Positions 1 through 64,000 of a stretch of 64,000 nucleotides of DNA are shown one piece after another. The notes below the pieces were generated by a model. It saw only the letters and a list, made by a program, of their open reading frames with translations, was not told the DNA's origin and made no database searches. Position 1 is the stretch's first letter; the number at the start of each line of letters is the position of its first letter. The stretch is from the NCBI GenBank assembly GCA_020831625.1, contig JAFIGD010000027.1, positions 1-64,000 on the forward strand. The letters are read 5' to 3'. Source of the DNA: Verrucomicrobiota bacterium. GTDB lineage: Bacteria > Verrucomicrobiota > Kiritimatiellia > SS1-B-03-39 > UBA6053. A program made the translations under genes and the position numbers.

Positions 1-63
1 TCATTCGTCACTCGTCATTCGTCACTCGTCATTCGTCACTCGTCACTCGTCACTCATCACTCT
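1..63. repeat. Heptamer array TCAYTCG, copy 1
   Basis: Nine consecutive 7-base units fit TCAYTCG with small changes at the right end. On the minus strand each unit carries TGA, and 7 is not a multiple of 3, so all three minus frames are closed within 21 bases. The aminomutase-like gene to the right ends inside this array. The array touches the window edge and may extend further left. Confidence 0.9.
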
Positions 64-1171
64 CCCCGGGATCCCAATACCGCGTCACCTCACCCCGATA
101 ATTCCGCAGCACCAGATAATCCCCGTCCCGCTCCCGCACATACCCCGGCCCCACCGGCACTTTTCCGCCGCCGCCCGCCGTGTCCACCATATATGTCGGC
201 ACCGCGTACCCCGTGGTGTGACCATGCAACGACCGGATAATCTCCTGACCCGCCGCCACCGACGTCCGGAAATGGGCGCTGCCCTGAATCGGATCGCACT
301 GATGCAGATAATACGGCTTGCACCGCACCCGCAAGAGCCCCAGATTCAAACGCTTCATCACCTCCGGGTCATCGTTTACCCCCTTTAACAACACCGTCTG
401 ACCGCCCAGCGGAATCCCGGCGTCCGCCAGCCGGTTGCAGGCCGTTCGCACCTCCGGGGTCAGTTCATCCGGATGCGTGAAGTGAATACTGAAAAACAGC
501 GGATGCACCTTCTTCAGAATATCGAGCAGTCCGTCGGTGATCCGGTACGGCAGCACCGCCGGCACCTTGGTGCCGATCCGCAGAAACTCCACATGCGGAA
601 TCTCCCGCAGCCGGGTCAAGATCCATTCCAGCCGCTCATCCGCCAGGATCAGCGGATCCCCGCCGCTCAACAGCACATCCCGGATTTCCGTATGTTCACG
701 GATATAGTCCAGCGCCCGTTCCCACATCTTTTTTTCCGGCAGAAACTCTCCGCCGCCCACCATCCGCGCCCGGGTGCAATACCGACAGTAGGTCGCGCAA
801 AAATCCGTGACCAGAAACAGCACCTTGTCCGGATACGTGTGCACCAGACCCGGAAGCGGACTGTGCGCATCCTCCCCCAGCGGATCCTCACACTCATCGC
901 CGCTGCGCTCAAACTCCGCCATCGTCGGAATCTTGGTGCGGCGGATCGCCTGCTCCGGATCCTCCGGATCAATCAGCGACGCATAATACGGGGTAATGCC
1001 CAGCGGCAGCATCCCCGACCGACGCCGGATCGCCTCCCGCTCTGAATCCGTCAGACGGAACAAACGCTCAGCGCCCTCCAGATCCCGAATCCGGTTCCGC
1101 AACTGCCACCGCCAGTCCGTCCACTGAGCGTCAGGGACCTCAGGGTAATATCTGGTGCGAAATGCTTGCAA
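50..1171 (-). CDS. kamA: KamA-family radical SAM lysine 2,3-aminomutase
   Basis: This 373-residue protein should be a PLP- and [4Fe-4S]/SAM-dependent aminomutase that interconverts L-lysine and beta-lysine. The cluster motif CATYCRYC lies at about residues 125-132, and the PLP lysine is K337 in the GGGGK motif. The N-terminus (DWRWQLRNRI, then ITPYYASLID) matches KamA rather than the shorter EpmB type. It is shorter than clostridial KamA (about 416 residues) and lacks that C-terminal extension. The start is TTG; an in-frame TAG lies two codons upstream, so no earlier start exists. The last residues (GESDE) are encoded by the heptamer repeat. Product could be an osmolyte precursor or beta-lysine for EF-P, since efp and epmA are in this window. 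The exact substrate is inferred. Confidence 0.85.
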   Translation of the reverse strand: MQAFRTRYYPEVPDAQWTDWRWQLRNRIRDLEGAERLFRLTDSEREAIRRRSGMLPLGITPYYASLIDPEDPEQAIRRTKIPTMAEFERSGDECEDPLGEDAHSPLPGLVHTYPDKVLFLVTDFCATYCRYCTRARMVGGGEFLPEKKMWERALDYIREHTEIRDVLLSGGDPLILADERLEWILTRLREIPHVEFLRIGTKVPAVLPYRITDGLLDILKKVHPLFFSIHFTHPDELTPEVRTACNRLADAGIPLGGQTVLLKGVNDDPEVMKRLNLGLLRVRCKPYYLHQCDPIQGSAHFRTSVAAGQEIIRSLHGHTTGYAVPTYMVDTAGGGGKVPVGPGYVRERDGDYLVLRNYRGEVTRYWDPGESDE

Positions 1172-1178
1172 AGCCTAA

Positions 1179-1823
1179 TTAGTTCTTTATCTCAACATTT
1201 GCGACATTATCTCGGTGGTTAGTACCCCCTGCAAAAACCCTACTTCGGCCTGCAGATACAACAACTGATCGAGTTCGATGTTGACGAGGATCGGAATAAT
1301 ATTCAATCATGTTATTTAGATCTAAATCCAGTTTTATTGCGTATTGCCCCCCCCACGGATCGAGCATTTCACCTGGCTGATTTCCTAATGTTTGCATTGA
1401 GAGAAATACTTTACCTCTTGGATTAAGATTTCGCCATGTTTCGGGTAAGCCGGTTGTTTCATTAGTAAGAACCTGAATAATACGTCTCGACCTCACGGCC
1501 CAATTAGCACCCAATTGATCAGACCTGTCATTGTTACCAGGAAATGGTTGAGTTTGTTCAATACCAAAATCTCCACTGCCGGAGCCGGGTTGAACACCTT
1601 GTTCTCCAAAAGGTACGGGTAAATATCCATAATCATTATAAAACATCGTGATCGCCGCGGCGATGCTGCGGACATCCGCCGACGCCTGATTGCGCTTGGC
1701 GGTTTCGAGGGCCCGGTTAATCGCCGGAAACAGCAGGCCGGCGAGAATCGCAATAATCGCGATCACCACCAGCATTTCGATGAGCGTGAAACCGGAACGT
1801 TTATGAGAAGGGGTTTTTTTCAT
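1179..1823 (-). CDS. Type II secretion pseudopilin (GspG/GspH-like)
   Basis: The N-terminus has a short basic leader and then GFTLIEMLVVIAIIAILAG. This is the prepilin peptidase site (cleavage after G, E at +5) followed by the hydrophobic helix that packs into a pseudopilus. The mature domain has about 200 residues with a DPWGGQYAIKLD stretch typical of the GspG group. The start chosen is ATG at 1823 with GGAG seven bases upstream; a TTG four codons earlier overlaps that ribosome site and is less likely. It lies 7 bases before the aminomutase and after a second pseudopilin, so the three may be co-transcribed. No GspE or GspF is in the window. Confidence 0.85.
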   Translation of the reverse strand: MKKTPSHKRSGFTLIEMLVVIAIIAILAGLLFPAINRALETAKRNQASADVRSIAAAITMFYNDYGYLPVPFGEQGVQPGSGSGDFGIEQTQPFPGNNDRSDQLGANWAVRSRRIIQVLTNETTGLPETWRNLNPRGKVFLSMQTLGNQPGEMLDPWGGQYAIKLDLDLNNMIEYYSDPRQHRTRSVVVSAGRSRVFAGGTNHRDNVANVEIKN

Positions 1824-1856
1824 GATTTTCTCCAATATCTTAAATAATTCATTATA

Positions 1857-2333
1857 TTAATTTCGAAGTGTAATGTCGTCTCCACGTCCAAAAGACGCTG
1901 GGGTATTTGCGTCGGGTGACGAACCAAAACGACCATCTGGGCCTCGGCTTCCGAGTCGGAAAAACAGGCCGGAACTCTGTGGTGCATAATAGTAATCCCG
2001 TCCCCAGGGATCAATCGGTGTTTGACCGTTTAAATCTGTAAGATCCCATTCGACGCCAACGTAGCGCTCTGATCTATACCAACGCACAAGCTCAGACAAT
2101 CCACCTTGATCGATAGTCGGATAACTGCCCTTATCAGCCCGATAACTCTCCAACTCCAGCGCCATGCTCCCGATTTCTGCCCGGGCCTTGGCTTCGGCGG
2201 CGCCGCGCTGGGCTCCGCCGGAGATTCCGACGACAATCCCCATCAGAATCATAATGATGGCAATCACCACCATCAGTTCCATCAGAGTCATCCCCTGCTT
2301 GTTTTTCTTTGTCATTCGGTTATCAGGTCTCAT
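1857..2333 (-). CDS. Type II secretion major pseudopilin (GspG-like)
   Basis: About 158 residues. The leader MRPDNRMTKKNKQG precedes MTLMELMVVIAIIMILMGI, a class III signal with E at +5 (here Met, not Phe, is the first mature residue). The C-terminal part has DPWGRDYYYAP and then SRGPDGRFGSSPDANTP, resembling the calcium-binding loop of GspG. The ATG at 2333 has GGAG nine bases upstream; the ATG at 2315 is a possible alternative. It precedes the second pseudopilin by 33 bases and is divergent from recD2. Assembly ATPase and inner-membrane platform genes must be elsewhere. Confidence 0.85.
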   Translation of the reverse strand: MRPDNRMTKKNKQGMTLMELMVVIAIIMILMGIVVGISGGAQRGAAEAKARAEIGSMALELESYRADKGSYPTIDQGGLSELVRWYRSERYVGVEWDLTDLNGQTPIDPWGRDYYYAPQSSGLFFRLGSRGPDGRFGSSPDANTPASFGRGDDITLRN

Positions 2334-2428
2334 CAGTCTTGTCTCCAAATCATAGGTACGGAATAACATCTTCTTAAAACCTACACGAAAATGTTGCTTT
2401 CGTATACTCAATAGCGAAATTTATCGCA

Positions 2429-4597
2429 ATGCCAGCAGAAAATTCCCATGAAATGATCAGCGGTCTCGTCGACCGCGTCACCTTCCACAACGAGGACAAC
2501 GGATTCTCGGTGCTCAAGGTGCAGGTCAAGGGCCAAAAAGAGCCGGTCACCCTCGTGGGCCGCGTGGCGCAAATCACCGCCGGGGAACATGTTGTCGCGG
2601 AAGGAGTCTGGAACATCGACCGAACCCACGGCCGCCAGTTCAAAGCCGAAATGATCCGCGCCACCCCGCCGGACAGCCCCGAGGGCATTGAAAAATTTCT
2701 CGGCTCCGGCCTCGTGAAAGGCATCGGCCCCGTTTACGCAAAAAAACTGGTCGGGCATTTCGGCAGGGACGTGCTGAAGATCATCGACGAACAGTCCGCC
2801 CGCCTCCAGGAGGTCGAGGGCATCGGCCCCACCCGCCGCAAGGCCATCAAGGAAAGCTGGCAGGAGGCCAAATCCGTGCGCGAAATCATGACCTTCCTCA
2901 TGAGCCACGGGGTCAGCACCGCCCGCGCCTTCCGCATCCACAAAACCTACGGCGAGGAGGCCATGGTCAAGGTTCAGGCCGATCCCTACTGCCTCGCCCG
3001 CGATATCCGCGGCATCGGCTTCAAAACCGCCGACGAAATCGCCTCCCATTTCGGCTTCGACAAAAACTCCCCCCTCCGCGCCCGCGCCGGGGTCGAACAC
3101 ATGCTCGCCGAAATCTCCGGCCAGGGCCATTGCGCCTGCCCCCGCGATGAACTCACCCGGCAAAGCGCCGAACTGCTCGATATCGACAGGCAAATCGTCG
3201 AGGACGCCATTCTCCACGGACTCGCTGAAAAGCGGCTCATCCTCGAAGTCCAACATGCCGATGACCCGCTGATCTACCTGTCCGCTCTCCACCGCGCCGA
3301 AACCGAACTGGCCGACGACCTCCGCAAACTCCTCTCCGCCCCCTTCCCCTTCGAACCCATCCCGGAGGACAAAGCCCTCGACTGGGTCCAGAAGCAAATC
3401 AAAATCGACCTCGCCCCCGCCCAGCGCGATGCGGTCGCGACCGCCCTCCGCAGCAAGGTCATGGTCATCACCGGCGGACCCGGCGTGGGCAAAACCACCA
3501 TCGTAAACGCCATCATCCGCATCTTCAAGGCCCGCAAGCTCAAGGTAAAACTCGCCGCCCCCACCGGGCGCGCCGCCAAGCGCCTCTCCGAAACCACCGG
3601 CGAACACGCCATGACCCTTCACCGCCTGCTGGTGTTCGATCCCGCCACCGGCGGCTTCAAACACAACCGCTCCAGCCCGCTCAAGGGCGAGGTCTTCATC
3701 ATCGACGAAGCCTCCATGCTCGATCTGCATCTCGCCTATCAGGTCATCCGCGCCCTGCCCGCCAACGCCGTGCTCCTCCTGGTCGGTGATGTCGACCAGC
3801 TCCCCTCCGTCGGCCCCGGCTCCGTCCTCCGCGATGTAATCGAAAGCGGATCCGTGCCCGTCTGCCGACTCACCGAAATCTTCCGCCAGGCCCAAAACAG
3901 CGCCATCGTCATGAACGCCCACCGAGTCAACCGCGGCGAATTCCCCGTAAGCGGCTCCCAGGCCCACCCCGGCGATTTTTACATTGTGCCCGCCGAAACC
4001 CCCGAAGAGGTCTGGAGCAAAATCCGCGGCCTCCTCAAAGGGGCCCTGCAAAACAAATTCGGCATCGATCCCCGCCGCGACGCCCAGCTCCTCACCCCCA
4101 TGCAGCGCGGCGGCCTCGGCGCCCGCGCGCTGAACACCGAGATCCAAACCCTCCTCAATCCCCGGGGCGACTTCGTCGAACGCTTCGGCACCACCTTCCG
4201 CGTCGGCGACCGGGTCATGCAGACCCTCAACAACTACGATAAAGATGTTTTCAACGGCGACATGGGCCGGGTGGTCTCCATCGATCCCATGGAGCGCGAA
4301 CTCTGGGTCGACATGGCCGGTCACAAGGTCTCATACTCCTTCAACGAACTCGACGAACTCGTCCTCAGCTACGCCATCACCATTCACAAATCCCAGGGCT
4401 CCGAATACCCCTGCGTGATTCTGCCGCTGCACACCCAGCATTACATGATGCTGCAGCGCAATCTCCTCTACACCGCCATCACCCGCGGCAAACGCCTGGT
4501 CATCCTCGTCGGCAACAACAAAGCCATCGCCATGGCCGTCAACCGCGCCGACACCCGCCACCGCATCGGCTGCCTCAAAAACCGCCTCAGTCACTGA
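2429..4597 (+). CDS. recD2: RecD2-like SF1B DNA helicase
   Basis: This 722-residue protein is a 5'-3' DNA helicase of the RecD2 (YrrC) type, which works without RecBC. An N-terminal OB-like region and helix-hairpin-helix segments (GIGPVYAKKLV near residue 100, then GIGPTRRKAI and GIGFKTADEI) precede the motor. Walker A GGPGVGKTT lies near residue 350 and Walker B FIIDEASM near 424. Later motifs are GDVDQLPSVGPG and, at the C-terminus, the UvrD-like YAITIHKSQGSEY followed by LLYTAITRGK. Length and domain order are normal. It stands alone, divergent from the pseudopilins; the ATG has no strong ribosome site. Confidence 0.95.
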   Translation: MPAENSHEMISGLVDRVTFHNEDNGFSVLKVQVKGQKEPVTLVGRVAQITAGEHVVAEGVWNIDRTHGRQFKAEMIRATPPDSPEGIEKFLGSGLVKGIGPVYAKKLVGHFGRDVLKIIDEQSARLQEVEGIGPTRRKAIKESWQEAKSVREIMTFLMSHGVSTARAFRIHKTYGEEAMVKVQADPYCLARDIRGIGFKTADEIASHFGFDKNSPLRARAGVEHMLAEISGQGHCACPRDELTRQSAELLDIDRQIVEDAILHGLAEKRLILEVQHADDPLIYLSALHRAETELADDLRKLLSAPFPFEPIPEDKALDWVQKQIKIDLAPAQRDAVATALRSKVMVITGGPGVGKTTIVNAIIRIFKARKLKVKLAAPTGRAAKRLSETTGEHAMTLHRLLVFDPATGGFKHNRSSPLKGEVFIIDEASMLDLHLAYQVIRALPANAVLLLVGDVDQLPSVGPGSVLRDVIESGSVPVCRLTEIFRQAQNSAIVMNAHRVNRGEFPVSGSQAHPGDFYIVPAETPEEVWSKIRGLLKGALQNKFGIDPRRDAQLLTPMQRGGLGARALNTEIQTLLNPRGDFVERFGTTFRVGDRVMQTLNNYDKDVFNGDMGRVVSIDPMERELWVDMAGHKVSYSFNELDELVLSYAITIHKSQGSEYPCVILPLHTQHYMMLQRNLLYTAITRGKRLVILVGNNKAIAMAVNRADTRHRIGCLKNRLSH

Positions 4598-4713
4598 GAT
4601 AGATTTTAGCTATAGAATACATAACATAAATAAAATTATTAATCTTTTAAATTACCTGTTAATTTAGGAGTTTTTCAACTTGTTTTACCCCCGGAATCTG
4701 CCAAGCAGACGGG

Positions 4714-4956
4714 ATGAAACTCGCAGCCGACATCAGTCTTTATCCGCTTACCGAAACCTACATTCCGCCCATCGACGCCATCATCGCGCGCTTTGAGAGC
4801 TATCCGGAAATCGAAGTCCGCCGGAACGCGCTGAGCACCCAGCTTTTCGGCGAATACAACGCGGTCATGAACGTCATCCATACCGAAATGGCCCGGACGT
4901 TCACCGAAAACAAAGCGGTCCTCGTGGTGAAATTCGTCTGTACTGAGCGCGATTGA
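4714..4956 (+). CDS. YkoF/thiamine-binding-like small protein
   Basis: 80 residues, beginning MKLAADISLYPLTETYIPPI and containing STQLFGEYNAVMNVI. This pattern matches the single-domain YkoF/MTH1187-like ferredoxin fold, known to bind thiamine or hydroxymethylpyrimidine-like ligands in some members. No thiamine genes or transporter are adjacent, so the ligand is unknown. The ATG is the only start in frame; an AGGAG 38 bases upstream is too far away to serve it. It follows recD2 after a 116-base AT-rich gap and is convergent with the next small gene. Confidence 0.7.
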   Translation: MKLAADISLYPLTETYIPPIDAIIARFESYPEIEVRRNALSTQLFGEYNAVMNVIHTEMARTFTENKAVLVVKFVCTERD

Positions 4957-4963
4957 ACCTGTG

Positions 4964-5149
4964 TCAGACTCCGTAGAGTCGCTCCACCAGTTCTTTAAAC
5001 CAGGGCGGGCGCCAGAGAACCAGATACATCCCGAAAAAAGGCGCGATGGGAACAGGACCGATCTCCAACAGCGCGAGCAGGAACAATACGCCCATACATT
5101 GCAGGCGGGTGATGAAAATAATTCGTTTACGTTTTTTGAAGTCTGTCAT
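4964..5149 (-). CDS. Small hypothetical membrane protein
   Basis: 61 residues. A basic start (MTDFKKRKR) is followed by two hydrophobic stretches, IIFITRLQCMGVLFLLALLE and IGPVPIAPFFGMYLVLW, and ends PPWFKELVERLYGV. It probably spans the inner membrane once or twice. I do not recognise the family. A start ten codons further upstream (MYGAGN) is possible, but neither start has a clear ribosome site. Its 3' end faces the YkoF-like gene 7 bases away. Confidence 0.5.
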   Translation of the reverse strand: MTDFKKRKRIIFITRLQCMGVLFLLALLEIGPVPIAPFFGMYLVLWRPPWFKELVERLYGV

Positions 5150-5242
5150 AATTAAGCGTCGGTTACCGGCACCATACATTACTTCGCGTTAAAATGGAAT
5201 GTCCGCATTGACGAAACGCGCCAAATCGCTTTAGGTGCGCGC

Positions 5243-5689
5243 ATGAACCTTCAAAATCTCAATCTCATCCCCCACCCCGAAGGCGGTCGCTTTCGGGAAA
5301 TCCACCGTTCTGAAGACTCCGTGGCCTTGACCGACGGCCGCTCGCGCCCGGCGCTGACCCATATCTATTATCATCTTAACGCCGGCGAACGCAGCCGCTT
5401 CCACCGGGTGGAGCAGGAGGAGGTTTGGAACCTCTACGCTGGCTCGCTCCGCTTGCATTTGCTCACCGAAGCGGGCGGGTATTCGGACATCGTCCTTTCC
5501 GAATCGGCCAATACCTTCTGCACAGTCATCCCCGCCGGAGCCTGGCAGGCGGCCGAACCGCTGGATAACGAATGCCTGGTGGGTTGCACGGTCGCTCCCG
5601 GGTTTGATTTCGCCGATTTCCAGCTTATCTCCGCAAATCATCCGCTCAGCTCCCGAATCCGGGAACTCGGCCTGGAACGGTTTATGTAA
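5243..5689 (+). CDS. DUF985 cupin protein
   Basis: 148 residues of the Cupin_5/DUF985 family. Typical elements are HPEGGRFREIHRS near the N-terminus, ALTHIYYHLNAGERSRFHRV, EEVWNLYAGSLRL, and a C-terminal GCTVAPGFDFADFQL. The fold is a beta barrel. The biochemical role of the family is poorly defined and none is assigned here. AGG lies eight bases before the ATG. Its last eight bases overlap the end of the convergent rsmB-like gene. Confidence 0.85.
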   Translation: MNLQNLNLIPHPEGGRFREIHRSEDSVALTDGRSRPALTHIYYHLNAGERSRFHRVEQEEVWNLYAGSLRLHLLTEAGGYSDIVLSESANTFCTVIPAGAWQAAEPLDNECLVGCTVAPGFDFADFQLISANHPLSSRIRELGLERFM

Positions 5690-6920
5690 TAGTGCACCGC
5701 AGCCGCGCTGCGTATGCGCCGTCGCTGTTTTTTTCGCCGGGGAGCCGCAGAATCTCCTCCTCCAAACGCCATTCGGGACGGGCCGCCAGCCACGATTTCA
5801 CCTGTTGCGTGGTTTCCTCGGGCTCAATGGAGCAGGTGCTGTACACCATTCGGCCTCCGGGTTTCACGAGCGCGGCCCCCTGGTCTAAAAGGTGAGTCTG
5901 CAATTCGGCGACTTCGCTCAGCGCGCGTCGGCTGAACCGCCAGCGGGCGTCCACCCGGCGTTGAAGCACGCCGGTGTTCGAGCAGGGCACATCCAGAAGC
6001 ACCCCGTCAAAACTGTCCGTTTCCAGACCGTTCATTTCTTTGCAGAGAATCTCCACGCCGTCGAGGAGGAGGCGTTCGAGATTTTCCTTGAGCCGTCCGA
6101 TGCGCGCGGGGTTGGGGTCCAGAGCGGTCAGCCCCTTCCCGTCACCGCCCAACGCCTCCGCAAGCAGAGCCGCTTTGCCGCCCGGCGCGGCGCAGGCGTC
6201 CAAAATCCGCTCGCCCGGTTTCGCCCCGAGCAGCCCCGGGGCCAGGGCGGTGGAGGCATCCTGAAGATACCAGTGTCCGTCATCAAATCCGGGAAGCTCG
6301 GTGGGTGAAAGCCCGCGCGGCAGCACGTAAAAACCATCCGCGTCCTCCACCGGAGTCAGATCCTCCGGCACCGCCCGTCCCCCGCCGCGCCGGGTGAGCC
6401 GCGCGACCGTCACCGCCCGCCGCTGATTCCAGGCGCAAATCCGTTCCGCCTCCGCCGCGCCGAAGGCTTCCGTCCAGCGGCGAACGAGCAGTTCGGGATG
6501 CGACAAGCGCACCGGCAGCGGCTGTTGCGCGATCCAGGTTTCAATCTCCCCGCGCCGGCGTGAAACATTGCGCAACAGTCCGTTGGCATACCCGATCATC
6601 GGCTTGGGAAATTTCGCTTTATGGGCGGCTTCGAGCGTTTCATGCACAGCGGCATGTTCGGCCACACCGTCGAGCAACAGCAGCTGTGTCAGTCCGATCC
6701 AGAGCACCGGACGGAACTCCGCGGCGGGGGGGCGGCTGCTCAAGTGGTGAATCACCGCATCGAGCAGCCCCTTGTTCCGCAGGGAGGTCAACACCAACTC
6801 GCGGGTGAGCGGGGTGGCCTCAAACCAGTCGGCCTCCTCGTCGGGCGGCTGACCGGTTTTCACCCACCCGCGCAGGAGGCGAAGGGCGTGAACGCGTTCA
6901 GAGGGCCGCGGGGCGGTCAA
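5682..6920 (-). CDS. rsmB: RsmB/NOP-family rRNA (cytosine-C5) methyltransferase
   Basis: 412 residues. An N-terminal NusB-like helical domain (about 1-140) precedes a Rossmann methyltransferase. The SAM motif LDACAAPGGKAALLAEAL lies near residue 240. The two conserved cysteines are in DVPCSNTGVLQRR near 310 and YSTCSIEPEE near 360. This architecture is that of RsmB, which methylates C967 of 16S rRNA; the exact target is inferred. The start is TTG, overlapping the stop of the upstream methyltransferase as TTGA, which suggests translational coupling. Confidence 0.9.
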   Translation of the reverse strand: MTAPRPSERVHALRLLRGWVKTGQPPDEEADWFEATPLTRELVLTSLRNKGLLDAVIHHLSSRPPAAEFRPVLWIGLTQLLLLDGVAEHAAVHETLEAAHKAKFPKPMIGYANGLLRNVSRRRGEIETWIAQQPLPVRLSHPELLVRRWTEAFGAAEAERICAWNQRRAVTVARLTRRGGGRAVPEDLTPVEDADGFYVLPRGLSPTELPGFDDGHWYLQDASTALAPGLLGAKPGERILDACAAPGGKAALLAEALGGDGKGLTALDPNPARIGRLKENLERLLLDGVEILCKEMNGLETDSFDGVLLDVPCSNTGVLQRRVDARWRFSRRALSEVAELQTHLLDQGAALVKPGGRMVYSTCSIEPEETTQQVKSWLAARPEWRLEEEILRLPGEKNSDGAYAARLRCTIT

Positions 6921-7807
6921 TCCTCAAAACCCTCGTCCTCTTCATCCTCCAGGCCCGCGAACATGGGTCCGTCATCCTCGGCTTGCGTCATCGGCTGTCC
7001 GGGTTCAAACTCCTTTTGCCGCCAGTATTCGCCCAGAATAATTCCGGTGGCCGTGGCCACATTCAGGCTCTCCACATTTTCGGAGCCGGGGATCTTAATC
7101 ATCATGTCGGCTTCCTCGATGAGGAAATCGCTGAGTCCGCTGGACTCCGGCCCCATCATCAGCAACATCTTGTCCGGCAGCGTGCTGGTGTAGAGGTTTT
7201 CGCCCTGGTGACTGCTGGTGCCGACCACGGTGTATCCCGCCGCCTTGAAGATCGGGAGCGATTCGCTGATGCGTCCCGCCTCCACGAACTGCACAAACTC
7301 GGCTCCGCCCTCGGCGCTGCGGATCGCGGCGCCCGACTGGGCGATCACCGCGTCGCCCACCAACAGGCCTTCGACGCCGAAATGCGAGCAGGTCCGCAAG
7401 ATTGAACCGACGTTATGCGGATTCCCCAGACGCTCCAGGGCCACAATGCAGTCGGTATCCAGATCAATCGAGGCCTCGAGATATTCCTTGATCGTGAACG
7501 GGTCCGTCTTTTTCACCAAAAAACAAATGCCCTGATGGCTCTTGGTTTCGGCGATTTTGTCCATTTCAAAGGTGTCAATGATCCGGTACGCCTTGCGGGC
7601 CTGCGCGCAGGCTTTCATGATGTATCCAAAGCGGTACGCCACATCCTCCGCGAAATACGCGCGGACGATCTGTTCGGGACGGTTTTCAAAAAACGATTTG
7701 CAGGCGTTCACCCCGAAAATTTTCATTTCCATGGGATCTTCCGAGAAACGGGAACGCGGACGGGGCGAATCCCCGTGCTCACGGGGAGAAAAATCTGATG
7801 TGTCCAT
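6917..7807 (-). CDS. SpoU/TrmH-family RNA 2'-O-methyltransferase
   Basis: 296 residues. An N-terminal substrate-binding region (about 30-110) precedes the SPOUT trefoil-knot domain. Diagnostic motifs are ALERLGNPHNVGSILRTC, LMMGPESSGLSD and IPGSENVESLNVATATGIIL. It should methylate the ribose of a 23S rRNA or tRNA nucleotide (RlmB/TrmH-like); the target cannot be read from sequence. The ATG at 7807 is preceded by GGGAG at six bases. The C-terminal tail is very acidic (EDEEDEGFED). It lies between serA (11 bases) and rsmB (4-base overlap), so the three likely form one operon. Confidence 0.88.
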   Translation of the reverse strand: MDTSDFSPREHGDSPRPRSRFSEDPMEMKIFGVNACKSFFENRPEQIVRAYFAEDVAYRFGYIMKACAQARKAYRIIDTFEMDKIAETKSHQGICFLVKKTDPFTIKEYLEASIDLDTDCIVALERLGNPHNVGSILRTCSHFGVEGLLVGDAVIAQSGAAIRSAEGGAEFVQFVEAGRISESLPIFKAAGYTVVGTSSHQGENLYTSTLPDKMLLMMGPESSGLSDFLIEEADMMIKIPGSENVESLNVATATGIILGEYWRQKEFEPGQPMTQAEDDGPMFAGLEDEEDEGFED

Positions 7808-7818
7808 GTTTGTCTCCC

Positions 7819-9399
7819 TTATGAAACGCTGATGCACGCGGCCATGCGCGCCTGAATCTGCGAAGCGATGTTCTCCACCGTCGCCTGAGGCACCGGCTGA
7901 CTGACCTTGATCACCGCAATGGAGTTTTTACCGCTCTCATCGTGGGGATTCCGGACATCGTCGATGTTGATGCCCGCGTCCGCGACGGCGGCGGCGATGG
8001 TGCCGAGCACGCCGGGACGGTCCTCAAAGCTGAAAACCAGGGTGTGCCCTTTGGGATCAAAATACAGCTTCTCGAAATCATTGATGCGGGAGACCATCAA
8101 ATGGCCTTCGGTGACCGTGCCGCGCACGGAGACACTGTGCAGGGTGTCTTTTCCGGTTTCGGCGGTCAGATCCACGGTGATGGAATCCCCGTAGCCCTTG
8201 CGGTTGTCCACATCGCGGTTGCTGTAGTCAATCCCGTGCTCCTTAAGAACCGCCAGCGCGGCCCGGTGATCCAGCGAACGGTCAAACTCGCTGTTCAGCG
8301 CGGTCACCATCGGAACCACCAGCCACTCCGCATATTGCGACAGGTCGCCGTACACGCTGGTTTCCAGGAGTTTGAGACGGCTCTTCGGTCCCAGGAGACC
8401 TTTGGCCAGCGCGATCAGCGTGTAGGCCAGATCGCCGTAGGCCTCGTCCAACCCTTCGGGAATATCGCGGTTGACGATATAACTGGTGATGCCTTTTTCA
8501 TCAAAATCGACCAAAATGCGGGCCGCCATTTTCGCGGCGTTTTCGTTGGCCTCAAAGGTGCTCGCCCCCAAATGCGGGAGCATGATATCCGCGACATCCG
8601 CCACCGACTTGGGGCCGGCCTCGTCTTTGGGATACACATCGTTGAGATAACGAAGTTTTTTGTCCGCCTTGACGGCGCGGAGATCCTCTTCATTCAGCAC
8701 TTCGCAGCGGGCGCAGTTGATCAGCGTCGCCCCGTCTTTCATGCGCGAAAGCAGATCGCGGTTCACAATCCCCTTTGTGGCGTTGTTGGCCGGAATGTGC
8801 AGGGTGACATAATCACTGACCGCGAACAGATCCTCGAGGCTCATCAGTTCCACGCCCAGCTCTTCGGCGCGGTCGGAGCTGATCATCGGATCAAAGCCCA
8901 CCACCCGCATATCGAAACCCGACAGGCGGCGGATCGTCAGACGGCCGATATGCCCCAGGCCGACCACACCGATGGTTTTGCCGGTGATTTCACGGCCCAT
9001 GAATTTGGCTTTTTCCCAGGCGCCGGAACGGCAGGAGGCGTCTGCGGGAATCAAATGGCGCGCGTCCGCCAGCATCAGAGCCACCACTTCCTCGGCCACG
9101 CCGTTGGAATTCGCGCCGGGGGTGTTCATCACATCAATGCCCCGCTTGCGGGCGGCCTGAATATCAATGGTGTTGTATCCGGCGCCGGCCCGGATGATCA
9201 CTTTCAGTTTCGGGAACAGATCCAGCACCGCTTCGGTGACTTTTTCGCTGCGGACAATGAACGCGTGGGCGTCGCTGTGGTCTTTGGCGAGGTCCTCAAA
9301 CGAAACGCCGGGGAGCTGAACAACCTCGTAACCGCCGTGTTCCTGCAAAAGTGTGCGGGCGACAGCGTCAAGCTTGGTGGGAATTAAAACTTTTTTCAT
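7819..9399 (-). CDS. serA: D-3-phosphoglycerate dehydrogenase
   Basis: 526 residues, long-form SerA, the first enzyme of serine biosynthesis. The N-terminal catalytic domain contains the NAD motif GVVGLGHIGRL, the NCARCEVLNEEDL arginine region and the LPHLGASTFEANENAA histidine region. An intervening domain and a C-terminal ACT domain (FEDRPGVLGTIAAAVADAGI) follow, as in the Bacillus/Mycobacterium type. A likely sigma-70 promoter lies 49 bases upstream. It heads the serA-spoU-rsmB run. Confidence 0.95.
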   Translation of the reverse strand: MKKVLIPTKLDAVARTLLQEHGGYEVVQLPGVSFEDLAKDHSDAHAFIVRSEKVTEAVLDLFPKLKVIIRAGAGYNTIDIQAARKRGIDVMNTPGANSNGVAEEVVALMLADARHLIPADASCRSGAWEKAKFMGREITGKTIGVVGLGHIGRLTIRRLSGFDMRVVGFDPMISSDRAEELGVELMSLEDLFAVSDYVTLHIPANNATKGIVNRDLLSRMKDGATLINCARCEVLNEEDLRAVKADKKLRYLNDVYPKDEAGPKSVADVADIMLPHLGASTFEANENAAKMAARILVDFDEKGITSYIVNRDIPEGLDEAYGDLAYTLIALAKGLLGPKSRLKLLETSVYGDLSQYAEWLVVPMVTALNSEFDRSLDHRAALAVLKEHGIDYSNRDVDNRKGYGDSITVDLTAETGKDTLHSVSVRGTVTEGHLMVSRINDFEKLYFDPKGHTLVFSFEDRPGVLGTIAAAVADAGINIDDVRNPHDESGKNSIAVIKVSQPVPQATVENIASQIQARMAACISVS

Positions 9400-9447
9400 A
9401 GACTAATTTATCCAGTAATTTTGGGACGTAGGGCGAAATGGACCCGC

Positions 9448-9475
9448 CTTATACGCGAAAGGATGCGGGAATCAA
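9448..9475 (-). promoter_or_regulatory. Probable sigma-70 promoter of serA
   Basis: Read on the minus strand, TTGATT is followed after 16 bases by TATAAG. The -10 box lies about 49 bases before the serA start codon. No other gene lies between. Confidence 0.55.
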
Positions 9476-9487
9476 CCGCGCATTCGC

Positions 9488-9529
9488 AAAAAAAAGCCCC
9501 CTCTTCCGGGAGACAACGGAAGAGGGGGC
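9488..9529 (-). terminator. Rho-independent terminator of amtB
   Basis: A perfect 13-bp stem (GCCCCCTCTTCCG and its complement) with an 8-base loop, followed on the minus strand by eight T residues. It lies about 55 bases after the amtB stop. A second palindrome, GGATCCGG/CCGGATCC, at 9538-9562 sits between it and the gene. Confidence 0.9.
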
Positions 9530-9583
9530 CCAGGGTCGGATCCGGTTTACCAGGCCGGATCCGGTAGGAGTGGAGACACTACA

Positions 9584-10951
9584 TTATTCGCCGTAGGCGC
9601 TCTGACCGTGTTCGCTCAGGTCAAGGCCCACCATTTCTTCTTCTTCAGAGACGCGGAGGACACCGACGGCTTTGAGGATGGAGAAGACGATGAACATCGC
9701 GATGAAGGCGTAGACCGGGATGGCGATGGCGCCGACGATCTGCGGCATCAGTTCGATGTCGGGACTGAAGATCGCCGCGGCGATCACGCCCCAGATTCCG
9801 CAGAGACCGTGCACCGGCCAGGCGCCGACGGGGTCGTCGATTTTCGCGACTTCCAGCAGCTTGATCCCGGCGACCACCAGAACACCGGCAATCGCGCCAA
9901 TGATGATGGAGGAGCCGTTGCCGACAACATCAGCGTTGGCGGTGATGCCCACCAGACCGGCGAGAATGCCGTTCAGCGCCATGGTGAGGTCGGGTTTCTT
10001 GTCGAGCACCCAGGAGATGGCCAGGGCGAACACGGCGCCGGCGGCGGCGGCCAGGGTGGTGTTCAGGGCCACCAGCATGGTGTTCTGAACCGCGTCAATG
10101 GTGTGGAATTCAAGCACCGAACCGGGGTTGAAACCGTACCAGCCGATCAGAAGGATGAAAACACCCAGGGCGGCAAAGGTCAGGTTGTGTCCAGGCATCG
10201 GCGTCTTGTCTTTGCCGAAGCGCCCGATCCGGGGACCGAGAACAATCGCGCCGGCCAGACCGCCGAAACCGCCGACCGCGTGCACAATCACCGAACCGGC
10301 GAAGTCGTGGAAGCCCATTTCGTAGAGCCAGCCTTCACCCCAGGTCCAGTAACCGGAGATCGGGTAAATGATGCCCGTCAAAACGGCGGTGTAGATCAGG
10401 TAGGCGGCGAATTTCATACGGCCGGCAACCGCGCCGGAGACAATCGTCGCAGCGGTGGCGGCGAACGCGGCCTGGAACAGGAAGTCGATCTGGGTGCTGA
10501 AAAGAGACCAGGACATTTCGAAGTCGGCTTCGACTTCGGCGATGGTGGTGTATTCTCCGCCCGGTCCAAGTTCGGGAGACCCGAAGACGCTGGGAGCGGC
10601 GATCACACCGTTTCCGTCACCGTACATGATTCCGTATCCGATGAAGAAGTACAGAAGAACCCCCAGAGAGAAGTCCATCACGTTTTTCATCAAAATATTC
10701 ACGGTGTTCTTGGAATGGTTCAAACCGGATTCCAGAATCGCGAAACCGGCCTGCATGAAAATGACCAGTACGGTACAAATCATCAGGAACAGGTTGTCGA
10801 TCACAATGGCGAGAACTTCCGAGTCGGAGTAGAAAGCCGCTTCCTCAACGGCCTCCACAACGTCTTCGGCGTACTCGGCAGCTTCCTGCGCGAAGACCAT
10901 AGAGCCGGCCAAAGCCAGTCCGGTCAAGATATACAATAACGTTTTCTTCAT
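9584..10951 (-). CDS. amtB: Ammonium transporter
   Basis: 455 residues. A signal peptide (MKKTLLYILTGLALAGSMVFA) is followed by an acidic linker and about eleven transmembrane helices. Family signatures include ESGLNHSKNTVNILMKNVMDF, DFAGSVIVHAVGGFGGLAGA and the conserved pore histidines. The C-terminus ends EEEEMVGLDLSEHGQSAYGE, the conserved tail that contacts PII proteins. No glnB/glnK is next to it. AAGGA lies upstream of the ATG. A sigma-54 promoter sits about 100 bases upstream, which implies nitrogen control. Confidence 0.95.
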   Translation of the reverse strand: MKKTLLYILTGLALAGSMVFAQEAAEYAEDVVEAVEEAAFYSDSEVLAIVIDNLFLMICTVLVIFMQAGFAILESGLNHSKNTVNILMKNVMDFSLGVLLYFFIGYGIMYGDGNGVIAAPSVFGSPELGPGGEYTTIAEVEADFEMSWSLFSTQIDFLFQAAFAATAATIVSGAVAGRMKFAAYLIYTAVLTGIIYPISGYWTWGEGWLYEMGFHDFAGSVIVHAVGGFGGLAGAIVLGPRIGRFGKDKTPMPGHNLTFAALGVFILLIGWYGFNPGSVLEFHTIDAVQNTMLVALNTTLAAAAGAVFALAISWVLDKKPDLTMALNGILAGLVGITANADVVGNGSSIIIGAIAGVLVVAGIKLLEVAKIDDPVGAWPVHGLCGIWGVIAAAIFSPDIELMPQIVGAIAIPVYAFIAMFIVFSILKAVGVLRVSEEEEMVGLDLSEHGQSAYGE

Positions 10952-11301
10952 GTTCTATTTCCTTATTCGGGTTTACTTGATGGCTTTTGAACCTGCCTCA
11001 GGCTCTCCGGCCCGGTGGGTACAAATCTCGGTAGTGAGGCAGAAACAGAATAGCAATGGGCGTGCCAACATATTTTTAAAATTCGTAAAATACTAATAAA
11101 GAACACTTTACGTAATTTTAATCTAATCGGACAAAAAACATACGATTTTGACAAGAGATACAAAATTGTCTCCATACCGTCAGAGAACTACGTTTTTGAA
11201 TGCAAATTACCGTTTTCTAACAAAGGCCACCCCCATCAAAATAAATATTGCGTTTTCAGGTCTCATTGTCCAAAAGAACCTAAACAGAACGGCATTCTCC
11301 T
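10952..11301. other. Divergent AT-rich control region between amtB and kinase gene
   Basis: 350 bases without a convincing gene, markedly AT-rich. It contains the sigma-54 promoter for amtB. Reading right, TTGACA at 11148 is a possible -35 box, but the matching -10 (TCCATA) is poor. No NtrC-type dyad was recognised by eye. Confidence 0.6.
11053..11068 (-). promoter_or_regulatory. Sigma-54 (-24/-12) promoter of amtB
   Basis: On the minus strand the sequence reads TTGGCACGCCCATTGC, an exact match to the sigma-54 consensus TGGCACG-N4-TTGC. Transcription would start about 12 bases downstream, giving a leader of about 90 bases before amtB. Sigma-54 control of ammonium transporters through NtrC is well established in other bacteria. 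Confidence 0.85.
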
Positions 11302-12393
11302 ATGAGTCCACCCGCCCCCCATCCGAATCAACTCCCTCTGACCCGGCAGATGACGGACCACCCGCTTCCCGAATCCGCTCCGGGCGGCTACGCGCGCTTT
11401 GGTGTGCAGGAACCTTTTAAAGAGGGCGGCGGCGGCATCCTCACCCGCGCCATGGACCCTTATCTCGGCCGGGAGGTGATCTTCAAAACCCTCCGTCCGG
11501 AATTCAGAGACAACCCCGACGTGCAGCGGAGATTCCTCAGGGAAGCCCGGGTTACCGCGCTGATTCAGCACCCGGCCACCGTTCCCATTTACGAAATGGG
11601 CCGCGACCCGGAGGGCAACCCCTTTTTCACCATGAAGGAAATTCAAGGGGACTCTCTCCAGAAAATTCTCGCCGGAATCGTCGCCCACGACCGGAAATAC
11701 GATGCCTACCGCTCACGCGACGCACTGCTCGATATTCTCATCCAGGTGGGTCAGGCCCTCGCCTATGCCCACGCCTGCGACGTGATTCACCGGGACATCA
11801 AACCTGGCAACATTATGGTCGGCGCCTTTGGCGAGGTCATGGTCATGGACTGGGGCGTGGCCAAAATCATGGACGGCGAGGATGACGCCGATCACGCGCC
11901 TTACGAAGAACTGACCCTGGATCCGGAAATGACCGTGTACGGCAAAGTCTACGGAACCCCCCGCTACATGGCGCCGGAGCAGGCCAAGGGACAAACCGAT
12001 ATTGATCACCGCGTGGACATCTTCAGTCTGGGCGCGGTTTTATACGAGTGCCTCATTTACCGTCCCCTGGTCTTCGGCTCCAACCGCGAGGAGCTTCTCA
12101 AGAAAATCTGTGAAGAGCCCTTTGTTTCGCCCGCGAAAAAAGAGCCCATCCGCATGATTCCCCCGGAACTCGACGCCATCGTCATGAAAGCACTCGAGAA
12201 AGCGCCGAAAGACCGGTACGCGACCATGAACGATTTTGTATCGGACATCCAGAAATTCCGGAGGGGACAGCCGGTCTCCATTATGCAGGTAACCCGCAGA
12301 GCCCAAATTCAGCGCTGGGTGAAAACCAATTTGCCGTGGAAACGCACAAGCGTCCTGCTCCTGATCGGGTTTCTCTTCGGCCTGGCGGTTTGA
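11302..12393 (+). CDS. Hanks-type Ser/Thr protein kinase, short form
   Basis: 363 residues. The kinase domain (about 32-320) has a glycine-rich EGGGGIL loop, the ATP lysine in EVIFKTLRP, HRDIKPGNIM, DWGVAK (DFG position), and GTPRYMAPEQAKG. The basic RRAQIQRWVKTNLPWKR precedes a terminal hydrophobic SVLLLIGFLFGLAV that ends the protein at once. Relatives usually continue through a full membrane helix into a large C-terminal domain, so this copy looks truncated or minimal. An internal ATG at 11350 is another possible start. A tRNA gene follows on the other strand. Confidence 0.88.
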   Translation: MSPPAPHPNQLPLTRQMTDHPLPESAPGGYARFGVQEPFKEGGGGILTRAMDPYLGREVIFKTLRPEFRDNPDVQRRFLREARVTALIQHPATVPIYEMGRDPEGNPFFTMKEIQGDSLQKILAGIVAHDRKYDAYRSRDALLDILIQVGQALAYAHACDVIHRDIKPGNIMVGAFGEVMVMDWGVAKIMDGEDDADHAPYEELTLDPEMTVYGKVYGTPRYMAPEQAKGQTDIDHRVDIFSLGAVLYECLIYRPLVFGSNREELLKKICEEPFVSPAKKEPIRMIPPELDAIVMKALEKAPKDRYATMNDFVSDIQKFRRGQPVSIMQVTRRAQIQRWVKTNLPWKRTSVLLLIGFLFGLAV

Positions 12394-12450
12394 ACAACGC
12401 CACAAAAAAACGCGGCCGGACATGCAGAAGCAAATGCCGATCGCGTAAAA

Positions 12451-12536
12451 TGGTACTCGGGGTGGGAGTCGAACCCACACGCCCTAACGGGCACCAGCCC
12501 CTCAAGCTGGCGTGTCTGCCATTCCACCACCCGAGT
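12451..12536 (-). tRNA. tRNA-Leu (anticodon GAG)
   Basis: On the minus strand the 7-bp acceptor stem pairs ACTCGGG with CCCGAGT, followed by A and an encoded CCA. The anticodon stem CCAGC/GCTGG encloses the loop TTGAGGG, anticodon GAG at 12501-12503. A long variable arm (GTGCCCGTTAGGGCGT) and the T-loop GGTTCGACTCC are present. The 86-base length with variable arm fits class II tRNA-Leu. Confidence 0.96.
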
Positions 12537-12720
12537 TTGGGAAAAAAGGTCGAACGTTTTGACTGCGGCTCTGTCTACCCTAATGTTCAGCCTCTTGGCA
12601 AGGGAAATGTTACGGCTTTTTCAACAGAAAATTCAGCTTTCCCGGATTAAGGAATCGACAAACCGGCCTATTTTCTCCACATTGGAGATCGTTTTAACCT
12701 CAAATAACCCTTGGAGACTT

Positions 12721-13548
12721 ATGAAGAACAGATTAACATTGGCCCTGACCACCGCGGCCGCCGCCCTTTTCGCCCTTTCCGTGAACGCGCAGGACATCCC
12801 CGAGGATGTGCGCGAAAAACTGAGCTATCAACAGGGGTTTTCTCTGGGTCAACAGCTGGTTGAGCAGGTGCCCGAAGAAATGCAGGCCCGGTTTATCCAG
12901 GGCTTTCAGGACGCCCTCGCCCAGGAGCCGGATGAAGACGCAATGCTCTATGCCAGCGGTGCCCAGAGCGCCATGCAGGCCATGCAGCAGGGCGCGAAAG
13001 CGGAGTCTGTCCTTAAAGGTATTCAGGATGTGATGGCCGGTAACGACCCGGCGTATTCCGAAGAGGAGGTGATGGCCGCCTTTGAAATCATCCAGAAACT
13101 CCAACAGGAGCGCCAGCAAAAAATGCAGCAGGCTCAAGGCGATCAGTCCCGCAAAGCCCAGGAAAACAAAGCCGCCGGCGAGGAATTCCTGCGTGAAAAC
13201 GCCGCCCGTGACGAAGTAGTCACCACCCTCAGCGGCCTGCAGTACGAAGTCCTCGAAGACGGCGAAGGCGATTCCCCCGCCGCCACCGACACCGTCACCG
13301 TTCATTACACCGGCCGACTGCTCAGCGGTGATGTGTTCGACAGTTCCGTCGAACGCGGCGAACCGGCCCGCTTCCCCCTCAACCAGGTCATTCCCGGCTG
13401 GACGGAAGGCCTTCAGTTGATGTCCCCCGGTGCCCGCTTCCGCTTCTGGATCCCGGCCAACCTCGCCTACGGCGAAAACGCCCCGCCCCAGATCGGACCC
13501 AACCAGGTTCTGGATTTTGAAGTGGAACTGATCAGCATCGGAAACTGA
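12721..13548 (+). CDS. Periplasmic FKBP-type peptidyl-prolyl isomerase
   Basis: 275 residues. A signal peptide ends at about ALSVNAQD. A helical, glutamine-rich N-terminal region (about 25-165), resembling the FkpA/Mip dimerisation domain, precedes the FKBP domain (about 180-275). FKBP elements are DTVTVHYTGRLLSGDVFDSS, FPLNQVIPGWTEGLQLM, and LAYGENAPPQIGPNQVLDFEVELI. It should assist folding of secreted proteins. GGAG precedes the ATG at 12721, and a terminator follows. The flanking tRNA runs the other way. Confidence 0.92.
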   Translation: MKNRLTLALTTAAAALFALSVNAQDIPEDVREKLSYQQGFSLGQQLVEQVPEEMQARFIQGFQDALAQEPDEDAMLYASGAQSAMQAMQQGAKAESVLKGIQDVMAGNDPAYSEEEVMAAFEIIQKLQQERQQKMQQAQGDQSRKAQENKAAGEEFLRENAARDEVVTTLSGLQYEVLEDGEGDSPAATDTVTVHYTGRLLSGDVFDSSVERGEPARFPLNQVIPGWTEGLQLMSPGARFRFWIPANLAYGENAPPQIGPNQVLDFEVELISIGN

Positions 13549-13570
13549 CCCCAACCCCTGAACCCTTCAA

Positions 13571-13596
13571 AGCCTCCGGTCTTCCGGGGGCTTTTT
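13571..13596 (+). terminator. Rho-independent terminator after FKBP gene
   Basis: AGCCTCCGG pairs with CCGGGGGCT (one mismatch) across a TCTT loop and is followed by TTTTT. It lies 22 bases after the stop codon. Confidence 0.85.
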
Positions 13597-13678
13597 CCTT
13601 CCCGGGCGGCACTTGCCATTCCAGGCGGAATCCGTTAAGACCCGGGAAGCATTCCACAACAACCCTTTGGAGAGTATC

Positions 13679-14798
13679 ATGCAGGAAAATATCGATCTTC
13701 ACTTAAAAGAATGGCGCGACAAACTCGAAGAGATGCGGGGGTATCTTTGACGTCGCCGAACGCAAAGAACAACTCGCGGCTCTCGAAGCCAAAATCGCCG
13801 ATCCGGAATTCTGGAACGACCAGAAAACCGCCCGCACCGTCATTGCCGAAGCAAACGCCATAAAAGGCATCACCGCCCCCTTTGATGAAATGATGTCGGT
13901 GCTCGATGATGCCGATGTCATGCTCGAACTGCTCGAACTCGAAGAGGACGAAACCCAGCTCGCCCAGGGCGAGGCTGAACTGAACGCCTCGCTTAAAAAA
14001 ATCACCAAGCTCTTTAATGAGATGGAGCTGAAGTCGCTTTTGGGCAATAAATTCGACGCCAACAACGCCTACCTCACCATCAACGCCGGGGCCGGAGGCA
14101 CCGAATCCTGCGACTGGGCCTCCATGCTCTACCGCATGTATTACCGCTTCTGCGAACGGAACGGCTTCAAATTCAGCGTCCTCGACATGCAGGACGGTGA
14201 AGAGGCCGGCATCAAAAGCGTCTCCGCCCACATCGAAGGGCCCTACGCCTACGGCATGCTCAAAGCCGAACGCGGCGTGCACCGCCTCGTGCGGATCTCC
14301 CCCTTCGACTCCGCCAGCCGCCGCCACACCTCGTTCACCGCCGTGGACGTGGTCGCGGAAATCGATGACGATGTCGATGTCGAAATCAACGACGCCGATA
14401 TCCGGGTGGACACCTACCGCGCCAGCGGATCGGGCGGCCAGCACGTCAACACCACCGACTCCGCCGTGCGCATGACCCACATCCCCACCGGGATTGTCGT
14501 CGCCTGTCAGTCCGAACGCAGTCAGCACGCCAACCGCGACAAGGTCATCAAACTCCTGACCGCCAAAGTCTACGAATGGCAGATGGACCAGAAGCGCAAG
14601 GAAATCGAAAAATTCTACGACCCCAAGGGCGCCATCGCCTGGGGAAGCCAGATCCGGTCCTATGTGCTGCAGCCGTACACCATGGTCAAAGACCACCGCA
14701 CCAATGAGGAGGCCGGGAACGCCCAGGGGGTCCTCGACGGCGAAATCATGCCCTTCATCGAGGCGTACCTCAAAGACAAACGGAAACAGGAAGCATGA
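13679..14798 (+). CDS. prfB: Peptide chain release factor 2, programmed +1 frameshift
   Basis: RF2 recognises UGA and UAA. Translation starts at ATG 13679 (GGAG upstream), reads 23 codons and meets an in-frame TGA at 13748-13750. The context CGGGGGTATCTTTGAC holds an internal Shine-Dalgarno-like GGGGG and the slippery CTT before TGA, the classic autoregulatory RF2 site. After a +1 shift, reading continues as DVAERKEQ to 14798, about 372 residues in all. The body has the SPF motif (ISPFDSASRRHTSF) and the GGQ loop (SGSGGQHVNTTDSAVR). The stop overlaps the trpC start as ATGA. Confidence 0.96.
13740..13750 (+). promoter_or_regulatory. RF2 recoding site (CTT TGA)
   Basis: The slippery CTT codon (13745-13747) is followed by TGA (13748-13750). 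A run of five G ends four bases before the CTT. Low RF2 favours the +1 shift, so the factor regulates its own synthesis. Confidence 0.93.
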
Positions 14799-15571
14799 AC
14801 ATCCTCGATAAGATTATCTCCCATAAACGCACCGAAGTCGGCAACCACCGCTTCAACTTCACCATGGGACAACTGCGCGACCAGTCCTCCGGCCGCCCCG
14901 CCCCGCCCAAATTCGCGGACGCCCTCTGCGCCGCGCCAATCGGCCTCATCGCCGAAGTGAAGCATAAAAGCCCCAGCGCCGGGGTGATCCGCGAGCCGTT
15001 CGATCCCGCCGCCATTGCCGCCGACTACGAAGCCGCCGGCGCCCAGTGCGTTTCGGTGCTGATGGACCGCGAATTCTTCGGCGGCGGCGAGGAACACTTC
15101 CAGGCCGTCCGCGACCAAATCAACCTGCCCATGCTCTACAAAGAGTTCGTCGTTGATCCCTGGCAGGTCTGGCACGCGAAAAAACTGGGCGCGTCCGCGG
15201 TGCTGCTCATCGCCGCCGCCATGCCGGAAACCCTGTTGGCGGGCCTCATGACCGAGATCCGTCTCGCCGGCCTCGAGGTTCTCTTCGAAGTGCACAACGA
15301 GGAGGAACTCGAAACCGCCCTGAAACTCGACGCCCCGCTGATCGGCATCAACAACCGCAATCTCAAAACCTTTGAGACCTCGCTGGAGACCACCCTCCGC
15401 CTGCTTCCGAAGGTCGGAAAAGATATCCGCGTCATCAGCGAAAGCGGCATCCGCACCCGCGAGGATGTCGAGCGCCTGCGCGACGCCGGGACGGCGGGCA
15501 TTCTCGTCGGCGAACAGTTGCTCCGTCAACCCGATCTCCGCGCCGCGGTCCGGGATCTTATGGGGACATGA
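14795..15571 (+). CDS. trpC: Indole-3-glycerol phosphate synthase
   Basis: 258 residues with a TIM barrel. It closes the indole ring of CdRP in tryptophan synthesis. Signatures include [60 protein letters not shown] and [12 protein letters not shown]. It overlaps both prfB upstream and trpF downstream by four bases, implying coupled translation. Confidence 0.96.
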
Positions 15572-16208
15572 ACGGATTCATCAAACTTTGCGGCTTCACC
15601 CGGGAGGTCGATGTGAATCACGCCGTACACGCGGGAACGGACGCGCTCGGCTTCATCTTCTGGCCCAAAAGTCCGCGCTGCGTCACCGCGGAACATGTCG
15701 CCGGATTCAAGGTTCCGACGGACCGCCTCAAAGTGGGCGTGTTTGTCAACCAGCCCCCGGAATTCATTCGGGAAGCTTTCCAAACCGCGAACCTCAACAT
15801 CGTGCAACTGCACGGAGACGAGGACGCGGACTATATCCGCGCCTTAAACCTCCCCGTCTGGAAAGCACTGCATCTCGACCGGCTCCCCCCCGACTGGGAA
15901 ACGCTTCCCGTCGAGGCGCTCCTGATCGACAGCGGCACCGTGGAAATGCCCGGCGGCACCGGCATGGCGGTGGATGTGGACCGCGCGGCGGCCTTCGTCG
16001 CGAAAACCCGGCACAAAGTTCTGCTTGCGGGCGGACTGAAAGCGGGTACGGTAGCGGGTGCCGTCCACGCCGTGCAACCCTTCGGTGTGGATGTCAGTTC
16101 CGGAATAGAAACCGCTCCGGGAATCAAATCCCCGGAGGCGGTCTCCGATTTTGTCCGCCAGGCCCGCAAGGCCTTTCATTTGCTTTCAACCTCATCCGAA
16201 TCTCTATC

Positions 16209-16212
<4 letters not shown>
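15568..16212 (+). CDS. trpF: Phosphoribosylanthranilate isomerase
   Basis: 214 residues, a small TIM barrel performing the Amadori rearrangement before TrpC. Key segments are [12 protein letters not shown] (catalytic Cys in LCGF), [43 protein letters not shown] and [16 protein letters not shown]. It overlaps trpC by ATGA and overlaps trpB by four bases. Confidence 0.95.
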
Positions 16213-17446
<1,234 letters not shown>

Positions 17447-17450
<4 letters not shown>

Positions 17451-18313
17451 TGAGCATGACCGGATTCGGCCAGGGTTCCGCAAGTCGCGACGGACACGCT
17501 GTGCGCGTGGAACTCAGCGCCGTCAACCGCAAAAATCTCGACATCAACACCACCCTGCCCCGCGCCTATGCCGCCTGGGAGGCCCACGGCCAGTCCCGAA
17601 TTCAGAAAGCCCTTCACCGCGGACGCATTCAGGTTCGTGTCGAAATCCTGACCGACAACGCCGCCACGGGCCTCGCCTTTGACGCCGCCCGCGCGAAGGA
17701 CATGCTTGAACAGGCCAACCGCTTTGCCGCCGACCATCAGTTGAAACCCGTCGACGCGGTCGCCGATCTTCTCCGCTTCGCCCTGACCGTTCCCGACGAA
17801 CAATCCGCCGCCGAAAACCTCCGGGATCTTCTGGACACCGCGCTCACCGACGCCCTCGACGAACTGCTGGCCATGCGGGCGCGGGAAGGCGCCCACCTCG
17901 CCGAAGTGCTCGCCGCGCAACTCGATCAGCTCGAAGCCCTGCTCCGGGAGATTGATCCGCTCATTGAACCCGCGCGAAACAGCATGATCGACAAACTCCG
18001 CGACTCCGTGCAGGCCCTGAACGTCGATCTCGCCGACGCGCAGCCCCGCCTGCTACAGGAAATCGCGCTCTATGGCGAACGGAGCGACATCCGCGAGGAA
18101 ACCGACCGCATTCAGGGACACATCCAGCAGGCCCGCGAAAAAATCAAAGCCGAAGGCCCCTGCGGACGCGCACTCGATTTTCTCTGTCAGGAGCTGGGCC
18201 GGGAACTCAACACCCTTTCCGTCAAAGCCGCCTCATCCGAAATCAACCGTCTCGCCCTCGCTGGAAAAGAACAACTCGAAATGATCCGCGAGCAGGCTCA
18301 AAACGTCGAATAA
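17447..18313 (+). CDS. yicC: YicC-family endoribonuclease
   Basis: 288 residues. The start [10 protein letters not shown] and the C-terminal block [22 protein letters not shown], then [11 protein letters not shown], are diagnostic of the YicC/YloC family, now regarded as endoribonucleases. The middle is a long helical region. As in many genomes it precedes gmk. Overlap with trpB places it at the end of the prfB-trp run. Confidence 0.93.
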
Positions 18314-18316
18314 ACG

Positions 18317-18940
18317 ATGCAACCCACACCCCATCCCGTTCTCTTTCTGGTCAGCGCCCCCTCCGGCGCAGGCAAAACCACTCTTTGCAAACAACTGCTC
18401 GCGACCCATCCGGAACTCCGCTATTCCGTTAGTTGCACCACCCGCCCGCCCCGCGAGGGGGAAAAACACGGCGAGGATTATTTTTTCATGAGCCGGGAGG
18501 CCTTCGAAGCCAAAATCATGACCGATGATTTTCTCGAACACGCCGAAGTCTACGGAAACTACTACGGCACCGAAGTCTCGTTTGTGACCCGGGCGATCGC
18601 AAACGGAAACTCGGTGCTTCTGGATGTGGATGTGCAGGGCGCGGAAAAAATCAGATCCGCGCTGCAACGTCCCGGAATCGACCCCCGGTTGCGGCAGGCT
18701 TTCTGCGATGTCTTCGTGCTCCCCCCTTCTCTTCAGGCCTTAAAACAGCGCCTCACTCAGCGCGGAAAAGACCGTGAGGATGTCATTCAACACCGGCTGG
18801 AACAGGCGGAGTCTGAAATTCAAGAGGCGAACCGGTATCAGTATCAATTTCAAAACGGGGACCTCAATGAAGCGGTGCTGACCTTTCAGTCGATTTACCG
18901 CGCGGCGGCCTATCGGACCTGGCACACCGGTCGCACATAA
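18317..18940 (+). CDS. gmk: Guanylate kinase
   Basis: 207 residues. The P-loop is SAPSGAGKTTLCK, followed by SVSCTTRPPREGEKHGEDYFF (GMP binding) and FLEHAEVYGNYYGT. Then LLDVDVQGAEKIR and the lid region LKQRLTQRGKDREDVIQHRL. It converts GMP to GDP. It begins three bases after yicC. Confidence 0.96.
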   Translation: MQPTPHPVLFLVSAPSGAGKTTLCKQLLATHPELRYSVSCTTRPPREGEKHGEDYFFMSREAFEAKIMTDDFLEHAEVYGNYYGTEVSFVTRAIANGNSVLLDVDVQGAEKIRSALQRPGIDPRLRQAFCDVFVLPPSLQALKQRLTQRGKDREDVIQHRLEQAESEIQEANRYQYQFQNGDLNEAVLTFQSIYRAAAYRTWHTGRT

Positions 18941-18999
18941 CCCCTATGCCTACATTAGTAGGCAAATTAAAAATTTAAATTCCGTAATCGTCACGGTCT

Positions 19000-19029
19000 T
19001 TGACCTCCCGGAATGAAAGGGTGTAGTGT
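19000..19029 (+). promoter_or_regulatory. Possible promoter of the H1-like gene
   Basis: TTGACC at 19000-19005 is followed after 16-18 bases by a TGTAGTGT -10 region. Two stem-loops follow in the untranslated leader: GCTGG/CCAGC at 19041-19061 and CGGGTC/GACCCG at 19073-19098. Confidence 0.4.
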
Positions 19030-19119
19030 TTAACCATATCGCTGGGAAACGTTTTTCCAGCAGACAAGCCCCCGGGTCAACCTTTTCACAAAGACCCGTC
19101 ATCAATAGGAGATGAAAGA

Positions 19120-19674
19120 GTGCCTGCAAAAAAAACTCCGGCCCCCAAAAAGGCCCCTGCTAAAAAAACGGTAGCGAAAAAAGCTCCCGCAGCCAAAAAA
19201 ACACCGGCGAAAAAAGCCGTTGCGAAAAAGGCTCCCGCCTCAAAAACCGCCGCCAAAAAAGCTCCGGTGAAAAAGGCCGTTGCGAAAAAAGCCCCGGCCA
19301 AAAAAACGGTCGCCAAAAAAGCGCCCGCTAAGAAGGTGCCGGCTAAAAAAGCCCCCGCCAAAAAAGTTGTGGCCAAGAAACCTTCCGCAAAGAAGGCTCC
19401 CGCTAAAAAAGTGGTGACGAAAAAAGTACCCGCCAAAAAGGCCCCGGCCAAAAAAGCGGTTGCGAAAAAAGCCCCGGCTAAAAAAGCAGTAGCCAAGAAA
19501 GCCCCGGCGAAAAAAGCGGTTGCAAAAAAAGCCCCGGCTAAAAAGGCCGTAGCGAAAAAGGCCCCGGCAAAAAAAGCGGTTGCAAAAAAAGCTCCGGCTA
19601 AAAAGGCAGTAGCGAAAAAAGCTCCGGCGAAGAAAACGGCGGCGAAAAAAGCTCCGGCCAAAAAGAAAAGCTGA
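19120..19674 (+). CDS. Lysine/alanine/proline-rich histone H1-like protein
   Basis: 184 residues made almost wholly of [10 protein letters not shown]-type units, about every ten residues. The protein is extremely basic, disordered, and lacks acidic or aromatic residues. It resembles bacterial H1/Hc-like and AlgP-like tails and probably binds DNA or RNA. The start is GTG with AGGAG seven bases upstream; an out-of-frame ATG overlaps it. DNA identity between the repeats makes copy number prone to slippage. A bidirectional terminator follows. Confidence 0.85.
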
Positions 19675-19700
19675 TCCGGGACCCTGTACCGGATTCTCCA

Positions 19701-19735
19701 CGGGGGAAAGGCGCGTCCTTTCCCCCGCGTTATTT
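19701..19735. terminator. Terminator between H1-like and zinc-ribbon genes
   Basis: A perfect 11-bp stem, CGGGGGAAAGG with CCTTTCCCCCG, has a 5-base loop. A short T-rich tract (TTATTTTA) follows on the plus strand. It can serve both convergent genes. Confidence 0.75.
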
Positions 19736-20530
19736 TACGGATTCTATCTGGTCAATCGCATCCCGAAGCAGCGCTTTCAACTCTGTACGGCGCGCATCCA
19801 GACTTTCGTTCTTTTTTAAGAGAGCTTCCTGAGAGATCTCCAACTCATGAATGCGGGCGGAGGATTTTTTCAGGAGATCCACCGCATCCCGAAACGCCTG
19901 TCCCATTTCTTTCAGGACGGCGTCTCCGTCACCCAGACGCTCCAGTTCACTGTCCAACTGACTCTCCAGCGCGTTCAGGGTTTGCAACGCCTCTTCAAAC
20001 GATTGTGACCGGTCCCAGATTTCTGTCAGCTGTTCATGGGCAAAAATAAGACTGCTGAGCGTTTTCTCAAAGCGCTGATCCACAATCCGGCCGCTCTCCT
20101 GAAGCGCCTCCATCTGATCCAGTTTTTGTTTCAAGCGCTTCCGGTCCGCCTGAGAACGGACGTAATCCTCCTTCTCTTCATCATACCCCACCTCAAGCGC
20201 CCATAAATCTTTTTGCACCCTCAACAACAGGGATTCCACCTCGCGTATCCGGGAATTCCGGGTCTTGACCATCTCCACCGCGTCATTCAACAGCTCGGTT
20301 TTCGCCTCAAGCTCTTTTCGATACGGCTCCACACACGCCGCCACCGCTCTGGCAACCGCCGCGCCCCTATGCAATGCCTCCGCTTGAAACGGATCATCCT
20401 CACCGGCAAAGGGTTGCGAATTCGGGATCAGAATCAGCTTCTGGCATTTGGGACAATTCACCTGCCCACCGGCAACACTTTCCTTTACCGTAAGCGGAAC
20501 ACAACAAGCGGGGCAGCAGAACTGGATCAA
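19730..20530 (-). CDS. Zinc-ribbon and coiled-coil hypothetical protein
   Basis: About 266 residues. The start [18 protein letters not shown], then [16 protein letters not shown], is a four-cysteine zinc ribbon. The rest (about 75-266) is charged, heptad-rich helix predicted as coiled coil, with no catalytic motif. I choose TTG at 20530, preceded by AAAGGA; an upstream TTG at 20596 would add another Cys pair but lacks a ribosome site. The ribbon-plus-coil form suggests a scaffolding or nucleic-acid-linked role, which is unproven. It is convergent with the H1-like gene. Confidence 0.65.
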
Positions 20531-20677
20531 ATTTTTTCCTTTGCAAAATTGACATCCCTTCTTCAACAGGGAGGATCCATCCTTTACACCGTTCAACCCG
20601 TCCGGGTCAATGAAAGGCTTTCAGAAACTTATCCATTTTATCTTATCCTGAATGGCGAAAACTACCAATCACCCTCT

Positions 20678-21325
20678 ATGTCCTCACGAAACACACTCAT
20701 TTTACTTTTTGTACTTCTCAGCGCCCTGATTATCATCAGTTTTTCAATCTGGGGGTCCGGCTTCGACGCGCTGTTTTCTTTGGAAGGCAGCACCCGTTTT
20801 TTTGAACGCTATTCACACCTAGCAGGGCCCCTCGGCGCCGGCCTGCTGATCGCCGATTTGGTCCTGCCCATCCCCAGCACCGGGGTGTTGGGCGGAATGG
20901 GCGCGGTCATGGGCGTTGGCCCCGCGTTCCTGTGGGGATGGGCCGGCCTGGTGCTCTCCGGCACTTGCGGATATGGCTCCACGCGCTGGGGCGGAACGCG
21001 GTGGGCCTCGAAACTGGCCCCGGAGGAGGAGCGCCAGCGCTATCAGCACCTCTTCAACACCTGGGGAAGCCTCGCCATTGTGATCACCCGCCTCCTGCCG
21101 ATTCTCCCCGAGGTTCTCAGCGTGTTGTCCGGTCTCTATGGCATGAAGTTTTCACGGTTTTTCGGAGCCACTCTGGTCGGCTCCCTGGCCCCGGCGCTCG
21201 CCTACACCTGGCTGGGCGCACAGGCGCGGGAACACCCCGGCCCCGCCATCTGGGGCATTGTGTTCCTGACCACCCTGGCCTGGCTGGCCTTTCTCTACCT
21301 CCGGCGCTCCGTCCGGTCCGTCTGA
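20678..21325 (+). CDS. DedA/TVP38-like membrane protein
   Basis: 215 residues, four to five transmembrane segments. The segment IADLVLPIPSTGVLGGMGAVMG and the arginine-containing RLLPILPEVLSVLSGLYGM match the SNARE-associated (VTT/DedA) family, which works in lipid or undecaprenyl phosphate translocation in some members. The start ATG is the first good one after upstream stops but has no clear ribosome site. uvrC follows 44 bases on. Confidence 0.82.
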   Translation: MSSRNTLILLFVLLSALIIISFSIWGSGFDALFSLEGSTRFFERYSHLAGPLGAGLLIADLVLPIPSTGVLGGMGAVMGVGPAFLWGWAGLVLSGTCGYGSTRWGGTRWASKLAPEEERQRYQHLFNTWGSLAIVITRLLPILPEVLSVLSGLYGMKFSRFFGATLVGSLAPALAYTWLGAQAREHPGPAIWGIVFLTTLAWLAFLYLRRSVRSV

Positions 21326-21369
21326 TCTTCCGCTTTTCCCATTTTCAATTTACGGGATATATTCCTTTC

Positions 21370-22857
21370 GTGAACGATACGCTTAAACAAAAACTGGCCC
21401 TGCTTCCCGCGAAACCCGGCGTATATCTCATGCGTGACCGCAACGGGAAAGTGGTTTATGTGGGAAAAGCCAAATCCCTGCGCAACCGGGTCCGGAATTA
21501 TTTTCAAAAGGCCACCCTCCGTCATGCCGATCCCAAGATCCGGGGTCTGATCAACAGCATCGAGGATCTGGATATCATCATCGTCCGCAACGAGGCCGAT
21601 GCCATCCTCACAGAGGGCCGTCTCATCAAAGAGTACAAGCCCTACTACAACACCCTGTTCAAGGATGATAAACGTTTCATCCTGTTGAAGATCAATCTAC
21701 AGGACCCTTTCCCCGCGTTCAGCGTCGCCCGTTTCCGCAAACAGGACGGGGCTGTCTATCTGGGCCCTTATGCCTCCGCCACCTCCGCCCGCACCGCCAA
21801 AGAATTTGTGGAGCGCCGCTTCGGCCTCCGCCGCTGCCGCCCTCTGGAACCGGACGCGGACACCCATAAACACTGCCTGGCGGATATCATCAGCTTCTGT
21901 TCCGCCCCCTGCATCGGGCGCATCTCCCCAGAAGCCTACCGCGAACGCGCCGCCGAAGCCGTCGCGTTCCTCCGCGGCGAACGTTCCGAAATCCTCAAAG
22001 AACTGCAGGCCGAAATGGAGGCCGCCGCAAAAAAACTCGATTTCGAGGCCGCCGCCCGCCTCCGCGACACCCTCCTGCAGTTGCGCCGCGCCGTCAAACA
22101 GCGCGCCACCGGCACCCGCGACATCGAACGCGATCAGGAGGACGCCCTCACGGGCCTCCGGGAACTGCGTGAAGCCCTCCGCCTCAAGGTGACCCCGCGT
22201 GTGATCGAAACCTTCGATATCTCCAACACCCTCGGACAGCAGTCGGTGGCGTCCATGGTCTGCGCCGTGGACGGACGGCCGAACCGCAGCCGCTACAAGC
22301 GCTTCAAAATTAAATTCACCGAGGGTCCGGACGATCCCGGCATGATCGCCGAGGCCGCCCGCCGCCGCTACAGCCGTCTGCTCAAAGAAAAGAAACCCCT
22401 GCCGGACCTTGTCGTGTTCGACGGCGGCATCACCCAGCTCCGCGCCGGCCGCCGCGCCCTCGACGAACTCGGGCTTCACGATCTCCCCGCCGTCGGTCTC
22501 GCCAAGCGCTTTGAAGAAGTCGTCTGGGACATCACCAACCGCGAACCGCCCCTGCGGCTCCCCATGAATTCACCCGGCCTCCGCGTGCTGCGGGGCATTC
22601 GCGATGAAGCCCACCGCTTCGCCCTCACCTATCACCGCTCTCTGCGCGACCGCCGCATCCGCGAATCGCTCCTCGATGACATCCCCGGAATCGGCGAAAA
22701 ACGGAAACAAATCCTTCTCACCCACTTCGGGTCCGTTCAACGCCTCCAAAAGGCTCCGGTCGAAGACATCGCGCTCGCGCCCGGCATCGGCAAACGCTTC
22801 GCCGAAACCGTGTACCAAACCCTCCACCGCACGCCCTCACAAATCCCGCCAAAATAA
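21370..22857 (+). CDS. uvrC: Excinuclease ABC subunit C
   Basis: 495 residues from GTG 21370. Domains in order: GIY-YIG nuclease (GVYLMRDRNGKVVYVGKAKSL near residue 20), a Cys-containing segment, the UVR motif (EAAAKKLDFEAAARLRD), the RNase H-like nuclease (FDISNTLGQQSVASMV, LVVFDGG), and a C-terminal double helix-hairpin-helix (DIPGIGEKRK, LAPGIGKRF). All UvrC modules are present, but the protein is about 100 residues shorter than the usual 600, mainly between UVR and RNase H. It overlaps the convergent gene by 21 bases. Confidence 0.93.
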   Translation: MNDTLKQKLALLPAKPGVYLMRDRNGKVVYVGKAKSLRNRVRNYFQKATLRHADPKIRGLINSIEDLDIIIVRNEADAILTEGRLIKEYKPYYNTLFKDDKRFILLKINLQDPFPAFSVARFRKQDGAVYLGPYASATSARTAKEFVERRFGLRRCRPLEPDADTHKHCLADIISFCSAPCIGRISPEAYRERAAEAVAFLRGERSEILKELQAEMEAAAKKLDFEAAARLRDTLLQLRRAVKQRATGTRDIERDQEDALTGLRELREALRLKVTPRVIETFDISNTLGQQSVASMVCAVDGRPNRSRYKRFKIKFTEGPDDPGMIAEAARRRYSRLLKEKKPLPDLVVFDGGITQLRAGRRALDELGLHDLPAVGLAKRFEEVVWDITNREPPLRLPMNSPGLRVLRGIRDEAHRFALTYHRSLRDRRIRESLLDDIPGIGEKRKQILLTHFGSVQRLQKAPVEDIALAPGIGKRFAETVYQTLHRTPSQIPPK

Positions 22858-23901
22858 TATATCCAGACCGGTGCGGAGCGTGTAAACCGGGTCCCAGTCA
22901 TTTTCCTGACTCCACTCCACCTCGGGCACAATTTCGAGATAAAGATAGTCCCGGTTAAACAATTGGCGGCGGTAAATCACCGAGGCCCGGTACAGTTCCA
23001 TCGCGTGGGACCCGTCGTGATGCCCGCGCACACTCAGACGAAGCGCCAGACAGTCCGCCATGTCGCTGTGCCCCACAAACTGACCGTGCCGCTCCTCTTC
23101 AATCAGCCTCGGCACATACGCCAGCATGACACTATCCTGCCACTCCACTCCGATTGTCGATTCCGACCAGCGTACCGAGGAGGAATGGCCGATCATAAAC
23201 CGTGTCCAGGGCCATAAATGCTGTGAAAGATTACCCACCGTCCCGAACCCCTCATCCGTATCATAAAACCCGCGCTGACTCGAAGACCAGGCGAGATCCC
23301 CCGTGTCCCAGTACTGCCTGGCGGTCAGACGGGTGAACACGCGGGGAGGGTGGCTTAGTTTTGCACCGATATCCGCATCCAGCCACCGGCCCACGCGGCG
23401 CAAAGCCAGTTGAGGCTGGTTGGTCCGATCTTCAGGATTACGGCCGGGAAACGCGCCCAGCTCTTCGGAATCAAGCACAATACGAAACCGGTCCCGCAGC
23501 CCCGGCAGCCGCACCGAAGCGGAAAGCTCCACATCCGGCTCCGGACGGGACGGATTTTCAAGGTCCATGATGCTGAAGACCTTCACCCGAAAGCGTGACC
23601 GGGGATCTTCCCGTCCCGCCTGAGGATTCTCGTAAAACATCGAATCAAACCAAACCAAGCGACGGAACAAAGCCTCGGTCACCCACTCCTGAGAATGGTC
23701 AACCCATATCAAGCCGTTCCGTTCGCCACCAGCGTTTGATTCCCCCCTCTGTGTATCCTCTGTTTTCTGGCCGTCCGCCTTCGCGGACTCTTCAGGGACG
23801 TCCTCGTTCATCAATGCGGAATCCGGCGCGACGGGCAACGGTGTTCCCGCCCTCAATACTACCAGGCCGCAGAACAACCACACCCGCAAGGGGCGGCTCA
23901 T
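22837..23901 (-). CDS. Secreted hypothetical, possible outer-membrane beta-barrel
   Basis: 354 residues. A probable signal peptide (MSRPLRVWLFCGLVVLRAG) is followed by a low-complexity acidic stretch to about residue 65. The remainder has alternating polar and hydrophobic strands with many aromatics (for example ELYRASVIYRRQLFNRDYLYL) and ends in ...TGLDILFWRDL. This looks like an outer-membrane barrel, but I recognise no family. Its start overlaps the pyk stop as ATGA, so it is co-translated with pyruvate kinase, an odd pairing. Confidence 0.6.
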   Translation of the reverse strand: MSRPLRVWLFCGLVVLRAGTPLPVAPDSALMNEDVPEESAKADGQKTEDTQRGESNAGGERNGLIWVDHSQEWVTEALFRRLVWFDSMFYENPQAGREDPRSRFRVKVFSIMDLENPSRPEPDVELSASVRLPGLRDRFRIVLDSEELGAFPGRNPEDRTNQPQLALRRVGRWLDADIGAKLSHPPRVFTRLTARQYWDTGDLAWSSSQRGFYDTDEGFGTVGNLSQHLWPWTRFMIGHSSSVRWSESTIGVEWQDSVMLAYVPRLIEEERHGQFVGHSDMADCLALRLSVRGHHDGSHAMELYRASVIYRRQLFNRDYLYLEIVPEVEWSQENDWDPVYTLRTGLDILFWRDL

Positions 23902-25319
23902 CCCTCCACGGTCTCCATGAGGATTGTGTCCACAAAACGCCCGTTGATCATCACCTCCGTCACCGCCACCACCGTGTCACCCCCCGCCAGATGCCCGCGT
24001 TCTTTCAGCTTGGCCACCGCCCGGCTGACGTTCTGCTCGGGATCATGCCCCGTCTCAAGAAAAGACGACTGAATTCCCCAATACATCGGCATCTGATTCA
24101 GCAACACCTCATCACTGCAAAACGCATAAATCGGTGTCGAAACCAGCCGCAGCCAGGCCGCGTTCTGAGCGATCACCCCCGTGCTCGTGAACACAATCAG
24201 CGCATCCGCCTTGCATTGCTCCGCCAACACCGCCGCCGATTTCACCAGCTTGGCGTACTTGCTCGTCATCACCACATTGTCGTAATACCCGGCGCCGCCG
24301 CTCTGCTCGATCCGGCTGGCAATCCGGTTCATAATCTCCACACACTTCAGCGGATACCGTCCCACACTCGTCTCACCGCTGAGCATAATCGCGTCCGCCT
24401 GCTCATACACCGCGTTCGCCGTATCGGTAATCTCCGCCCGCGTCGGAGACGGATTCTCAATCATCGACTCCAGCATATGCGTCGCCACGATCACCGGCTT
24501 GCCCATCTTGGCGCAGTACCGCACAATGCGCCGCTGAATGATCGGCAACTCCTCATAGGGACACTCGATCCCCAGGTCCCCGCGCGCCACCATAATCCCG
24601 TCCGAAATCTCAATAATCTGCTCCAGATTCCGAATCCCCTCCTGATCCTCCAGCTTCGCGATCACTTTCTGAGGCGCGTTGTGATAATCCAGAATCGCCT
24701 TCATCCGCAACACATCCTCCGGCTCCCGCACAAACGACATCGCGAACCAGTCCACACCCAGATCAATCCCGAGTTTAATATCCTCCTTGTCCTGCGGGGT
24801 CAGGGAGGGCAAATTCACCCGCACCCCGGGCAAATTCACATGCCGCCGGCTCTTCAGCGTTCCCGGGGTCAACACATCGCACACCAACTGATTCCGCTTC
24901 TTCTCCAGCACCTTCAGTTCGATCGTGCCGCTGTCGATCAGCACCACATCGCCCACCCGAATATCGTCCACGAGATTGTCATAATTCACGTCCACACTCA
25001 CCTCTTCGGCAGACTTTTCCCCCCGGACCGTCAAACCAATCCGCTGACCTGCCCGCAGATTCAAACTTTGCGTCACATCCCCGGTCCGGATTTCCGGCCC
25101 CCGGGAGTCCATCATAATCGCCGTGCGCGTGATCAGTTCCCGGCTCGCCTCCCGGATTTCTTTCACACATTTCCGCACCTGCTCGTGGGTGGCGTGCGAC
25201 ATATTAATCCGAAAGATACCCACACCCGCGCGGATCAGATCCCGGATCATTTCCGGCGATTCCGTGGCGGGCCCCAGGGTGGCGATAATTTTTGTTCTGC
25301 GGGTGTATTTTTGAGCCAT
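23898..25319 (-). CDS. pyk: Pyruvate kinase
   Basis: 473 residues. It makes pyruvate and ATP from phosphoenolpyruvate and ADP. Motifs include RTKIIATLGPATESPEMI, FRINMSHATHEQV, MDSRGPEIRTGD, the catalytic lysine region VIAKLEDQEGIRNL, MVARGDLGIECPYEE and MLSGETSVGRYP. The ATG at 25319 gives the usual N-terminus; a longer form from 25379 would overlap the divergent NUDIX gene. It is followed in operon by the barrel-like gene. Confidence 0.95.
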   Translation of the reverse strand: MAQKYTRRTKIIATLGPATESPEMIRDLIRAGVGIFRINMSHATHEQVRKCVKEIREASRELITRTAIMMDSRGPEIRTGDVTQSLNLRAGQRIGLTVRGEKSAEEVSVDVNYDNLVDDIRVGDVVLIDSGTIELKVLEKKRNQLVCDVLTPGTLKSRRHVNLPGVRVNLPSLTPQDKEDIKLGIDLGVDWFAMSFVREPEDVLRMKAILDYHNAPQKVIAKLEDQEGIRNLEQIIEISDGIMVARGDLGIECPYEELPIIQRRIVRYCAKMGKPVIVATHMLESMIENPSPTRAEITDTANAVYEQADAIMLSGETSVGRYPLKCVEIMNRIASRIEQSGGAGYYDNVVMTSKYAKLVKSAAVLAEQCKADALIVFTSTGVIAQNAAWLRLVSTPIYAFCSDEVLLNQMPMYWGIQSSFLETGHDPEQNVSRAVAKLKERGHLAGGDTVVAVTEVMINGRFVDTILMETVEG

Positions 25320-25377
25320 AGTTTTTTTTCTGAAAGGTTTTTCTTGATTCCTCAAGAACGTCACGCACCGTACCCGC

Positions 25378-25884
25378 ATGAAATTTCAACAAGCTCATCC
25401 GGCGTACGACAGCATAAATTGGAACGAGTGGCGCCCGAAAGACCAGGCGACGCTCTGCTTTGTCCTTATGAATCAACAAATCCTGTTGATCGAGAAAAAA
25501 CGTGGACTGGGTCAGGGAAAAGTCAATGCCCCCGGAGGAAGAATCGATCCGGGAGAAACCCCGGAAGCGTGCGCGGTCAGAGAAACCATGGAGGAACTTC
25601 ACGTCAAACCGTTAAATCCCGTCAACCGGGGGCGGCTCCGCTTTCAATTCACGGACGGCTATTCACTCGAATGCTGGGTGTTCTCCGCCACCGAACACCA
25701 AGGAACCGCCACCGAAACCGACGAGGCCGTTCCGCTCTGGACCCCTCTGGATCAAATCCCATACGAACGCATGTGGGCCGATGACATCCTCTGGCTTCCC
25801 CACATGCTCAACGGTCACAACATCGAAGGCACCTTTCTCTTCGACGGCGACACCATGCTTGGCTACCGCCTCGAGATCGATTAA
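25378..25884 (+). CDS. NUDIX hydrolase (MutT/MTH1-like)
   Basis: 168 residues. The complete NUDIX box runs GGRIDPGETPEACAVRETMEEL near residues 53-74. The surrounding ATLCFVLMNQQILLIEKKRGLGQGKVNAPGG-type strand and MWADDILWLPHML region resemble 8-oxo-purine triphosphate hydrolases of the MTH1 type. A nucleotide-pool cleaning role is inferred. It overlaps the end of the convergent PLP enzyme by four bases. Confidence 0.9.
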   Translation: MKFQQAHPAYDSINWNEWRPKDQATLCFVLMNQQILLIEKKRGLGQGKVNAPGGRIDPGETPEACAVRETMEELHVKPLNPVNRGRLRFQFTDGYSLECWVFSATEHQGTATETDEAVPLWTPLDQIPYERMWADDILWLPHMLNGHNIEGTFLFDGDTMLGYRLEID

Positions 25885-27428
25885 TCTGCGGAACAAAGGT
25901 CCAGCGCCCGTCGAACCGACGACAGCACCGGCTCAAAATCCGCCTCGCACCCCACGGCGAAACGCAACAGGTGCCGCGGCAAATGGCAGGCCTCCAGGTA
26001 CGCGGCATCCTTGTCATAGTAGGTCAGAAACACATACGGACAAAACAGGGTCCGGTCGCTTCCCAGCGACGGCGCTTTAATCACCCCCGGCATCTCCGCG
26101 TTAAAAAACCTCGCCAAGGCCTCCTGCGAACGGTCTTTTAATTCACAACTGACCACGCTCCCCAATCCCGTAAGCCATTCCGGAAGAGATTTATCTCCGA
26201 AATAAACTGTGCCCGCCGCCGGATGCGACCGCAAAACATCCGCCAAAGCCCTCCCGTTGCGGTTAAAGCGCGGCATGCGGTCCGAAAACGTTCGCAAACC
26301 CGACAACAGCGGCGGAAACTCCAGCGGAGAAAGTTCATTCCCGTCCCGCACCTGCGCCTGACGGAGCCGCTTCGCCCGGTCCGGTGACCGGGTCAGCACC
26401 ACGCCCCCCCCGTGCTGATTACTGCCGCTCAGATACTTGCTGGTGCTGTGAATCACCACATCCGCCCCCCACTCCAGCGGCCGGCAGTTCAAGGGCGACG
26501 CCATGGTGCTGTCAACAATTACCGCTTTACCGGCATTCTGCGCCAGCTTCACAATTTCAGGTAAATCCGGAACTTCGATCAGAGGATTGGTGATGGTTTC
26601 AAAAAAGACCGCCCCGACCTTCGGATCCGCCAACACCTTACGCAAACCTGAAAGATCTCCGGTGTCCAGAAGATGCGCCTCCACCGCCATATCCGCCCAC
26701 GGCATCTCCTCCAGCAACAGGTGCGTGTCGCGGTAAACATTGCCCATCACCGCGATGCCCGGCGTTTCAGACGTTAACACCTGCTCCAGCGCCGCCGTCA
26801 CCGCCGCCATTCCCGACGGATAAAACAGAACATGGTCCGCCGACGCCAGCCGCAACAGGATTTTCGCGGCCTCCTCCTGAAAGGAGGCGTCGGGACTTTC
26901 TTCAGCGTGACCCCCCGTCAAATAATCGACATTCCGCACCGACAACGCGCCGCCGCGGCGGCGGTTCCGCTCATGCAGTTCCGCCGCGTCCCGCAGATTC
27001 TTCAGCAGCACCACGCCCGCCTCCACCCCGTTCTTGTCGGACACATGCAAAACGCAGGCCTCCGCCTCCGGATCATCAGGCAGCTTCTTACACTGAACCG
27101 TTTTTCCGGTAAACCCGCTTAACGAGGCGTAATCACTCCACTCCCGCGCGGCCAGCTTCCCGCTGGTGAAAAACACCGCAGTATAGCCGGAGTATCGTTT
27201 CTCAAACCGTGCCTTCAGGGTCTGAAGCCGGGGCGGATGAATCAGCCGATAATACCCCTGGGTCAACACCCGGCGCTTTTCCTGCCAGTCCAGCACCTCG
27301 TCAAAATTCCGCACCGAGGCTGTAATCCCGAAAGGACCTTGAACACTCTCGGTGTGAATCCAGGCGTTTTCAGGCTGAGACAGTTCCGCGTCGGGCAACG
27401 TCGATAATGAGGATGGAGAAATCGGCAT
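25881..27428 (-). CDS. Cys/Met-metabolism PLP enzyme with long N-terminal extension
   Basis: About 515 residues, against roughly 390 for cystathionine gamma-synthase relatives. The C-terminal part (about 150-515) is a typical fold-type I enzyme: YPSGMAAVTAALEQVL, FETITNPLIEVPDL, VDSTMASPLNCRPLEWG, and the PLP lysine in HSTSKYLSGSNQHGGG. The N-terminal 150 residues contain RLQTLKARFEKRYSGYTAVFFTSGKLAA, which resembles the opening of the same fold and may be a decayed duplicate. Reaction unknown; a cystathionine synthase or lyase is plausible. Starts at 27458 and 27467 are possible too. Confidence 0.8.
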   Translation of the reverse strand: MPISPSSLSTLPDAELSQPENAWIHTESVQGPFGITASVRNFDEVLDWQEKRRVLTQGYYRLIHPPRLQTLKARFEKRYSGYTAVFFTSGKLAAREWSDYASLSGFTGKTVQCKKLPDDPEAEACVLHVSDKNGVEAGVVLLKNLRDAAELHERNRRRGGALSVRNVDYLTGGHAEESPDASFQEEAAKILLRLASADHVLFYPSGMAAVTAALEQVLTSETPGIAVMGNVYRDTHLLLEEMPWADMAVEAHLLDTGDLSGLRKVLADPKVGAVFFETITNPLIEVPDLPEIVKLAQNAGKAVIVDSTMASPLNCRPLEWGADVVIHSTSKYLSGSNQHGGGVVLTRSPDRAKRLRQAQVRDGNELSPLEFPPLLSGLRTFSDRMPRFNRNGRALADVLRSHPAAGTVYFGDKSLPEWLTGLGSVVSCELKDRSQEALARFFNAEMPGVIKAPSLGSDRTLFCPYVFLTYYDKDAAYLEACHLPRHLLRFAVGCEADFEPVLSSVRRALDLCSAD

Positions 27429-27523
27429 ATACACGCTATAAGAAATCCCCGCGCGCATAGAAAGCAAAATTCATCCCTCGGAATTTAGTGGAAGCCGCAT
27501 CAAACATACGCTATCAACCTCAC

Positions 27524-28459
27524 ATGACAGATTCCCCCTCCCCCTCTCCCAACGAACGCGCCGGCATGGTGGCGGTCGTCGGCGCCGCGAATGCCGGAAA
27601 ATCCTCGCTGATCAACCGCATCATGGGCGAGAAAGTCTCCATCGTCAGTCCCGTCGCCCAGACCACCCGCAACCTCGTCCGGGGAATTCACACCGAAGAA
27701 CGCGGTCAAATTGTCTTTCTCGACACCCCCGGTGTCCATCATCAGGGCAAAAAAGCCCTCAACAAGCAGATGAACAAGGTGGCCCGCACCTCCACCGACG
27801 GCACCGACGCAGTCATGCTGGTGATCGACCGCTCCGAAGCGCCCGCCCTCGAAGTTGAAGGCTGGTTCCAGAAATTGTGTCAACTGCCCGCCGAAGACCG
27901 GCCGACCGTTCTGGTGGTGCTGAACAAATGCGACCTCACCCAAAAGCATGAACCCGCCATCCGCGAATGCTTCGCCCGCATCCTCGGCGAAAACCCCGAC
28001 GCCCCCGAACCCGAATGGTTCCTCACCTCCGCCCAGTCCGGTGAAGGCATTGACCCGCTGCTCGCCCGACTCTTCCAGCTTATGCCCCCCGGACCGCCTC
28101 TTTTTCCCGAAGACATCGTCTCCGATTTCCCCCGAAAACTCGCCATCGGCGATGTCATCCGCGAGAAATACTTTATGCGGCTCCATCAGGAACTCCCCCA
28201 CTCCATCGCCGTCTGGGTTGAACATCTCGTCGAAACCGACGGGCAATGGAATGTGGAGGCCCACATTTACGTCCGGCAAAACTCCCAGAAAGGCATGGTC
28301 ATCGGCAACAAAGGCCGGCTCATGAAAGCGGTCCGCGGAGAGGCTGCCAGCGAAATTGCGGAAATCTACGGCGTCAAAATCAAACTCACGCTCATCGTCA
28401 AAGTCCTGAAAGACTGGGATAAAAACTTCTGGATCCTTCGAAAACTCGGATACGCATGA
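27524..28459 (+). CDS. era: GTPase Era
   Basis: 311 residues. The G domain has VVGAANAGKSSLINRI (G1), SPVAQTTRNL (G2), FLDTPGVHH (G3) and NKCDLT (G4). The C-terminal KH domain contains ...KGMVIGNKGRLMKAVRGEA. Era binds the 3' end of 16S rRNA and helps 30S assembly. It overlaps the next gene by ATGA. Confidence 0.96.
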   Translation: MTDSPSPSPNERAGMVAVVGAANAGKSSLINRIMGEKVSIVSPVAQTTRNLVRGIHTEERGQIVFLDTPGVHHQGKKALNKQMNKVARTSTDGTDAVMLVIDRSEAPALEVEGWFQKLCQLPAEDRPTVLVVLNKCDLTQKHEPAIRECFARILGENPDAPEPEWFLTSAQSGEGIDPLLARLFQLMPPGPPLFPEDIVSDFPRKLAIGDVIREKYFMRLHQELPHSIAVWVEHLVETDGQWNVEAHIYVRQNSQKGMVIGNKGRLMKAVRGEAASEIAEIYGVKIKLTLIVKVLKDWDKNFWILRKLGYA

Positions 28460-29097
28460 GATCTTTTCTCCTGTCCATGACCCTCGCCGTTCTGCGGACC
28501 GCCCTGCTGTGTCTGCCGGTGCGGGCGGATGACATTGACCTCTTCACCCGCGATCTGGATCTCAGCGGACTTCAACTCCCCGCCCGACAACTCCGGGAGC
28601 CTCCGGAGGAAAACCGGAACCTGTTCGAAGCCTGGGACCGCCTGCCCGAAGCACTCCGCACCCCGCTGCCTGAAGTGGAGGCGGTTCAAACGCTCACCCT
28701 GCCCGCGGGCCTTTTTCTCGCGGTCCCCAACCCGGTAAACCTCCCCGACGCATACACCCTCCTCAGCCGCGCCCTCCTTCAAGCGGACCTCGCACCTGTC
28801 GCGCCTCTCGTCGTCCTGATTCACACCGACGGCAACGTCAGCGTCGGATGCCGCGTCAACATGACCGAATCCACCCCCCTGCCCCTGGGTACCGACCTCA
28901 GTTACATGCCCGAGCGGCGCCTGCTGGTCACCTCCATCGAAGCCGACACCGCCCGCCGCACCGAATCCAACCTTGCCGCCGCCGCCGCCCGACTCCGGCA
29001 ACACGCGCACCGGCACAACATCACCGTCCAAACCCGCGAACTCTATCTGCTCCCCCAAAGCCCCGGACAAATCCTCTTCGGCCTGCTCATCGAATAA
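28456..29097 (+). CDS. Secreted hypothetical protein downstream of era
   Basis: 213 residues. A signal peptide (MRSFLLSMTLAVLRTALLCLPVRA) is followed by a soluble alpha/beta region without known motifs. The middle reads PLVVLIHTDGNVSVGCRVNM, and the end is helical (NLAAAAARLRQHAHRHNI). It is translationally coupled to era by a four-base overlap. I do not recognise the family and assign no function. Confidence 0.6.
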   Translation: MRSFLLSMTLAVLRTALLCLPVRADDIDLFTRDLDLSGLQLPARQLREPPEENRNLFEAWDRLPEALRTPLPEVEAVQTLTLPAGLFLAVPNPVNLPDAYTLLSRALLQADLAPVAPLVVLIHTDGNVSVGCRVNMTESTPLPLGTDLSYMPERRLLVTSIEADTARRTESNLAAAAARLRQHAHRHNITVQTRELYLLPQSPGQILFGLLIE

Positions 29098-29105
29098 TTC
29101 CGGCT

Positions 29106-30002
29106 TTAAAATGACCGGACATCCATGATGCTCCCGGTCTCCGCGAGAATCATCATGAGTCGATCCACCCCAAGGGCGATCCCCGCGCAGGCGGGCATTC
29201 CTTTCTCCAGGGCCGTCAAAAACTCTTCGTCTAAGGGATAGACCTCCTGCCCCCGTTCCGCCCTCGCCCGGCCGCAGGCCTCAAAGCGCGCCCGCTGCTC
29301 GGCAGCATCCGTCAGTTCCGTATAGGCGTTCGCCAGTTCCATTCCCGCCAAATACAACTCCCATCGCTCCGCCACCGGAGCCGCGCCCTCCGCCCCCTCT
29401 TTCAACCGGGCCAGAGCGGCGCGCGCGGCCGGAAAATCGGTCAAAATCACCGGCACCGGAAACTCCGCCAGCCGCGGCTCCACTTTTTCAACCAAATCCA
29501 AGTCAAAGCGATCCTCATCAAAGGCCTCCACCGGATCCCAGCCCGCCCACAGCCAAAACGCGTCCCGCACCGTATACCGCACCGGCTCCGCGCTCAAATC
29601 CACGCCCATGAATTCAGTTTGCCCCGCGGTTTCACAGACCGCCCGGAGCAGCTCATGCGTTTCGATTTCCAGATCCCGATACGTTGCCCCCGCCCGGTAC
29701 CACTCCAGCATCGTATACTCCGGCCGATGCCGGGCACCGCTTTCCCCCCGGCGGAAACACGGTCCGATCTGATAAATCCGCTCATACCCCGCACACACCA
29801 TCCGCTTCATGTGCAGCTCCGGGGAGGTGCGCAGCCAATGGTCTCCCGAGGCTTCCGCGTCAATATGCTCCTCCATCGCCGGCGTCTCCACCCTGACCGG
29901 CGTCTCCACCTCCATGTAGCCCCGCGCATCAAAAAACGCCCGCATCGTTTTCAGAATGCGGGCGCGAAGCTCGAGGGTTTTCTTTCGGGCCGAAAGGCTC
30001 AT
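29106..30002 (-). CDS. epmA: EF-P lysine ligase (GenX/PoxA)
   Basis: 298 residues of class II lysyl-tRNA synthetase catalytic core without the anticodon-binding domain. Motif 2 is FRRGESGARHRPEYTMLEWYRAG, and motif 3 is GIALGVDRLMMIL. Such proteins attach lysine or (R)-beta-lysine to EF-P. Its start shares the A of the efp stop (TAATG), so the two are co-translated. The pairing fixes the assignment over LysS. Confidence 0.94.
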   Translation of the reverse strand: MSLSARKKTLELRARILKTMRAFFDARGYMEVETPVRVETPAMEEHIDAEASGDHWLRTSPELHMKRMVCAGYERIYQIGPCFRRGESGARHRPEYTMLEWYRAGATYRDLEIETHELLRAVCETAGQTEFMGVDLSAEPVRYTVRDAFWLWAGWDPVEAFDEDRFDLDLVEKVEPRLAEFPVPVILTDFPAARAALARLKEGAEGAAPVAERWELYLAGMELANAYTELTDAAEQRARFEACGRARAERGQEVYPLDEEFLTALEKGMPACAGIALGVDRLMMILAETGSIMDVRSF

Positions 30003-30568
30003 TATTTCTTGCTGATCCGGTCCGCGTATTCGCCGGTGCGGGTGTCGATCCGCACCCAGTCGCCCTCCTTGATGAACAGCGGCACGTGAATCTCGTATCC
30101 GTTGTCCACCTTCGCAGGCTTGGTCACGTTCGTGGCCGTGTCCCCGCGGGCGCCGGGCTCGGTTTCAGTGATTTCTTTCTCCACAAAGTTCGGCATTTCA
30201 AGGTCGATCGCCACATCATTGAAAAACAAGACCTTCACCGGCATGTCCTCTGTCAGGAAATATTTCATGTCCCCAATCACGTCCTTGTCCACCGTCACCT
30301 GCTCATAGGTGGAATCGTCCATGAACACAAAATGATCGCCTTCGGGGTAGGAATAGACCATTTCCCGCTGCATCAAATCCGGCTTGCCCACCTTGTCGGC
30401 GGAACGGTAGGTGCGGTCCATGGTGCTTCCGGTGAGAATATTCTTCAATTTGCACCGGTACAGCGCCTGGCCTTTACCGGGTTTGACAAACTGAAAGTCC
30501 GTAATCACATACGGATCGCCGTCGATTTCGATTTTGAGGCCTTTACGTAAGTCGCTGGTTGTGTACAT
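30002..30568 (-). CDS. efp: Elongation factor P
   Basis: 188 residues with the three-domain EF-P fold. The loop FVKPGKGQA carries Lys32, the equivalent of the lysine modified by EpmA in E. coli (K34). The C-terminus has GYEIHVPLFIKEGDWVRIDTRTGEY. EF-P rescues ribosomes stalled at polyproline. AAGGA precedes the ATG, and a near-consensus promoter lies 44 bases upstream. Confidence 0.97.
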   Translation of the reverse strand: MYTTSDLRKGLKIEIDGDPYVITDFQFVKPGKGQALYRCKLKNILTGSTMDRTYRSADKVGKPDLMQREMVYSYPEGDHFVFMDDSTYEQVTVDKDVIGDMKYFLTEDMPVKVLFFNDVAIDLEMPNFVEKEITETEPGARGDTATNVTKPAKVDNGYEIHVPLFIKEGDWVRIDTRTGEYADRISKK

Positions 30569-30611
30569 TGGATTCCTTAAAAAGAGGGTGAACAAACAAA
30601 AGTGGCTTCGC

Positions 30612-30640
30612 TCTATACCTTTCAGGAATGCAAATGTCAA
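30612..30640 (-). promoter_or_regulatory. Sigma-70 promoter of efp-epmA
   Basis: On the minus strand TTGACA (exact -35) is followed after 17 bases by TATAGA. The -35 box covers the start codon region of the divergent membrane-protein gene at 30634, so the two genes' 5' ends overlap on opposite strands. Confidence 0.75.
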
Positions 30641-32145
30641 AAGAACACACACCGCCGAAACACACGAACTCCGCCCGCCTCAAAACCGGCCTCGGCATCC
30701 TGCTGCTCTGTCTTCCCCTCGTTCCGCCCGCGGAGGCCATCGTCCCCGGAACCTTTATGCGGATGATGCTCCTCACCGCCCTCGGCGCCGGCATCGCCAC
30801 CGAAATTCTGCGCCGCCTCCCGCCCTTCGCCGCCAACCGCCCCCGCGTTCTTTGGAGCACCCTGCTTCTTCCCCTCGCCCTGCCGCGTGTCTTTCCGATT
30901 TTCCCCGCCGTACTCGAAGCCTGCCTCTATCTGCTCCCCCTGCTGCTCCTCTCCCGCACCGCCCGTCAGCCCCGCAGCCTTCATCTCGCGCTCGCCTTCG
31001 CCGGTTCCGCCGCCCTCACCCTTTGGATCGGCCAAACCGACGGCCCCGCGCTCTCGGCCCTGCTTCCCGGCATTCTCTTTTTATTCCTGCCCCTCGCCCT
31101 TTGCCTCCGCAAACCCTGGCACTTTTTCGCCTTTCCCGCTGCCGCCACCTCCCTCGCCCTCCTTCTCCTCACCCTCCATCTCACCCCTCTCCATTACTGG
31201 CAAACCACCGCGCGGATGACCACCGCCGAGGCCCGCGAACGCGCTCCCGGCACCGCCCCCGCGCCCCGCTACCGTCCCGCGCCCGACGCCCCCCCGGCCC
31301 TCCCCGGGGACTTCAGCCCGCAACTCGTCGCCTTGATCCACGCCCGCCAAACCGCCCTCAGCCGCCCCGCCCTCCGCGCCCTCTTCGAAAACGCGCCGCT
31401 CCCGCCCGACGAAATGATCCGCGCCCTCCGCGTCTACGGCTTCATTCAGCATGACCGCCACGGTTTCCACATTCCCTCCGAAGCCTTCACCCTCGACCCC
31501 GCCGAACACCTCGCCCCCGACTACCTCCTCTGGGTCGAAAAACTCCGCGCCCACGCCGGTATCAATCCCGAAACCCTCTCCGCCGACCTCCTCCGCGAAG
31601 CCCGCCGCAACGAAGTCCTCCTCCCGGTCCGCCCCGGCTCCGCCCTCCTCCGCTTCTCCGCCAACCACCGCGCCCGCCTCGCCAACGAACTGCTTCCCCG
31701 CCAAATTCTCACCCTCCTCGACCTCGGTCCCGACACCCCGCCCCTCACCGCCGAAACCTACGCCCGAACCTGGGATCTCCCCCTCACCGCCGCCGAAGCC
31801 GAACTCCGCAATTTATACGACACCGGCCACCTCGAACCCGTCCGCTGGCAGGCCCGGGATGTCCGTCCACCCCCCGTAACCCTGCCCGATGCCAACCGCG
31901 GCCTGCGCATTCTCCTGCGCATCGCCCTCGCCGCCCTCGGACTCCACCTGCTCCGCGCCTGCCCCGGGCCTTTGCGAAAAAACCTCCACATCCTCGGCGG
32001 CCTCAGCGTCTGGGGGTTCACCGCCACCGAACTCGCCGCCTCCGCCCAAACCCTCCCCGCCGCCTCCCTCCTCGCCCTCTGGCTCACGCCCGTCTCCCTG
32101 ATCCTCCTCACCGCCGCCCTTTGGGTTCGCCCGTCTGAGAGGTGA
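30634..32145 (+). CDS. Multi-pass membrane hypothetical protein
   Basis: About 503 residues. The N-terminal half (to about 195) holds roughly five to six hydrophobic helices rich in Leu/Ala/Pro. A soluble, arginine- and proline-rich helical domain follows (about 200-420, with repeated short helical motifs). Two or three helices close the protein. I recognise no family. AGGA lies six bases before ATG 30634; an ATG six bases earlier abuts the ribosome site. Codons are extremely C-rich compared with neighbours. Confidence 0.65.
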   Translation: MSKEHTPPKHTNSARLKTGLGILLLCLPLVPPAEAIVPGTFMRMMLLTALGAGIATEILRRLPPFAANRPRVLWSTLLLPLALPRVFPIFPAVLEACLYLLPLLLLSRTARQPRSLHLALAFAGSAALTLWIGQTDGPALSALLPGILFLFLPLALCLRKPWHFFAFPAAATSLALLLLTLHLTPLHYWQTTARMTTAEARERAPGTAPAPRYRPAPDAPPALPGDFSPQLVALIHARQTALSRPALRALFENAPLPPDEMIRALRVYGFIQHDRHGFHIPSEAFTLDPAEHLAPDYLLWVEKLRAHAGINPETLSADLLREARRNEVLLPVRPGSALLRFSANHRARLANELLPRQILTLLDLGPDTPPLTAETYARTWDLPLTAAEAELRNLYDTGHLEPVRWQARDVRPPPVTLPDANRGLRILLRIALAALGLHLLRACPGPLRKNLHILGGLSVWGFTATELAASAQTLPAASLLALWLTPVSLILLTAALWVRPSER

Positions 32146-32212
32146 GCGGGGAGAACACGCAAATTCCGATGTTCGGAAAATCGGTCCACCTGTTTTCCGA
32201 AGTTCGGAACCC

Positions 32213-32303
32213 GCATTCGTCATTCGACACTCCACACTCGTTCCTCGTCTTTCACCACTCGTCATTCGTCACTCGTCACTCGTCATTCTTCCCTCGTCCC
32301 TCT
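32213..32303. repeat. Heptamer array TCAYTCG, copy 2 (degenerate)
   Basis: Thirteen 7-base units related to TCAYTCG, intact in the middle (CCACTCG TCATTCG TCACTCG) and decayed toward both ends. The stop codon of the metallophosphoesterase gene lies within it, and it directly follows the end of the membrane-protein gene. Confidence 0.85.
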
Positions 32304-33284
32304 CAACACATGCACCGTCACTTCGCCCGGGCAATTCAACCGACAGTCAATCGACGATGTTCCGGCCCCGCGCGAGGTGTACCCCAGCATTCCCTCCCAC
32401 GCCCACGCCCCGCGGATCATCGCCCGCGGCGTGTCCTTCACATGCGCCACCAGCGGACAGCCGCCCGGCAAACACAACTGCCCCCCGTGCGTATGCCCCG
32501 ACAGCATCAGATCATACCCCTCCGCCGCCCCCGCCCGATACAGCTCCGGACTGTGTGACAGCAACACCGACACCGCCGCCTCCGCCACCTGATCCCGCAT
32601 CGGCCCGAAATCATGCGTCCGGTACCAATGACCGTCGTCCACCCCCGACAACAAAATCCGGTCCCCGCCGCGCTCCAGCCACACCGCCTCGTTCACCAGC
32701 CCGCGAATCCCCATCTCCGGCAACCGCAGCATGATTTCGATGCTGTCATGATTCCCCAGCACCGCATACACCGGGTCCCCCAACGCGCCCCGTACCTCCT
32801 CCAACGCCGTCAGCGACTCCTCATACGGCCCGAAATCCTCTCCCCGGTAATCCCCCGTCAACACACACACATCAAACGCCACCTCCCTCAGTTGCGCCTT
32901 CAAAATCCCCGCCAGCTCCGGCGTGTAATCAAAATGAAAATCCGTCAGCTGCAGAACCCGGAACCCGTCAAACCCCGCCGGCAGATTCTCCAGCCACACC
33001 TCCCGCTCCACCAACTGCGGGGCGCGGGCCAAACGGCGCGCCCGCTCCAACTGACCCGTCATCCACAAGCCCGCCTTCAAACCCCTCCGATACACCGGCT
33101 TCACCCACCGCCCCGCCGGATGCCCCCCGTACCGCGCCACCCGGTCATAAATCTCCAACTGACGTCCAATGCGCCGCTCCAAATACTCCGCCCCGAAATG
33201 CGCCGCCAGCCGCGCATAATCCACATCCCGGTAATGGGAATGGACATGCACCCGATCCATCAATTCCTGCGGCAGTTCGTGCAT
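32283..33284 (-). CDS. Calcineurin-like metallophosphoesterase
   Basis: 333 residues. After a helical N-terminal region (about 1-90), the phosphoesterase domain shows TDFHFD (D-x-H), LTGDYRG, VLGNHDSIE, LLSHSPELY and SGHTHGGQLCLPGG. It is of the YkuE/YaeI type, whose members act on lipid or small phosphodiesters; the substrate is unknown. Its ATG shares a base with the fmt stop (TGATG), with GAGGGG just upstream. The last residues, GTREE, come from the heptamer repeat. Confidence 0.88.
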   Translation of the reverse strand: MHELPQELMDRVHVHSHYRDVDYARLAAHFGAEYLERRIGRQLEIYDRVARYGGHPAGRWVKPVYRRGLKAGLWMTGQLERARRLARAPQLVEREVWLENLPAGFDGFRVLQLTDFHFDYTPELAGILKAQLREVAFDVCVLTGDYRGEDFGPYEESLTALEEVRGALGDPVYAVLGNHDSIEIMLRLPEMGIRGLVNEAVWLERGGDRILLSGVDDGHWYRTHDFGPMRDQVAEAAVSVLLSHSPELYRAGAAEGYDLMLSGHTHGGQLCLPGGCPLVAHVKDTPRAMIRGAWAWEGMLGYTSRGAGTSSIDCRLNCPGEVTVHVLRGTREE

Positions 33285-34219
33285 CACCCCTCGAGTCTAC
33301 CCCCGACCGCCAACGGATGTCCATTCAGAAACGCCCCCCCGTCCATCGCCGCCTTCCCCGGCGGCTGCACCCGCAGCAAACGCATCGCGCCCTCCCCGCA
33401 CGCGATCAGCGGCCCCTCCCCCGAAACATCCAGCACCGCCCCCGGCTCGCCCCCGCCATCCTCCACCCGCGACCGCAACACCTTCAGCGGCCCCGTCCCC
33501 GCCAGCTCCGTGAAGGTCCCCGGCCAGGGCTGATACGCCCGCACCCGGTTGTGCAGCACCCGCGCCGGCAGTTTCCAGTCCAGCCGCCCGTCCTCTTTAA
33601 CCAGCTTCCGGCACTCCGTCGCCTCCGCGTCATCCTGCGGAGACCACACCGCCGACCCGTCCCGCAAACGCCGCACCGCCTCCACAATCACCTCCGCGCT
33701 CAACGCCGCAAAGCGGTCATGCAGCTCCGCGCCCGTCTCCTCCGGACCGATCTCCACCGGCACCTGCATCAGAATATCCCCCGCATCCATCCTCTCGCTC
33801 ACCCGGATCACCGAAAGCCCCGACCGCGACACCCCGTCCGCCACCGCGCTCTGAATCGGACTCGCCCCCCGGTACTTCGGCAACAGCGACGGATGCAGAT
33901 TGATCGCCCCCGACGGCGGCAGCGCGCACACCGGCCGCGGCAAATACTGACCATACGCGAACACCACCAGCAAATCCGGCTTCAGCGCCGCCAGCGCCTC
34001 ACAGCATGTCCCCACCCGCTCCGGCGTCAGCACCTCCAGCCCAAGCTCCAGCGCCTTCTGCTTCACCGGCGAAGCCGTCAGCACCCGTTTCCGGCCGCTC
34101 GGCCGGTCCGGCTGCGTGCACACCCCGCACACCGTCAAATCCGGGGCCGCATGAAGCGCCGCCAGCGCCGGCACCGCGATGTCCGCCGTGCCCATATACA
34201 GAATTCTCTCAATCGACAT
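33284..34219 (-). CDS. fmt: Methionyl-tRNA formyltransferase
   Basis: 311 residues. It formylates initiator Met-tRNA. The N-terminal domain has YMGTADIAVPALAAL, INLHPSLLPKYRGASPIQ (catalytic Asn-His) and RMDAGDILMQ (Asp). The C-terminal OB domain contains RVRAYQPWPGTF. The usual partner def is not adjacent; the gene is instead coupled to a phosphoesterase. ATG at 34222 is an alternative start. Confidence 0.95.
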   Translation of the reverse strand: MSIERILYMGTADIAVPALAALHAAPDLTVCGVCTQPDRPSGRKRVLTASPVKQKALELGLEVLTPERVGTCCEALAALKPDLLVVFAYGQYLPRPVCALPPSGAINLHPSLLPKYRGASPIQSAVADGVSRSGLSVIRVSERMDAGDILMQVPVEIGPEETGAELHDRFAALSAEVIVEAVRRLRDGSAVWSPQDDAEATECRKLVKEDGRLDWKLPARVLHNRVRAYQPWPGTFTELAGTGPLKVLRSRVEDGGGEPGAVLDVSGEGPLIACGEGAMRLLRVQPPGKAAMDGGAFLNGHPLAVGGRLEG

Positions 34220-34310
34220 CATCCCCCCGCCATACGATGCCACCCGCCGTGAATCAATCCCAATCCTGTCCACATCCACCTGCCTGCGTAAATAACCCCA
34301 ATTCTCAATC

Positions 34311-34334
34311 TTAATCTTAATCTTAATCTTAATC
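34311..34334. repeat. Hexamer array TTAATC, copy 1
   Basis: Four perfect TTAATC units, with a variant TCAATC just before them. The array lies between the divergent fmt and porin-like genes. Confidence 0.85.
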
Positions 34335-34402
34335 TTCCATATTAAATATTAATTTTTTGATTGATCAAAGTTCACAAATCATTTAGTCGTGGGTTTTATC
34401 GC

Positions 34403-34432
34403 GGTAATATCATTGCCAATCTTTTGTTTGGC
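34403..34432. promoter_or_regulatory. Two overlapping dyads before the porin-metal importer genes
   Basis: GGTAAT-ATC-ATTGCC (34403-34417) overlaps GCCAA-N8-TTGGC (34415-34432). They lie 60-90 bases before the porin-like gene, just before a weak TATACC/TATGAA -10 region. The TAAT-N-ATT arms recall Zur/Fur-type operators, but the match is loose. Confidence 0.35.
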
Positions 34433-34491
34433 ATGTATACCAGATATGAAACCCATTTGCAAAGCTAATAATAAACCCTAGCGGAGACCTA

Positions 34492-35652
34492 ATGATGATG
34501 AAATGTCATTACAAAATAAAACCCCTCTCCTTAAAACGTTCGCCCGTGGTCCGGGCCACCGCCCTCTCAGCGCTGCTGGCTGCAGTTCCCACCTTTGGCG
34601 CGGACAGCGGACTGGCCGGAACGCCCTTAAACATTGGTGCCGGCCTGGATATGGTCTTTACCGCGCCGCTGCGGGACATGGACGATTCCGAATTCGAAGT
34701 CCGGGCCTTCGAACTGAACATCGGCGCGCCGGTCGATCCGTTTTTCAACTTCCTCGCGACCCTGAGTTGGCACGAAGGCGAAATCGATCTGGAGGAGGCC
34801 TGGGTCTCCACGATTCTTCCCGGCGGTTTCAAGCTTCAGTTCGGCCGTGAGTTCATCCCCTTCGGCTACCTCAACCGGGTTCATGAACACGATTTCCCCC
34901 AGGTCGACCAACCCTACGTCATCGAAGGCCTCACCACCGATCACGGCTTCATCGGCGACGGCTTTCACCTCGAATACATCGCCCCCTTCATGAACCCCAC
35001 CCTCACGGTTATCTTCGGCGCGTACGACCAAATTCAACACAGCGTCGGCCGCCGCATGGACGGATTTCCCCTGCTCGGCCGGGTGCAGACCTTCGCCGAA
35101 AGCGCCAACGGCCGTCACTCCGTTCTGGCCGGGATCTCCTATCTCACCACTGCCGGCGATAAGGACCCCATGGAGGACCGCCTCAATGCCGACGGCCAAA
35201 CCGCCGACCGCCGCGCCCGGGGTAAAATGGACTACACCTTCGGTCTGGACGCGAAATATAAATTTTCTCCCGGCCGCACCACCTATCAGGGCTTCACCCT
35301 GGGCGCGGAATTTTTGCGCGTTGCCTATGATCCCTATGAAAACCATATGGACTTCGTTCCCGGCATGAACATCGGCTCCGACGAGGGCTTTTATGTCTAT
35401 GCCGAATGGGACTTCGACCGCTTCCGCGGCATCGGATACCGCTACGACCGCACCGACGTGCTCTTCTCCAGTCTTGAAGATGACGCGCAAATCGAGGCCC
35501 ACTCGATCTACTATCAGTGGCGTCCCACCGAATTTTCACGCCTCCGTCTGCAATACCAATACGCGAACGACGACCGCGAGGACGAGTCCGAGCATCTGGT
35601 GATGCTTCAGGGCACATTCTTCGTCGGCTGGCATCCACCCCACCGCTTCTAA
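34492..35652 (+). CDS. Porin-like outer-membrane protein of metal-uptake operon
   Basis: 386 residues. After a signal sequence ending near TFGADSG, amphipathic strands alternate through the protein, with aromatic-rich turns (FQL QFGREFIPFGYLNRV region; YHYQ-like strands) and a terminal phenylalanine (HPPHRF), typical of outer-membrane barrels. Parts such as WVSTILPGGFKLQFGREF recall phosphate- or zinc-linked porins (OprP/OprO-like). It sits 24 bases before the metal-binding protein gene, so entry of a metal ion or chelate is inferred. GGAG precedes the start. Confidence 0.7.
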   Translation: MMMKCHYKIKPLSLKRSPVVRATALSALLAAVPTFGADSGLAGTPLNIGAGLDMVFTAPLRDMDDSEFEVRAFELNIGAPVDPFFNFLATLSWHEGEIDLEEAWVSTILPGGFKLQFGREFIPFGYLNRVHEHDFPQVDQPYVIEGLTTDHGFIGDGFHLEYIAPFMNPTLTVIFGAYDQIQHSVGRRMDGFPLLGRVQTFAESANGRHSVLAGISYLTTAGDKDPMEDRLNADGQTADRRARGKMDYTFGLDAKYKFSPGRTTYQGFTLGAEFLRVAYDPYENHMDFVPGMNIGSDEGFYVYAEWDFDRFRGIGYRYDRTDVLFSSLEDDAQIEAHSIYYQWRPTEFSRLRLQYQYANDDREDESEHLVMLQGTFFVGWHPPHRF

Positions 35653-35676
35653 CCCCTTCTTTTGGAGAATCTATCC

Positions 35677-36603
35677 ATGAACACCCTTGCAAAACGTCTG
35701 CTTGCCGCCTTGCTCATCAGCCTCGGTCTGATTCCGTCGGCCTCCGCCCGCCTCCGGGTCACCACCACCACCACCGACCTCGCAGCCCTGGCCGAAACCG
35801 TCGGCGGCGACCGTGTCGATGTGTTCTCCCTGTCCCGTCCCCTGCAGGACGCCCACTATCTGGACGCCACCCCCGGCATGATCGTCCGCATCAGCCGCAG
35901 CGATCTGTTCATCGAGAACGGCTTCGACCTGGAAATGGGCTGGGTGCCCGAAGTCCTGCGCGAAACCCGCAACCGCAACGTGCGCTCCGGCGGCCCCGGC
36001 CACGTGAACGCCTCCAACGGCATTCAGGCCATTCAGGTTCCCGAACGGATTCACCGCGACATGGGCGATGTCCATCCCTCCGGCAACCCCCACTATACCC
36101 TGGACCCCATCATCGCCCAGCAGGCTGCACGGAACATTGCCGACGGCCTCATCCGGGTCGATCCGCGCCACGCCGACACCTACCGTGCCAACCTCGAGGC
36201 CTTCATTGCCCGCAGTGACGAGGTCGTCAACGAATGGGTCGCCCGCTTCGAACCTCACGCCGGCAGTCGGTTGATCATCTACCACAAACACTTCGACTAC
36301 ATGTTCGAACGCCTCGGCCTGGGGATCGCGGATTCAATCGAACCGCTCCCGGGACTCGCCCCCTCCGCGCGACACGTGGCCGGACTGATCGCCCGCCACA
36401 CCCCGGACACCGTCCGCATGGTCGTCATGGAACCCTGGCACGACCAGCGCGTGGGGCGTCAGGTCGCCGACGGCATCGGCGTACCCCTGCTCATCCTCTG
36501 CCCCACCGTGGGATCCTGCGAGGGAGCCGGCGACCTGATCGGACTTTTCGAAACCAACGCCCGCAAGCTGCTCGAATTGCTCGAAGCCGAAGCGTCTGAA
36601 TGA
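35677..36603 (+). CDS. ZnuA-like metal-binding protein of ABC importer
   Basis: 308 residues. A signal peptide ends near PSASA. Cluster A-I (TroA-like) features are VTTTTTDLAALAETVGGD, the ligand His regions DAHYLDATP and GNPHYTLDP, YHKHFDYMFERLGL, and a late acidic ligand. It lacks the long His-rich loop of classical ZnuA, so Zn, Mn or Fe are all possible. ATG 35677 has GGAG upstream. It overlaps the ATPase gene by four bases. Confidence 0.85.
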   Translation: MNTLAKRLLAALLISLGLIPSASARLRVTTTTTDLAALAETVGGDRVDVFSLSRPLQDAHYLDATPGMIVRISRSDLFIENGFDLEMGWVPEVLRETRNRNVRSGGPGHVNASNGIQAIQVPERIHRDMGDVHPSGNPHYTLDPIIAQQAARNIADGLIRVDPRHADTYRANLEAFIARSDEVVNEWVARFEPHAGSRLIIYHKHFDYMFERLGLGIADSIEPLPGLAPSARHVAGLIARHTPDTVRMVVMEPWHDQRVGRQVADGIGVPLLILCPTVGSCEGAGDLIGLFETNARKLLELLEAEASE

Positions 36604-37367
36604 GTTCGAGTCTCTTCGAGTTTCAAAACGCGGACCTCGGCTACCGTGGAAATCTCCTGCTGCGGGATCTGTCTCTCTCTCTGGCGGCGGGAGATTTCCT
36701 CGGGATCGTCGGGCCCAACGGCGCCGGCAAGTCCACCCTGGTGAAAACCATGCTGGGCCTGCTGCCGCTTCGGGGCGGCCGCATGGGCTGGCGGCCCGAA
36801 CGCCCCCTCATCGGCTATGTCCCCCAGCGCGAACAGATCGACGCCATCTGGCCCCTGCGCGTGTGCGACACCCTGCGGCTGACCCTCTCCGCCATGGACC
36901 GCCCCCGCCTCCGCCGCAAAGATCACCTCGAGGATATTGACCGCGTCATGCGCGCCACCGGCATCGAGGCGCTCGCCCACCAGACCCTCAGCACCCTGTC
37001 CGGCGGCGAAATGCAGCGGCTGCTGCTCGCCCGCGCGCTCGTCGTGCGTCCACGCGTCCTGTTTCTCGACGAACCCACTGCCGCCATGGACCTCTTTTCG
37101 ACCGAACGCTTCATGGACCTCATCGCCGGCCTCCACCGCGACGAGGGCCTCACCGTCATTCTCGTCACCCACGACCTCCAGTCCCTCGCCGGGCGCGCGG
37201 ACACCCTCGGCATCCTCTCCGACGGCGTCCTCCATCACGGTCCCGCCGACGAAATGCTCACCTCCGAACGCCTCACCCGGGTCTACGGCTGTGACGTGCG
37301 CGTGGAACGTCAAAACGGAACCTGTTTCATCAAGGCGCACGCCGCCGGCAAGGACGCACCCACATGA
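36600..37367 (+). CDS. Metal ABC importer ATPase (ZnuC-like)
   Basis: 255 residues. Walker A is GPNGAGKSTLVKTMLG, the Q-loop YVPQREQID, signature LSGGEMQRLLLARAL, Walker B VLFLDEPTAAMD, and the switch His in VTHD. The Q-loop Y-V-P-Q-R is typical of zinc/manganese importers. It overlaps both neighbours by ATGA. Confidence 0.92.
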   Translation: MSSSLFEFQNADLGYRGNLLLRDLSLSLAAGDFLGIVGPNGAGKSTLVKTMLGLLPLRGGRMGWRPERPLIGYVPQREQIDAIWPLRVCDTLRLTLSAMDRPRLRRKDHLEDIDRVMRATGIEALAHQTLSTLSGGEMQRLLLARALVVRPRVLFLDEPTAAMDLFSTERFMDLIAGLHRDEGLTVILVTHDLQSLAGRADTLGILSDGVLHHGPADEMLTSERLTRVYGCDVRVERQNGTCFIKAHAAGKDAPT

Positions 37368-38179
37368 TGCGGGAACTGATCGAAATGTACGAATACGCCT
37401 TCATGCGCCAGGCGCTGGTGGTCGGCGTCTTCGGCGGCGGACTGCTCGCGTTTCTGGGCGTGTTTGTCCACCTCCGACGCATCGTGTTTCTCGGAGCCGC
37501 GCTGCCGCAGATCACCGCCCTGGGCATCGCCGCCGCGGCGGTGCTGCATCTGCCCGCCCTGTCCGGGGCCCTCGCCGGCGGTCTGGCGGGCATCCTCCTG
37601 CTCTCCTTCACCGGCAAGCCCGGCCACCTCCCGGCCGAAGGCTGGATCGGCATCGCCTACGCCACCGGCGGATCGCTGGCGATTGTGCTCATGGCCGTTT
37701 CCCCGCATCCGGACGCCGGAGCCCTGCGCTTTTTCACCGGGGACATTCTCGGCACCTCCCGCAATGAGGCCGTCTTCGCCGTGATCGCGGCCCTGTTCAC
37801 CGCCGTGATTTTCCGGCTTTTCTGGAGTCAGTTCGTGGTCAGCAGCTTCGACCCCGTGATGTCGGCCACCCTCGGCATCCGCGTCCGCCTCTGGAACGCA
37901 CTGCTCTTCCTCTGCCTCGGCTTCGGCCTCGCCGCGGTCATGAACAGCGCCGGCAGCATGCTCGCCTTCGGCATGCTCATCGGACCGCCCGCAGCCGCGC
38001 TGATGCTCTTCCGCGGCTTCCCAGCCGTCATCATCGCCACCCTCATCTTCGGCGCCCTCGCCGCCTTCGTCGGCCTCACCTTCTCCTTCTGGTTCGACCT
38101 CCCCGGCGGACCCGCCATGGCCACCGCCGCCCTCTTTCCCGTCTTCCCCGCCTGGCTCCTCCACAAATTCCGCGCGTAA
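37364..38179 (+). CDS. Metal ABC importer permease (ZnuB-like)
   Basis: 271 residues, about eight helices. It matches the ABC-3 family: FMRQALVVGVFGGGLLAFLGV, RRIVFLGAALPQITALGIA, GDILGTSRNEAVF and a C-terminal MNSAGSMLAFGMLIGPPAAAL. It forms the channel for the preceding binding protein and ATPase. Repeat elements begin shortly after its stop. Confidence 0.92.
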   Translation: MMRELIEMYEYAFMRQALVVGVFGGGLLAFLGVFVHLRRIVFLGAALPQITALGIAAAAVLHLPALSGALAGGLAGILLLSFTGKPGHLPAEGWIGIAYATGGSLAIVLMAVSPHPDAGALRFFTGDILGTSRNEAVFAVIAALFTAVIFRLFWSQFVVSSFDPVMSATLGIRVRLWNALLFLCLGFGLAAVMNSAGSMLAFGMLIGPPAAALMLFRGFPAVIIATLIFGALAAFVGLTFSFWFDLPGGPAMATAALFPVFPAWLLHKFRA

Positions 38180-38235
38180 ACAGGCTGAGCCCTTCGCCTC
38201 CCTTCCCTTCCTGCCCCCCCCTCCCTGCCTCAAAG

Positions 38236-38264
38236 ATCAGTGAAAATCAGTGTCATCAGTGGTT
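38236..38264. repeat. Decamer trio ATCAGTG, copy 1
   Basis: Three units ATCAGTGAAA, ATCAGTGTC and ATCAGTGGTT stand head to tail at about 10-base spacing (the middle one is 9). They follow a CTGCCTCA-type element after the permease gene. Confidence 0.8.
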
Positions 38265-38313
38265 TTCCCTCACCGTATCCTAAATCCCCTCCCCCCAAGC
38301 ATGGCGGATAGGT

Positions 38314-38343
38314 ATCCGTGTTCATCCGTGCCCATCCGTGGTT
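38314..38343. repeat. Decamer trio ATCCGTG, copy 2
   Basis: Units ATCCGTGTTC, ATCCGTGCCC and ATCCGTGGTT stand exactly 10 bases apart. The last unit again ends GGTT, as in every other trio. Confidence 0.85.
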
Positions 38344-38377
38344 CTTTTCCTCCGGGTCCAGCCGCCCCCGTCACACG

Positions 38378-39364
38378 TCAACCAGCGTCCTGCCGCTGCT
38401 GCCGCATGCGGTCCAGCAGCACCGCCACCGCGATGATCAGTCCCGTGACCACCGTCTGAATCCATTTGGGCCAACCCATCTGCACACAGCCGGCAAACAG
38501 CACCCCGATCAGCAACGCCCCGATCAGGGTACCGGCAATTGTCCCTTCCCCGCCGGACAGGCTGCCGCCGCCGATCACCACCGCCGCAATAACCATCAGT
38601 TCATATCCCTGCCCCGTAGTCGGCTGACCGATGCCGATATACGCGTATTGCAACACCCCCGCCAGACCCGCGAAAAGTCCCGCCAGCATGTACACGGTCA
38701 GTTTCACCCGTCCCACCGGCACCCCGCAAAGCCGGGCCGTCTCCTCGTTGGAACCGACCGCGAACATGTGCCGCCCCGCGCGGGTGTACCGCAGCATCGC
38801 CGCCATCAGGATTCCGCCAATCACCGCAATCCAGACCCCCGGCGGCATCAGCATCCACGCCCGGTCCGCATTCCCGGCCACCGGGTCCATCATGCCCTGC
38901 AGCCAGCTTTCCCGGGGATAAATATTGGTTTCGCCCGCCAACCCGCTGGCCAGCCCCCGGAAAATCTGCAGCGTCGCCAGCGTCACCACAAACGGAACCA
39001 TGCCCAGTTTCGTGATCAGTGCGCCGTTGATCAACCCGCAAACCGCGCCGATCCCCAGCGCCGCGCCCAGTGCCAGCCAGGGGGGCAATGCCCCCTCCGC
39101 CGACTCCATCACCCGCGCCATCACCACCACCGCCAGGGCCAGAATCGACCCCACCGACAAATCAATCCCCGCCGAAATAATCACCAGCGTCGCCCCCAGC
39201 GCCGCCACCGCGACCACCGCCGACTGAACCAGCATGCTTTCCACGTTGCCCGCCCGCGCGAACCGGCCGCCGGGCACCATCAGCGTGAACAGCCCGAAAA
39301 TCCCCAGCAGGACCAGCAAACGAAGCACATCCCCCTTCAGGGCATTTTTTACAGCAGGTTTCAT
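38378..39364 (-). CDS. RbsC-like sugar ABC importer permease
   Basis: 328 residues, eight to ten helices of the BPD_transp_2 family. Signatures include ALGATLVIISAGIDLSVGSILAL, GLINGALITKLGMVPFVVTLAT, IGGGSLSGGEGTIAGTLIGALL and a C-terminal GLIIAVAVLLDRMRQ. It overlaps the ATPase gene by four bases. Ribose, galactose or xylose could be the substrate. Confidence 0.92.
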   Translation of the reverse strand: MKPAVKNALKGDVLRLLVLLGIFGLFTLMVPGGRFARAGNVESMLVQSAVVAVAALGATLVIISAGIDLSVGSILALAVVVMARVMESAEGALPPWLALGAALGIGAVCGLINGALITKLGMVPFVVTLATLQIFRGLASGLAGETNIYPRESWLQGMMDPVAGNADRAWMLMPPGVWIAVIGGILMAAMLRYTRAGRHMFAVGSNEETARLCGVPVGRVKLTVYMLAGLFAGLAGVLQYAYIGIGQPTTGQGYELMVIAAVVIGGGSLSGGEGTIAGTLIGALLIGVLFAGCVQMGWPKWIQTVVTGLIIAVAVLLDRMRQQRQDAG

Positions 39365-40812
39365 CGTCTCACCGCCTCCTCCATCAACAGATGTTCATTC
39401 CAATCCGCGACCGGTCGGGCCTCCCCGAGCCGGCCCCGCCGCATCACCGCGATGCGGTCGCACATGCCGAGCAACTCCGGCAGATAACTGCTCACCAACA
39501 GAATCGCGCAGGGTTGCCGTCCCTCCCCGCCGCGGGCCAGATCATTCAGCACCTCGTAAATCCGGGCTTTGGCCCCCACGTCAATGCCCCGGGTCGGCTC
39601 GTCCAGCAGCAGCACATCCGCTCCGTGATGCAACAGCCGCGCCAGCGCGACTTTCTGCTGATTCCCCCCGGAAAGCGCCTGCACCGGCACCGAAGGCGCG
39701 GCGCACTTAATCCCCAGTCCGCTGATCCAGGTCTGGCTGAGTTCCTGCCGCCGTTCGGGGGCGGACCAGGCGGGCAGCCGGCTGAGCAAAAGATTGTCCG
39801 CCACCGAAAGATTCAAGGCCAGCCCCTGCCGTTTCCGGTCCTCGCTGAGAAACCCCGCCCCCCGCCGCCAACTGCGCCCCGGCGCCGGCCGGCCGCTCCG
39901 TCCGTGCAGCCGCACCTCTCCCCCGGACAACGGGCGCAGTCCGAACACCCCCTCCAGCCATTCCGTTCTTCCCGAACCGATCAGCCCGGCGATGCCCAGA
40001 ATCTCCCCCCGCCGCAACGAAACCGACGCGTGCGGCGCGTCCACCTCCAGCACCGTTTCCCCCGGCCCGCGCGCGGAACGCTGATACAGATCCTCCACAT
40101 CCCGCCCCACCATCGCCCGCACGATTTCCTCATCGCTCAACGCCGCCATCTCGCGGGTCAGCACACCCCGCCCGTCACACAGCACCGTGCAGGAATCGGC
40201 AATCTCACGCACCTCCTCCAGAAAATGACTGATATACACAATCGCCAGCCCCTCCGCCCGCCAGGCGCGGATCAGCGAAAACAAACGCTCCACCTCCGGC
40301 TTGGTCAAACTGGAGGTTGGCTCGTCCAACACCAGAATCCGGCAGCCCGAGGCCAGCGCGCGGGCCAGCTCCACCTGCTGACACTGCGCCGCCGACAGCG
40401 AACGCACCGGCGTGTCCGGCGACACCGACTCCAGTCCGCTGCGCCGCATCACCTTCCGGGCCCGTTCCCGCATGCCGCGAAGGTCCAGCATCCCCCGCCG
40501 GCGCAATTCACACCCCAGAAAAATATTATCCGCGATGCTCAAATGCGGCGCGAGGCTGAGTTCCTGATAGATCATGCCCACCCCCGCCGCGCGCGCCTCG
40601 CGTGGATTGCGCGGCGCGAACACGTCCCCCTCCAGCCGCATCTCCCCCGAATCCGCGGCGAGCGCCCCGGAGAGAATTTTCATCAGCGTGCTCTTTCCCG
40701 CGCCGTTTTCCCCCACCAGCGCCCGGACCTCTCCCGCCTTCACCGAAAACGAAACCCCGTCCAACGCCACCGTCGGGCCGAAGCGTTTCCGGAGATCGCG
40801 CATCTCCAGCAT
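39361..40812 (-). CDS. RbsA-like sugar ABC importer ATPase (two domains)
   Basis: 483 residues with two fused nucleotide-binding domains. The first has GENGAGKSTLMKILSGAL and the signature LSAAQCQQVELARAL. The second has a degenerate Walker A, GLIGSGRTEWLEGVFG, and LSGGNQQKVALARLL plus DEPTRGIDVGAK. This asymmetry is normal for monosaccharide importers (RbsA/MglA). It begins two bases after the binding-protein gene. Confidence 0.94.
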   Translation of the reverse strand: MLEMRDLRKRFGPTVALDGVSFSVKAGEVRALVGENGAGKSTLMKILSGALAADSGEMRLEGDVFAPRNPREARAAGVGMIYQELSLAPHLSIADNIFLGCELRRRGMLDLRGMRERARKVMRRSGLESVSPDTPVRSLSAAQCQQVELARALASGCRILVLDEPTSSLTKPEVERLFSLIRAWRAEGLAIVYISHFLEEVREIADSCTVLCDGRGVLTREMAALSDEEIVRAMVGRDVEDLYQRSARGPGETVLEVDAPHASVSLRRGEILGIAGLIGSGRTEWLEGVFGLRPLSGGEVRLHGRSGRPAPGRSWRRGAGFLSEDRKRQGLALNLSVADNLLLSRLPAWSAPERRQELSQTWISGLGIKCAAPSVPVQALSGGNQQKVALARLLHHGADVLLLDEPTRGIDVGAKARIYEVLNDLARGGEGRQPCAILLVSSYLPELLGMCDRIAVMRRGRLGEARPVADWNEHLLMEEAVRR

Positions 40813-40814
40813 CG

Positions 40815-41801
40815 TTATTCGACCCCGAGCAGATCCCGGATTTGCCGATCACCCAGCATGCCTTTCACAATCAACTCGGCGCCGGTGTCGATTTCCGCGT
40901 CCACCGCCTCGCCGTTCAAGTGATCCACCAGCGCCTTGACCGCCAGATATCCCATGCGGCGGGGGTTCTGAACCACCAGCGCGTCAAACCGTTCCTGTTC
41001 CAGCGCGGTCACCAGATCGCTGCTGCTGTCAAAGCCGATCACCACCGTATCCGACACATCCACGCCGGTGCGGGCGAGGCGGTCCAGAGCGCGGAGCAAT
41101 CCCATCGAGGTGGATTCGTTGCTCGCGAAAATACCGTGCACCGTCAGCCGGCCGTCCTCCACCAAACCCGCCAGCATGTTTGTGGCCACCGTCAGTGCGC
41201 CCTCCGGAGTGCCGTCGGTAAACTGCTGCGCGACCAGCTCATGCCCGGCCTCGGTCACCTTGTCGGCAAACCCTTTTTCACGGCGCAGAGTGCTTCCGCT
41301 TCCCTCCGCGTACCGCAACATCATCAGACGGGCCGATTCGATCCCCTTCTCCTCCAGCCGGCTTTTCATCCGCAACCCCGCCAAACCGCCGCCCGCCTCA
41401 TTATCGGTCGCAATAAAGCTGAGATAGCCCTCGGCGGCCACATTGGAATCAAAAATCACCAAAGGCGTGCCGCCGCGGATCACGTTCTGAATCGGCCGGG
41501 CCATCCCCTGCTCATCCAGCGGAGCAATCGCCACCGCGTCCGCGCCCTGATGAATCATGCTCTCCAGAATCGCCCGCTGCCGGTCAATCTCGGTCTCGCG
41601 TTGCGGCCCGTCCCACAGAATATCCACCCCGAATTCCCGGCCGGCCTCCCGCGCGCCGTCCTCCACCGATTTCCAGAACGCGTGGGACGTTCCTTTGGGA
41701 ATCACCGCGATCGTCGGCACCCGCTCCACATGTACCGGTTCACGGCGTCCGCAGGCGGACAGGCTCAAAGCGACGAAAAGAAAGGGGAAAATACTGCGCA
41801 T
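40815..41801 (-). CDS. Sugar-binding lipoprotein (RbsB-like)
   Basis: 328 residues. The N-terminus ends in the lipobox LSLSACGR, so it is lipid-anchored rather than free in the periplasm. The type I periplasmic fold includes IAVIPKGTSHAFWKSVEDGAREAG, IDRQRAILESMIHQGADAVAIAP, DSNVAAEGYLSFIATDN, and TVVIGFDSSSDLVTALE. AGGAG precedes the ATG. It heads the importer operon. Confidence 0.93.
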   Translation of the reverse strand: MRSIFPFLFVALSLSACGRREPVHVERVPTIAVIPKGTSHAFWKSVEDGAREAGREFGVDILWDGPQRETEIDRQRAILESMIHQGADAVAIAPLDEQGMARPIQNVIRGGTPLVIFDSNVAAEGYLSFIATDNEAGGGLAGLRMKSRLEEKGIESARLMMLRYAEGSGSTLRREKGFADKVTEAGHELVAQQFTDGTPEGALTVATNMLAGLVEDGRLTVHGIFASNESTSMGLLRALDRLARTGVDVSDTVVIGFDSSSDLVTALEQERFDALVVQNPRRMGYLAVKALVDHLNGEAVDAEIDTGAELIVKGMLGDRQIRDLLGVE

Positions 41802-41908
41802 AATTAGAGTCTCCTAAAGGGTTTGGTCCTTCAAGTAAACACAGCCCGAAAACATTACGCAAGCGAAAAGCTGACGAAGCAGGACGGATATCTTTAAAAT
41901 ACCTGTTA

Positions 41909-41956
41909 TTTTAAGATCTTAAAAGAAGTTTACATTCTGCTTGTTAAACCTATGAG
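41909..41956 (+). promoter_or_regulatory. Palindrome and possible promoter of the seven-helix gene
   Basis: A perfect 16-base palindrome, TTTTAAGATCTTAAAA (41909-41924), precedes TTTACA (41929-41934) and, 16 bases on, TATGAG. GAGGTGA at 41954-41960 is an ideal ribosome site but lies 17 bases before the assigned ATG. Confidence 0.35.
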
Positions 41957-41977
41957 GTGAATTAAAACGATCTAATC

Positions 41978-42862
41978 ATGATAAAACTGCATTTCGAAAC
42001 GGTGATGATGAACATGCTGGTTGTGTGTACAATCTGTTCGGTGATCATTGCCTCGATATTGCAAAGGCGGCGGCAAAACTATAAAGGACTGGGGCGGATC
42101 AGCAGCATGTTCGGACTCCATGCGCTGGGTATCTTTTTACTGGTCCTCAGAGGCGGGCTTCCTGAATTCCAGTCCAGCTTCGTCGCCCTTGGTTGCATTG
42201 CAGGCGGATTTCTGGTTGGTCTGAACGGGATTGAGGCCTTTGTCGAACGTCCCCGCACGGCGGTCTATCCCTTTTTTATCTATGCCCTGTTTCTGGGACT
42301 CCATGCTGTTGGGACTTTCGTATATCCGGATGTTAATTTACGCAGCCTGAACCTCTCTTGGTTTGCGATCCTCTTTAGTCTGCTGTCCGCCCACCGCCTG
42401 CTGACACCCGATTCCCGCGAGATGTATCAATTCACGCGTTACAGCGGAATCATCTTTATACTCTTCGCCGGCATCCTGGTCGTCCGGTTTTATTTCATCT
42501 TTTCACAGCAAAGCCTGCATTCCGACTACCTGGCCTCGGAGGGTTTCGAACCGATATTTTTTATCATCTTCCAGGCGGTCTATATCTCCATCACCTACTT
42601 CCTGCTGGTGATGGTCAATAAGCGTCTGCTCTGCGACAAAGAGCAAGCCATGTCCGAAATCCGGATTCTCAGCGGGATGCTGCCCATCTGCGCCTCCTGC
42701 AAAAACATCCGTGACGACCAGGGGTATTGGAAACAGATTGAAGACTACCTCCACACCCATTCCGAAGCCCAGTTCAGCCACAGCATCTGCCCCGGGTGCG
42801 CGAAAAAACTGTATCCGGATCTTTACGAGGAAATAAACAGGAAAACCCAAAACCTCAAGTGA
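41978..42862 (+). CDS. Seven-helix membrane protein with Cys-rich sensor-type tail
   Basis: 294 residues. About seven hydrophobic helices span residues 10-225. The soluble tail (about 235-290) reads ILSGMLPICASCKNIRDD, then GYWKQIEDYL, SEAQFSHSICPGCAKKLYPD. This tail is otherwise seen at the C-terminus of PAS- or receiver-containing signalling proteins, and its C-x2-C pairs suggest metal binding. No kinase, cyclase or methyl-accepting domain follows. I infer a sensor of unknown ligand. It is AT-richer than its surroundings. Confidence 0.7.
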   Translation: MIKLHFETVMMNMLVVCTICSVIIASILQRRRQNYKGLGRISSMFGLHALGIFLLVLRGGLPEFQSSFVALGCIAGGFLVGLNGIEAFVERPRTAVYPFFIYALFLGLHAVGTFVYPDVNLRSLNLSWFAILFSLLSAHRLLTPDSREMYQFTRYSGIIFILFAGILVVRFYFIFSQQSLHSDYLASEGFEPIFFIIFQAVYISITYFLLVMVNKRLLCDKEQAMSEIRILSGMLPICASCKNIRDDQGYWKQIEDYLHTHSEAQFSHSICPGCAKKLYPDLYEEINRKTQNLK

Positions 42863-42928
42863 TTGCGATTACAGGTCCGACGAAAAAAGAAACGAACCCT
42901 CCGGCGTTGAACCTCCCTCCGCGGTCAT

Positions 42929-43645
42929 TCAATCCGGGTCTTCTTTTCCCAGCCGACTCCTGAACGTAACCGTTTGCCACGCGCTCACACCTGCGGCGCG
43001 GAGCAGCCGCCATCGCCGGATGGACACCGTTCCCGTCCGACGGGGAATAAACGGCACCGGCAGTTCACACACCCGCAAGCCGGCCCGCAAGGCATAGCCG
43101 CTGAGCAAAACGTTCGGGGCGAAGGTGTCCTCGGGAATCAGACGCATCGCCGGAGAGAACGCCTCCGAACGCATCAGGCGGTACGGACAGTTCCCGTCCC
43201 GGACACCCGGGCCGAACAGCAAATGCAAAACACCCTTCAGCCCCCGGGTCATCAACCGCCGGCTCCAGGGACCGCCCCGGTTTTGCCGCGCTCCGATCAC
43301 AAAGTCCGCGCCTTCACGCGCCGACCAAAGCGTCGGAAAAATCTCTGCGGGAATCTCGCCGTCAGAGTCGGTTTGAAACACCCACTCCGCCTCCGCAAAT
43401 GCCCGGGGATATTCCGCCATCAGCGTGGGACCGTGCCCCCGGTTCTCCGTTGAAATCACCTCCAGAGCAGGATGAATGATCTCCTCCAGCCGCGTCCCTG
43501 TGTCGTCCCGACTGCCGTCATTACGGACTCTGAACTGATATTCAACGCCCAGGCCGTCAAGCACCCGCAACCAGTCCTCCACAACGGTCCCAATCACCGC
43601 GCCCTCGTTATAGACCGGCATCACCACGATCAGACAGGGGCGCAT
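42929..43645 (-). CDS. Family 2 glycosyltransferase
   Basis: 238 residues, GT-A fold: VVMPVYNEGAVIGTVVEDWL, VRNDGSRDDTG, and QTDSDGEIPAE (DxD motif). The C-terminal half holds NCPYRLMRSEAF and lacks a membrane segment. It resembles dolichol/undecaprenyl phosphate mannose synthases (DPM1-like). It lies six bases after galE in the same direction, so a cell-surface sugar role is likely. Confidence 0.85.
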   Translation of the reverse strand: MRPCLIVVMPVYNEGAVIGTVVEDWLRVLDGLGVEYQFRVRNDGSRDDTGTRLEEIIHPALEVISTENRGHGPTLMAEYPRAFAEAEWVFQTDSDGEIPAEIFPTLWSAREGADFVIGARQNRGGPWSRRLMTRGLKGVLHLLFGPGVRDGNCPYRLMRSEAFSPAMRLIPEDTFAPNVLLSGYALRAGLRVCELPVPFIPRRTGTVSIRRWRLLRAAGVSAWQTVTFRSRLGKEDPD

Positions 43646-43651
43646 GACCGC

Positions 43652-44653
43652 TCAGTAACGCCCTTTGCGCGGACCGTCTGTCCACGACCAGGCGGTCTTC
43701 AAAATCATCTCCAGATCTTTGTATTCCGCCTCCCAGCCGAGAAGTTCCTTCGCCAGGGCGGGCGCGGCCACCAGCTCGGGCGGATCGCCCTCGCGGCGCT
43801 CACCCAAAACCACGTTAATCGACCTGCCCGTCACCCGCTCCGCCGCCGCGATCAGCTCTTTCACCGAATGCCCGATTCCCGTGCCGAGATTGCATTTGAA
43901 CGATTCCGCGCCGCCCTCCAGTTTATCAATCGCCAGAATATGCGCCCGCGCCAAATCGTTCACATGAATGTAGTCCCGAATACAGGAGCCGTCCGGAGTG
44001 GGATAATCCGTGCCGAACACCGTGATATGCTCCCGCACACCCGCCGCCGCCTCCAGCACCAGCGGGATCAGATGGGTTTCCGGATTGTGATCCTCGCCGA
44101 TGAGCCCGTCCAGACTGCACCCCGCCGCGTTGAAATAACGCAGCGCCGCGTATTTCAGTCCGTAGGCGTGACTGTAATCCGCCAGCACCCGCTCCAGCAT
44201 GAGCTTGCTCGCGCCGTAGGGATTGATCGGATTCTGCGGGTGCTTCTCATCAATCGGCACATACTGCGGATTGCCGTACGTGGCGCAGGTCGAGGAGAAG
44301 ATGAACACCTCCACCCCGTGATCCCGCATCGCGTCCAGCAACACAATCGGCGCCGCCAGATTGTTCCCGTAATATTTTGCCGGATCGGTCACCGACTCGC
44401 CCACATACGCATACGCCGCGAAATGCATCACCGCGGAGATCCTGTGATCCTCAAACACCCGGTCCAACACCTCCCGGTCCCCCAAATCCCCCTCGATGAA
44501 TATCACCTCGTCATCCACCAGCGCATCCGCGTGGCCGTAAACGAGATTATCCAGCACCACGACCCTGCGGCCGTCGGCAACCAACTGCCGAACCGTGTGC
44601 GAGCCGATGTATCCCGCACCGCCCACGACTAAAATTGCTGCGTCTTTTTTCAT
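43652..44653 (-). CDS. galE: UDP-glucose 4-epimerase
   Basis: 333 residues, extended short-chain dehydrogenase. The NAD loop is VVGGAGYIGSHTVRQL, Ser in FSSTCATYG, and the catalytic pair in NPYGASKLMLE. It interconverts UDP-glucose and UDP-galactose for galactose use or glycan synthesis. An AAGG precedes the ATG. Confidence 0.95.
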   Translation of the reverse strand: MKKDAAILVVGGAGYIGSHTVRQLVADGRRVVVLDNLVYGHADALVDDEVIFIEGDLGDREVLDRVFEDHRISAVMHFAAYAYVGESVTDPAKYYGNNLAAPIVLLDAMRDHGVEVFIFSSTCATYGNPQYVPIDEKHPQNPINPYGASKLMLERVLADYSHAYGLKYAALRYFNAAGCSLDGLIGEDHNPETHLIPLVLEAAAGVREHITVFGTDYPTPDGSCIRDYIHVNDLARAHILAIDKLEGGAESFKCNLGTGIGHSVKELIAAAERVTGRSINVVLGERREGDPPELVAAPALAKELLGWEAEYKDLEMILKTAWSWTDGPRKGRY

Positions 44654-44766
44654 AGTCTGCCTTGTGAAACCTAAAGGAACCGATACACGTCCTCCCCGCT
44701 TTACGCATCCACACCCGCAGTGGCAAGACTTCGTCCGCTGTTTTTATACGCAACCCGGACGGCCGC

Positions 44767-46503
44767 CTACTCCAGACGGGTCTCGATCGTGTATTTCTTG
44801 AAATCAATTCCGTTCAGCTTCTTGGCGACCTTCTCCGCGTGGCTCTCACCGACCATCACCCGGGTCTCCGCGTTCATCAGCTCGATATACCCCACACACT
44901 CCCTCGGAACCTTGGTCGCGCCCAGCACCACGCCCAGCACATCGCCCACCTTGACCTTGTGTTTCCGGCCCACATTCAAAAACACCGCGCGGGTCGGCTC
45001 CTCCACTTGTTGATGGGTCGGCAGCCCCGCATCCGGACGGTCTGAACGGTCTGAACGGTCCGGGCGCTCCGAACGGTCCCCACGCTCTGAACGGTCGGGA
45101 CGGCGCGAGTCCTCCCGCTTCTTTCTCATCGGCTTGCGCTCCCCGCGGTCCCGGTCAAACGCGTCGCGATATCCCGCCGCGGGCGCGATCTCCTCCACCG
45201 CCGGACGCGACTCCTGTTCATCCTGCTGCCGCAAATGCATCAGCGCCGAAATGATATCCGTGGGCTGATGCCCCTGATCCAGCAGCCGGTCGATCAGCGC
45301 CTCCTGCCTCGGATACGCCCCCTCCTCCAGCGTCGTCCGCAGGGTGTCGAAAAACACATTCGCCCGCCGCTCCTCCACCTGCTCCAGCGTCGGCACCGCC
45401 ATGCGCTTCATCCGCGCCTTGGTGTGCCGCTGAATGTTCTGGAATTTGTAGACCTCCCGGCCGGCCACAAAGGTGATCGCCTTGCCACTGCCGCCCGCGC
45501 GGCCGGTGCGGCCGATCCGGTGAACATAATCCTCCCCGTCGTTGGGCAGATCAAAATTGAACACCACCTCGATGTCCTTCACATCCAGCCCCCGTGCCGC
45601 CACATCCGTCGCCACCAGGAACTCCACCTTCCGGCTCCGGAACCGGTTCATTACCCGCTCCCGCAGATTCTGGGTCAAATCCCCGTGCAGGCGGTCCGCC
45701 GCATAGCCCCGCGCGATCAGATGCTCCACCAGATCATCCACCATCACCTTCGTCGCGCAGAAAATAATCGCATACCGGATATCCTCCATATCGATCAGCC
45801 GGCAAAGCACCTCCACCTTCGAGCGCCGGTTCACCTCGTACCACACCTGCTCGATTTCCGGCACCGTCATCTCCGCGCTCTCGATCTTCACATGAATCGG
45901 ATCCTTCGCGAAGGTCTTGATCAATTTGGCGATCGGATTCGGCAGCGTCGCCGAGAAAAACACCAACTGACGGTCATCCGGCGCCTGCACCAGCACCTCG
46001 CGGATGTCATCCACAAACCCCATGTCCAGCATCCGGTCCACCTCGTCCAGAATCAGCATCTTAATCGAATCCAGCTTCAGCGAACCCCGTTTCAAATGGT
46101 CCAGCACCCGCCCCGGCGTTCCAATCACAATATGCGCCCCCTGCGCCAGCCCGCGGAACTGACGGTCATACGACTGCCCCCCGTAAATCGGCAGCTCCCG
46201 CAGCCCCTTCTTGCCGAACGCCAGTTTCGACGTCTCCTCCGCCACCTGCACCACCAGTTCCCGTGTGGGACACAGGATCAGCGCCTGCGGCTGCGCCAGC
46301 GAAACATCCACCCGTTCAATCGCCGGCAGCGCAAACGCTGCCGTCTTTCCCGATCCCGTCTGGGACTGCCCCACCACATCCCGGCCCGTCAACAGCGCCG
46401 GAATCGCCTCCGACTGAATCGGCGACGCCTCCTCAAAGCCCATCCGCGCCACCGCTTTTAAACTGCTGTCCGACAAACCCAACTCACTGAATAATTTTTT
46501 CAT
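44767..46503 (-). CDS. deaD: DEAD-box RNA helicase with DbpA RNA-binding domain
   Basis: 578 residues. Motifs: SQTGSGKTAAFALP (I), PTRELVVQVAEE (Ia), LDEVDRMLDMGF (II, DEVD rather than DEAD), FFSATLP (III), and HRIGRTGRAG (VI). A charged RSERPDRSDRSDRPD linker near residues 470-500 leads to a C-terminal DbpA-type RNA-binding domain (FLNVGRKHKVKVGDVLGVV). Role in ribosome assembly or cold-adapted RNA metabolism is inferred. GGGAG precedes the ATG. Confidence 0.95.
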   Translation of the reverse strand: MKKLFSELGLSDSSLKAVARMGFEEASPIQSEAIPALLTGRDVVGQSQTGSGKTAAFALPAIERVDVSLAQPQALILCPTRELVVQVAEETSKLAFGKKGLRELPIYGGQSYDRQFRGLAQGAHIVIGTPGRVLDHLKRGSLKLDSIKMLILDEVDRMLDMGFVDDIREVLVQAPDDRQLVFFSATLPNPIAKLIKTFAKDPIHVKIESAEMTVPEIEQVWYEVNRRSKVEVLCRLIDMEDIRYAIIFCATKVMVDDLVEHLIARGYAADRLHGDLTQNLRERVMNRFRSRKVEFLVATDVAARGLDVKDIEVVFNFDLPNDGEDYVHRIGRTGRAGGSGKAITFVAGREVYKFQNIQRHTKARMKRMAVPTLEQVEERRANVFFDTLRTTLEEGAYPRQEALIDRLLDQGHQPTDIISALMHLRQQDEQESRPAVEEIAPAAGYRDAFDRDRGERKPMRKKREDSRRPDRSERGDRSERPDRSDRSDRPDAGLPTHQQVEEPTRAVFLNVGRKHKVKVGDVLGVVLGATKVPRECVGYIELMNAETRVMVGESHAEKVAKKLNGIDFKKYTIETRLE

Positions 46504-46616
46504 AGAACTCCCTTTGCCAGAAATTCTGAAAAAAGCGAACCTTGAAACCGCATCAACCCAAAGGAACTTCCCGCCGCCGGCTTATTTCCCGAGACAACCG
46601 AACAAAATGACCCCAC

Positions 46617-47480
46617 CTACTCCAGCGAAAACGAGCCCGCGTCCGTGTCCTCGATCACCACCCGTTCGGGCGGATCAAACAAAAAGTCGGCTCCCTGCAC
46701 CTCGAATGCCTCCTGTGCCTCGGAAAAATAGCGGTCCGCCAAACGGTCAAACCCGCCGATTTCACGGTAATCATGCAAAAAATCGTTCACCGCCTCCAGC
46801 AGCGCCTCGTTTTCCGAATGCACCCCGATGGACACCCCGACCCGCCGAAAGGGCTCCAACACCGCCCGCAGACGATCACCCCGCGCATCCACCAGCTCAA
46901 AAATTTTCAGGGAATCATGAACAAACCCGTGCACGTCCCCCTCCAGCACCGCCTGAACCGCCTCATCCTCGCTGTCCAGCACCCGCACCGTCGCCTGTGG
47001 CAGGGCGGTACGCGCGAACTGACTTGCCAGGGTGTCGCGGACAACCGCAATCGCCACGTCATCGTTGTTTAGATCCTCCACTGCGTCCAACTCGGAGTCC
47101 GACGCCGTCAGGAACGCCAGCCCCAGCCAGGCGAACGGTTTCGAAAACACCACCTCCGTCTCCTCCTCATCCGCCTGCTTATTAAGAACAAACCCCAGGT
47201 CCACCGAGCGGGAGCGGACCGCCCGCATGACGGTCCCCTCCTCCAGAATCTCCACCGCCGTCTCCCGGTTCAGATAAAGCCCCAGATCCCGGACCATATC
47301 CGCGAAAACGCCGGAAATTTTCCCCTCCTCATCCTCAAACACAAAAGCGGACTGCGCGGTCGTCATGCCCACCGTAATCGCGCCGTCCACCTCAAGATCC
47401 GGGGCCAGCTCCATCCCGCAGCCAGAGGACAACAACGCCATAAGTCCCGCACAAATCAAAATGATACCATGTGTTTTCAT
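46617..47480 (-). CDS. Solute-binding lipoprotein (SBP_bac_3 family)
   Basis: 287 residues. The signal ends in the lipobox LLSSGCGM. The fold reads AITVGMTTAQSAFVFEDEEGKISGVFADMVRDLG, and later SVDLGFVLNKQ, VFSKPFAWLGLAF and SIGVHSENEALLEAVNDFLHD, as in amino-acid-binding proteins. Uptake permease and ATPase are not adjacent, so it may serve a distant importer or act as a sensor. It is unusually acidic. Confidence 0.85.
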   Translation of the reverse strand: MKTHGIILICAGLMALLSSGCGMELAPDLEVDGAITVGMTTAQSAFVFEDEEGKISGVFADMVRDLGLYLNRETAVEILEEGTVMRAVRSRSVDLGFVLNKQADEEETEVVFSKPFAWLGLAFLTASDSELDAVEDLNNDDVAIAVVRDTLASQFARTALPQATVRVLDSEDEAVQAVLEGDVHGFVHDSLKIFELVDARGDRLRAVLEPFRRVGVSIGVHSENEALLEAVNDFLHDYREIGGFDRLADRYFSEAQEAFEVQGADFLFDPPERVVIEDTDAGSFSLE

Positions 47481-47549
47481 TCCATGAACTGTAGCGAAAC
47501 TTCAGCCGGATGCAATGCCAGAACCCCCAAGCCTCCATTTTCTCTCCCC

Positions 47550-47612
47550 CCCTCTGCCTCACAGCATCCGTGGTCTCTTCCCCCGCTGCCTCACAGCCTC
47601 TGTCTCTCAGCC
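47550..47612. repeat. CTGCCTCACAGC-type element after alpha-galactosidase
   Basis: CTCTGCCTCACAGCATCCGT and a second CGCTGCCTCACAGCCTCTGT lie 35 bases apart. The first runs into ATCCGTGG, the same sequence that forms the decamer trios. Related elements occur near 52825, 56967, 57082 and 57155. Confidence 0.7.
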
Positions 47613-49781
47613 CTGCACCCGGCGCAAACGAAGCGCAAAGCCCGAAAAAGGCTCGTCCGCTTTCGGTCGCCAGGAACCCGACAGCCGCTCAGGACACGCC
47701 TCAAGTCCGAAAGCATCCGCCACCCGCCAGTCTCCCGGCGGCAGGGGAACCACCGGCCCCGCCCCGCCGGCATCGCCAAACACATGCGCCACCGCCATCA
47801 GCTCCGACCCGTCCTCCGAAACCCGGACCACCCCCTGCCATCCCCGCGGAGCGTTCCAGCTCTCGCCCATCCCGCGGATAATACGGCTCTTCCCCCGGCG
47901 GATAATATCCGCACACCCGTCCAGAAACGCCTGGGCACGCTTCAACGTCTCCATCTGCTCCGGATTCAAATCCTTCACCTCACCCGAAATCGCCATCCGC
48001 CCCAGGAACGTGGCCGCCAGCCCGTAACGAATCCGCGTCAGCGAATCCCGCGGATGAAGCACACACCAGATTTGACTCTGCCGCGGAAGAATCAACCGCT
48101 GCAAATTCGCGGCGATAATCGGAATCGACCAGGTCTCATGCGCGTCGGAAAACGAGCCCATCGCGCAAAGCCCCATGAACGAAGGCTCCAGCCGGTGACC
48201 GCCCGACGAGCAGTTCTCCACCAGAATCCCCGGAATCTCCGCCTGAATTTTCCGGATAAACGCCTGCACGCCCGCCAAATGCTTCCGCAGTTCCTCCCCG
48301 GGCGAGTCCGGACCGTCCAGACCCGCGGGCAGCGTTTCATTGTAGTCGATCTTCAAATATCCGAACCCGTCATCCTTCAGACGGCGGATCACTTTCTCCG
48401 TCAGCAAATCCACCGTCTCCGCATTGCGGAAGTCCCAAAACCGCCTGGAACCGATCTCCACCAGATGTCCCCCGCGCCGCAGCAGCAACTCCGACATCTT
48501 GAACGCCTCCGTCCCCCGCGTCGCCACCTCCATCTCAAACCAAAGCCCCGGAATCATCCCCAGCGAACGAATCACATCCGTGGTCGCCTTCAGCCCGCCC
48601 GGAAACTTTTCCCGGTCCACCACCCAGTCCCCGTTGAACTGGATGCCCTCGCCCTTCGGCTTCGTCGCCCAGCCGTCGTCAATCACAATAATTTTCGTCA
48701 GGGTGTCCGACAGCTTCCGCGCCGTATCCGCCACATCCGCATGCGTCGGCTCCCCCCAGGAGGTGCACCACTCATTGAACACCATCGGCAGCGGACGATC
48801 CGCCTCCGGCGGCGCCACCCGCTCCTGAGCCCCCAGAAGCGCATGGCACAGATCATCCACATCCCCGCACACGCAGGCCAGCACTGCCGGCGGACTCGCA
48901 AACGTCCCGCCGGGCGGAAGCGTTTTCCACCATTCCCCCATGTCCCGCGAGGGCAGTCCCCCCGACATCACCACCCGGTCCTTCAACCGCGACAGCTCCA
49001 GATGCCAGGAACCCGGCGCCGCCAACTGCGCCCCCCACATCACCCCCGCCTTTGCATCCTCCACCGCCATCCACGGAAAAAACCCGCGGATCGGCATCGA
49101 ACCCGTCTGACCGAAACGTTTGACGCGGCGTCCGTATCCCGCCCAGGAACGCTCCAGATTCAGAGCCTCCAGCGAACGCCGCTCATGACGCCCCTCCGCG
49201 CTCCAGCAGGACCGGAACCGGTGCAAATACAAAGCCTCCGCCGCCTCACCCCGGTCAAACGGCGTCAGCCCCCCCATCGAAAACGACGGAAAATACTCCA
49301 GCGTCAGCGCCTCATCCCCTTCATTCACACATTCCTGCCACACCTGGAAAAACGCATCCCCCTGCCGCCACGCCAACCGGTGAATCAGACGAAATCCGCG
49401 CGGATGCGTCACATGCGTCGCCACCCGCAGACCCTCCGCATCCTCCGAAACCTCCTGACGGTCAAACCGCAACCCGTTCAACACCTCCGATCCCCGCATC
49501 GACAGGCCCAACTGAAACCCCCGCGTCTCCGGAACCCCGGCCACATGACACGGAACCAGCCACTCGGGATCATGCGCGAACTGAAGGCTCTGCCACGCCT
49601 CCGGCAGCCCCTCCACATGCGGACCCTCCGAGAATTCGCGCCCCGCCACAATCCGGGTCTCCATGCCTGCGGGCAGACAGTGAAACTCCACCACCCCGCT
49701 GCGCGGACACATCGTATAGCGCGCCACCATCGCGCCCATGGAAAACATCACATCCGGCTGATTTTTGGATAAAGAATTCAT
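47607..49781 (-). CDS. GH36-family alpha-galactosidase
   Basis: About 724 residues. An N-terminal beta-sandwich (to about 300) precedes the TIM barrel. The nucleophile Asp is in YLKIDYNE near residue 478, and the acid/base Asp in FSDAHETW near 544; NEWCTSWGEPTH and VENCSSGGHRLEPS are also family motifs. It hydrolyses alpha-galactosides, though other GH36 specificities exist. No signal peptide is visible, so it is probably cytoplasmic. A start two codons upstream abuts the AGGGG ribosome site. Confidence 0.9.
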   Translation of the reverse strand: MNSLSKNQPDVMFSMGAMVARYTMCPRSGVVEFHCLPAGMETRIVAGREFSEGPHVEGLPEAWQSLQFAHDPEWLVPCHVAGVPETRGFQLGLSMRGSEVLNGLRFDRQEVSEDAEGLRVATHVTHPRGFRLIHRLAWRQGDAFFQVWQECVNEGDEALTLEYFPSFSMGGLTPFDRGEAAEALYLHRFRSCWSAEGRHERRSLEALNLERSWAGYGRRVKRFGQTGSMPIRGFFPWMAVEDAKAGVMWGAQLAAPGSWHLELSRLKDRVVMSGGLPSRDMGEWWKTLPPGGTFASPPAVLACVCGDVDDLCHALLGAQERVAPPEADRPLPMVFNEWCTSWGEPTHADVADTARKLSDTLTKIIVIDDGWATKPKGEGIQFNGDWVVDREKFPGGLKATTDVIRSLGMIPGLWFEMEVATRGTEAFKMSELLLRRGGHLVEIGSRRFWDFRNAETVDLLTEKVIRRLKDDGFGYLKIDYNETLPAGLDGPDSPGEELRKHLAGVQAFIRKIQAEIPGILVENCSSGGHRLEPSFMGLCAMGSFSDAHETWSIPIIAANLQRLILPRQSQIWCVLHPRDSLTRIRYGLAATFLGRMAISGEVKDLNPEQMETLKRAQAFLDGCADIIRRGKSRIIRGMGESWNAPRGWQGVVRVSEDGSELMAVAHVFGDAGGAGPVVPLPPGDWRVADAFGLEACPERLSGSWRPKADEPFSGFALRLRRVQG

Positions 49782-49856
49782 GCTCATCCCCTACCAATCC
49801 CCCGGTCCCAGAAAAGCAAAATCAACGCATCCCGGAATTTTACCGTAAACAGAAGT

Positions 49857-51446
49857 TTACGCCTCCGACATCAACGCACGCAGCGCGTCCAGCGTGTCGA
49901 TGTCCCCGACCCGTTTATCGGGCCGCAACCGCGAAACCCGCGGAAAGCGCACCGCGAGCCCGCATTTGTGGCGCTTCGACACCTGAACCCCTTCAAACAC
50001 CACTTCGAACACCATTTCGGGCGCCACCACCCGGACCGGCCCGTGCTTTTCCAGCGTGTGTTTGCGGATAAACGCGTCCACTTCCTTCATCTCCGCGTCC
50101 GTCAGCCCCGAATACGCTTTGGCAAACGGCACCAGCGCCTCCCCGTCCCGCAGCGCGAAGGTGTAATCCGTGTACAAACCCGCCCGCCGCCCGTGACCCG
50201 CCTGCGCATACACCATCACCGCGTCGAGCACGAACGGCTCCACCTTCCATTTCCACCAGTCCCCCCGCTTCCGCCCGGCGCGGTACGGCGAATCCAGCCG
50301 CTTCAGCATCACCCCCTCCACCCCGCGCGCCCGGGCCTGCTCCCGCAAAGCGCCCAGTTCCCCCCAACTCCGGAAATCCAGCGGTTCCGAGACTCGGAAA
50401 ACCGGGGTGTCCTCCGTTCCGAACATCGGAACCGCCTGACCCGTCCGCGCATACAGCGGCATGGCGCGAAGATCCACCCCGTGCACCTCCATGCAGTCGT
50501 ACACCATGAAAACCACCGGCACCTCCCGGCGCAGTTTGGCGCTTGGATTCCGACGGTTGATGCGCCGCTGCAGTTCACCAAACGGCAGCGCGGCCTCATC
50601 CCGCCAGGCCAGCAGCTCCCCGTCGAGCACCGTGCCGTCCGGCAGCAGCCGGGCCCCCTCGACAATCTCCGGAAACCCGTCCGAAATCACCTCCTCCCCC
50701 CGCGACCAGAGCATCACCTCCCCGCCCCGAACAATCAACTGCGCCCGAATCCCGTCCCACTTCCATTCCGCCTGCCAGTCCGACGCCTCACCCAGGTCCG
50801 AAACCTCCCCTGCAAGCGGACTCGCCAGAAAAAACGGATACGGACGGTTCACATCTCCCTCCCCCTCCGCCTCCGGGGCCATCAGGGCATTCATCGATGC
50901 CGCCGTCGGCTCCCAGTCCCCCATCAACCGATGCTCCACCAGCGCCGGCTCGATCCCCGCCACCTCCGCCAGCGCCCGCGCCGTCAGTGCCCGCGCCACC
51001 CCCATCCGAAACCCGCCCGTGAGGATCTTATTCACTAAAAAACGTTCATTCCTGGTGCCTTTCGACCAGATTTCCCGCAAACGCACCTGTTGCACCGCGG
51101 GATCCGCCCCCAGGTGCAACAGGTGCGTTTCGATTAAATCCCGCAAAGACATGCCCAGTCCGGGGCCCTCGCCCGGCCACAGTCCCGCCAGCGTTTCCGC
51201 CAGATCGCCCGCCTCCGCGTAGCTCGCCTCCAGCAGCCAAATCGGGATCCCCGCCTCCTCCGCCACCCACGCGCGCAACAGGTGCGATTTCACCAGCCGC
51301 CGCATTTTTTCGCCCTTCAGCACATAAACCGCCCAGGCCGCGTCCTCCGCCGGAGCCGCCCGGAAATAATCCCGCAGGGCCTCCAGCTTCTCCGAAGTCT
51401 TCCGGGTTTGATCCAGACGGCTGAACAGTTCACAAAATCGTTGCAT
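49857..51446 (-). CDS. ATP-dependent DNA ligase
   Basis: 529 residues. The N-terminal DNA-binding helical domain starts MQRFCELFSRLDQTRKTSEK. The nucleotidyl domain has the adenylated lysine in EWKWDGIRAQL (near 227), LPDGTVLDGELLAW, and the OB fold ends in ...VSKRHKCGLAVRFPRVSRLR. It belongs to the bacterial group with archaeal/LigB-like length, often linked to a nuclease and helicase. None is present here, so it stands alone. Replication presumably uses a separate NAD-dependent LigA. Confidence 0.92.
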   Translation of the reverse strand: MQRFCELFSRLDQTRKTSEKLEALRDYFRAAPAEDAAWAVYVLKGEKMRRLVKSHLLRAWVAEEAGIPIWLLEASYAEAGDLAETLAGLWPGEGPGLGMSLRDLIETHLLHLGADPAVQQVRLREIWSKGTRNERFLVNKILTGGFRMGVARALTARALAEVAGIEPALVEHRLMGDWEPTAASMNALMAPEAEGEGDVNRPYPFFLASPLAGEVSDLGEASDWQAEWKWDGIRAQLIVRGGEVMLWSRGEEVISDGFPEIVEGARLLPDGTVLDGELLAWRDEAALPFGELQRRINRRNPSAKLRREVPVVFMVYDCMEVHGVDLRAMPLYARTGQAVPMFGTEDTPVFRVSEPLDFRSWGELGALREQARARGVEGVMLKRLDSPYRAGRKRGDWWKWKVEPFVLDAVMVYAQAGHGRRAGLYTDYTFALRDGEALVPFAKAYSGLTDAEMKEVDAFIRKHTLEKHGPVRVVAPEMVFEVVFEGVQVSKRHKCGLAVRFPRVSRLRPDKRVGDIDTLDALRALMSEA

Positions 51447-51556
51447 CGCCCAACATAGCGCCTCGGCGCGGTTCTGCAAAACATCCGGCCGATCCGCTTA
51501 CTTTTACATTGAAAACCGGGCGAAATTCAGGCTAACTCCGAAAGAGACTTCTCATC

Positions 51557-51598
51557 TTAATCTTAATCTTAATCTTAATCTTAATCGTAATCTTAATC
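51557..51598. repeat. Hexamer array TTAATC, copy 2
   Basis: Seven units of TTAATC, one changed to GTAATC. It ends 20 bases before the start of the oxidoreductase gene, in a promoter position. Confidence 0.88.
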
Positions 51599-51617
51599 CA
51601 AACCCTTCATCTTCCTC

Positions 51618-52790
51618 ATGAAAAAACACACCAAACTTCGCATGGGCATGGTCGGCGGCGGACAGGGCGCCTTTATCGGAGACGTTCACCGCATGGCCGC
51701 CCGCCTCGACAACCGCATCGAACTCGTCTGCGGTGCCTTCAGTTCCAATGCCAAACGCTCGCGCGAGTCCGGTGCCGCCCTCGGTCTCGACCCCGCCCGC
51801 GTGTACGACACCTATGAGGATATGTTCAAAGCCGAGGCCGCCCTGCCCGAAGACGAGCGCATGCAGTTCGTCTCCATCGTCACCCCCAATCTCACCCACT
51901 ACCCCGTCGCGAAACTGGCGCTCGAGCACGGCTTCCACGTCATGAGCGACAAACCCGCCACCTTCAGCCTCGCCGAAGCCCGGGCGCTCAAAAAGCTCGT
52001 CGACAAAAGCGGTCTCCAATACGGCCTCACCCACAACTACACCGGCTACCCGCTCGTCAAAGAGGCCCGCCACCTCGTCCGCAAAGGCAAACTCGGCGAG
52101 ATCCGCAAAGTCGTCGTCGAATATCCCCAGGGCTGGCTCGCCACCGCCCTCGAAGCCGACGGACAAAAGCAGGCCGACTGGCGCACCGACCCCACACGCG
52201 CCGGCATCTCCTGCTGCATGGGCGACATCGGCACCCACGCCGAAAACCTCGCCGAATACATCACCGGACTCCGCATCACCGAACTCTGCGCCGACCTCAC
52301 CACCTTCGTGCCCGGACGCAAACTCGACGACGACGGCAACGTCCTCCTGCGCTTCGACAACGGCGCCAAAGGCATCCTCCACGCCTCCCAGATCAGTGTC
52401 GGCGAGGAAAACGGCCTCAACATCCGCGTCTACGGCACCAAAGGCGGCCTCAAATGGGTCCAGGCCGAGCCCAACACCCTCACCCTCCTCTGGCTCGACA
52501 AACCGATGCAGATTCTCAAACCCGGCGCCAACCACGCGCATCTCTCCAAGGCCGCCCTCCACAACACCCGCGTGCCCGCCGGCCATCCCGAAGCCTTCCT
52601 CGAAGCCTTCGCCAACCTCTACCGCAACTACGCCGACGCCCTCCAGGCCCGCCTCGCCGGCAAAAAACCCGCCAAACACGACCTCGATTTCCCCACCATC
52701 GACGACGGCGTCCGCGGCATGATCTTCATCGAAACCGTCGTCAAAAGCAGCGCCTCCAAACAAAAGTGGGTCAAAGTGCCCAAAGTCTAA
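51618..52790 (+). CDS. Gfo/Idh/MocA-family oxidoreductase
   Basis: 390 residues. The NAD(P) loop is GMVGGGQGAFIGDVHRMAA, and the family EKP-like signature is HVMSDKPATFSLAEA. GGDIGTHAENLAEYITGLRI-type C-terminal segment (seen as CCMGDIGTHAENLAEY) is typical. Such proteins oxidise or epimerise sugars, inositols or glycosides; no substrate can be assigned. The sequence before the start is the TTAATC array. Confidence 0.92.
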   Translation: MKKHTKLRMGMVGGGQGAFIGDVHRMAARLDNRIELVCGAFSSNAKRSRESGAALGLDPARVYDTYEDMFKAEAALPEDERMQFVSIVTPNLTHYPVAKLALEHGFHVMSDKPATFSLAEARALKKLVDKSGLQYGLTHNYTGYPLVKEARHLVRKGKLGEIRKVVVEYPQGWLATALEADGQKQADWRTDPTRAGISCCMGDIGTHAENLAEYITGLRITELCADLTTFVPGRKLDDDGNVLLRFDNGAKGILHASQISVGEENGLNIRVYGTKGGLKWVQAEPNTLTLLWLDKPMQILKPGANHAHLSKAALHNTRVPAGHPEAFLEAFANLYRNYADALQARLAGKKPAKHDLDFPTIDDGVRGMIFIETVVKSSASKQKWVKVPKV

Positions 52791-53079
52791 GCGGCCCCAT
52801 CCGCGGTCTTCTCTTCATCCTGCCTCACAGCATCTATCTGAGGGCCAACGGTCCGGCTCGACGCAGCCCGACCCGCGAGGGCCGGGAAAAGAACCCTCAA
52901 CTCGAAGAGTGCTAACGGCCCGGCTCAAGTCCCGCACCGCACTCCGCCCACTGAGCCGCACTTTCAGCGCTTTAGGCGTTTTTCCCGTGAGGAACCCGGC
53001 CCTTACGGACCGGGCTGAACATACCCGGGCCTTTGGCCCTGAACAAAATCAAAAAATAGAATTGTAAAAAGCACAATCC
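52791..53079. other. Intergenic region with GC-rich degenerate repeats
   Basis: No convincing gene. It holds CTGCCTCACAGC near 52830, then related phrases CAACGGTCCGGCTC, TAACGGCCCGGCTC and ACGGACCGGGCTG, and small hairpins (GGGCC-TTT-GGCCC at 53027-53039). The last part (ATTGT/ACAAT near 53060) may help end the oppF transcript coming from the right. Confidence 0.55.
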
Positions 53080-53853
53080 TCACCCCGGCGCCGCCGCGAG
53101 GAGTTCGCGGGTGTAGTCCTCCCGGGGATCGTTGAAGAGCCGGTCCCTCGGACCCTCCTCGACCACCCGGCCCGAGCGCATGACGATGACGTGATCGCAA
53201 AGATTGTAAACCACCGCAAGGTCATGGGAAATGAACAGCAGCGTGAAATCCAGTTCGCGCCGCATCTCCCGCAACAGGTCCAGAATCTTCGCCTGAATCG
53301 ACACATCCAGCGCCGCCGTGGGCTCATCCGCGATCACCAGCTTCGGCTCCAGCACCAGCGCCCGGGCCACCCCGATCCGCTGCCGCTGTCCGCCGGAAAG
53401 TTCGTGCGCGTAGCGGTTCAGAAATTCCTCCGGAATCCGGGTGCGCTCCATGATCCGGCGCACCTGTTGCATTCGCTCCTTCCGGGCAACCCCCTGCGCT
53501 TTCAGCGGCTCCTCCAGTATCGCCTTCACCTTCATCCGCGGATTCAGGGACGCGTGCGGATCCTGGAAAATCATTTGCACATCTTTCCGGGCCCCGCGCA
53601 GCGCACTTCCCGTTAAAGCGGTAAAGTCAGTGCCTTCGAAAAGGATCCGCCCCGCGTCCGGCTCTTCCAGCCGCAGAATCAACCGGGCCAGCGTGGATTT
53701 TCCGCTCCCGGATTCCCCCACCAGCGCGGTCATGCCCCCGCGCCTGAGGCTGAACGACACCGCATCCGCCGCCCGCACCGCGCCATAGAACTTGGTGACG
53801 CCTTCGAGTTGAAGCAGGGTGGGTTCGCTGTTTTGATTATCCTCAGTACACAT
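53080..53853 (-). CDS. oppF: Peptide ABC importer ATPase (OppF/DppF-like)
   Basis: 257 residues. Walker A GESGSGKSTLARLIL, FQDPHASLNPRM, signature ELSGGQRQRIGVARAL, DEPTAALDVSIQ and SHDLAVVYNLCD. It shares the FQDP-ASLNP motif of the peptide family. It is separated from oppD by a short antitoxin gene, unlike the usual adjacent arrangement. Confidence 0.93.
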   Translation of the reverse strand: MCTEDNQNSEPTLLQLEGVTKFYGAVRAADAVSFSLRRGGMTALVGESGSGKSTLARLILRLEEPDAGRILFEGTDFTALTGSALRGARKDVQMIFQDPHASLNPRMKVKAILEEPLKAQGVARKERMQQVRRIMERTRIPEEFLNRYAHELSGGQRQRIGVARALVLEPKLVIADEPTAALDVSIQAKILDLLREMRRELDFTLLFISHDLAVVYNLCDHVIVMRSGRVVEEGPRDRLFNDPREDYTRELLAAAPG

Positions 53854-53871
53854 TTTTTCTGTGGCCCACCT

Positions 53872-54096
53872 TTAAACGAGGATGCCATCGGTTTTCAGAT
53901 TTTTTAAAAATTCCTCATACCCTATGGTCTTTTCGTTCCTTCTGACTCGGATATCCTCAAGGTCTTCATAATCCTCAAACAAGCTGACCCTAATCGCTTC
54001 ATTGACTAGATCCGACATCGTTTGCCGTGACTCGGCCGATTTCAACCGCAAGGCTTTGTGAACGGTTTCATCCAAATATAATGTTGCTTTGCTCAT
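53872..54096 (-). CDS. Orphan ribbon-helix-helix antitoxin-like protein
   Basis: 74 residues: MSKATLYLDETVHKALRLKS, then SRQTMSDLVNEAIRVSLFED, a ribbon-helix-helix DNA-binding domain of CopG/RelB type, and an acidic C-terminal tail. Codons are AT-richer than neighbours. No toxin gene lies downstream; oppF starts 18 bases after the stop. The gene separates oppD and oppF, suggesting an insertion that lost its toxin. Confidence 0.75.
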   Translation of the reverse strand: MSKATLYLDETVHKALRLKSAESRQTMSDLVNEAIRVSLFEDYEDLEDIRVRRNEKTIGYEEFLKNLKTDGILV

Positions 54097-54105
54097 GAAA
54101 TCACT

Positions 54106-54131
54106 TTGACGCTAAAGCGTCTGCATGTCAA
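54106..54131 (-). other. Inverted repeat between oppD and antitoxin gene
   Basis: GACGCT-AA-AGCGTC (54108-54121) is a perfect hairpin, nested inside TTGAC...GTCAA. It may be a weak attenuator or an insertion scar. Confidence 0.5.
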
Positions 54132-54139
54132 ATAAAGCC

Positions 54140-54949
54140 TCAACCATTTTTCTCCAACTCAATCCGCGGCGTGGCCGCCAACAGCGCCCGGGTATAGGGG
54201 TGCTGCGGATGATCAAAAATATCCGCAGTGGCTCCGGTTTCGACAATCTCCCCGTGCCGCATGACCGCGACCCGCTCGCAGACGTCGCGCACCACGTGCA
54301 AATCGTGGCTGATGAACAGGAGGGCGGTCTGTTCCCGGATGCACAGATCCCGCATCAGCGCCAGCAGTTTGGCCTGAATCGTGACGTCCAGGGCGGTCGT
54401 GGGCTCGTCGGCGATGAGCAGCCGGGGCCTGCAGATCATCGCCATTGCCAGCACCGCCCGCTGCCGCATGCCGCCGCTGAACTGATGCGGATACTCCCGC
54501 GCGCGCTCCGCCGCCGGCTCTATGCCGGTGGCCGCCAGCGCCTCCACTGCCCGCCGCCGCGCCGCCTTTTTGCCCATCCCCTCATGCAGCCGCGGCACTT
54601 CCGCGATCTGATCCCCCACCCGCATCAGCGGATTCAGGGAGGTCATCGGATCCTGAAACACCATCGCCATTTCTTTTCCGCGCAGCTTCCGCCAGGCCGT
54701 TTCCGGCTTTCCGCACCACTCTTCGCCGTCCCAGCGCACTGAACCGCTCACCCGCTCGCCGGGCCGTCCGCCGATCAGGCCCATCACCGCCTTGGCGCTG
54801 AGGGTTTTCCCCGAACCCGATTCACCCACCAGCCCCAGCCGTTCGCCCGGCCGCAACGAAAACGACACCCCGCGCACCGCTTCGGTCCGCGCGCCCCCGC
54901 TCTGAAATCCAATCCGCAAATCCTCCACCTTTAAGAGTTCGTTGCTCAT
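54140..54949 (-). CDS. oppD: Peptide ABC importer ATPase (OppD/DppD-like)
   Basis: 269 residues. GESGSGKTLSAKAVMGL, FQDPMTSLNPLMRV, signature FSGGMRQRAVLAMAM, DEPTTALDVTIQ and SHDLHVV. Its ATG overlaps the stop of oppC by four bases. With oppF it powers peptide or nickel uptake. Confidence 0.93.
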   Translation of the reverse strand: MSNELLKVEDLRIGFQSGGARTEAVRGVSFSLRPGERLGLVGESGSGKTLSAKAVMGLIGGRPGERVSGSVRWDGEEWCGKPETAWRKLRGKEMAMVFQDPMTSLNPLMRVGDQIAEVPRLHEGMGKKAARRRAVEALAATGIEPAAERAREYPHQFSGGMRQRAVLAMAMICRPRLLIADEPTTALDVTIQAKLLALMRDLCIREQTALLFISHDLHVVRDVCERVAVMRHGEIVETGATADIFDHPQHPYTRALLAATPRIELEKNG

Positions 54950-55785
54950 GCCGCTCCTCCGCGCAGCCGGGGATCAAGCGCATCACGCAGCGCGTCGCCC
55001 ACCAGATTGAAACTCAGAACGGTCAGAGTAATCGCCATTCCCGGAAAAACGGAAATCCACCAGGCTTCATCCAGCCAGTCCTTGCCGTCCCGCAGCATCA
55101 TGCCCCAGGAGGGCGTGTCCGGCTCCACGCCCAGTCCCAGGAAGCTCAGAGCCGATTCCGCTAAAACGGCAAACGCGAACGACAGCGTGGTCTGCACGAT
55201 CAGCGCCGGCACCGCGGCGGGAAGAATATGCCGGACAATCAGCGGCAGGGTCCGCACCCCCATGCTGCGCGCCGCCTCCACGAACAGGGCGCGTTTCACG
55301 CGCAGAACCTCTCCGCGGGCCACCCGCGCGAAAATCGGGGTGTACACAATGCCGATGGCCAGCATGACATTGGTGGTTTTCTGCCCCAGCACCGCCATAA
55401 TCGCCAGGGCAAGCATCACATCCGGCACCGAAAACAGAATATCCAGAAAGCGGGAAATCACGTAATCCGTTTTCCCGCCGGCATATCCGGCGGTCACGCC
55501 CAGCAGACAGCCGGCGGTCAGGGCGAAACCCACCGAAACCAGTCCAACGTGCAGTGCCAGCCGGGATCCGTGGAGAATGCGGCTGAGCACATCGCGTCCC
55601 AGCGCGTCCGTGCCCAACAGGGCGTCGGAGCCGGGCGCGGTCAGCAGGGCATCGGTTTGCATGGCCAGCGGATCCCGCGGACTCAGCAGCGGCGCGAACA
55701 GGGCCGAACCCAGCAACAAAGCCAGCAACACGGCGCCGACCATGCCCATCCGGTGCATTCGAAAGGCCTGCCACGTGTTTTTCAT
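54946..55785 (-). CDS. oppC: Peptide ABC importer permease (OppC/DppC-like)
   Basis: 279 residues, about six helices. GTDALGRDVLSRILHGSRLALHVGL is the diagnostic N-terminal motif. The coupling segment is EAARSMGVRTLPLIVRHILP, and FLGLGVEPDTPSWGMML follows. It overlaps oppB and oppD by four bases. Confidence 0.93.
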   Translation of the reverse strand: MKNTWQAFRMHRMGMVGAVLLALLLGSALFAPLLSPRDPLAMQTDALLTAPGSDALLGTDALGRDVLSRILHGSRLALHVGLVSVGFALTAGCLLGVTAGYAGGKTDYVISRFLDILFSVPDVMLALAIMAVLGQKTTNVMLAIGIVYTPIFARVARGEVLRVKRALFVEAARSMGVRTLPLIVRHILPAAVPALIVQTTLSFAFAVLAESALSFLGLGVEPDTPSWGMMLRDGKDWLDEAWWISVFPGMAITLTVLSFNLVGDALRDALDPRLRGGAA

Positions 55786-56717
55786 GACGCGCGCATCCTC
55801 GGATCGATCCAGGCGTACAGCAGATCCACGGTCAAATTGATCAGCAGAAATGCGGTGGCCACAAACAGAATCACCCCCTGAAGGAGCACATAGTCCCGGC
55901 TTTGAATGGCCGACAGGGCCAGACTTCCGATGCCGGGCAACCGGAAGACCGACTCAATCACCACCGAGCCTCCCAGCAGGTAGCCGGCCTGAATGCCCAG
56001 CACCGTCATCACCGGCAGCCAGGCGTTTTTGAGGCCGTGGACCCACAGCAGGCGGGTACGCGACACCCCTTTGGCCCGGGCGAGTTCCATGAAGTCCTGA
56101 TCCAGAATCTCCAGCATCGCCGAGCGGCACATGCGCAGCAGCACCGCCGCCACCGCCAGACTCAGCGCCACGGTCGGCAGCAGCATGTGCCGGAGATTTT
56201 GCGCCAGGCTCACCGACGGTGAAATATAGCCCCCGGACGGCAGACCGCCCGGACCCAGTGAAAAACCCAGAATCAGGAGCGTGCCCAGCCAGAAATTGGG
56301 AATGGACAGTCCGCTGATCCCCACCACCTGGGCCGCGTAGTCGCCGGCTTTGCCCCGCTGCGCGGCGCCGAGCACGCCCAGCGGAATCGCGATCAGCAGC
56401 GCGGTAATCAGAGCCCCGCCCGCCAGTTGCAGGGTGACCGGCAGGCGTTCGAGCAGTTCGTCGCGAACCGGCCGCCCGGTATAGGCGCTTTCCCCCAGAT
56501 CGCCCCGGACCACCCGCCCCAGCCAGCGGACATACTGCACCGGCAGCGGCTGATCCAGTCCCATGCGCTCGCGCAGGCGCTCCGCCCGCTCCTCGGTGTA
56601 GCGGGTTCCCAGCATCATCGTCGCCGTGTCTCCCGGAATCAACCGGAGCAGACCGAAACTCAGCACACTCACTCCCAGCCAGACCGGAAATACCGAAAAA
56701 AGTCGCCGTAAAAACAT
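55782..56717 (-). CDS. oppB: Peptide ABC importer permease (OppB/DppB-like)
   Basis: 311 residues. It starts MFLRRLFSVFPVWLGVSVLSF, typical of OppB, then PGDTATMMLG and a coupling segment ELARAKGVSRTRLLWVHGLKNA, ending AIQSRDYVLLQGVILFVATAFL. A start 15 bases upstream (MVLAF) is possible; neither has a strong ribosome site. No binding-protein gene (OppA) is nearby. Confidence 0.9.
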   Translation of the reverse strand: MFLRRLFSVFPVWLGVSVLSFGLLRLIPGDTATMMLGTRYTEERAERLRERMGLDQPLPVQYVRWLGRVVRGDLGESAYTGRPVRDELLERLPVTLQLAGGALITALLIAIPLGVLGAAQRGKAGDYAAQVVGISGLSIPNFWLGTLLILGFSLGPGGLPSGGYISPSVSLAQNLRHMLLPTVALSLAVAAVLLRMCRSAMLEILDQDFMELARAKGVSRTRLLWVHGLKNAWLPVMTVLGIQAGYLLGGSVVIESVFRLPGIGSLALSAIQSRDYVLLQGVILFVATAFLLINLTVDLLYAWIDPRMRAS

Positions 56718-56990
56718 AAACGCAAGCACCATAGCATGAATTGAGGCCTTTTCCAAAAGGGGAATGAACAAATATGGTCGGATCACGAGGATCCCCGCCG
56801 TGATGGGGTTCTGTTTTGATGTTGTCCTGGAGTTCCCATCCCCGCATCCCCCAAAACATCATCACCCCCATTCCCCCGCCGCAGGATGCGGCACCTCCAG
56901 CATTCTCACCTTTTCCCTGACTTCTGAACTCTGAACCCGGTTCATCCTGTCAAAACCCTCCCTCTGCCTCACAGCACCCTGCCCCACAGC

Positions 56991-57020
56991 ATCCGTGTTA
57001 ATTCGTGTCCATCCGTGGTT
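56991..57020. repeat. Decamer trio, copy 3
   Basis: ATCCGTGTTA, ATTCGTGTCC and ATCCGTGGTT follow at exact 10-base spacing. Confidence 0.8.
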
Positions 57021-57108
57021 AAATTTCTCCCTCTGCCTCTCCGCCTTCCTTCCCTTCCTTCTCTTCTGTTCAAAAAACCCCGCTGCCTCACAGCACCCTG
57101 CCACAAAG

Positions 57109-57138
57109 ATCAGTGTCTATCTGTGTTCATCAGTGGTT
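57109..57138. repeat. Decamer trio, copy 4
   Basis: ATCAGTGTCT, ATCTGTGTTC and ATCAGTGGTT follow at exact 10-base spacing. It is preceded by CTGCCTCACAGCACCCTG. Confidence 0.8.
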
Positions 57139-57333
57139 TATTCCCCCGCTCTCCCTCACAGCACCCTGCCACAACGTCCGCTTCAAAGGTTGCGGAGAAA
57201 ATGGTACTGTGGTGTGCGGCTGGAAAGCCGCCCCTCCGAAGACTTTACCCTCTGACCTCTAAATCCTGTCAAAAAAAGAGCCTGAAAGTCCTTAGGTTCC
57301 GGGATTGCGAAACGCGTGTATCTGAGGTAGAGT

Positions 57334-57663
57334 ATGCCCATGGTAAATTCCACCCTGACATCCGAAGGGTATGAGCAGGCCGCTCAGTGCCTGCGCACCC
57401 TGTCGCACCCGGTCCGTCTCCACATGGTGGAGCTGATGCTGCACGGACGGCACACGGTGACCGAACTGGCGGAGGCCTGCGGGGTCCAGCAGCATGTGGC
57501 TTCGGAACATCTGCGGCTGATGCAGCACTGCAATCTGCTCAACCGCGAGCGCGAAGGCCGTAAAACCTTTTATCAGGTCGCTGAGCCGGGCCTGGAATCC
57601 ATTATGTTTTGTATTCGTAAACGATTCGGCGAGGATAGTCCCTCCGGGAAAGACAAATCATGA
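57334..57663 (+). CDS. ArsR-family winged-helix regulator
   Basis: 109 residues. The domain begins LRTLSHPVRLHMVELML and contains the recognition helix HTVTELAEACGVQQHVASEHLRLM. There is no obvious C-x-C metal site, so the inducer is not clear. GAGG lies upstream of the first ATG; the second ATG two codons on is possible. It overlaps the adenosyltransferase gene by ATGA. Confidence 0.88.
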   Translation: MPMVNSTLTSEGYEQAAQCLRTLSHPVRLHMVELMLHGRHTVTELAEACGVQQHVASEHLRLMQHCNLLNREREGRKTFYQVAEPGLESIMFCIRKRFGEDSPSGKDKS

Positions 57664-58217
57664 GCATTACCACGCGTCGCGGGGACGAAGGAAAAACCCA
57701 ACTCTATTCGGGACAAGTGATCTCCAAATCCGATTTGCCGCCCCAGGCGGTGGGCGCGCTCGACGAGGCGGTCAGCGTCCTGGGCATCGCCCGCAGTCTC
57801 ACAGACGATTCGGATCTGCACGACCGCATTCTGGAGCTGCAGCGCGCCTGCTTTGTGGTCGGTTCCGAACTGGCCACCCATCCGGACTCCATTCACCGGC
57901 TGAAAGAACGGGTGGACGAGGAGTTTCTGCGCACGCTGGACGCGGAACGCGACCGGCTGGAATCGGTCGTGCCCATGCCCGACGGCTTTGTCATCCCCGG
58001 CGGCACCCCGCTGGCCGCGCATCTGGATCACGCCCGCACCATTTTCCGGCGCTGTGAGCGGGTCGCGGTGGAAATGTATGAAAAAGGCCTCACGCAAAAT
58101 CTGCTGGTCCTCAAATGGCTGAACCGCGCCTCCGATCTGCTCTGGCTGTTCGCGCGGCAGGTCGAAGGCGGTTCCGTGACGCCCCGGCGGGTGCGATCCG
58201 CTCCGGTTTCCAATTGA
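57660..58217 (+). CDS. Cob(I)alamin adenosyltransferase (PduO type)
   Basis: 185 residues, five-helix bundle. The ATP-binding N-terminus is TTRRGDEGKTQLYSG, and later IPGGTPLAAHLDHARTIFRRCERVAV and NRASDLLWLFARQVE. It attaches 5'-deoxyadenosine to cob(I)alamin. Coupling to an ArsR regulator is unusual. No B12-dependent enzyme lies in the window. Confidence 0.92.
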   Translation: MSITTRRGDEGKTQLYSGQVISKSDLPPQAVGALDEAVSVLGIARSLTDDSDLHDRILELQRACFVVGSELATHPDSIHRLKERVDEEFLRTLDAERDRLESVVPMPDGFVIPGGTPLAAHLDHARTIFRRCERVAVEMYEKGLTQNLLVLKWLNRASDLLWLFARQVEGGSVTPRRVRSAPVSN

Positions 58218-58292
58218 CCTAACCCGTTTTGAACGGCATAAATACACCCTTCTCACACCATTAACCCCTGTTATTTTCACGTTGGAGACCCT

Positions 58293-59384
58293 ATGAGCCT
58301 GCCTGTCCGCCCCGCATCCGAATGCCGTTTTGATCTCGTCAGCCTTGGCGAATGCATGGTCCGCCTGAGCCCGCCCGGCCACGGAAGGATCGAATTCACG
58401 GACAGCCTGGAGGTCTGGGTCGGCGGCGGCGAGTACAATGTCGCCTACGCGCTCAGCCGTCTCGGCCTGCGCACCGGCTGGGTGGGCGGTCTGGTGGATA
58501 ATCCCCTCGGCAAAATCGTCCAGCGCCACGCCCGCTCCATGGGGGTCGACTGCTCCTACGCCCCGGTCATGAAATATGACGGCGTCGGCCGCGAGGCCCG
58601 CATGGGCCTGAACTTCACCGAAGTCGGCTCCGGACCCCGCGCCAGTGTCACCCTCTATGACCGCGGGCATTCCGCCACCTCAAAAATGAAGGTGGAGGAT
58701 GTCGACTGGGACACGCTCTTCCGCAAAGACGGGGTGCGCTGGCTGCACACCGGCGGGATTTTCACCTGCCTGTCCGACTCCACCCGCGAGGTCGCCGCCC
58801 ACGTGCTCAAGCTCGCCAAAGAAACCGGCACCATCGTCAGCTACGACCTGAATTTCCGCTCCAAACTCTGGTCCAGCGAGGAAGCCATCGCCACCACCCG
58901 CCCGCTCGCGCACTACATCGACTGCCTCATCGGCAACGAGGAGGATTTCCAGGCGGTGCTCGGCTACGACATCGAGGGGGTGGACCACAACCTTTCCGCC
59001 CTGCCGATCGAATCCTACAAAAACATGGTCCGCCGCGTGGCCGCCGACTACGACAACCTCAAAATCATCGGCACCACCCTCCGCGAGGTCGTCAGCGCCA
59101 CCGTCAACAACTGGTCCGCGATTCTCTACAACGCCGCCGACGGACAGTTTTATAAAGGTCCGGATTTCGACGGCATGGAGATCGAGGACCGGGTCGGCGG
59201 CGGCGACGGATTCGCCAGCGGCTTCGCCTACGCCTTCCTGAACGGGGCCGCGCCGCAGGAGGCGGTCAATCTCGGCACCGCCCACGGCGCGCTGCTGCAG
59301 ACCACCCGCGGCGACACCTCGCAAATCACCCTGACCGAACTGCAACACGTCGCCAAAGGCGGCTCGGCCCGCATTAACCGCTAA
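58293..59384 (+). CDS. PfkB-family sugar kinase (KDG kinase-like)
   Basis: 363 residues. GECMVRLSPPGHG near the start, GGGEYNVAYALSRLG, then the C-terminal RVGGGDGFASGFAYAFL with the catalytic Asp near residue 302. The opening resembles 2-keto-3-deoxygluconate kinases (KdgK), but fructokinase-like roles cannot be excluded. GGAG precedes the ATG. Confidence 0.88.
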   Translation: MSLPVRPASECRFDLVSLGECMVRLSPPGHGRIEFTDSLEVWVGGGEYNVAYALSRLGLRTGWVGGLVDNPLGKIVQRHARSMGVDCSYAPVMKYDGVGREARMGLNFTEVGSGPRASVTLYDRGHSATSKMKVEDVDWDTLFRKDGVRWLHTGGIFTCLSDSTREVAAHVLKLAKETGTIVSYDLNFRSKLWSSEEAIATTRPLAHYIDCLIGNEEDFQAVLGYDIEGVDHNLSALPIESYKNMVRRVAADYDNLKIIGTTLREVVSATVNNWSAILYNAADGQFYKGPDFDGMEIEDRVGGGDGFASGFAYAFLNGAAPQEAVNLGTAHGALLQTTRGDTSQITLTELQHVAKGGSARINR

Positions 59385-59404
59385 ATCCTTCTCCCAATAC
59401 CCCC

Positions 59405-60241
59405 ATGTCACGCATCACCCTGCTCATCGTCTGCCCGGACGAATCCGGACTCATCGCCCGCATCACCGGGGTGCTGCACCGGCACGGGGGCAACATCGTC
59501 GAAAACGGTGAATACGTGGACCCGGACCGCCGGCGGTTCTTCATGCGCACCGCCGTCGAAGGGGTTTCGGATGTGGATTTGCTGGAGCGGGTCCTCAAGA
59601 CCGAACTCCCCAAAGAGGCCGACATTAAGATCAGCACTCAGGCGCGCAAGAACGTGGTGATCATGGCCACCACCGAGCCGCACTGTCTGGGCGATCTGCT
59701 GATCCGCGCCTCCTTCGGCGATTTGCCCATGAACGTGCGCTGCGTGATCTCCAATCACGGCACCCTGCGCGACCTCACCCAGTCCTTCAACATTCCCTTC
59801 CACGAACTTTCCGCGAACGGGCTGACCCGCGAGGCGCACGAGGCCAACGTCAGCGCGATCCTGGAACGGGAAAACCCGGACCTGATTGTGATGGCGAAAT
59901 ACATGCGCATTCTCACCTCCGACTTTATTCAGCGCTATCCGAACCGGATTCTCAACATTCATCACAGCTTTCTCCCCGCCTTTATCGGGGCCAATCCCTA
60001 CCGCCAGGCCTGGGAGCGCGGCGTGAAAATCATCGGCGCCACCGCCCACTTCGCCAGCGAGGACCTTGACGAAGGTCCGATCATCGCCCAGGATGTCATC
60101 CCCGTCACCCACAGCCACGGCCCCAAAGAAATGGCCCGCAACGGACGCGATGTCGAAAAACGCGTCCTTGCCCGCGCCGTCCGCTTTGTGCTGGAGGACC
60201 GGGTGGTGGTCACCGGTAATAAAACCATAATCTTTGAGTAA
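59405..60241 (+). CDS. purU: Formyltetrahydrofolate deformylase
   Basis: 278 residues. An N-terminal ACT domain (VCPDESGLIARITGVLHRHG) is followed by a formyltransferase-like domain with NIHHSFLPAFIGANPYRQAW and the catalytic Asp in ASEDLDEGPIIAQDV. It releases formate from formyl-THF, balancing one-carbon units for purine synthesis. It precedes a repeat-rich spacer and nadB. Confidence 0.94.
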   Translation: MSRITLLIVCPDESGLIARITGVLHRHGGNIVENGEYVDPDRRRFFMRTAVEGVSDVDLLERVLKTELPKEADIKISTQARKNVVIMATTEPHCLGDLLIRASFGDLPMNVRCVISNHGTLRDLTQSFNIPFHELSANGLTREAHEANVSAILERENPDLIVMAKYMRILTSDFIQRYPNRILNIHHSFLPAFIGANPYRQAWERGVKIIGATAHFASEDLDEGPIIAQDVIPVTHSHGPKEMARNGRDVEKRVLARAVRFVLEDRVVVTGNKTIIFE

Positions 60242-60266
60242 TATGAGCAGGCAGTCTGAGAGTAGA

Positions 60267-60294
60267 GATCAGAGGTCAGAGGTCAGAGGTCAGG
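60267..60294. repeat. Heptamer array GGTCAGA
   Basis: Four 7-base units, GATCAGA GGTCAGA GGTCAGA GGTCAGG. It lies four bases before the TCAYTCG array. Decayed relatives in opposite orientation lie at 56915-56935 and 57250-57270. Confidence 0.8.
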
Positions 60295-60298
60295 GAAT

Positions 60299-60403
60299 GC
60301 ACTCCCCACTCCGCACTCCCCATTCATCACTCCCCATTCGTCACTCGTCATTCGTCACTCGTCACTCCCCATTCGTCACTCGTCACTCTCCACTCGTCAC
60401 TCC
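60299..60403. repeat. Heptamer array TCAYTCG, copy 3
   Basis: Fifteen 7-base units with CCATTCG/TCACTCG/CCACTCC variants. It sits in the 5' leader of nadB, whose GAGG ribosome site follows its right end immediately. Confidence 0.9.
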
Positions 60404-60415
60404 CGAGGTTCTTCC

Positions 60416-62044
60416 GTGATGCGCACTCTCGACACGCCGGTCCTGGTGATCGGATCCGGAATCGCCGGGCTGATGGCCTCGCTGAAGCTGGCGCGGACGC
60501 AGGAGGTGGTTCTGGTCACCAAGCGGCAGGCCGACGTCTCCAGCAGCAACTGGGCGCAGGGCGGGATTTCCTGTGTGATGGATCCCGAGGACAGCTTCGA
60601 GGCGCACGTGGAGGACACCCTCGGCACCGGGTCCGGACTGTGCGACGAGGACGCCGTCCGCGCCGTGATCCGCGGCGGTCCCGACGGCATCCGCGCCCTG
60701 GAGGAGTTCGGAGTCCATTTTGAGCGCAAAATCGAGGAGCCCGCCGCCTACGATCTCGGCCGCGAGGGCGGACACACCCACCGCCGCGTCCTTCATGCCG
60801 GGGACATCACCGGCGAGGCCATCATCCGCTCGCTCGTCCAGGCCGCGATGGAGAATCCCCGCATCACCGTCATGGAAAACGCCATGGCCATCGATCTGGT
60901 CACCACCGGCTGGCTGAACGTCAACGGCGAGAACACCTGCATCGGCGCCTACTTCCTGGACACCGTCCGCAACGAGATTTTCGCCGTCCGCGCCCGGCAC
61001 ACGGTGCTGGCCACCGGCGGCGCCTGCAAGGTCTACCTCTACACCTCCAATCCCGATGTCGCCACCGGCGACGGCATCGCCATGGCCTGGCGCGCCGGTC
61101 TGCCGGTGAAAAACATGGAGATGATCCAGTTTCATCCCACCTGCCTTTTTCACCGCAACGCGAAGTCCTTTCTCATCAGCGAGGCCGTCCGCGGCGAGGG
61201 CGGCATCCTCGTCAACCACCGCGGCAAACCCTTTGTGGAGCATTTCGACCCCCGCGGCTCGCTCGCCCCCCGCGATATCGTCGCCCGCGCCATCGACCAC
61301 GAAATCAAACGCAGCGGCAAACCCTGCGTGTATATCGACATCACCGCCAAATCCGAAGCCTTCCTGCGCAACCGCTTTCCCTCCATCTACGATCGCTGCC
61401 GCAAACTCGGCATCGACATGGCCAAAGAGCCGATCCCCGTGGTGCCGGCCGCGCACTACTCCTGCGGCGGGGTCGAAGCCAACGTCGACGGCACCACCCG
61501 CATGCCCGGGCTCTACGTGATCGGCGAATGCGCCTGCACCGGACTGCACGGCGCCAACCGCCTCGCCAGCAACAGCCTGCTCGAAGGCCTGGTCATGGCC
61601 GGCAATGTCGCCGAAGCCATCCCTAAACTGAATCAACACCTCGCCAAACCCGGGCACATGATCCCCGACTGGCAGTCCTACCACGCCGTGCCCAGTGACG
61701 AGGCCGTCGTGGTCGAGCACAACTGGAACGAAGTCCGCACCTGTATGTGGGACTACGTCGGCATTGTCCGCACCGACAAACGCCTGGAGCGCGCCCTCCG
61801 CCGCATCCGCAACCTCCGCAACGAAATTCGCGAATACTACCTCGACTACCTCATCACCCCCGATGTTCTGGAACTCCGGAACCTCGCCACCGTCGCCGAA
61901 CTCGTCGTCCGCTGCGCCCGCAAGCGAAAAGAAAGCCGCGGGCTGCACTACACGCTCGACTATCCCGACACCCTTCCCGCCGCCGAAGAAACCGTTCTTC
62001 ACGATCCCCCCGGCGAATCTCTCAACCTGACCACACCCTTATGA
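60416..62044 (+). CDS. nadB: L-aspartate oxidase
   Basis: 542 residues (541 if ATG 60419 is used). FAD loop VLVIGSGIAGLMASLKLA, SSSNWAQGGISCVMDPEDSF, GHTHRRVLHAGDITG, HPTCLFHRNAKSFLISEAVRGEG and CGGVEANVDGTTRMPGLY. It makes iminoaspartate for NAD synthesis. GAGG lies seven bases before GTG 60416 and ten before ATG 60419. nadA and nadC are not adjacent. Confidence 0.95.
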   Translation: MMRTLDTPVLVIGSGIAGLMASLKLARTQEVVLVTKRQADVSSSNWAQGGISCVMDPEDSFEAHVEDTLGTGSGLCDEDAVRAVIRGGPDGIRALEEFGVHFERKIEEPAAYDLGREGGHTHRRVLHAGDITGEAIIRSLVQAAMENPRITVMENAMAIDLVTTGWLNVNGENTCIGAYFLDTVRNEIFAVRARHTVLATGGACKVYLYTSNPDVATGDGIAMAWRAGLPVKNMEMIQFHPTCLFHRNAKSFLISEAVRGEGGILVNHRGKPFVEHFDPRGSLAPRDIVARAIDHEIKRSGKPCVYIDITAKSEAFLRNRFPSIYDRCRKLGIDMAKEPIPVVPAAHYSCGGVEANVDGTTRMPGLYVIGECACTGLHGANRLASNSLLEGLVMAGNVAEAIPKLNQHLAKPGHMIPDWQSYHAVPSDEAVVVEHNWNEVRTCMWDYVGIVRTDKRLERALRRIRNLRNEIREYYLDYLITPDVLELRNLATVAELVVRCARKRKESRGLHYTLDYPDTLPAAEETVLHDPPGESLNLTTPL

Positions 62045-62526
62045 GCGCACAACTTCACCTGCACACCGCCTCCCTCGAGCGCGGGCCCGTCCATCTGGAA
62101 GGGACCCTGCGCGGTGCCGTCCTGGACCTCGGAAACGACCCGACCGTCCGCAATGTCGGCGATATCTTCTACGAACTGGATGCCGAACGGAAGTCCACCG
62201 ACATCCTCATCCGGGGCTCCGTTCGCGCGTCCATGGACCTCGAATGCGCAAGAAGTGGACGTTTTTTCTCGACAGAAGTCAAAGAATCCGCTTTTGTGCG
62301 CGACTATTCGATTTCGGAATGCCCCACCGGCGTGATGGATTTGACCGAGGATGTCCGCGAAGCCGTGCTTCTGGCCATCCCCACCTATCCCGTCAGTCCG
62401 GAGGCGCGCGACGAATCGTTTACCCCGCCCGGGATCAACCCCGGGGGGGACGAAACCGAATCGGACAACGAGCCCGGCACAGAAGGCTCCCCCTGGTCCG
62501 CTTTGAACAATCTAAACTTGCCTTAA
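62041..62526 (+). CDS. yceD: YceD/DUF177 protein
   Basis: 161 residues. The middle (RGSVRASMDLECARSGRFF, then DLTEDVREAVLLAIP) follows the DUF177 pattern, though the C-x2-C pair is reduced to one Cys. In most bacteria this family precedes rpmF and aids 23S rRNA maturation. It overlaps nadB by ATGA. The C-terminal tail is acidic. Confidence 0.82.
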   Translation: MSAQLHLHTASLERGPVHLEGTLRGAVLDLGNDPTVRNVGDIFYELDAERKSTDILIRGSVRASMDLECARSGRFFSTEVKESAFVRDYSISECPTGVMDLTEDVREAVLLAIPTYPVSPEARDESFTPPGINPGGDETESDNEPGTEGSPWSALNNLNLP

Positions 62527-62557
62527 CCCTGTAAACCACTGATTTTCCGAGGACATC

Positions 62558-62743
62558 ATGGCCCAACCCAAACACAAAACATCCAAATCCAAAAAGCGCC
62601 TCCGCCGCGCCTCCCACAACCGCCCCCTTCCCAAAGTCGCGGTCTGCAACGCCTGCGGCGAACCCGCGCTTCCCCACCGGATCTGCTCCGCCTGCGGCCA
62701 GTACAACGGCCGTCAGGTTCTCACCGTCTCCGGCGACGAATAA
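62558..62743 (+). CDS. rpmF: 50S ribosomal protein L32
   Basis: 61 residues: MAQPKHKTSKSKKRLRRASH, then CNACGEPALPHRICSACG, the zinc-binding C-x2-C pairs, and a short C-terminal tail. It is the standard partner of yceD and plsX. Confidence 0.96.
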   Translation: MAQPKHKTSKSKKRLRRASHNRPLPKVAVCNACGEPALPHRICSACGQYNGRQVLTVSGDE

Positions 62744-62782
62744 TCCCGTCCGCCGGGTTTTCGAACCTGTGCACGCGATCAT

Positions 62783-63799
62783 ATGCGCATAGCGGTTGAT
62801 GCAATGGGGGGCGATCACGCTCCCGATGAGATTGTTCCCGGCTGCGTGGAGGCCGTCCGCAAGCATTCCGGCATTACCCGGCTGATTCTTGTGGGCGATC
62901 ACGCCCGGCTCCGGCACGAACTCGAAAAGTGCGGCTCCTCCCCGGACGAGATCGATATCCACCACGCCTCCGAGGTGGTGGACATGGGCGAGGCTCCCGC
63001 GCTCGCCCTCCGCCGCAAAAAAGACTCCTCCATCGCGCGGGCCGTTGAACTCGTCAAAAAAGGCGAGGCCGACGCCCTCTTTTCCGCCGGCAGCACCGGA
63101 GCCGCCGTCGCCGGTGCCCAGCTCCGTCTGCGCACCCTGCAGGGCGTGGACCGGCCGGCCATCGCCACCGTGCTGCCCACCCAGAAACACAACGTCGTCC
63201 TGCTCGATGCCGGAGCCAACGCCGAATCCACCGAAAAAATGCTTTCTCAGTTCGCGGTCATGGGCAATGTCTACGCCCGCGAAGTGCTCGGCATGGAGAA
63301 TCCCCGCGTCGGCCTCCTGAGCATCGGCGAGGAAGACGCCAAAGGCAACGACCTCACCAAGCAAACCTTCAAGCTCCTCCAGGCCTCCCTGCTCAATTTT
63401 GTCGGGAATGTCGAAAGCCACGATGTCTTCGAGGGCAATGTCGATGTGGTCGTCTGCGACGGGTTCACCGGCAATGTGGTCCTCAAAACCAGCGAAGCCG
63501 TCGCCCACGCCATGCGCGCCTGGCTCAAAGCCGAGTTCACCGCCACTTTCACCCGCAAAATGGGTGCCCTCCTGCTCAAACCCGCCTTCGCCTCGCTCCG
63601 CCGCAAAACCGATTCCGAATCCATCGGCGGCGCCCCCCTCCTCGGCGTCAACGGCATCGTCTTCATCGGTCACGGCTCCTCCTCACGACACGCCGTCTTC
63701 AACGCCATCGGGGTCATCCGTGACTCCTTCCAGCACGATATCAACCACCATATTATTGACGATCTGGCGCGTCTGGCCGAGACCCGCAAATCGATTTGA
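62783..63799 (+). CDS. plsX: Phosphate acyltransferase PlsX
   Basis: 338 residues. RIAVDAMGGDHAPDEIVPG at the N-terminus is diagnostic, with FSAGSTGAAVAGAQLRL, LLSIGEEDAKGN and DGFTGNVVLKTSEA. It makes acyl-phosphate from acyl-ACP for phospholipid synthesis. The operon yceD-rpmF-plsX-fabH is typical. Confidence 0.96.
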   Translation: MRIAVDAMGGDHAPDEIVPGCVEAVRKHSGITRLILVGDHARLRHELEKCGSSPDEIDIHHASEVVDMGEAPALALRRKKDSSIARAVELVKKGEADALFSAGSTGAAVAGAQLRLRTLQGVDRPAIATVLPTQKHNVVLLDAGANAESTEKMLSQFAVMGNVYAREVLGMENPRVGLLSIGEEDAKGNDLTKQTFKLLQASLLNFVGNVESHDVFEGNVDVVVCDGFTGNVVLKTSEAVAHAMRAWLKAEFTATFTRKMGALLLKPAFASLRRKTDSESIGGAPLLGVNGIVFIGHGSSSRHAVFNAIGVIRDSFQHDINHHIIDDLARLAETRKSI

Positions 63800-63808
63800 A
63801 AGAACTTC

Positions 63809-64000
63809 ATGTCCATTCATATTCTAGGCACCGGCTCCTACGCCCCCGAACACGTCATGACCAACCACGATCTCGCGAAGATGGTGGACACCAACGACGA
63901 ATGGATCACCACCCGCACCGGCATCCGCGAACGCCGCATCGCCGCCCCCGACGAAGCCACCTCCGATCTCGCCACCCACGCCGCCCGCAAAGCCATTGAA
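63809..64000 (+). CDS. fabH: 3-oxoacyl-ACP synthase III (partial, runs off window)
   Basis: The first 64 codons only: [20 protein letters not shown], then [20 protein letters not shown]. These are the FabH N-terminus, and the position after plsX is canonical. The catalytic Cys lies beyond the window end. Confidence 0.92.

Follow-up and report, generated by a model that had tools for sequence, protein, structure and literature searches.

A seven-helix membrane protein ending in a cysteine-rich tail

The window, i.e., the whole stretch of 64,000 nucleotides that was analyzed, contains an intact open reading frame on the forward strand (positions 41978 to 42862), which starts with ATG, has no internal stop codons, and encodes a protein of 294 amino acids (P0001) composed of a seven-helix membrane (7TM) bundle, a helical linker, and a Cys-rich tail. 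The membrane module, as delimited by AlphaFold2 helices and hydropathy, comprises residues 1 to 218 (positions 41978 to 42631). In the AlphaFold2 model of the full-length protein, helices were predicted at residues 2 to 30, 38 to 56, 63 to 90, 97 to 115, 119 to 142, 150 to 176, and 190 to 231; with a mean pLDDT of only 66, this model can be trusted for the number of helices and not for their packing. Hydropathy analysis gave strong segments for five of these helices and weaker segments for the other two, in agreement with the seven helices claimed in the initial annotation. Basic loops follow helices 1, 3, 5, and 7, which by the positive-inside rule suggests an orientation with the N terminus outside and the C terminus inside, in which the tail should be cytoplasmic. 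The last transmembrane helix runs into the cytoplasmic linker without a predicted break (residues 190 to 231; positions 42545 to 42670). The conserved tail module, as matched by our profile A1, covers residues 222 to 282 (positions 42641 to 42823), with 12 further residues up to the end of the protein, and carries the signature CxxC-K-x-I-R...W...E-x-Y...H-x-x-C-x-x-C. The first Cys pair, C238-x-x-C241, lies at positions 42689 to 42700, and H268-x-x-C271-x-x-C274 lies at positions 42779 to 42799. The two CxxC pairs provide four candidate metal ligands, and metal binding by these pairs is plausible.

The gene is flanked on one side by a divergent gene for a periplasmic sugar-binding-like protein (positions 40815 to 41801, reverse strand), followed by genes for an ABC ATPase and a permease, and on the other side by a convergent gene for a glycosyltransferase-like protein (positions 42929 to 43645, reverse strand), followed by a galE-like gene; all of these were named by eye from their sequences. 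None of the neighbors is a kinase gene. In the congener G002, a syntenic ortholog (66% identical) is flanked, by eye, by the same divergent sugar-binding-protein/ABC set and the same convergent glycosyltransferase and galE-like genes. The initial annotation had raised the possibility of a downstream frameshift hiding a kinase or cyclase domain; no hidden output domain was seen by eye in the frames past the stop codon, the gene that follows lies in convergent orientation, and the G002 ortholog stops at about the same point. Between the two orthologs, dN and dS were 0.26 and 2.04 for the whole gene; the 7TM part was 60% identical with a dN of 0.31, and the tail (residues 225 to 286) was 92% identical with a dN of 0.07 and a dS of 1.6. 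Because dS is saturated, dN/dS ratios are rough. Judged from this comparison, the gene is real and under selection, and the tail is its most constrained part.

No model in Pfam or NCBIfam, HisKA/HisKA_3 and HATPase_c included, matched P0001 at its cutoff. The same held in Pfam for the 7TM module by itself and for the vitamin uptake-like sensor family VUPS (PF20973), and in Pfam and NCBIfam for helix-turn-helix, winged-helix, or other DNA-binding families. PHROG gave no acceptable match. The NCBIfam model ABZJ_00895 aligned with part of the membrane region (E = 0.00065) and was rejected at 19.6 bits versus a cutoff of 33. These searches agree with the earlier description of a membrane sensor with a Cys-paired signaling tail and no known output domain.

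Distribution of the tail and the modules that precede it

A match to the tail profile was present in 146 of the 387 genomes from the phylum; a search with the full window protein gave matches in 41 of 58 related genomes. When species genomes were scanned for the tail, at least 584 confirmed relatives were obtained, and 80 loci were kept; record titles among the matches listed pointed to Desulfobacterota, Acidobacteria, Nitrospirae, Verrucomicrobia, Spirochaetes, Chloroflexi, and others. One Desulfosarcina genome holds 22 tail copies. The genome from which the window derives has three clear copies (the window protein, a VUPS-tail protein on contig C100, and a 7TM-tail protein on contig C59) and one divergent copy (a protein on contig C94). 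Carriage of the tail by phages or plasmids was considered and rejected, with no copies in phages, one on a plasmid, and four on viral contigs.

After removal of two rows, L141 and L067, each a short additional match in a protein that was already represented, 174 rows yielded 172 distinct tails, 170 of which lie at most 42 residues from the end of the protein. The initial annotation had thought it peculiar that the tail sits directly on a membrane bundle and ends the protein; this is indeed its arrangement, but neither a C-terminal location nor attachment to a membrane bundle is unusual for the tail. The two exceptions were L207 and L169. In L207 (G047, contig 8), an apparent frameshift breaks the frame ahead of the second Cys pair, and the frame continues. 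Among the 172, L169 (positions 1300 to 2640, reverse strand) is the only intact tail with an extension as long as 67 residues; this extension resembles a small winged helix by eye and has no Pfam match.

By sequence, a helix-like stretch precedes the tail, and the modules in front of it are diverse. Pfam modules were counted in 84 proteins, i.e., the window protein and 83 proteins of 77 other loci (L053, L094, and L106, in which the tail was missed by the regular expression, were left out of the 80 loci). Among the best 25 of 75 families in this set, modules of the PAS family were found in up to 33 of the 84 proteins and REC in 17, along with GAF, HAMP, Tll0287, and TPR. In a set of 31 tail proteins, REC (7 proteins), VUPS (5 proteins), dCache (3 proteins), MASE1 (1 protein), and SnoaL (1 protein) preceded the tail, and HisKA, HATPase, GGDEF, and EAL were absent from all 22 Pfam families found there. 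Likewise, motifs of kinases, GGDEF, HD-GYP, and sigma-54 ATPases were absent from all 172 tail frames; 19 of these frames contained a loose E[AVG]LxR string, which was not counted as EAL. In Desulfobacterota and others, REC-tail and PAS-tail proteins have the tail of the window protein behind soluble or other receptors. The initial annotation had suggested a membrane sensor acting through metal or redox at the Cys pairs. Standing behind REC, PAS, GAF, Cache, TPR, VUPS, MASE1, and SnoaL modules, the tail behaves as an output and not as a metal or redox sensor, and it is probably not the sensor.

In a rough survey with a home-made gene caller and regular expressions, the neighborhoods of 76 tail genes had no constant partner; neighbors varied, and a gene with a HATPase motif occupied 8 neighbor slots. 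Separately, a divergent tail, LPxCCVCKKIR...YCPEC, without the conserved His was seen in L229 (Desulfosarcina, G464) and L199; the L229 copy sits by eye behind a receiver-like domain.

The same membrane sensors end in a kinase or in the tail

A profile of the 7TM module gave 13 matches in 12 of 387 genomes. In five of the 13 (L123, L124, L125, L127, and L129), the module is joined to a histidine kinase, with HATPase_c found by Pfam in all five and HisKA or HisKA_3 in four (three of these under the Pfam cutoff). These kinases have a seven-helix sensor that is homologous by profile to that of the window protein, which carries the Cys tail instead of HATPase_c. The tail follows the module directly in four of the 13 matches (the window protein, the protein on C59 of the same genome, L128, and L126) and follows an intervening PAS domain in three; the remaining match, L119, has neither kinase nor tail and ends in a coil. 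The direct 7TM-tail form was also found outside this sample in G002, G010, and G040.

A second membrane sensor behaves similarly. VUPS, which had no match in the window protein, had matches in 58 of 194 genomes. Among 30 loci that were inspected, a kinase forms the end of 23 (judged from a motif or the ending), the tail that of five, and a coil that of one, and one (L281) has no assigned ending; Pfam confirmed the kinase in both of the two kinase loci (of 23) that were scanned. The reading of the tail as an output is best supported by this exchange of tail and kinase on two membrane sensors, 7TM and VUPS.

Two observations on individual loci were made in these sets. The 7TM-tail gene L126 (positions 1501 to 2352) is interrupted by an in-frame TAG ahead of the final membrane helix and is either a pseudogene or affected by a sequence error. 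The kinase-less coil ends belong to L119 (7TM-PAS; positions 946 to 2142, reverse strand) and L280 (VUPS-PAS; positions 88 to 2736, reverse strand), both on contig 13 of G033, and resemble RELRxLELKxEVNxLxAEAG, a second recurrent ending without a known output.

Conserved residues, relatives, and predicted fold of the tail

Both Cys residues of the first pair (C238 and C241) were present in all 172 distinct tails, this pair having been imposed by the search pattern for the loci from the species-genome scan. Among tails with a residue at the respective position, C271 was conserved in 170 of 171, C274 in 171 of 171, and H268 in 170 of 171. In the 22 paralogs of one Desulfosarcina genome, which were found with the profile only, all four Cys residues were kept in 22 of 22 tails and the His in 21 of 22, at a mean identity of 52.5%. 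Conservation of at least 95% was found elsewhere as well, at L10, G12, P15, I16, K21, R24, G28, W30, E34, Y36, and F45 (profile numbering).

The tail matched no family at cutoff in Pfam-A (2025) or NCBIfam (2026). At E values of up to 10, the 84 tails had weak, zinc-finger-like Pfam matches to DUF3039 (73 of 84; best E = 0.001), zf-C4pol (42 of 84), HMPTM ribbon (24 of 84), and Fin (10 of 84), and NCBIfam behaved likewise. Kinship with these families was rejected and the similarity read as Cys composition; in member 1, the only one for which match coordinates were seen, the DUF3039 match spans 12 residues. Comparison of the tail with the DksA/TraR zinc finger (PF01258), a template of only two sequences, gave an hhalign probability of 4.2, and NCBIfam TIGR02419 matched 1 of the 84 tails (E = 0.045). 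No solved-structure relative of the tail was found in the PDB; the best match of the profile search, glutamate dehydrogenase (E = 0.018), was discarded, as the aligned stretch lacks the Cys pattern. Literature searches for the tail motif returned no paper, which is weak evidence of absence given their poor coverage of subscription journals. The output module appears to be undescribed.

An AlphaFold2 model of the tail built from 84 sequences had a pLDDT of 74 overall and of about 54 to 84 over the tail, with a helix at residues 2 to 32 of the model (pLDDT of about 95 across the first 20 residues). According to DSSP, a strand leads into the first knuckle and is followed by short strands and by a helix that begins at the second Cys pair; as read from this string of modest confidence, the predicted order of elements fits that of treble-clef fingers. 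A fold search with the model gave no confident match, with a best E value of 3 in Foldseek (PHD fingers and others) and a best Z score of 2.2 in VIA-align.

Proposed interpretation of the window protein as a one-component receptor

In a reading that we consider fairly probable, the window protein acts as a membrane one-component receptor and signals through a finger, probably zinc binding, that docks on a shared partner. The seven-helix bundle would sense something in or near the membrane, and the last transmembrane helix, by running into a short cytoplasmic helix, would move or reorient a C-terminal finger of about 50 residues. A single metal ion, probably zinc, would hold this finger together by binding to C238, C241, C271, and C274, and the finger would act as a docking module, its highly conserved surface (K, R, D, W, E, Y, and H) binding a partner common to many such receptors in the cell. 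The surface is kept across paralogs with different sensors, which favors a common target over readers of different DNA sites, and because about 50 residues are few for an enzyme, we favor docking to a common protein partner; by itself, the conserved surface would also fit an enzyme or a nucleic acid binder.

Several other readings were weighed against this one. Loss of a kinase with retention of a meaningless tail would account for the missing catalytic domain but is very improbable: a tail dN of 0.07 versus a dS of 1.6 between congeners contradicts it, and the same architecture occurs in several families, with the tail present in 146 of 387 genomes. Near invariance of the two CxxC pairs and the His would also suit a redox or metal sensor, in which the Cys pairs would detect metal or oxidation, with the membrane bundle either carrying the response or acting as an anchor only. 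However, the same tail stands behind receivers and many unrelated ligand-type sensors and takes the place of the kinase, i.e., the output position, while many non-Cys residues (K21, R24, W30, E34, and Y36 in profile numbering) are equally conserved and positive evidence of redox sensing is absent; we judge such a sensor to be quite unlikely. Zinc fingers are often nucleic acid binders, and the finger might instead make direct contact with DNA or RNA polymerase, as in one-component regulators of the CadC/ToxR type. The winged-helix-like extension of L169 (67 residues by eye, with no Pfam match) points in this direction in 1 of 172 tails, but P0001 has no Pfam DNA-binding family above cutoff, and the 22 paralogs of one genome have the same residues conserved in their tails, which would not be expected of proteins that read different operators. 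These tails might still share RNA polymerase as a target, but a membrane-bound transcription factor as a whole appears unlikely to us.

Less readily dismissed, albeit doubtful, is an auxiliary receptor that pairs with a histidine kinase and whose tail binds the kinase or its receiver. There is a precedent in RocA of group A Streptococcus, a membrane regulator of a two-component system that pairs with CsrS, and the related sensors described above are kinases, with some tail genes adjoining kinase genes. According to the accessible part of the RocA report, however, the membrane domains of RocA suffice for its effect, whereas in the proteins described here the tail is the most conserved part, and that part of the report mentions no Cys tail such as the window protein has (PMC6635533). 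Kinase neighbors are moreover exceptional, and the window gene has none.

On the reading that we prefer, with the finger docking on a shared partner, the receptor appears to be of a known kind in a new form. Its tail may be compared with TackOD1, described in the accessible part of its report as an archaeal Cys-rich output domain of response regulators with 11 conserved Cys residues, five CXXC motifs, and one HXXC motif (PMC5847659); both are Cys-rich outputs behind signaling modules, but the tail has two CxxC motifs. As a more tentative extension, which we regard as possible rather than probable, the tail would be a general and undescribed output domain on a par with kinase and GGDEF domains, and all copies would converge on one shared partner. 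If so, membrane, cytoplasmic, and receiver inputs, with up to 22 copies per genome, would come together at a common hub. Among bacterial receptors and response regulators, many are listed as lacking a known output domain, and for a large set of these the tail appears to be the output that was missing; identification of its partner would link all tail-bearing sensors to a pathway at once.

The intergenic region upstream of the gene

A perfect 16-base palindrome, TTTTAAGATCTTAAAA (positions 41909 to 41924), lies upstream of the gene, as the initial annotation had stated. Three perfect palindromes of at least 16 bases were observed in the window versus 1.6 expected under a first-order model, and the GATC core is absent from the corresponding region of G002, although neighboring bases are kept there, among them GTAAACACAGCC and the AAAAGAAGTTTACA region in the flanks. 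With a count at chance level and the core lost in the congener, the palindrome carries no evidential weight, and its reading as an operator was rejected. A scan for sigma-70-like promoters gave 1 site versus 1.2 expected. Unlike the palindrome, positions 41833 to 41846 (GTAAACACAGCC) and 41921 to 41948 (TAAAAGAAGTTTACA...CTGCTTGTTAAA) are conserved in the congener, and these stretches, located between the sugar ABC operon and the window gene, are a possible regulatory site.
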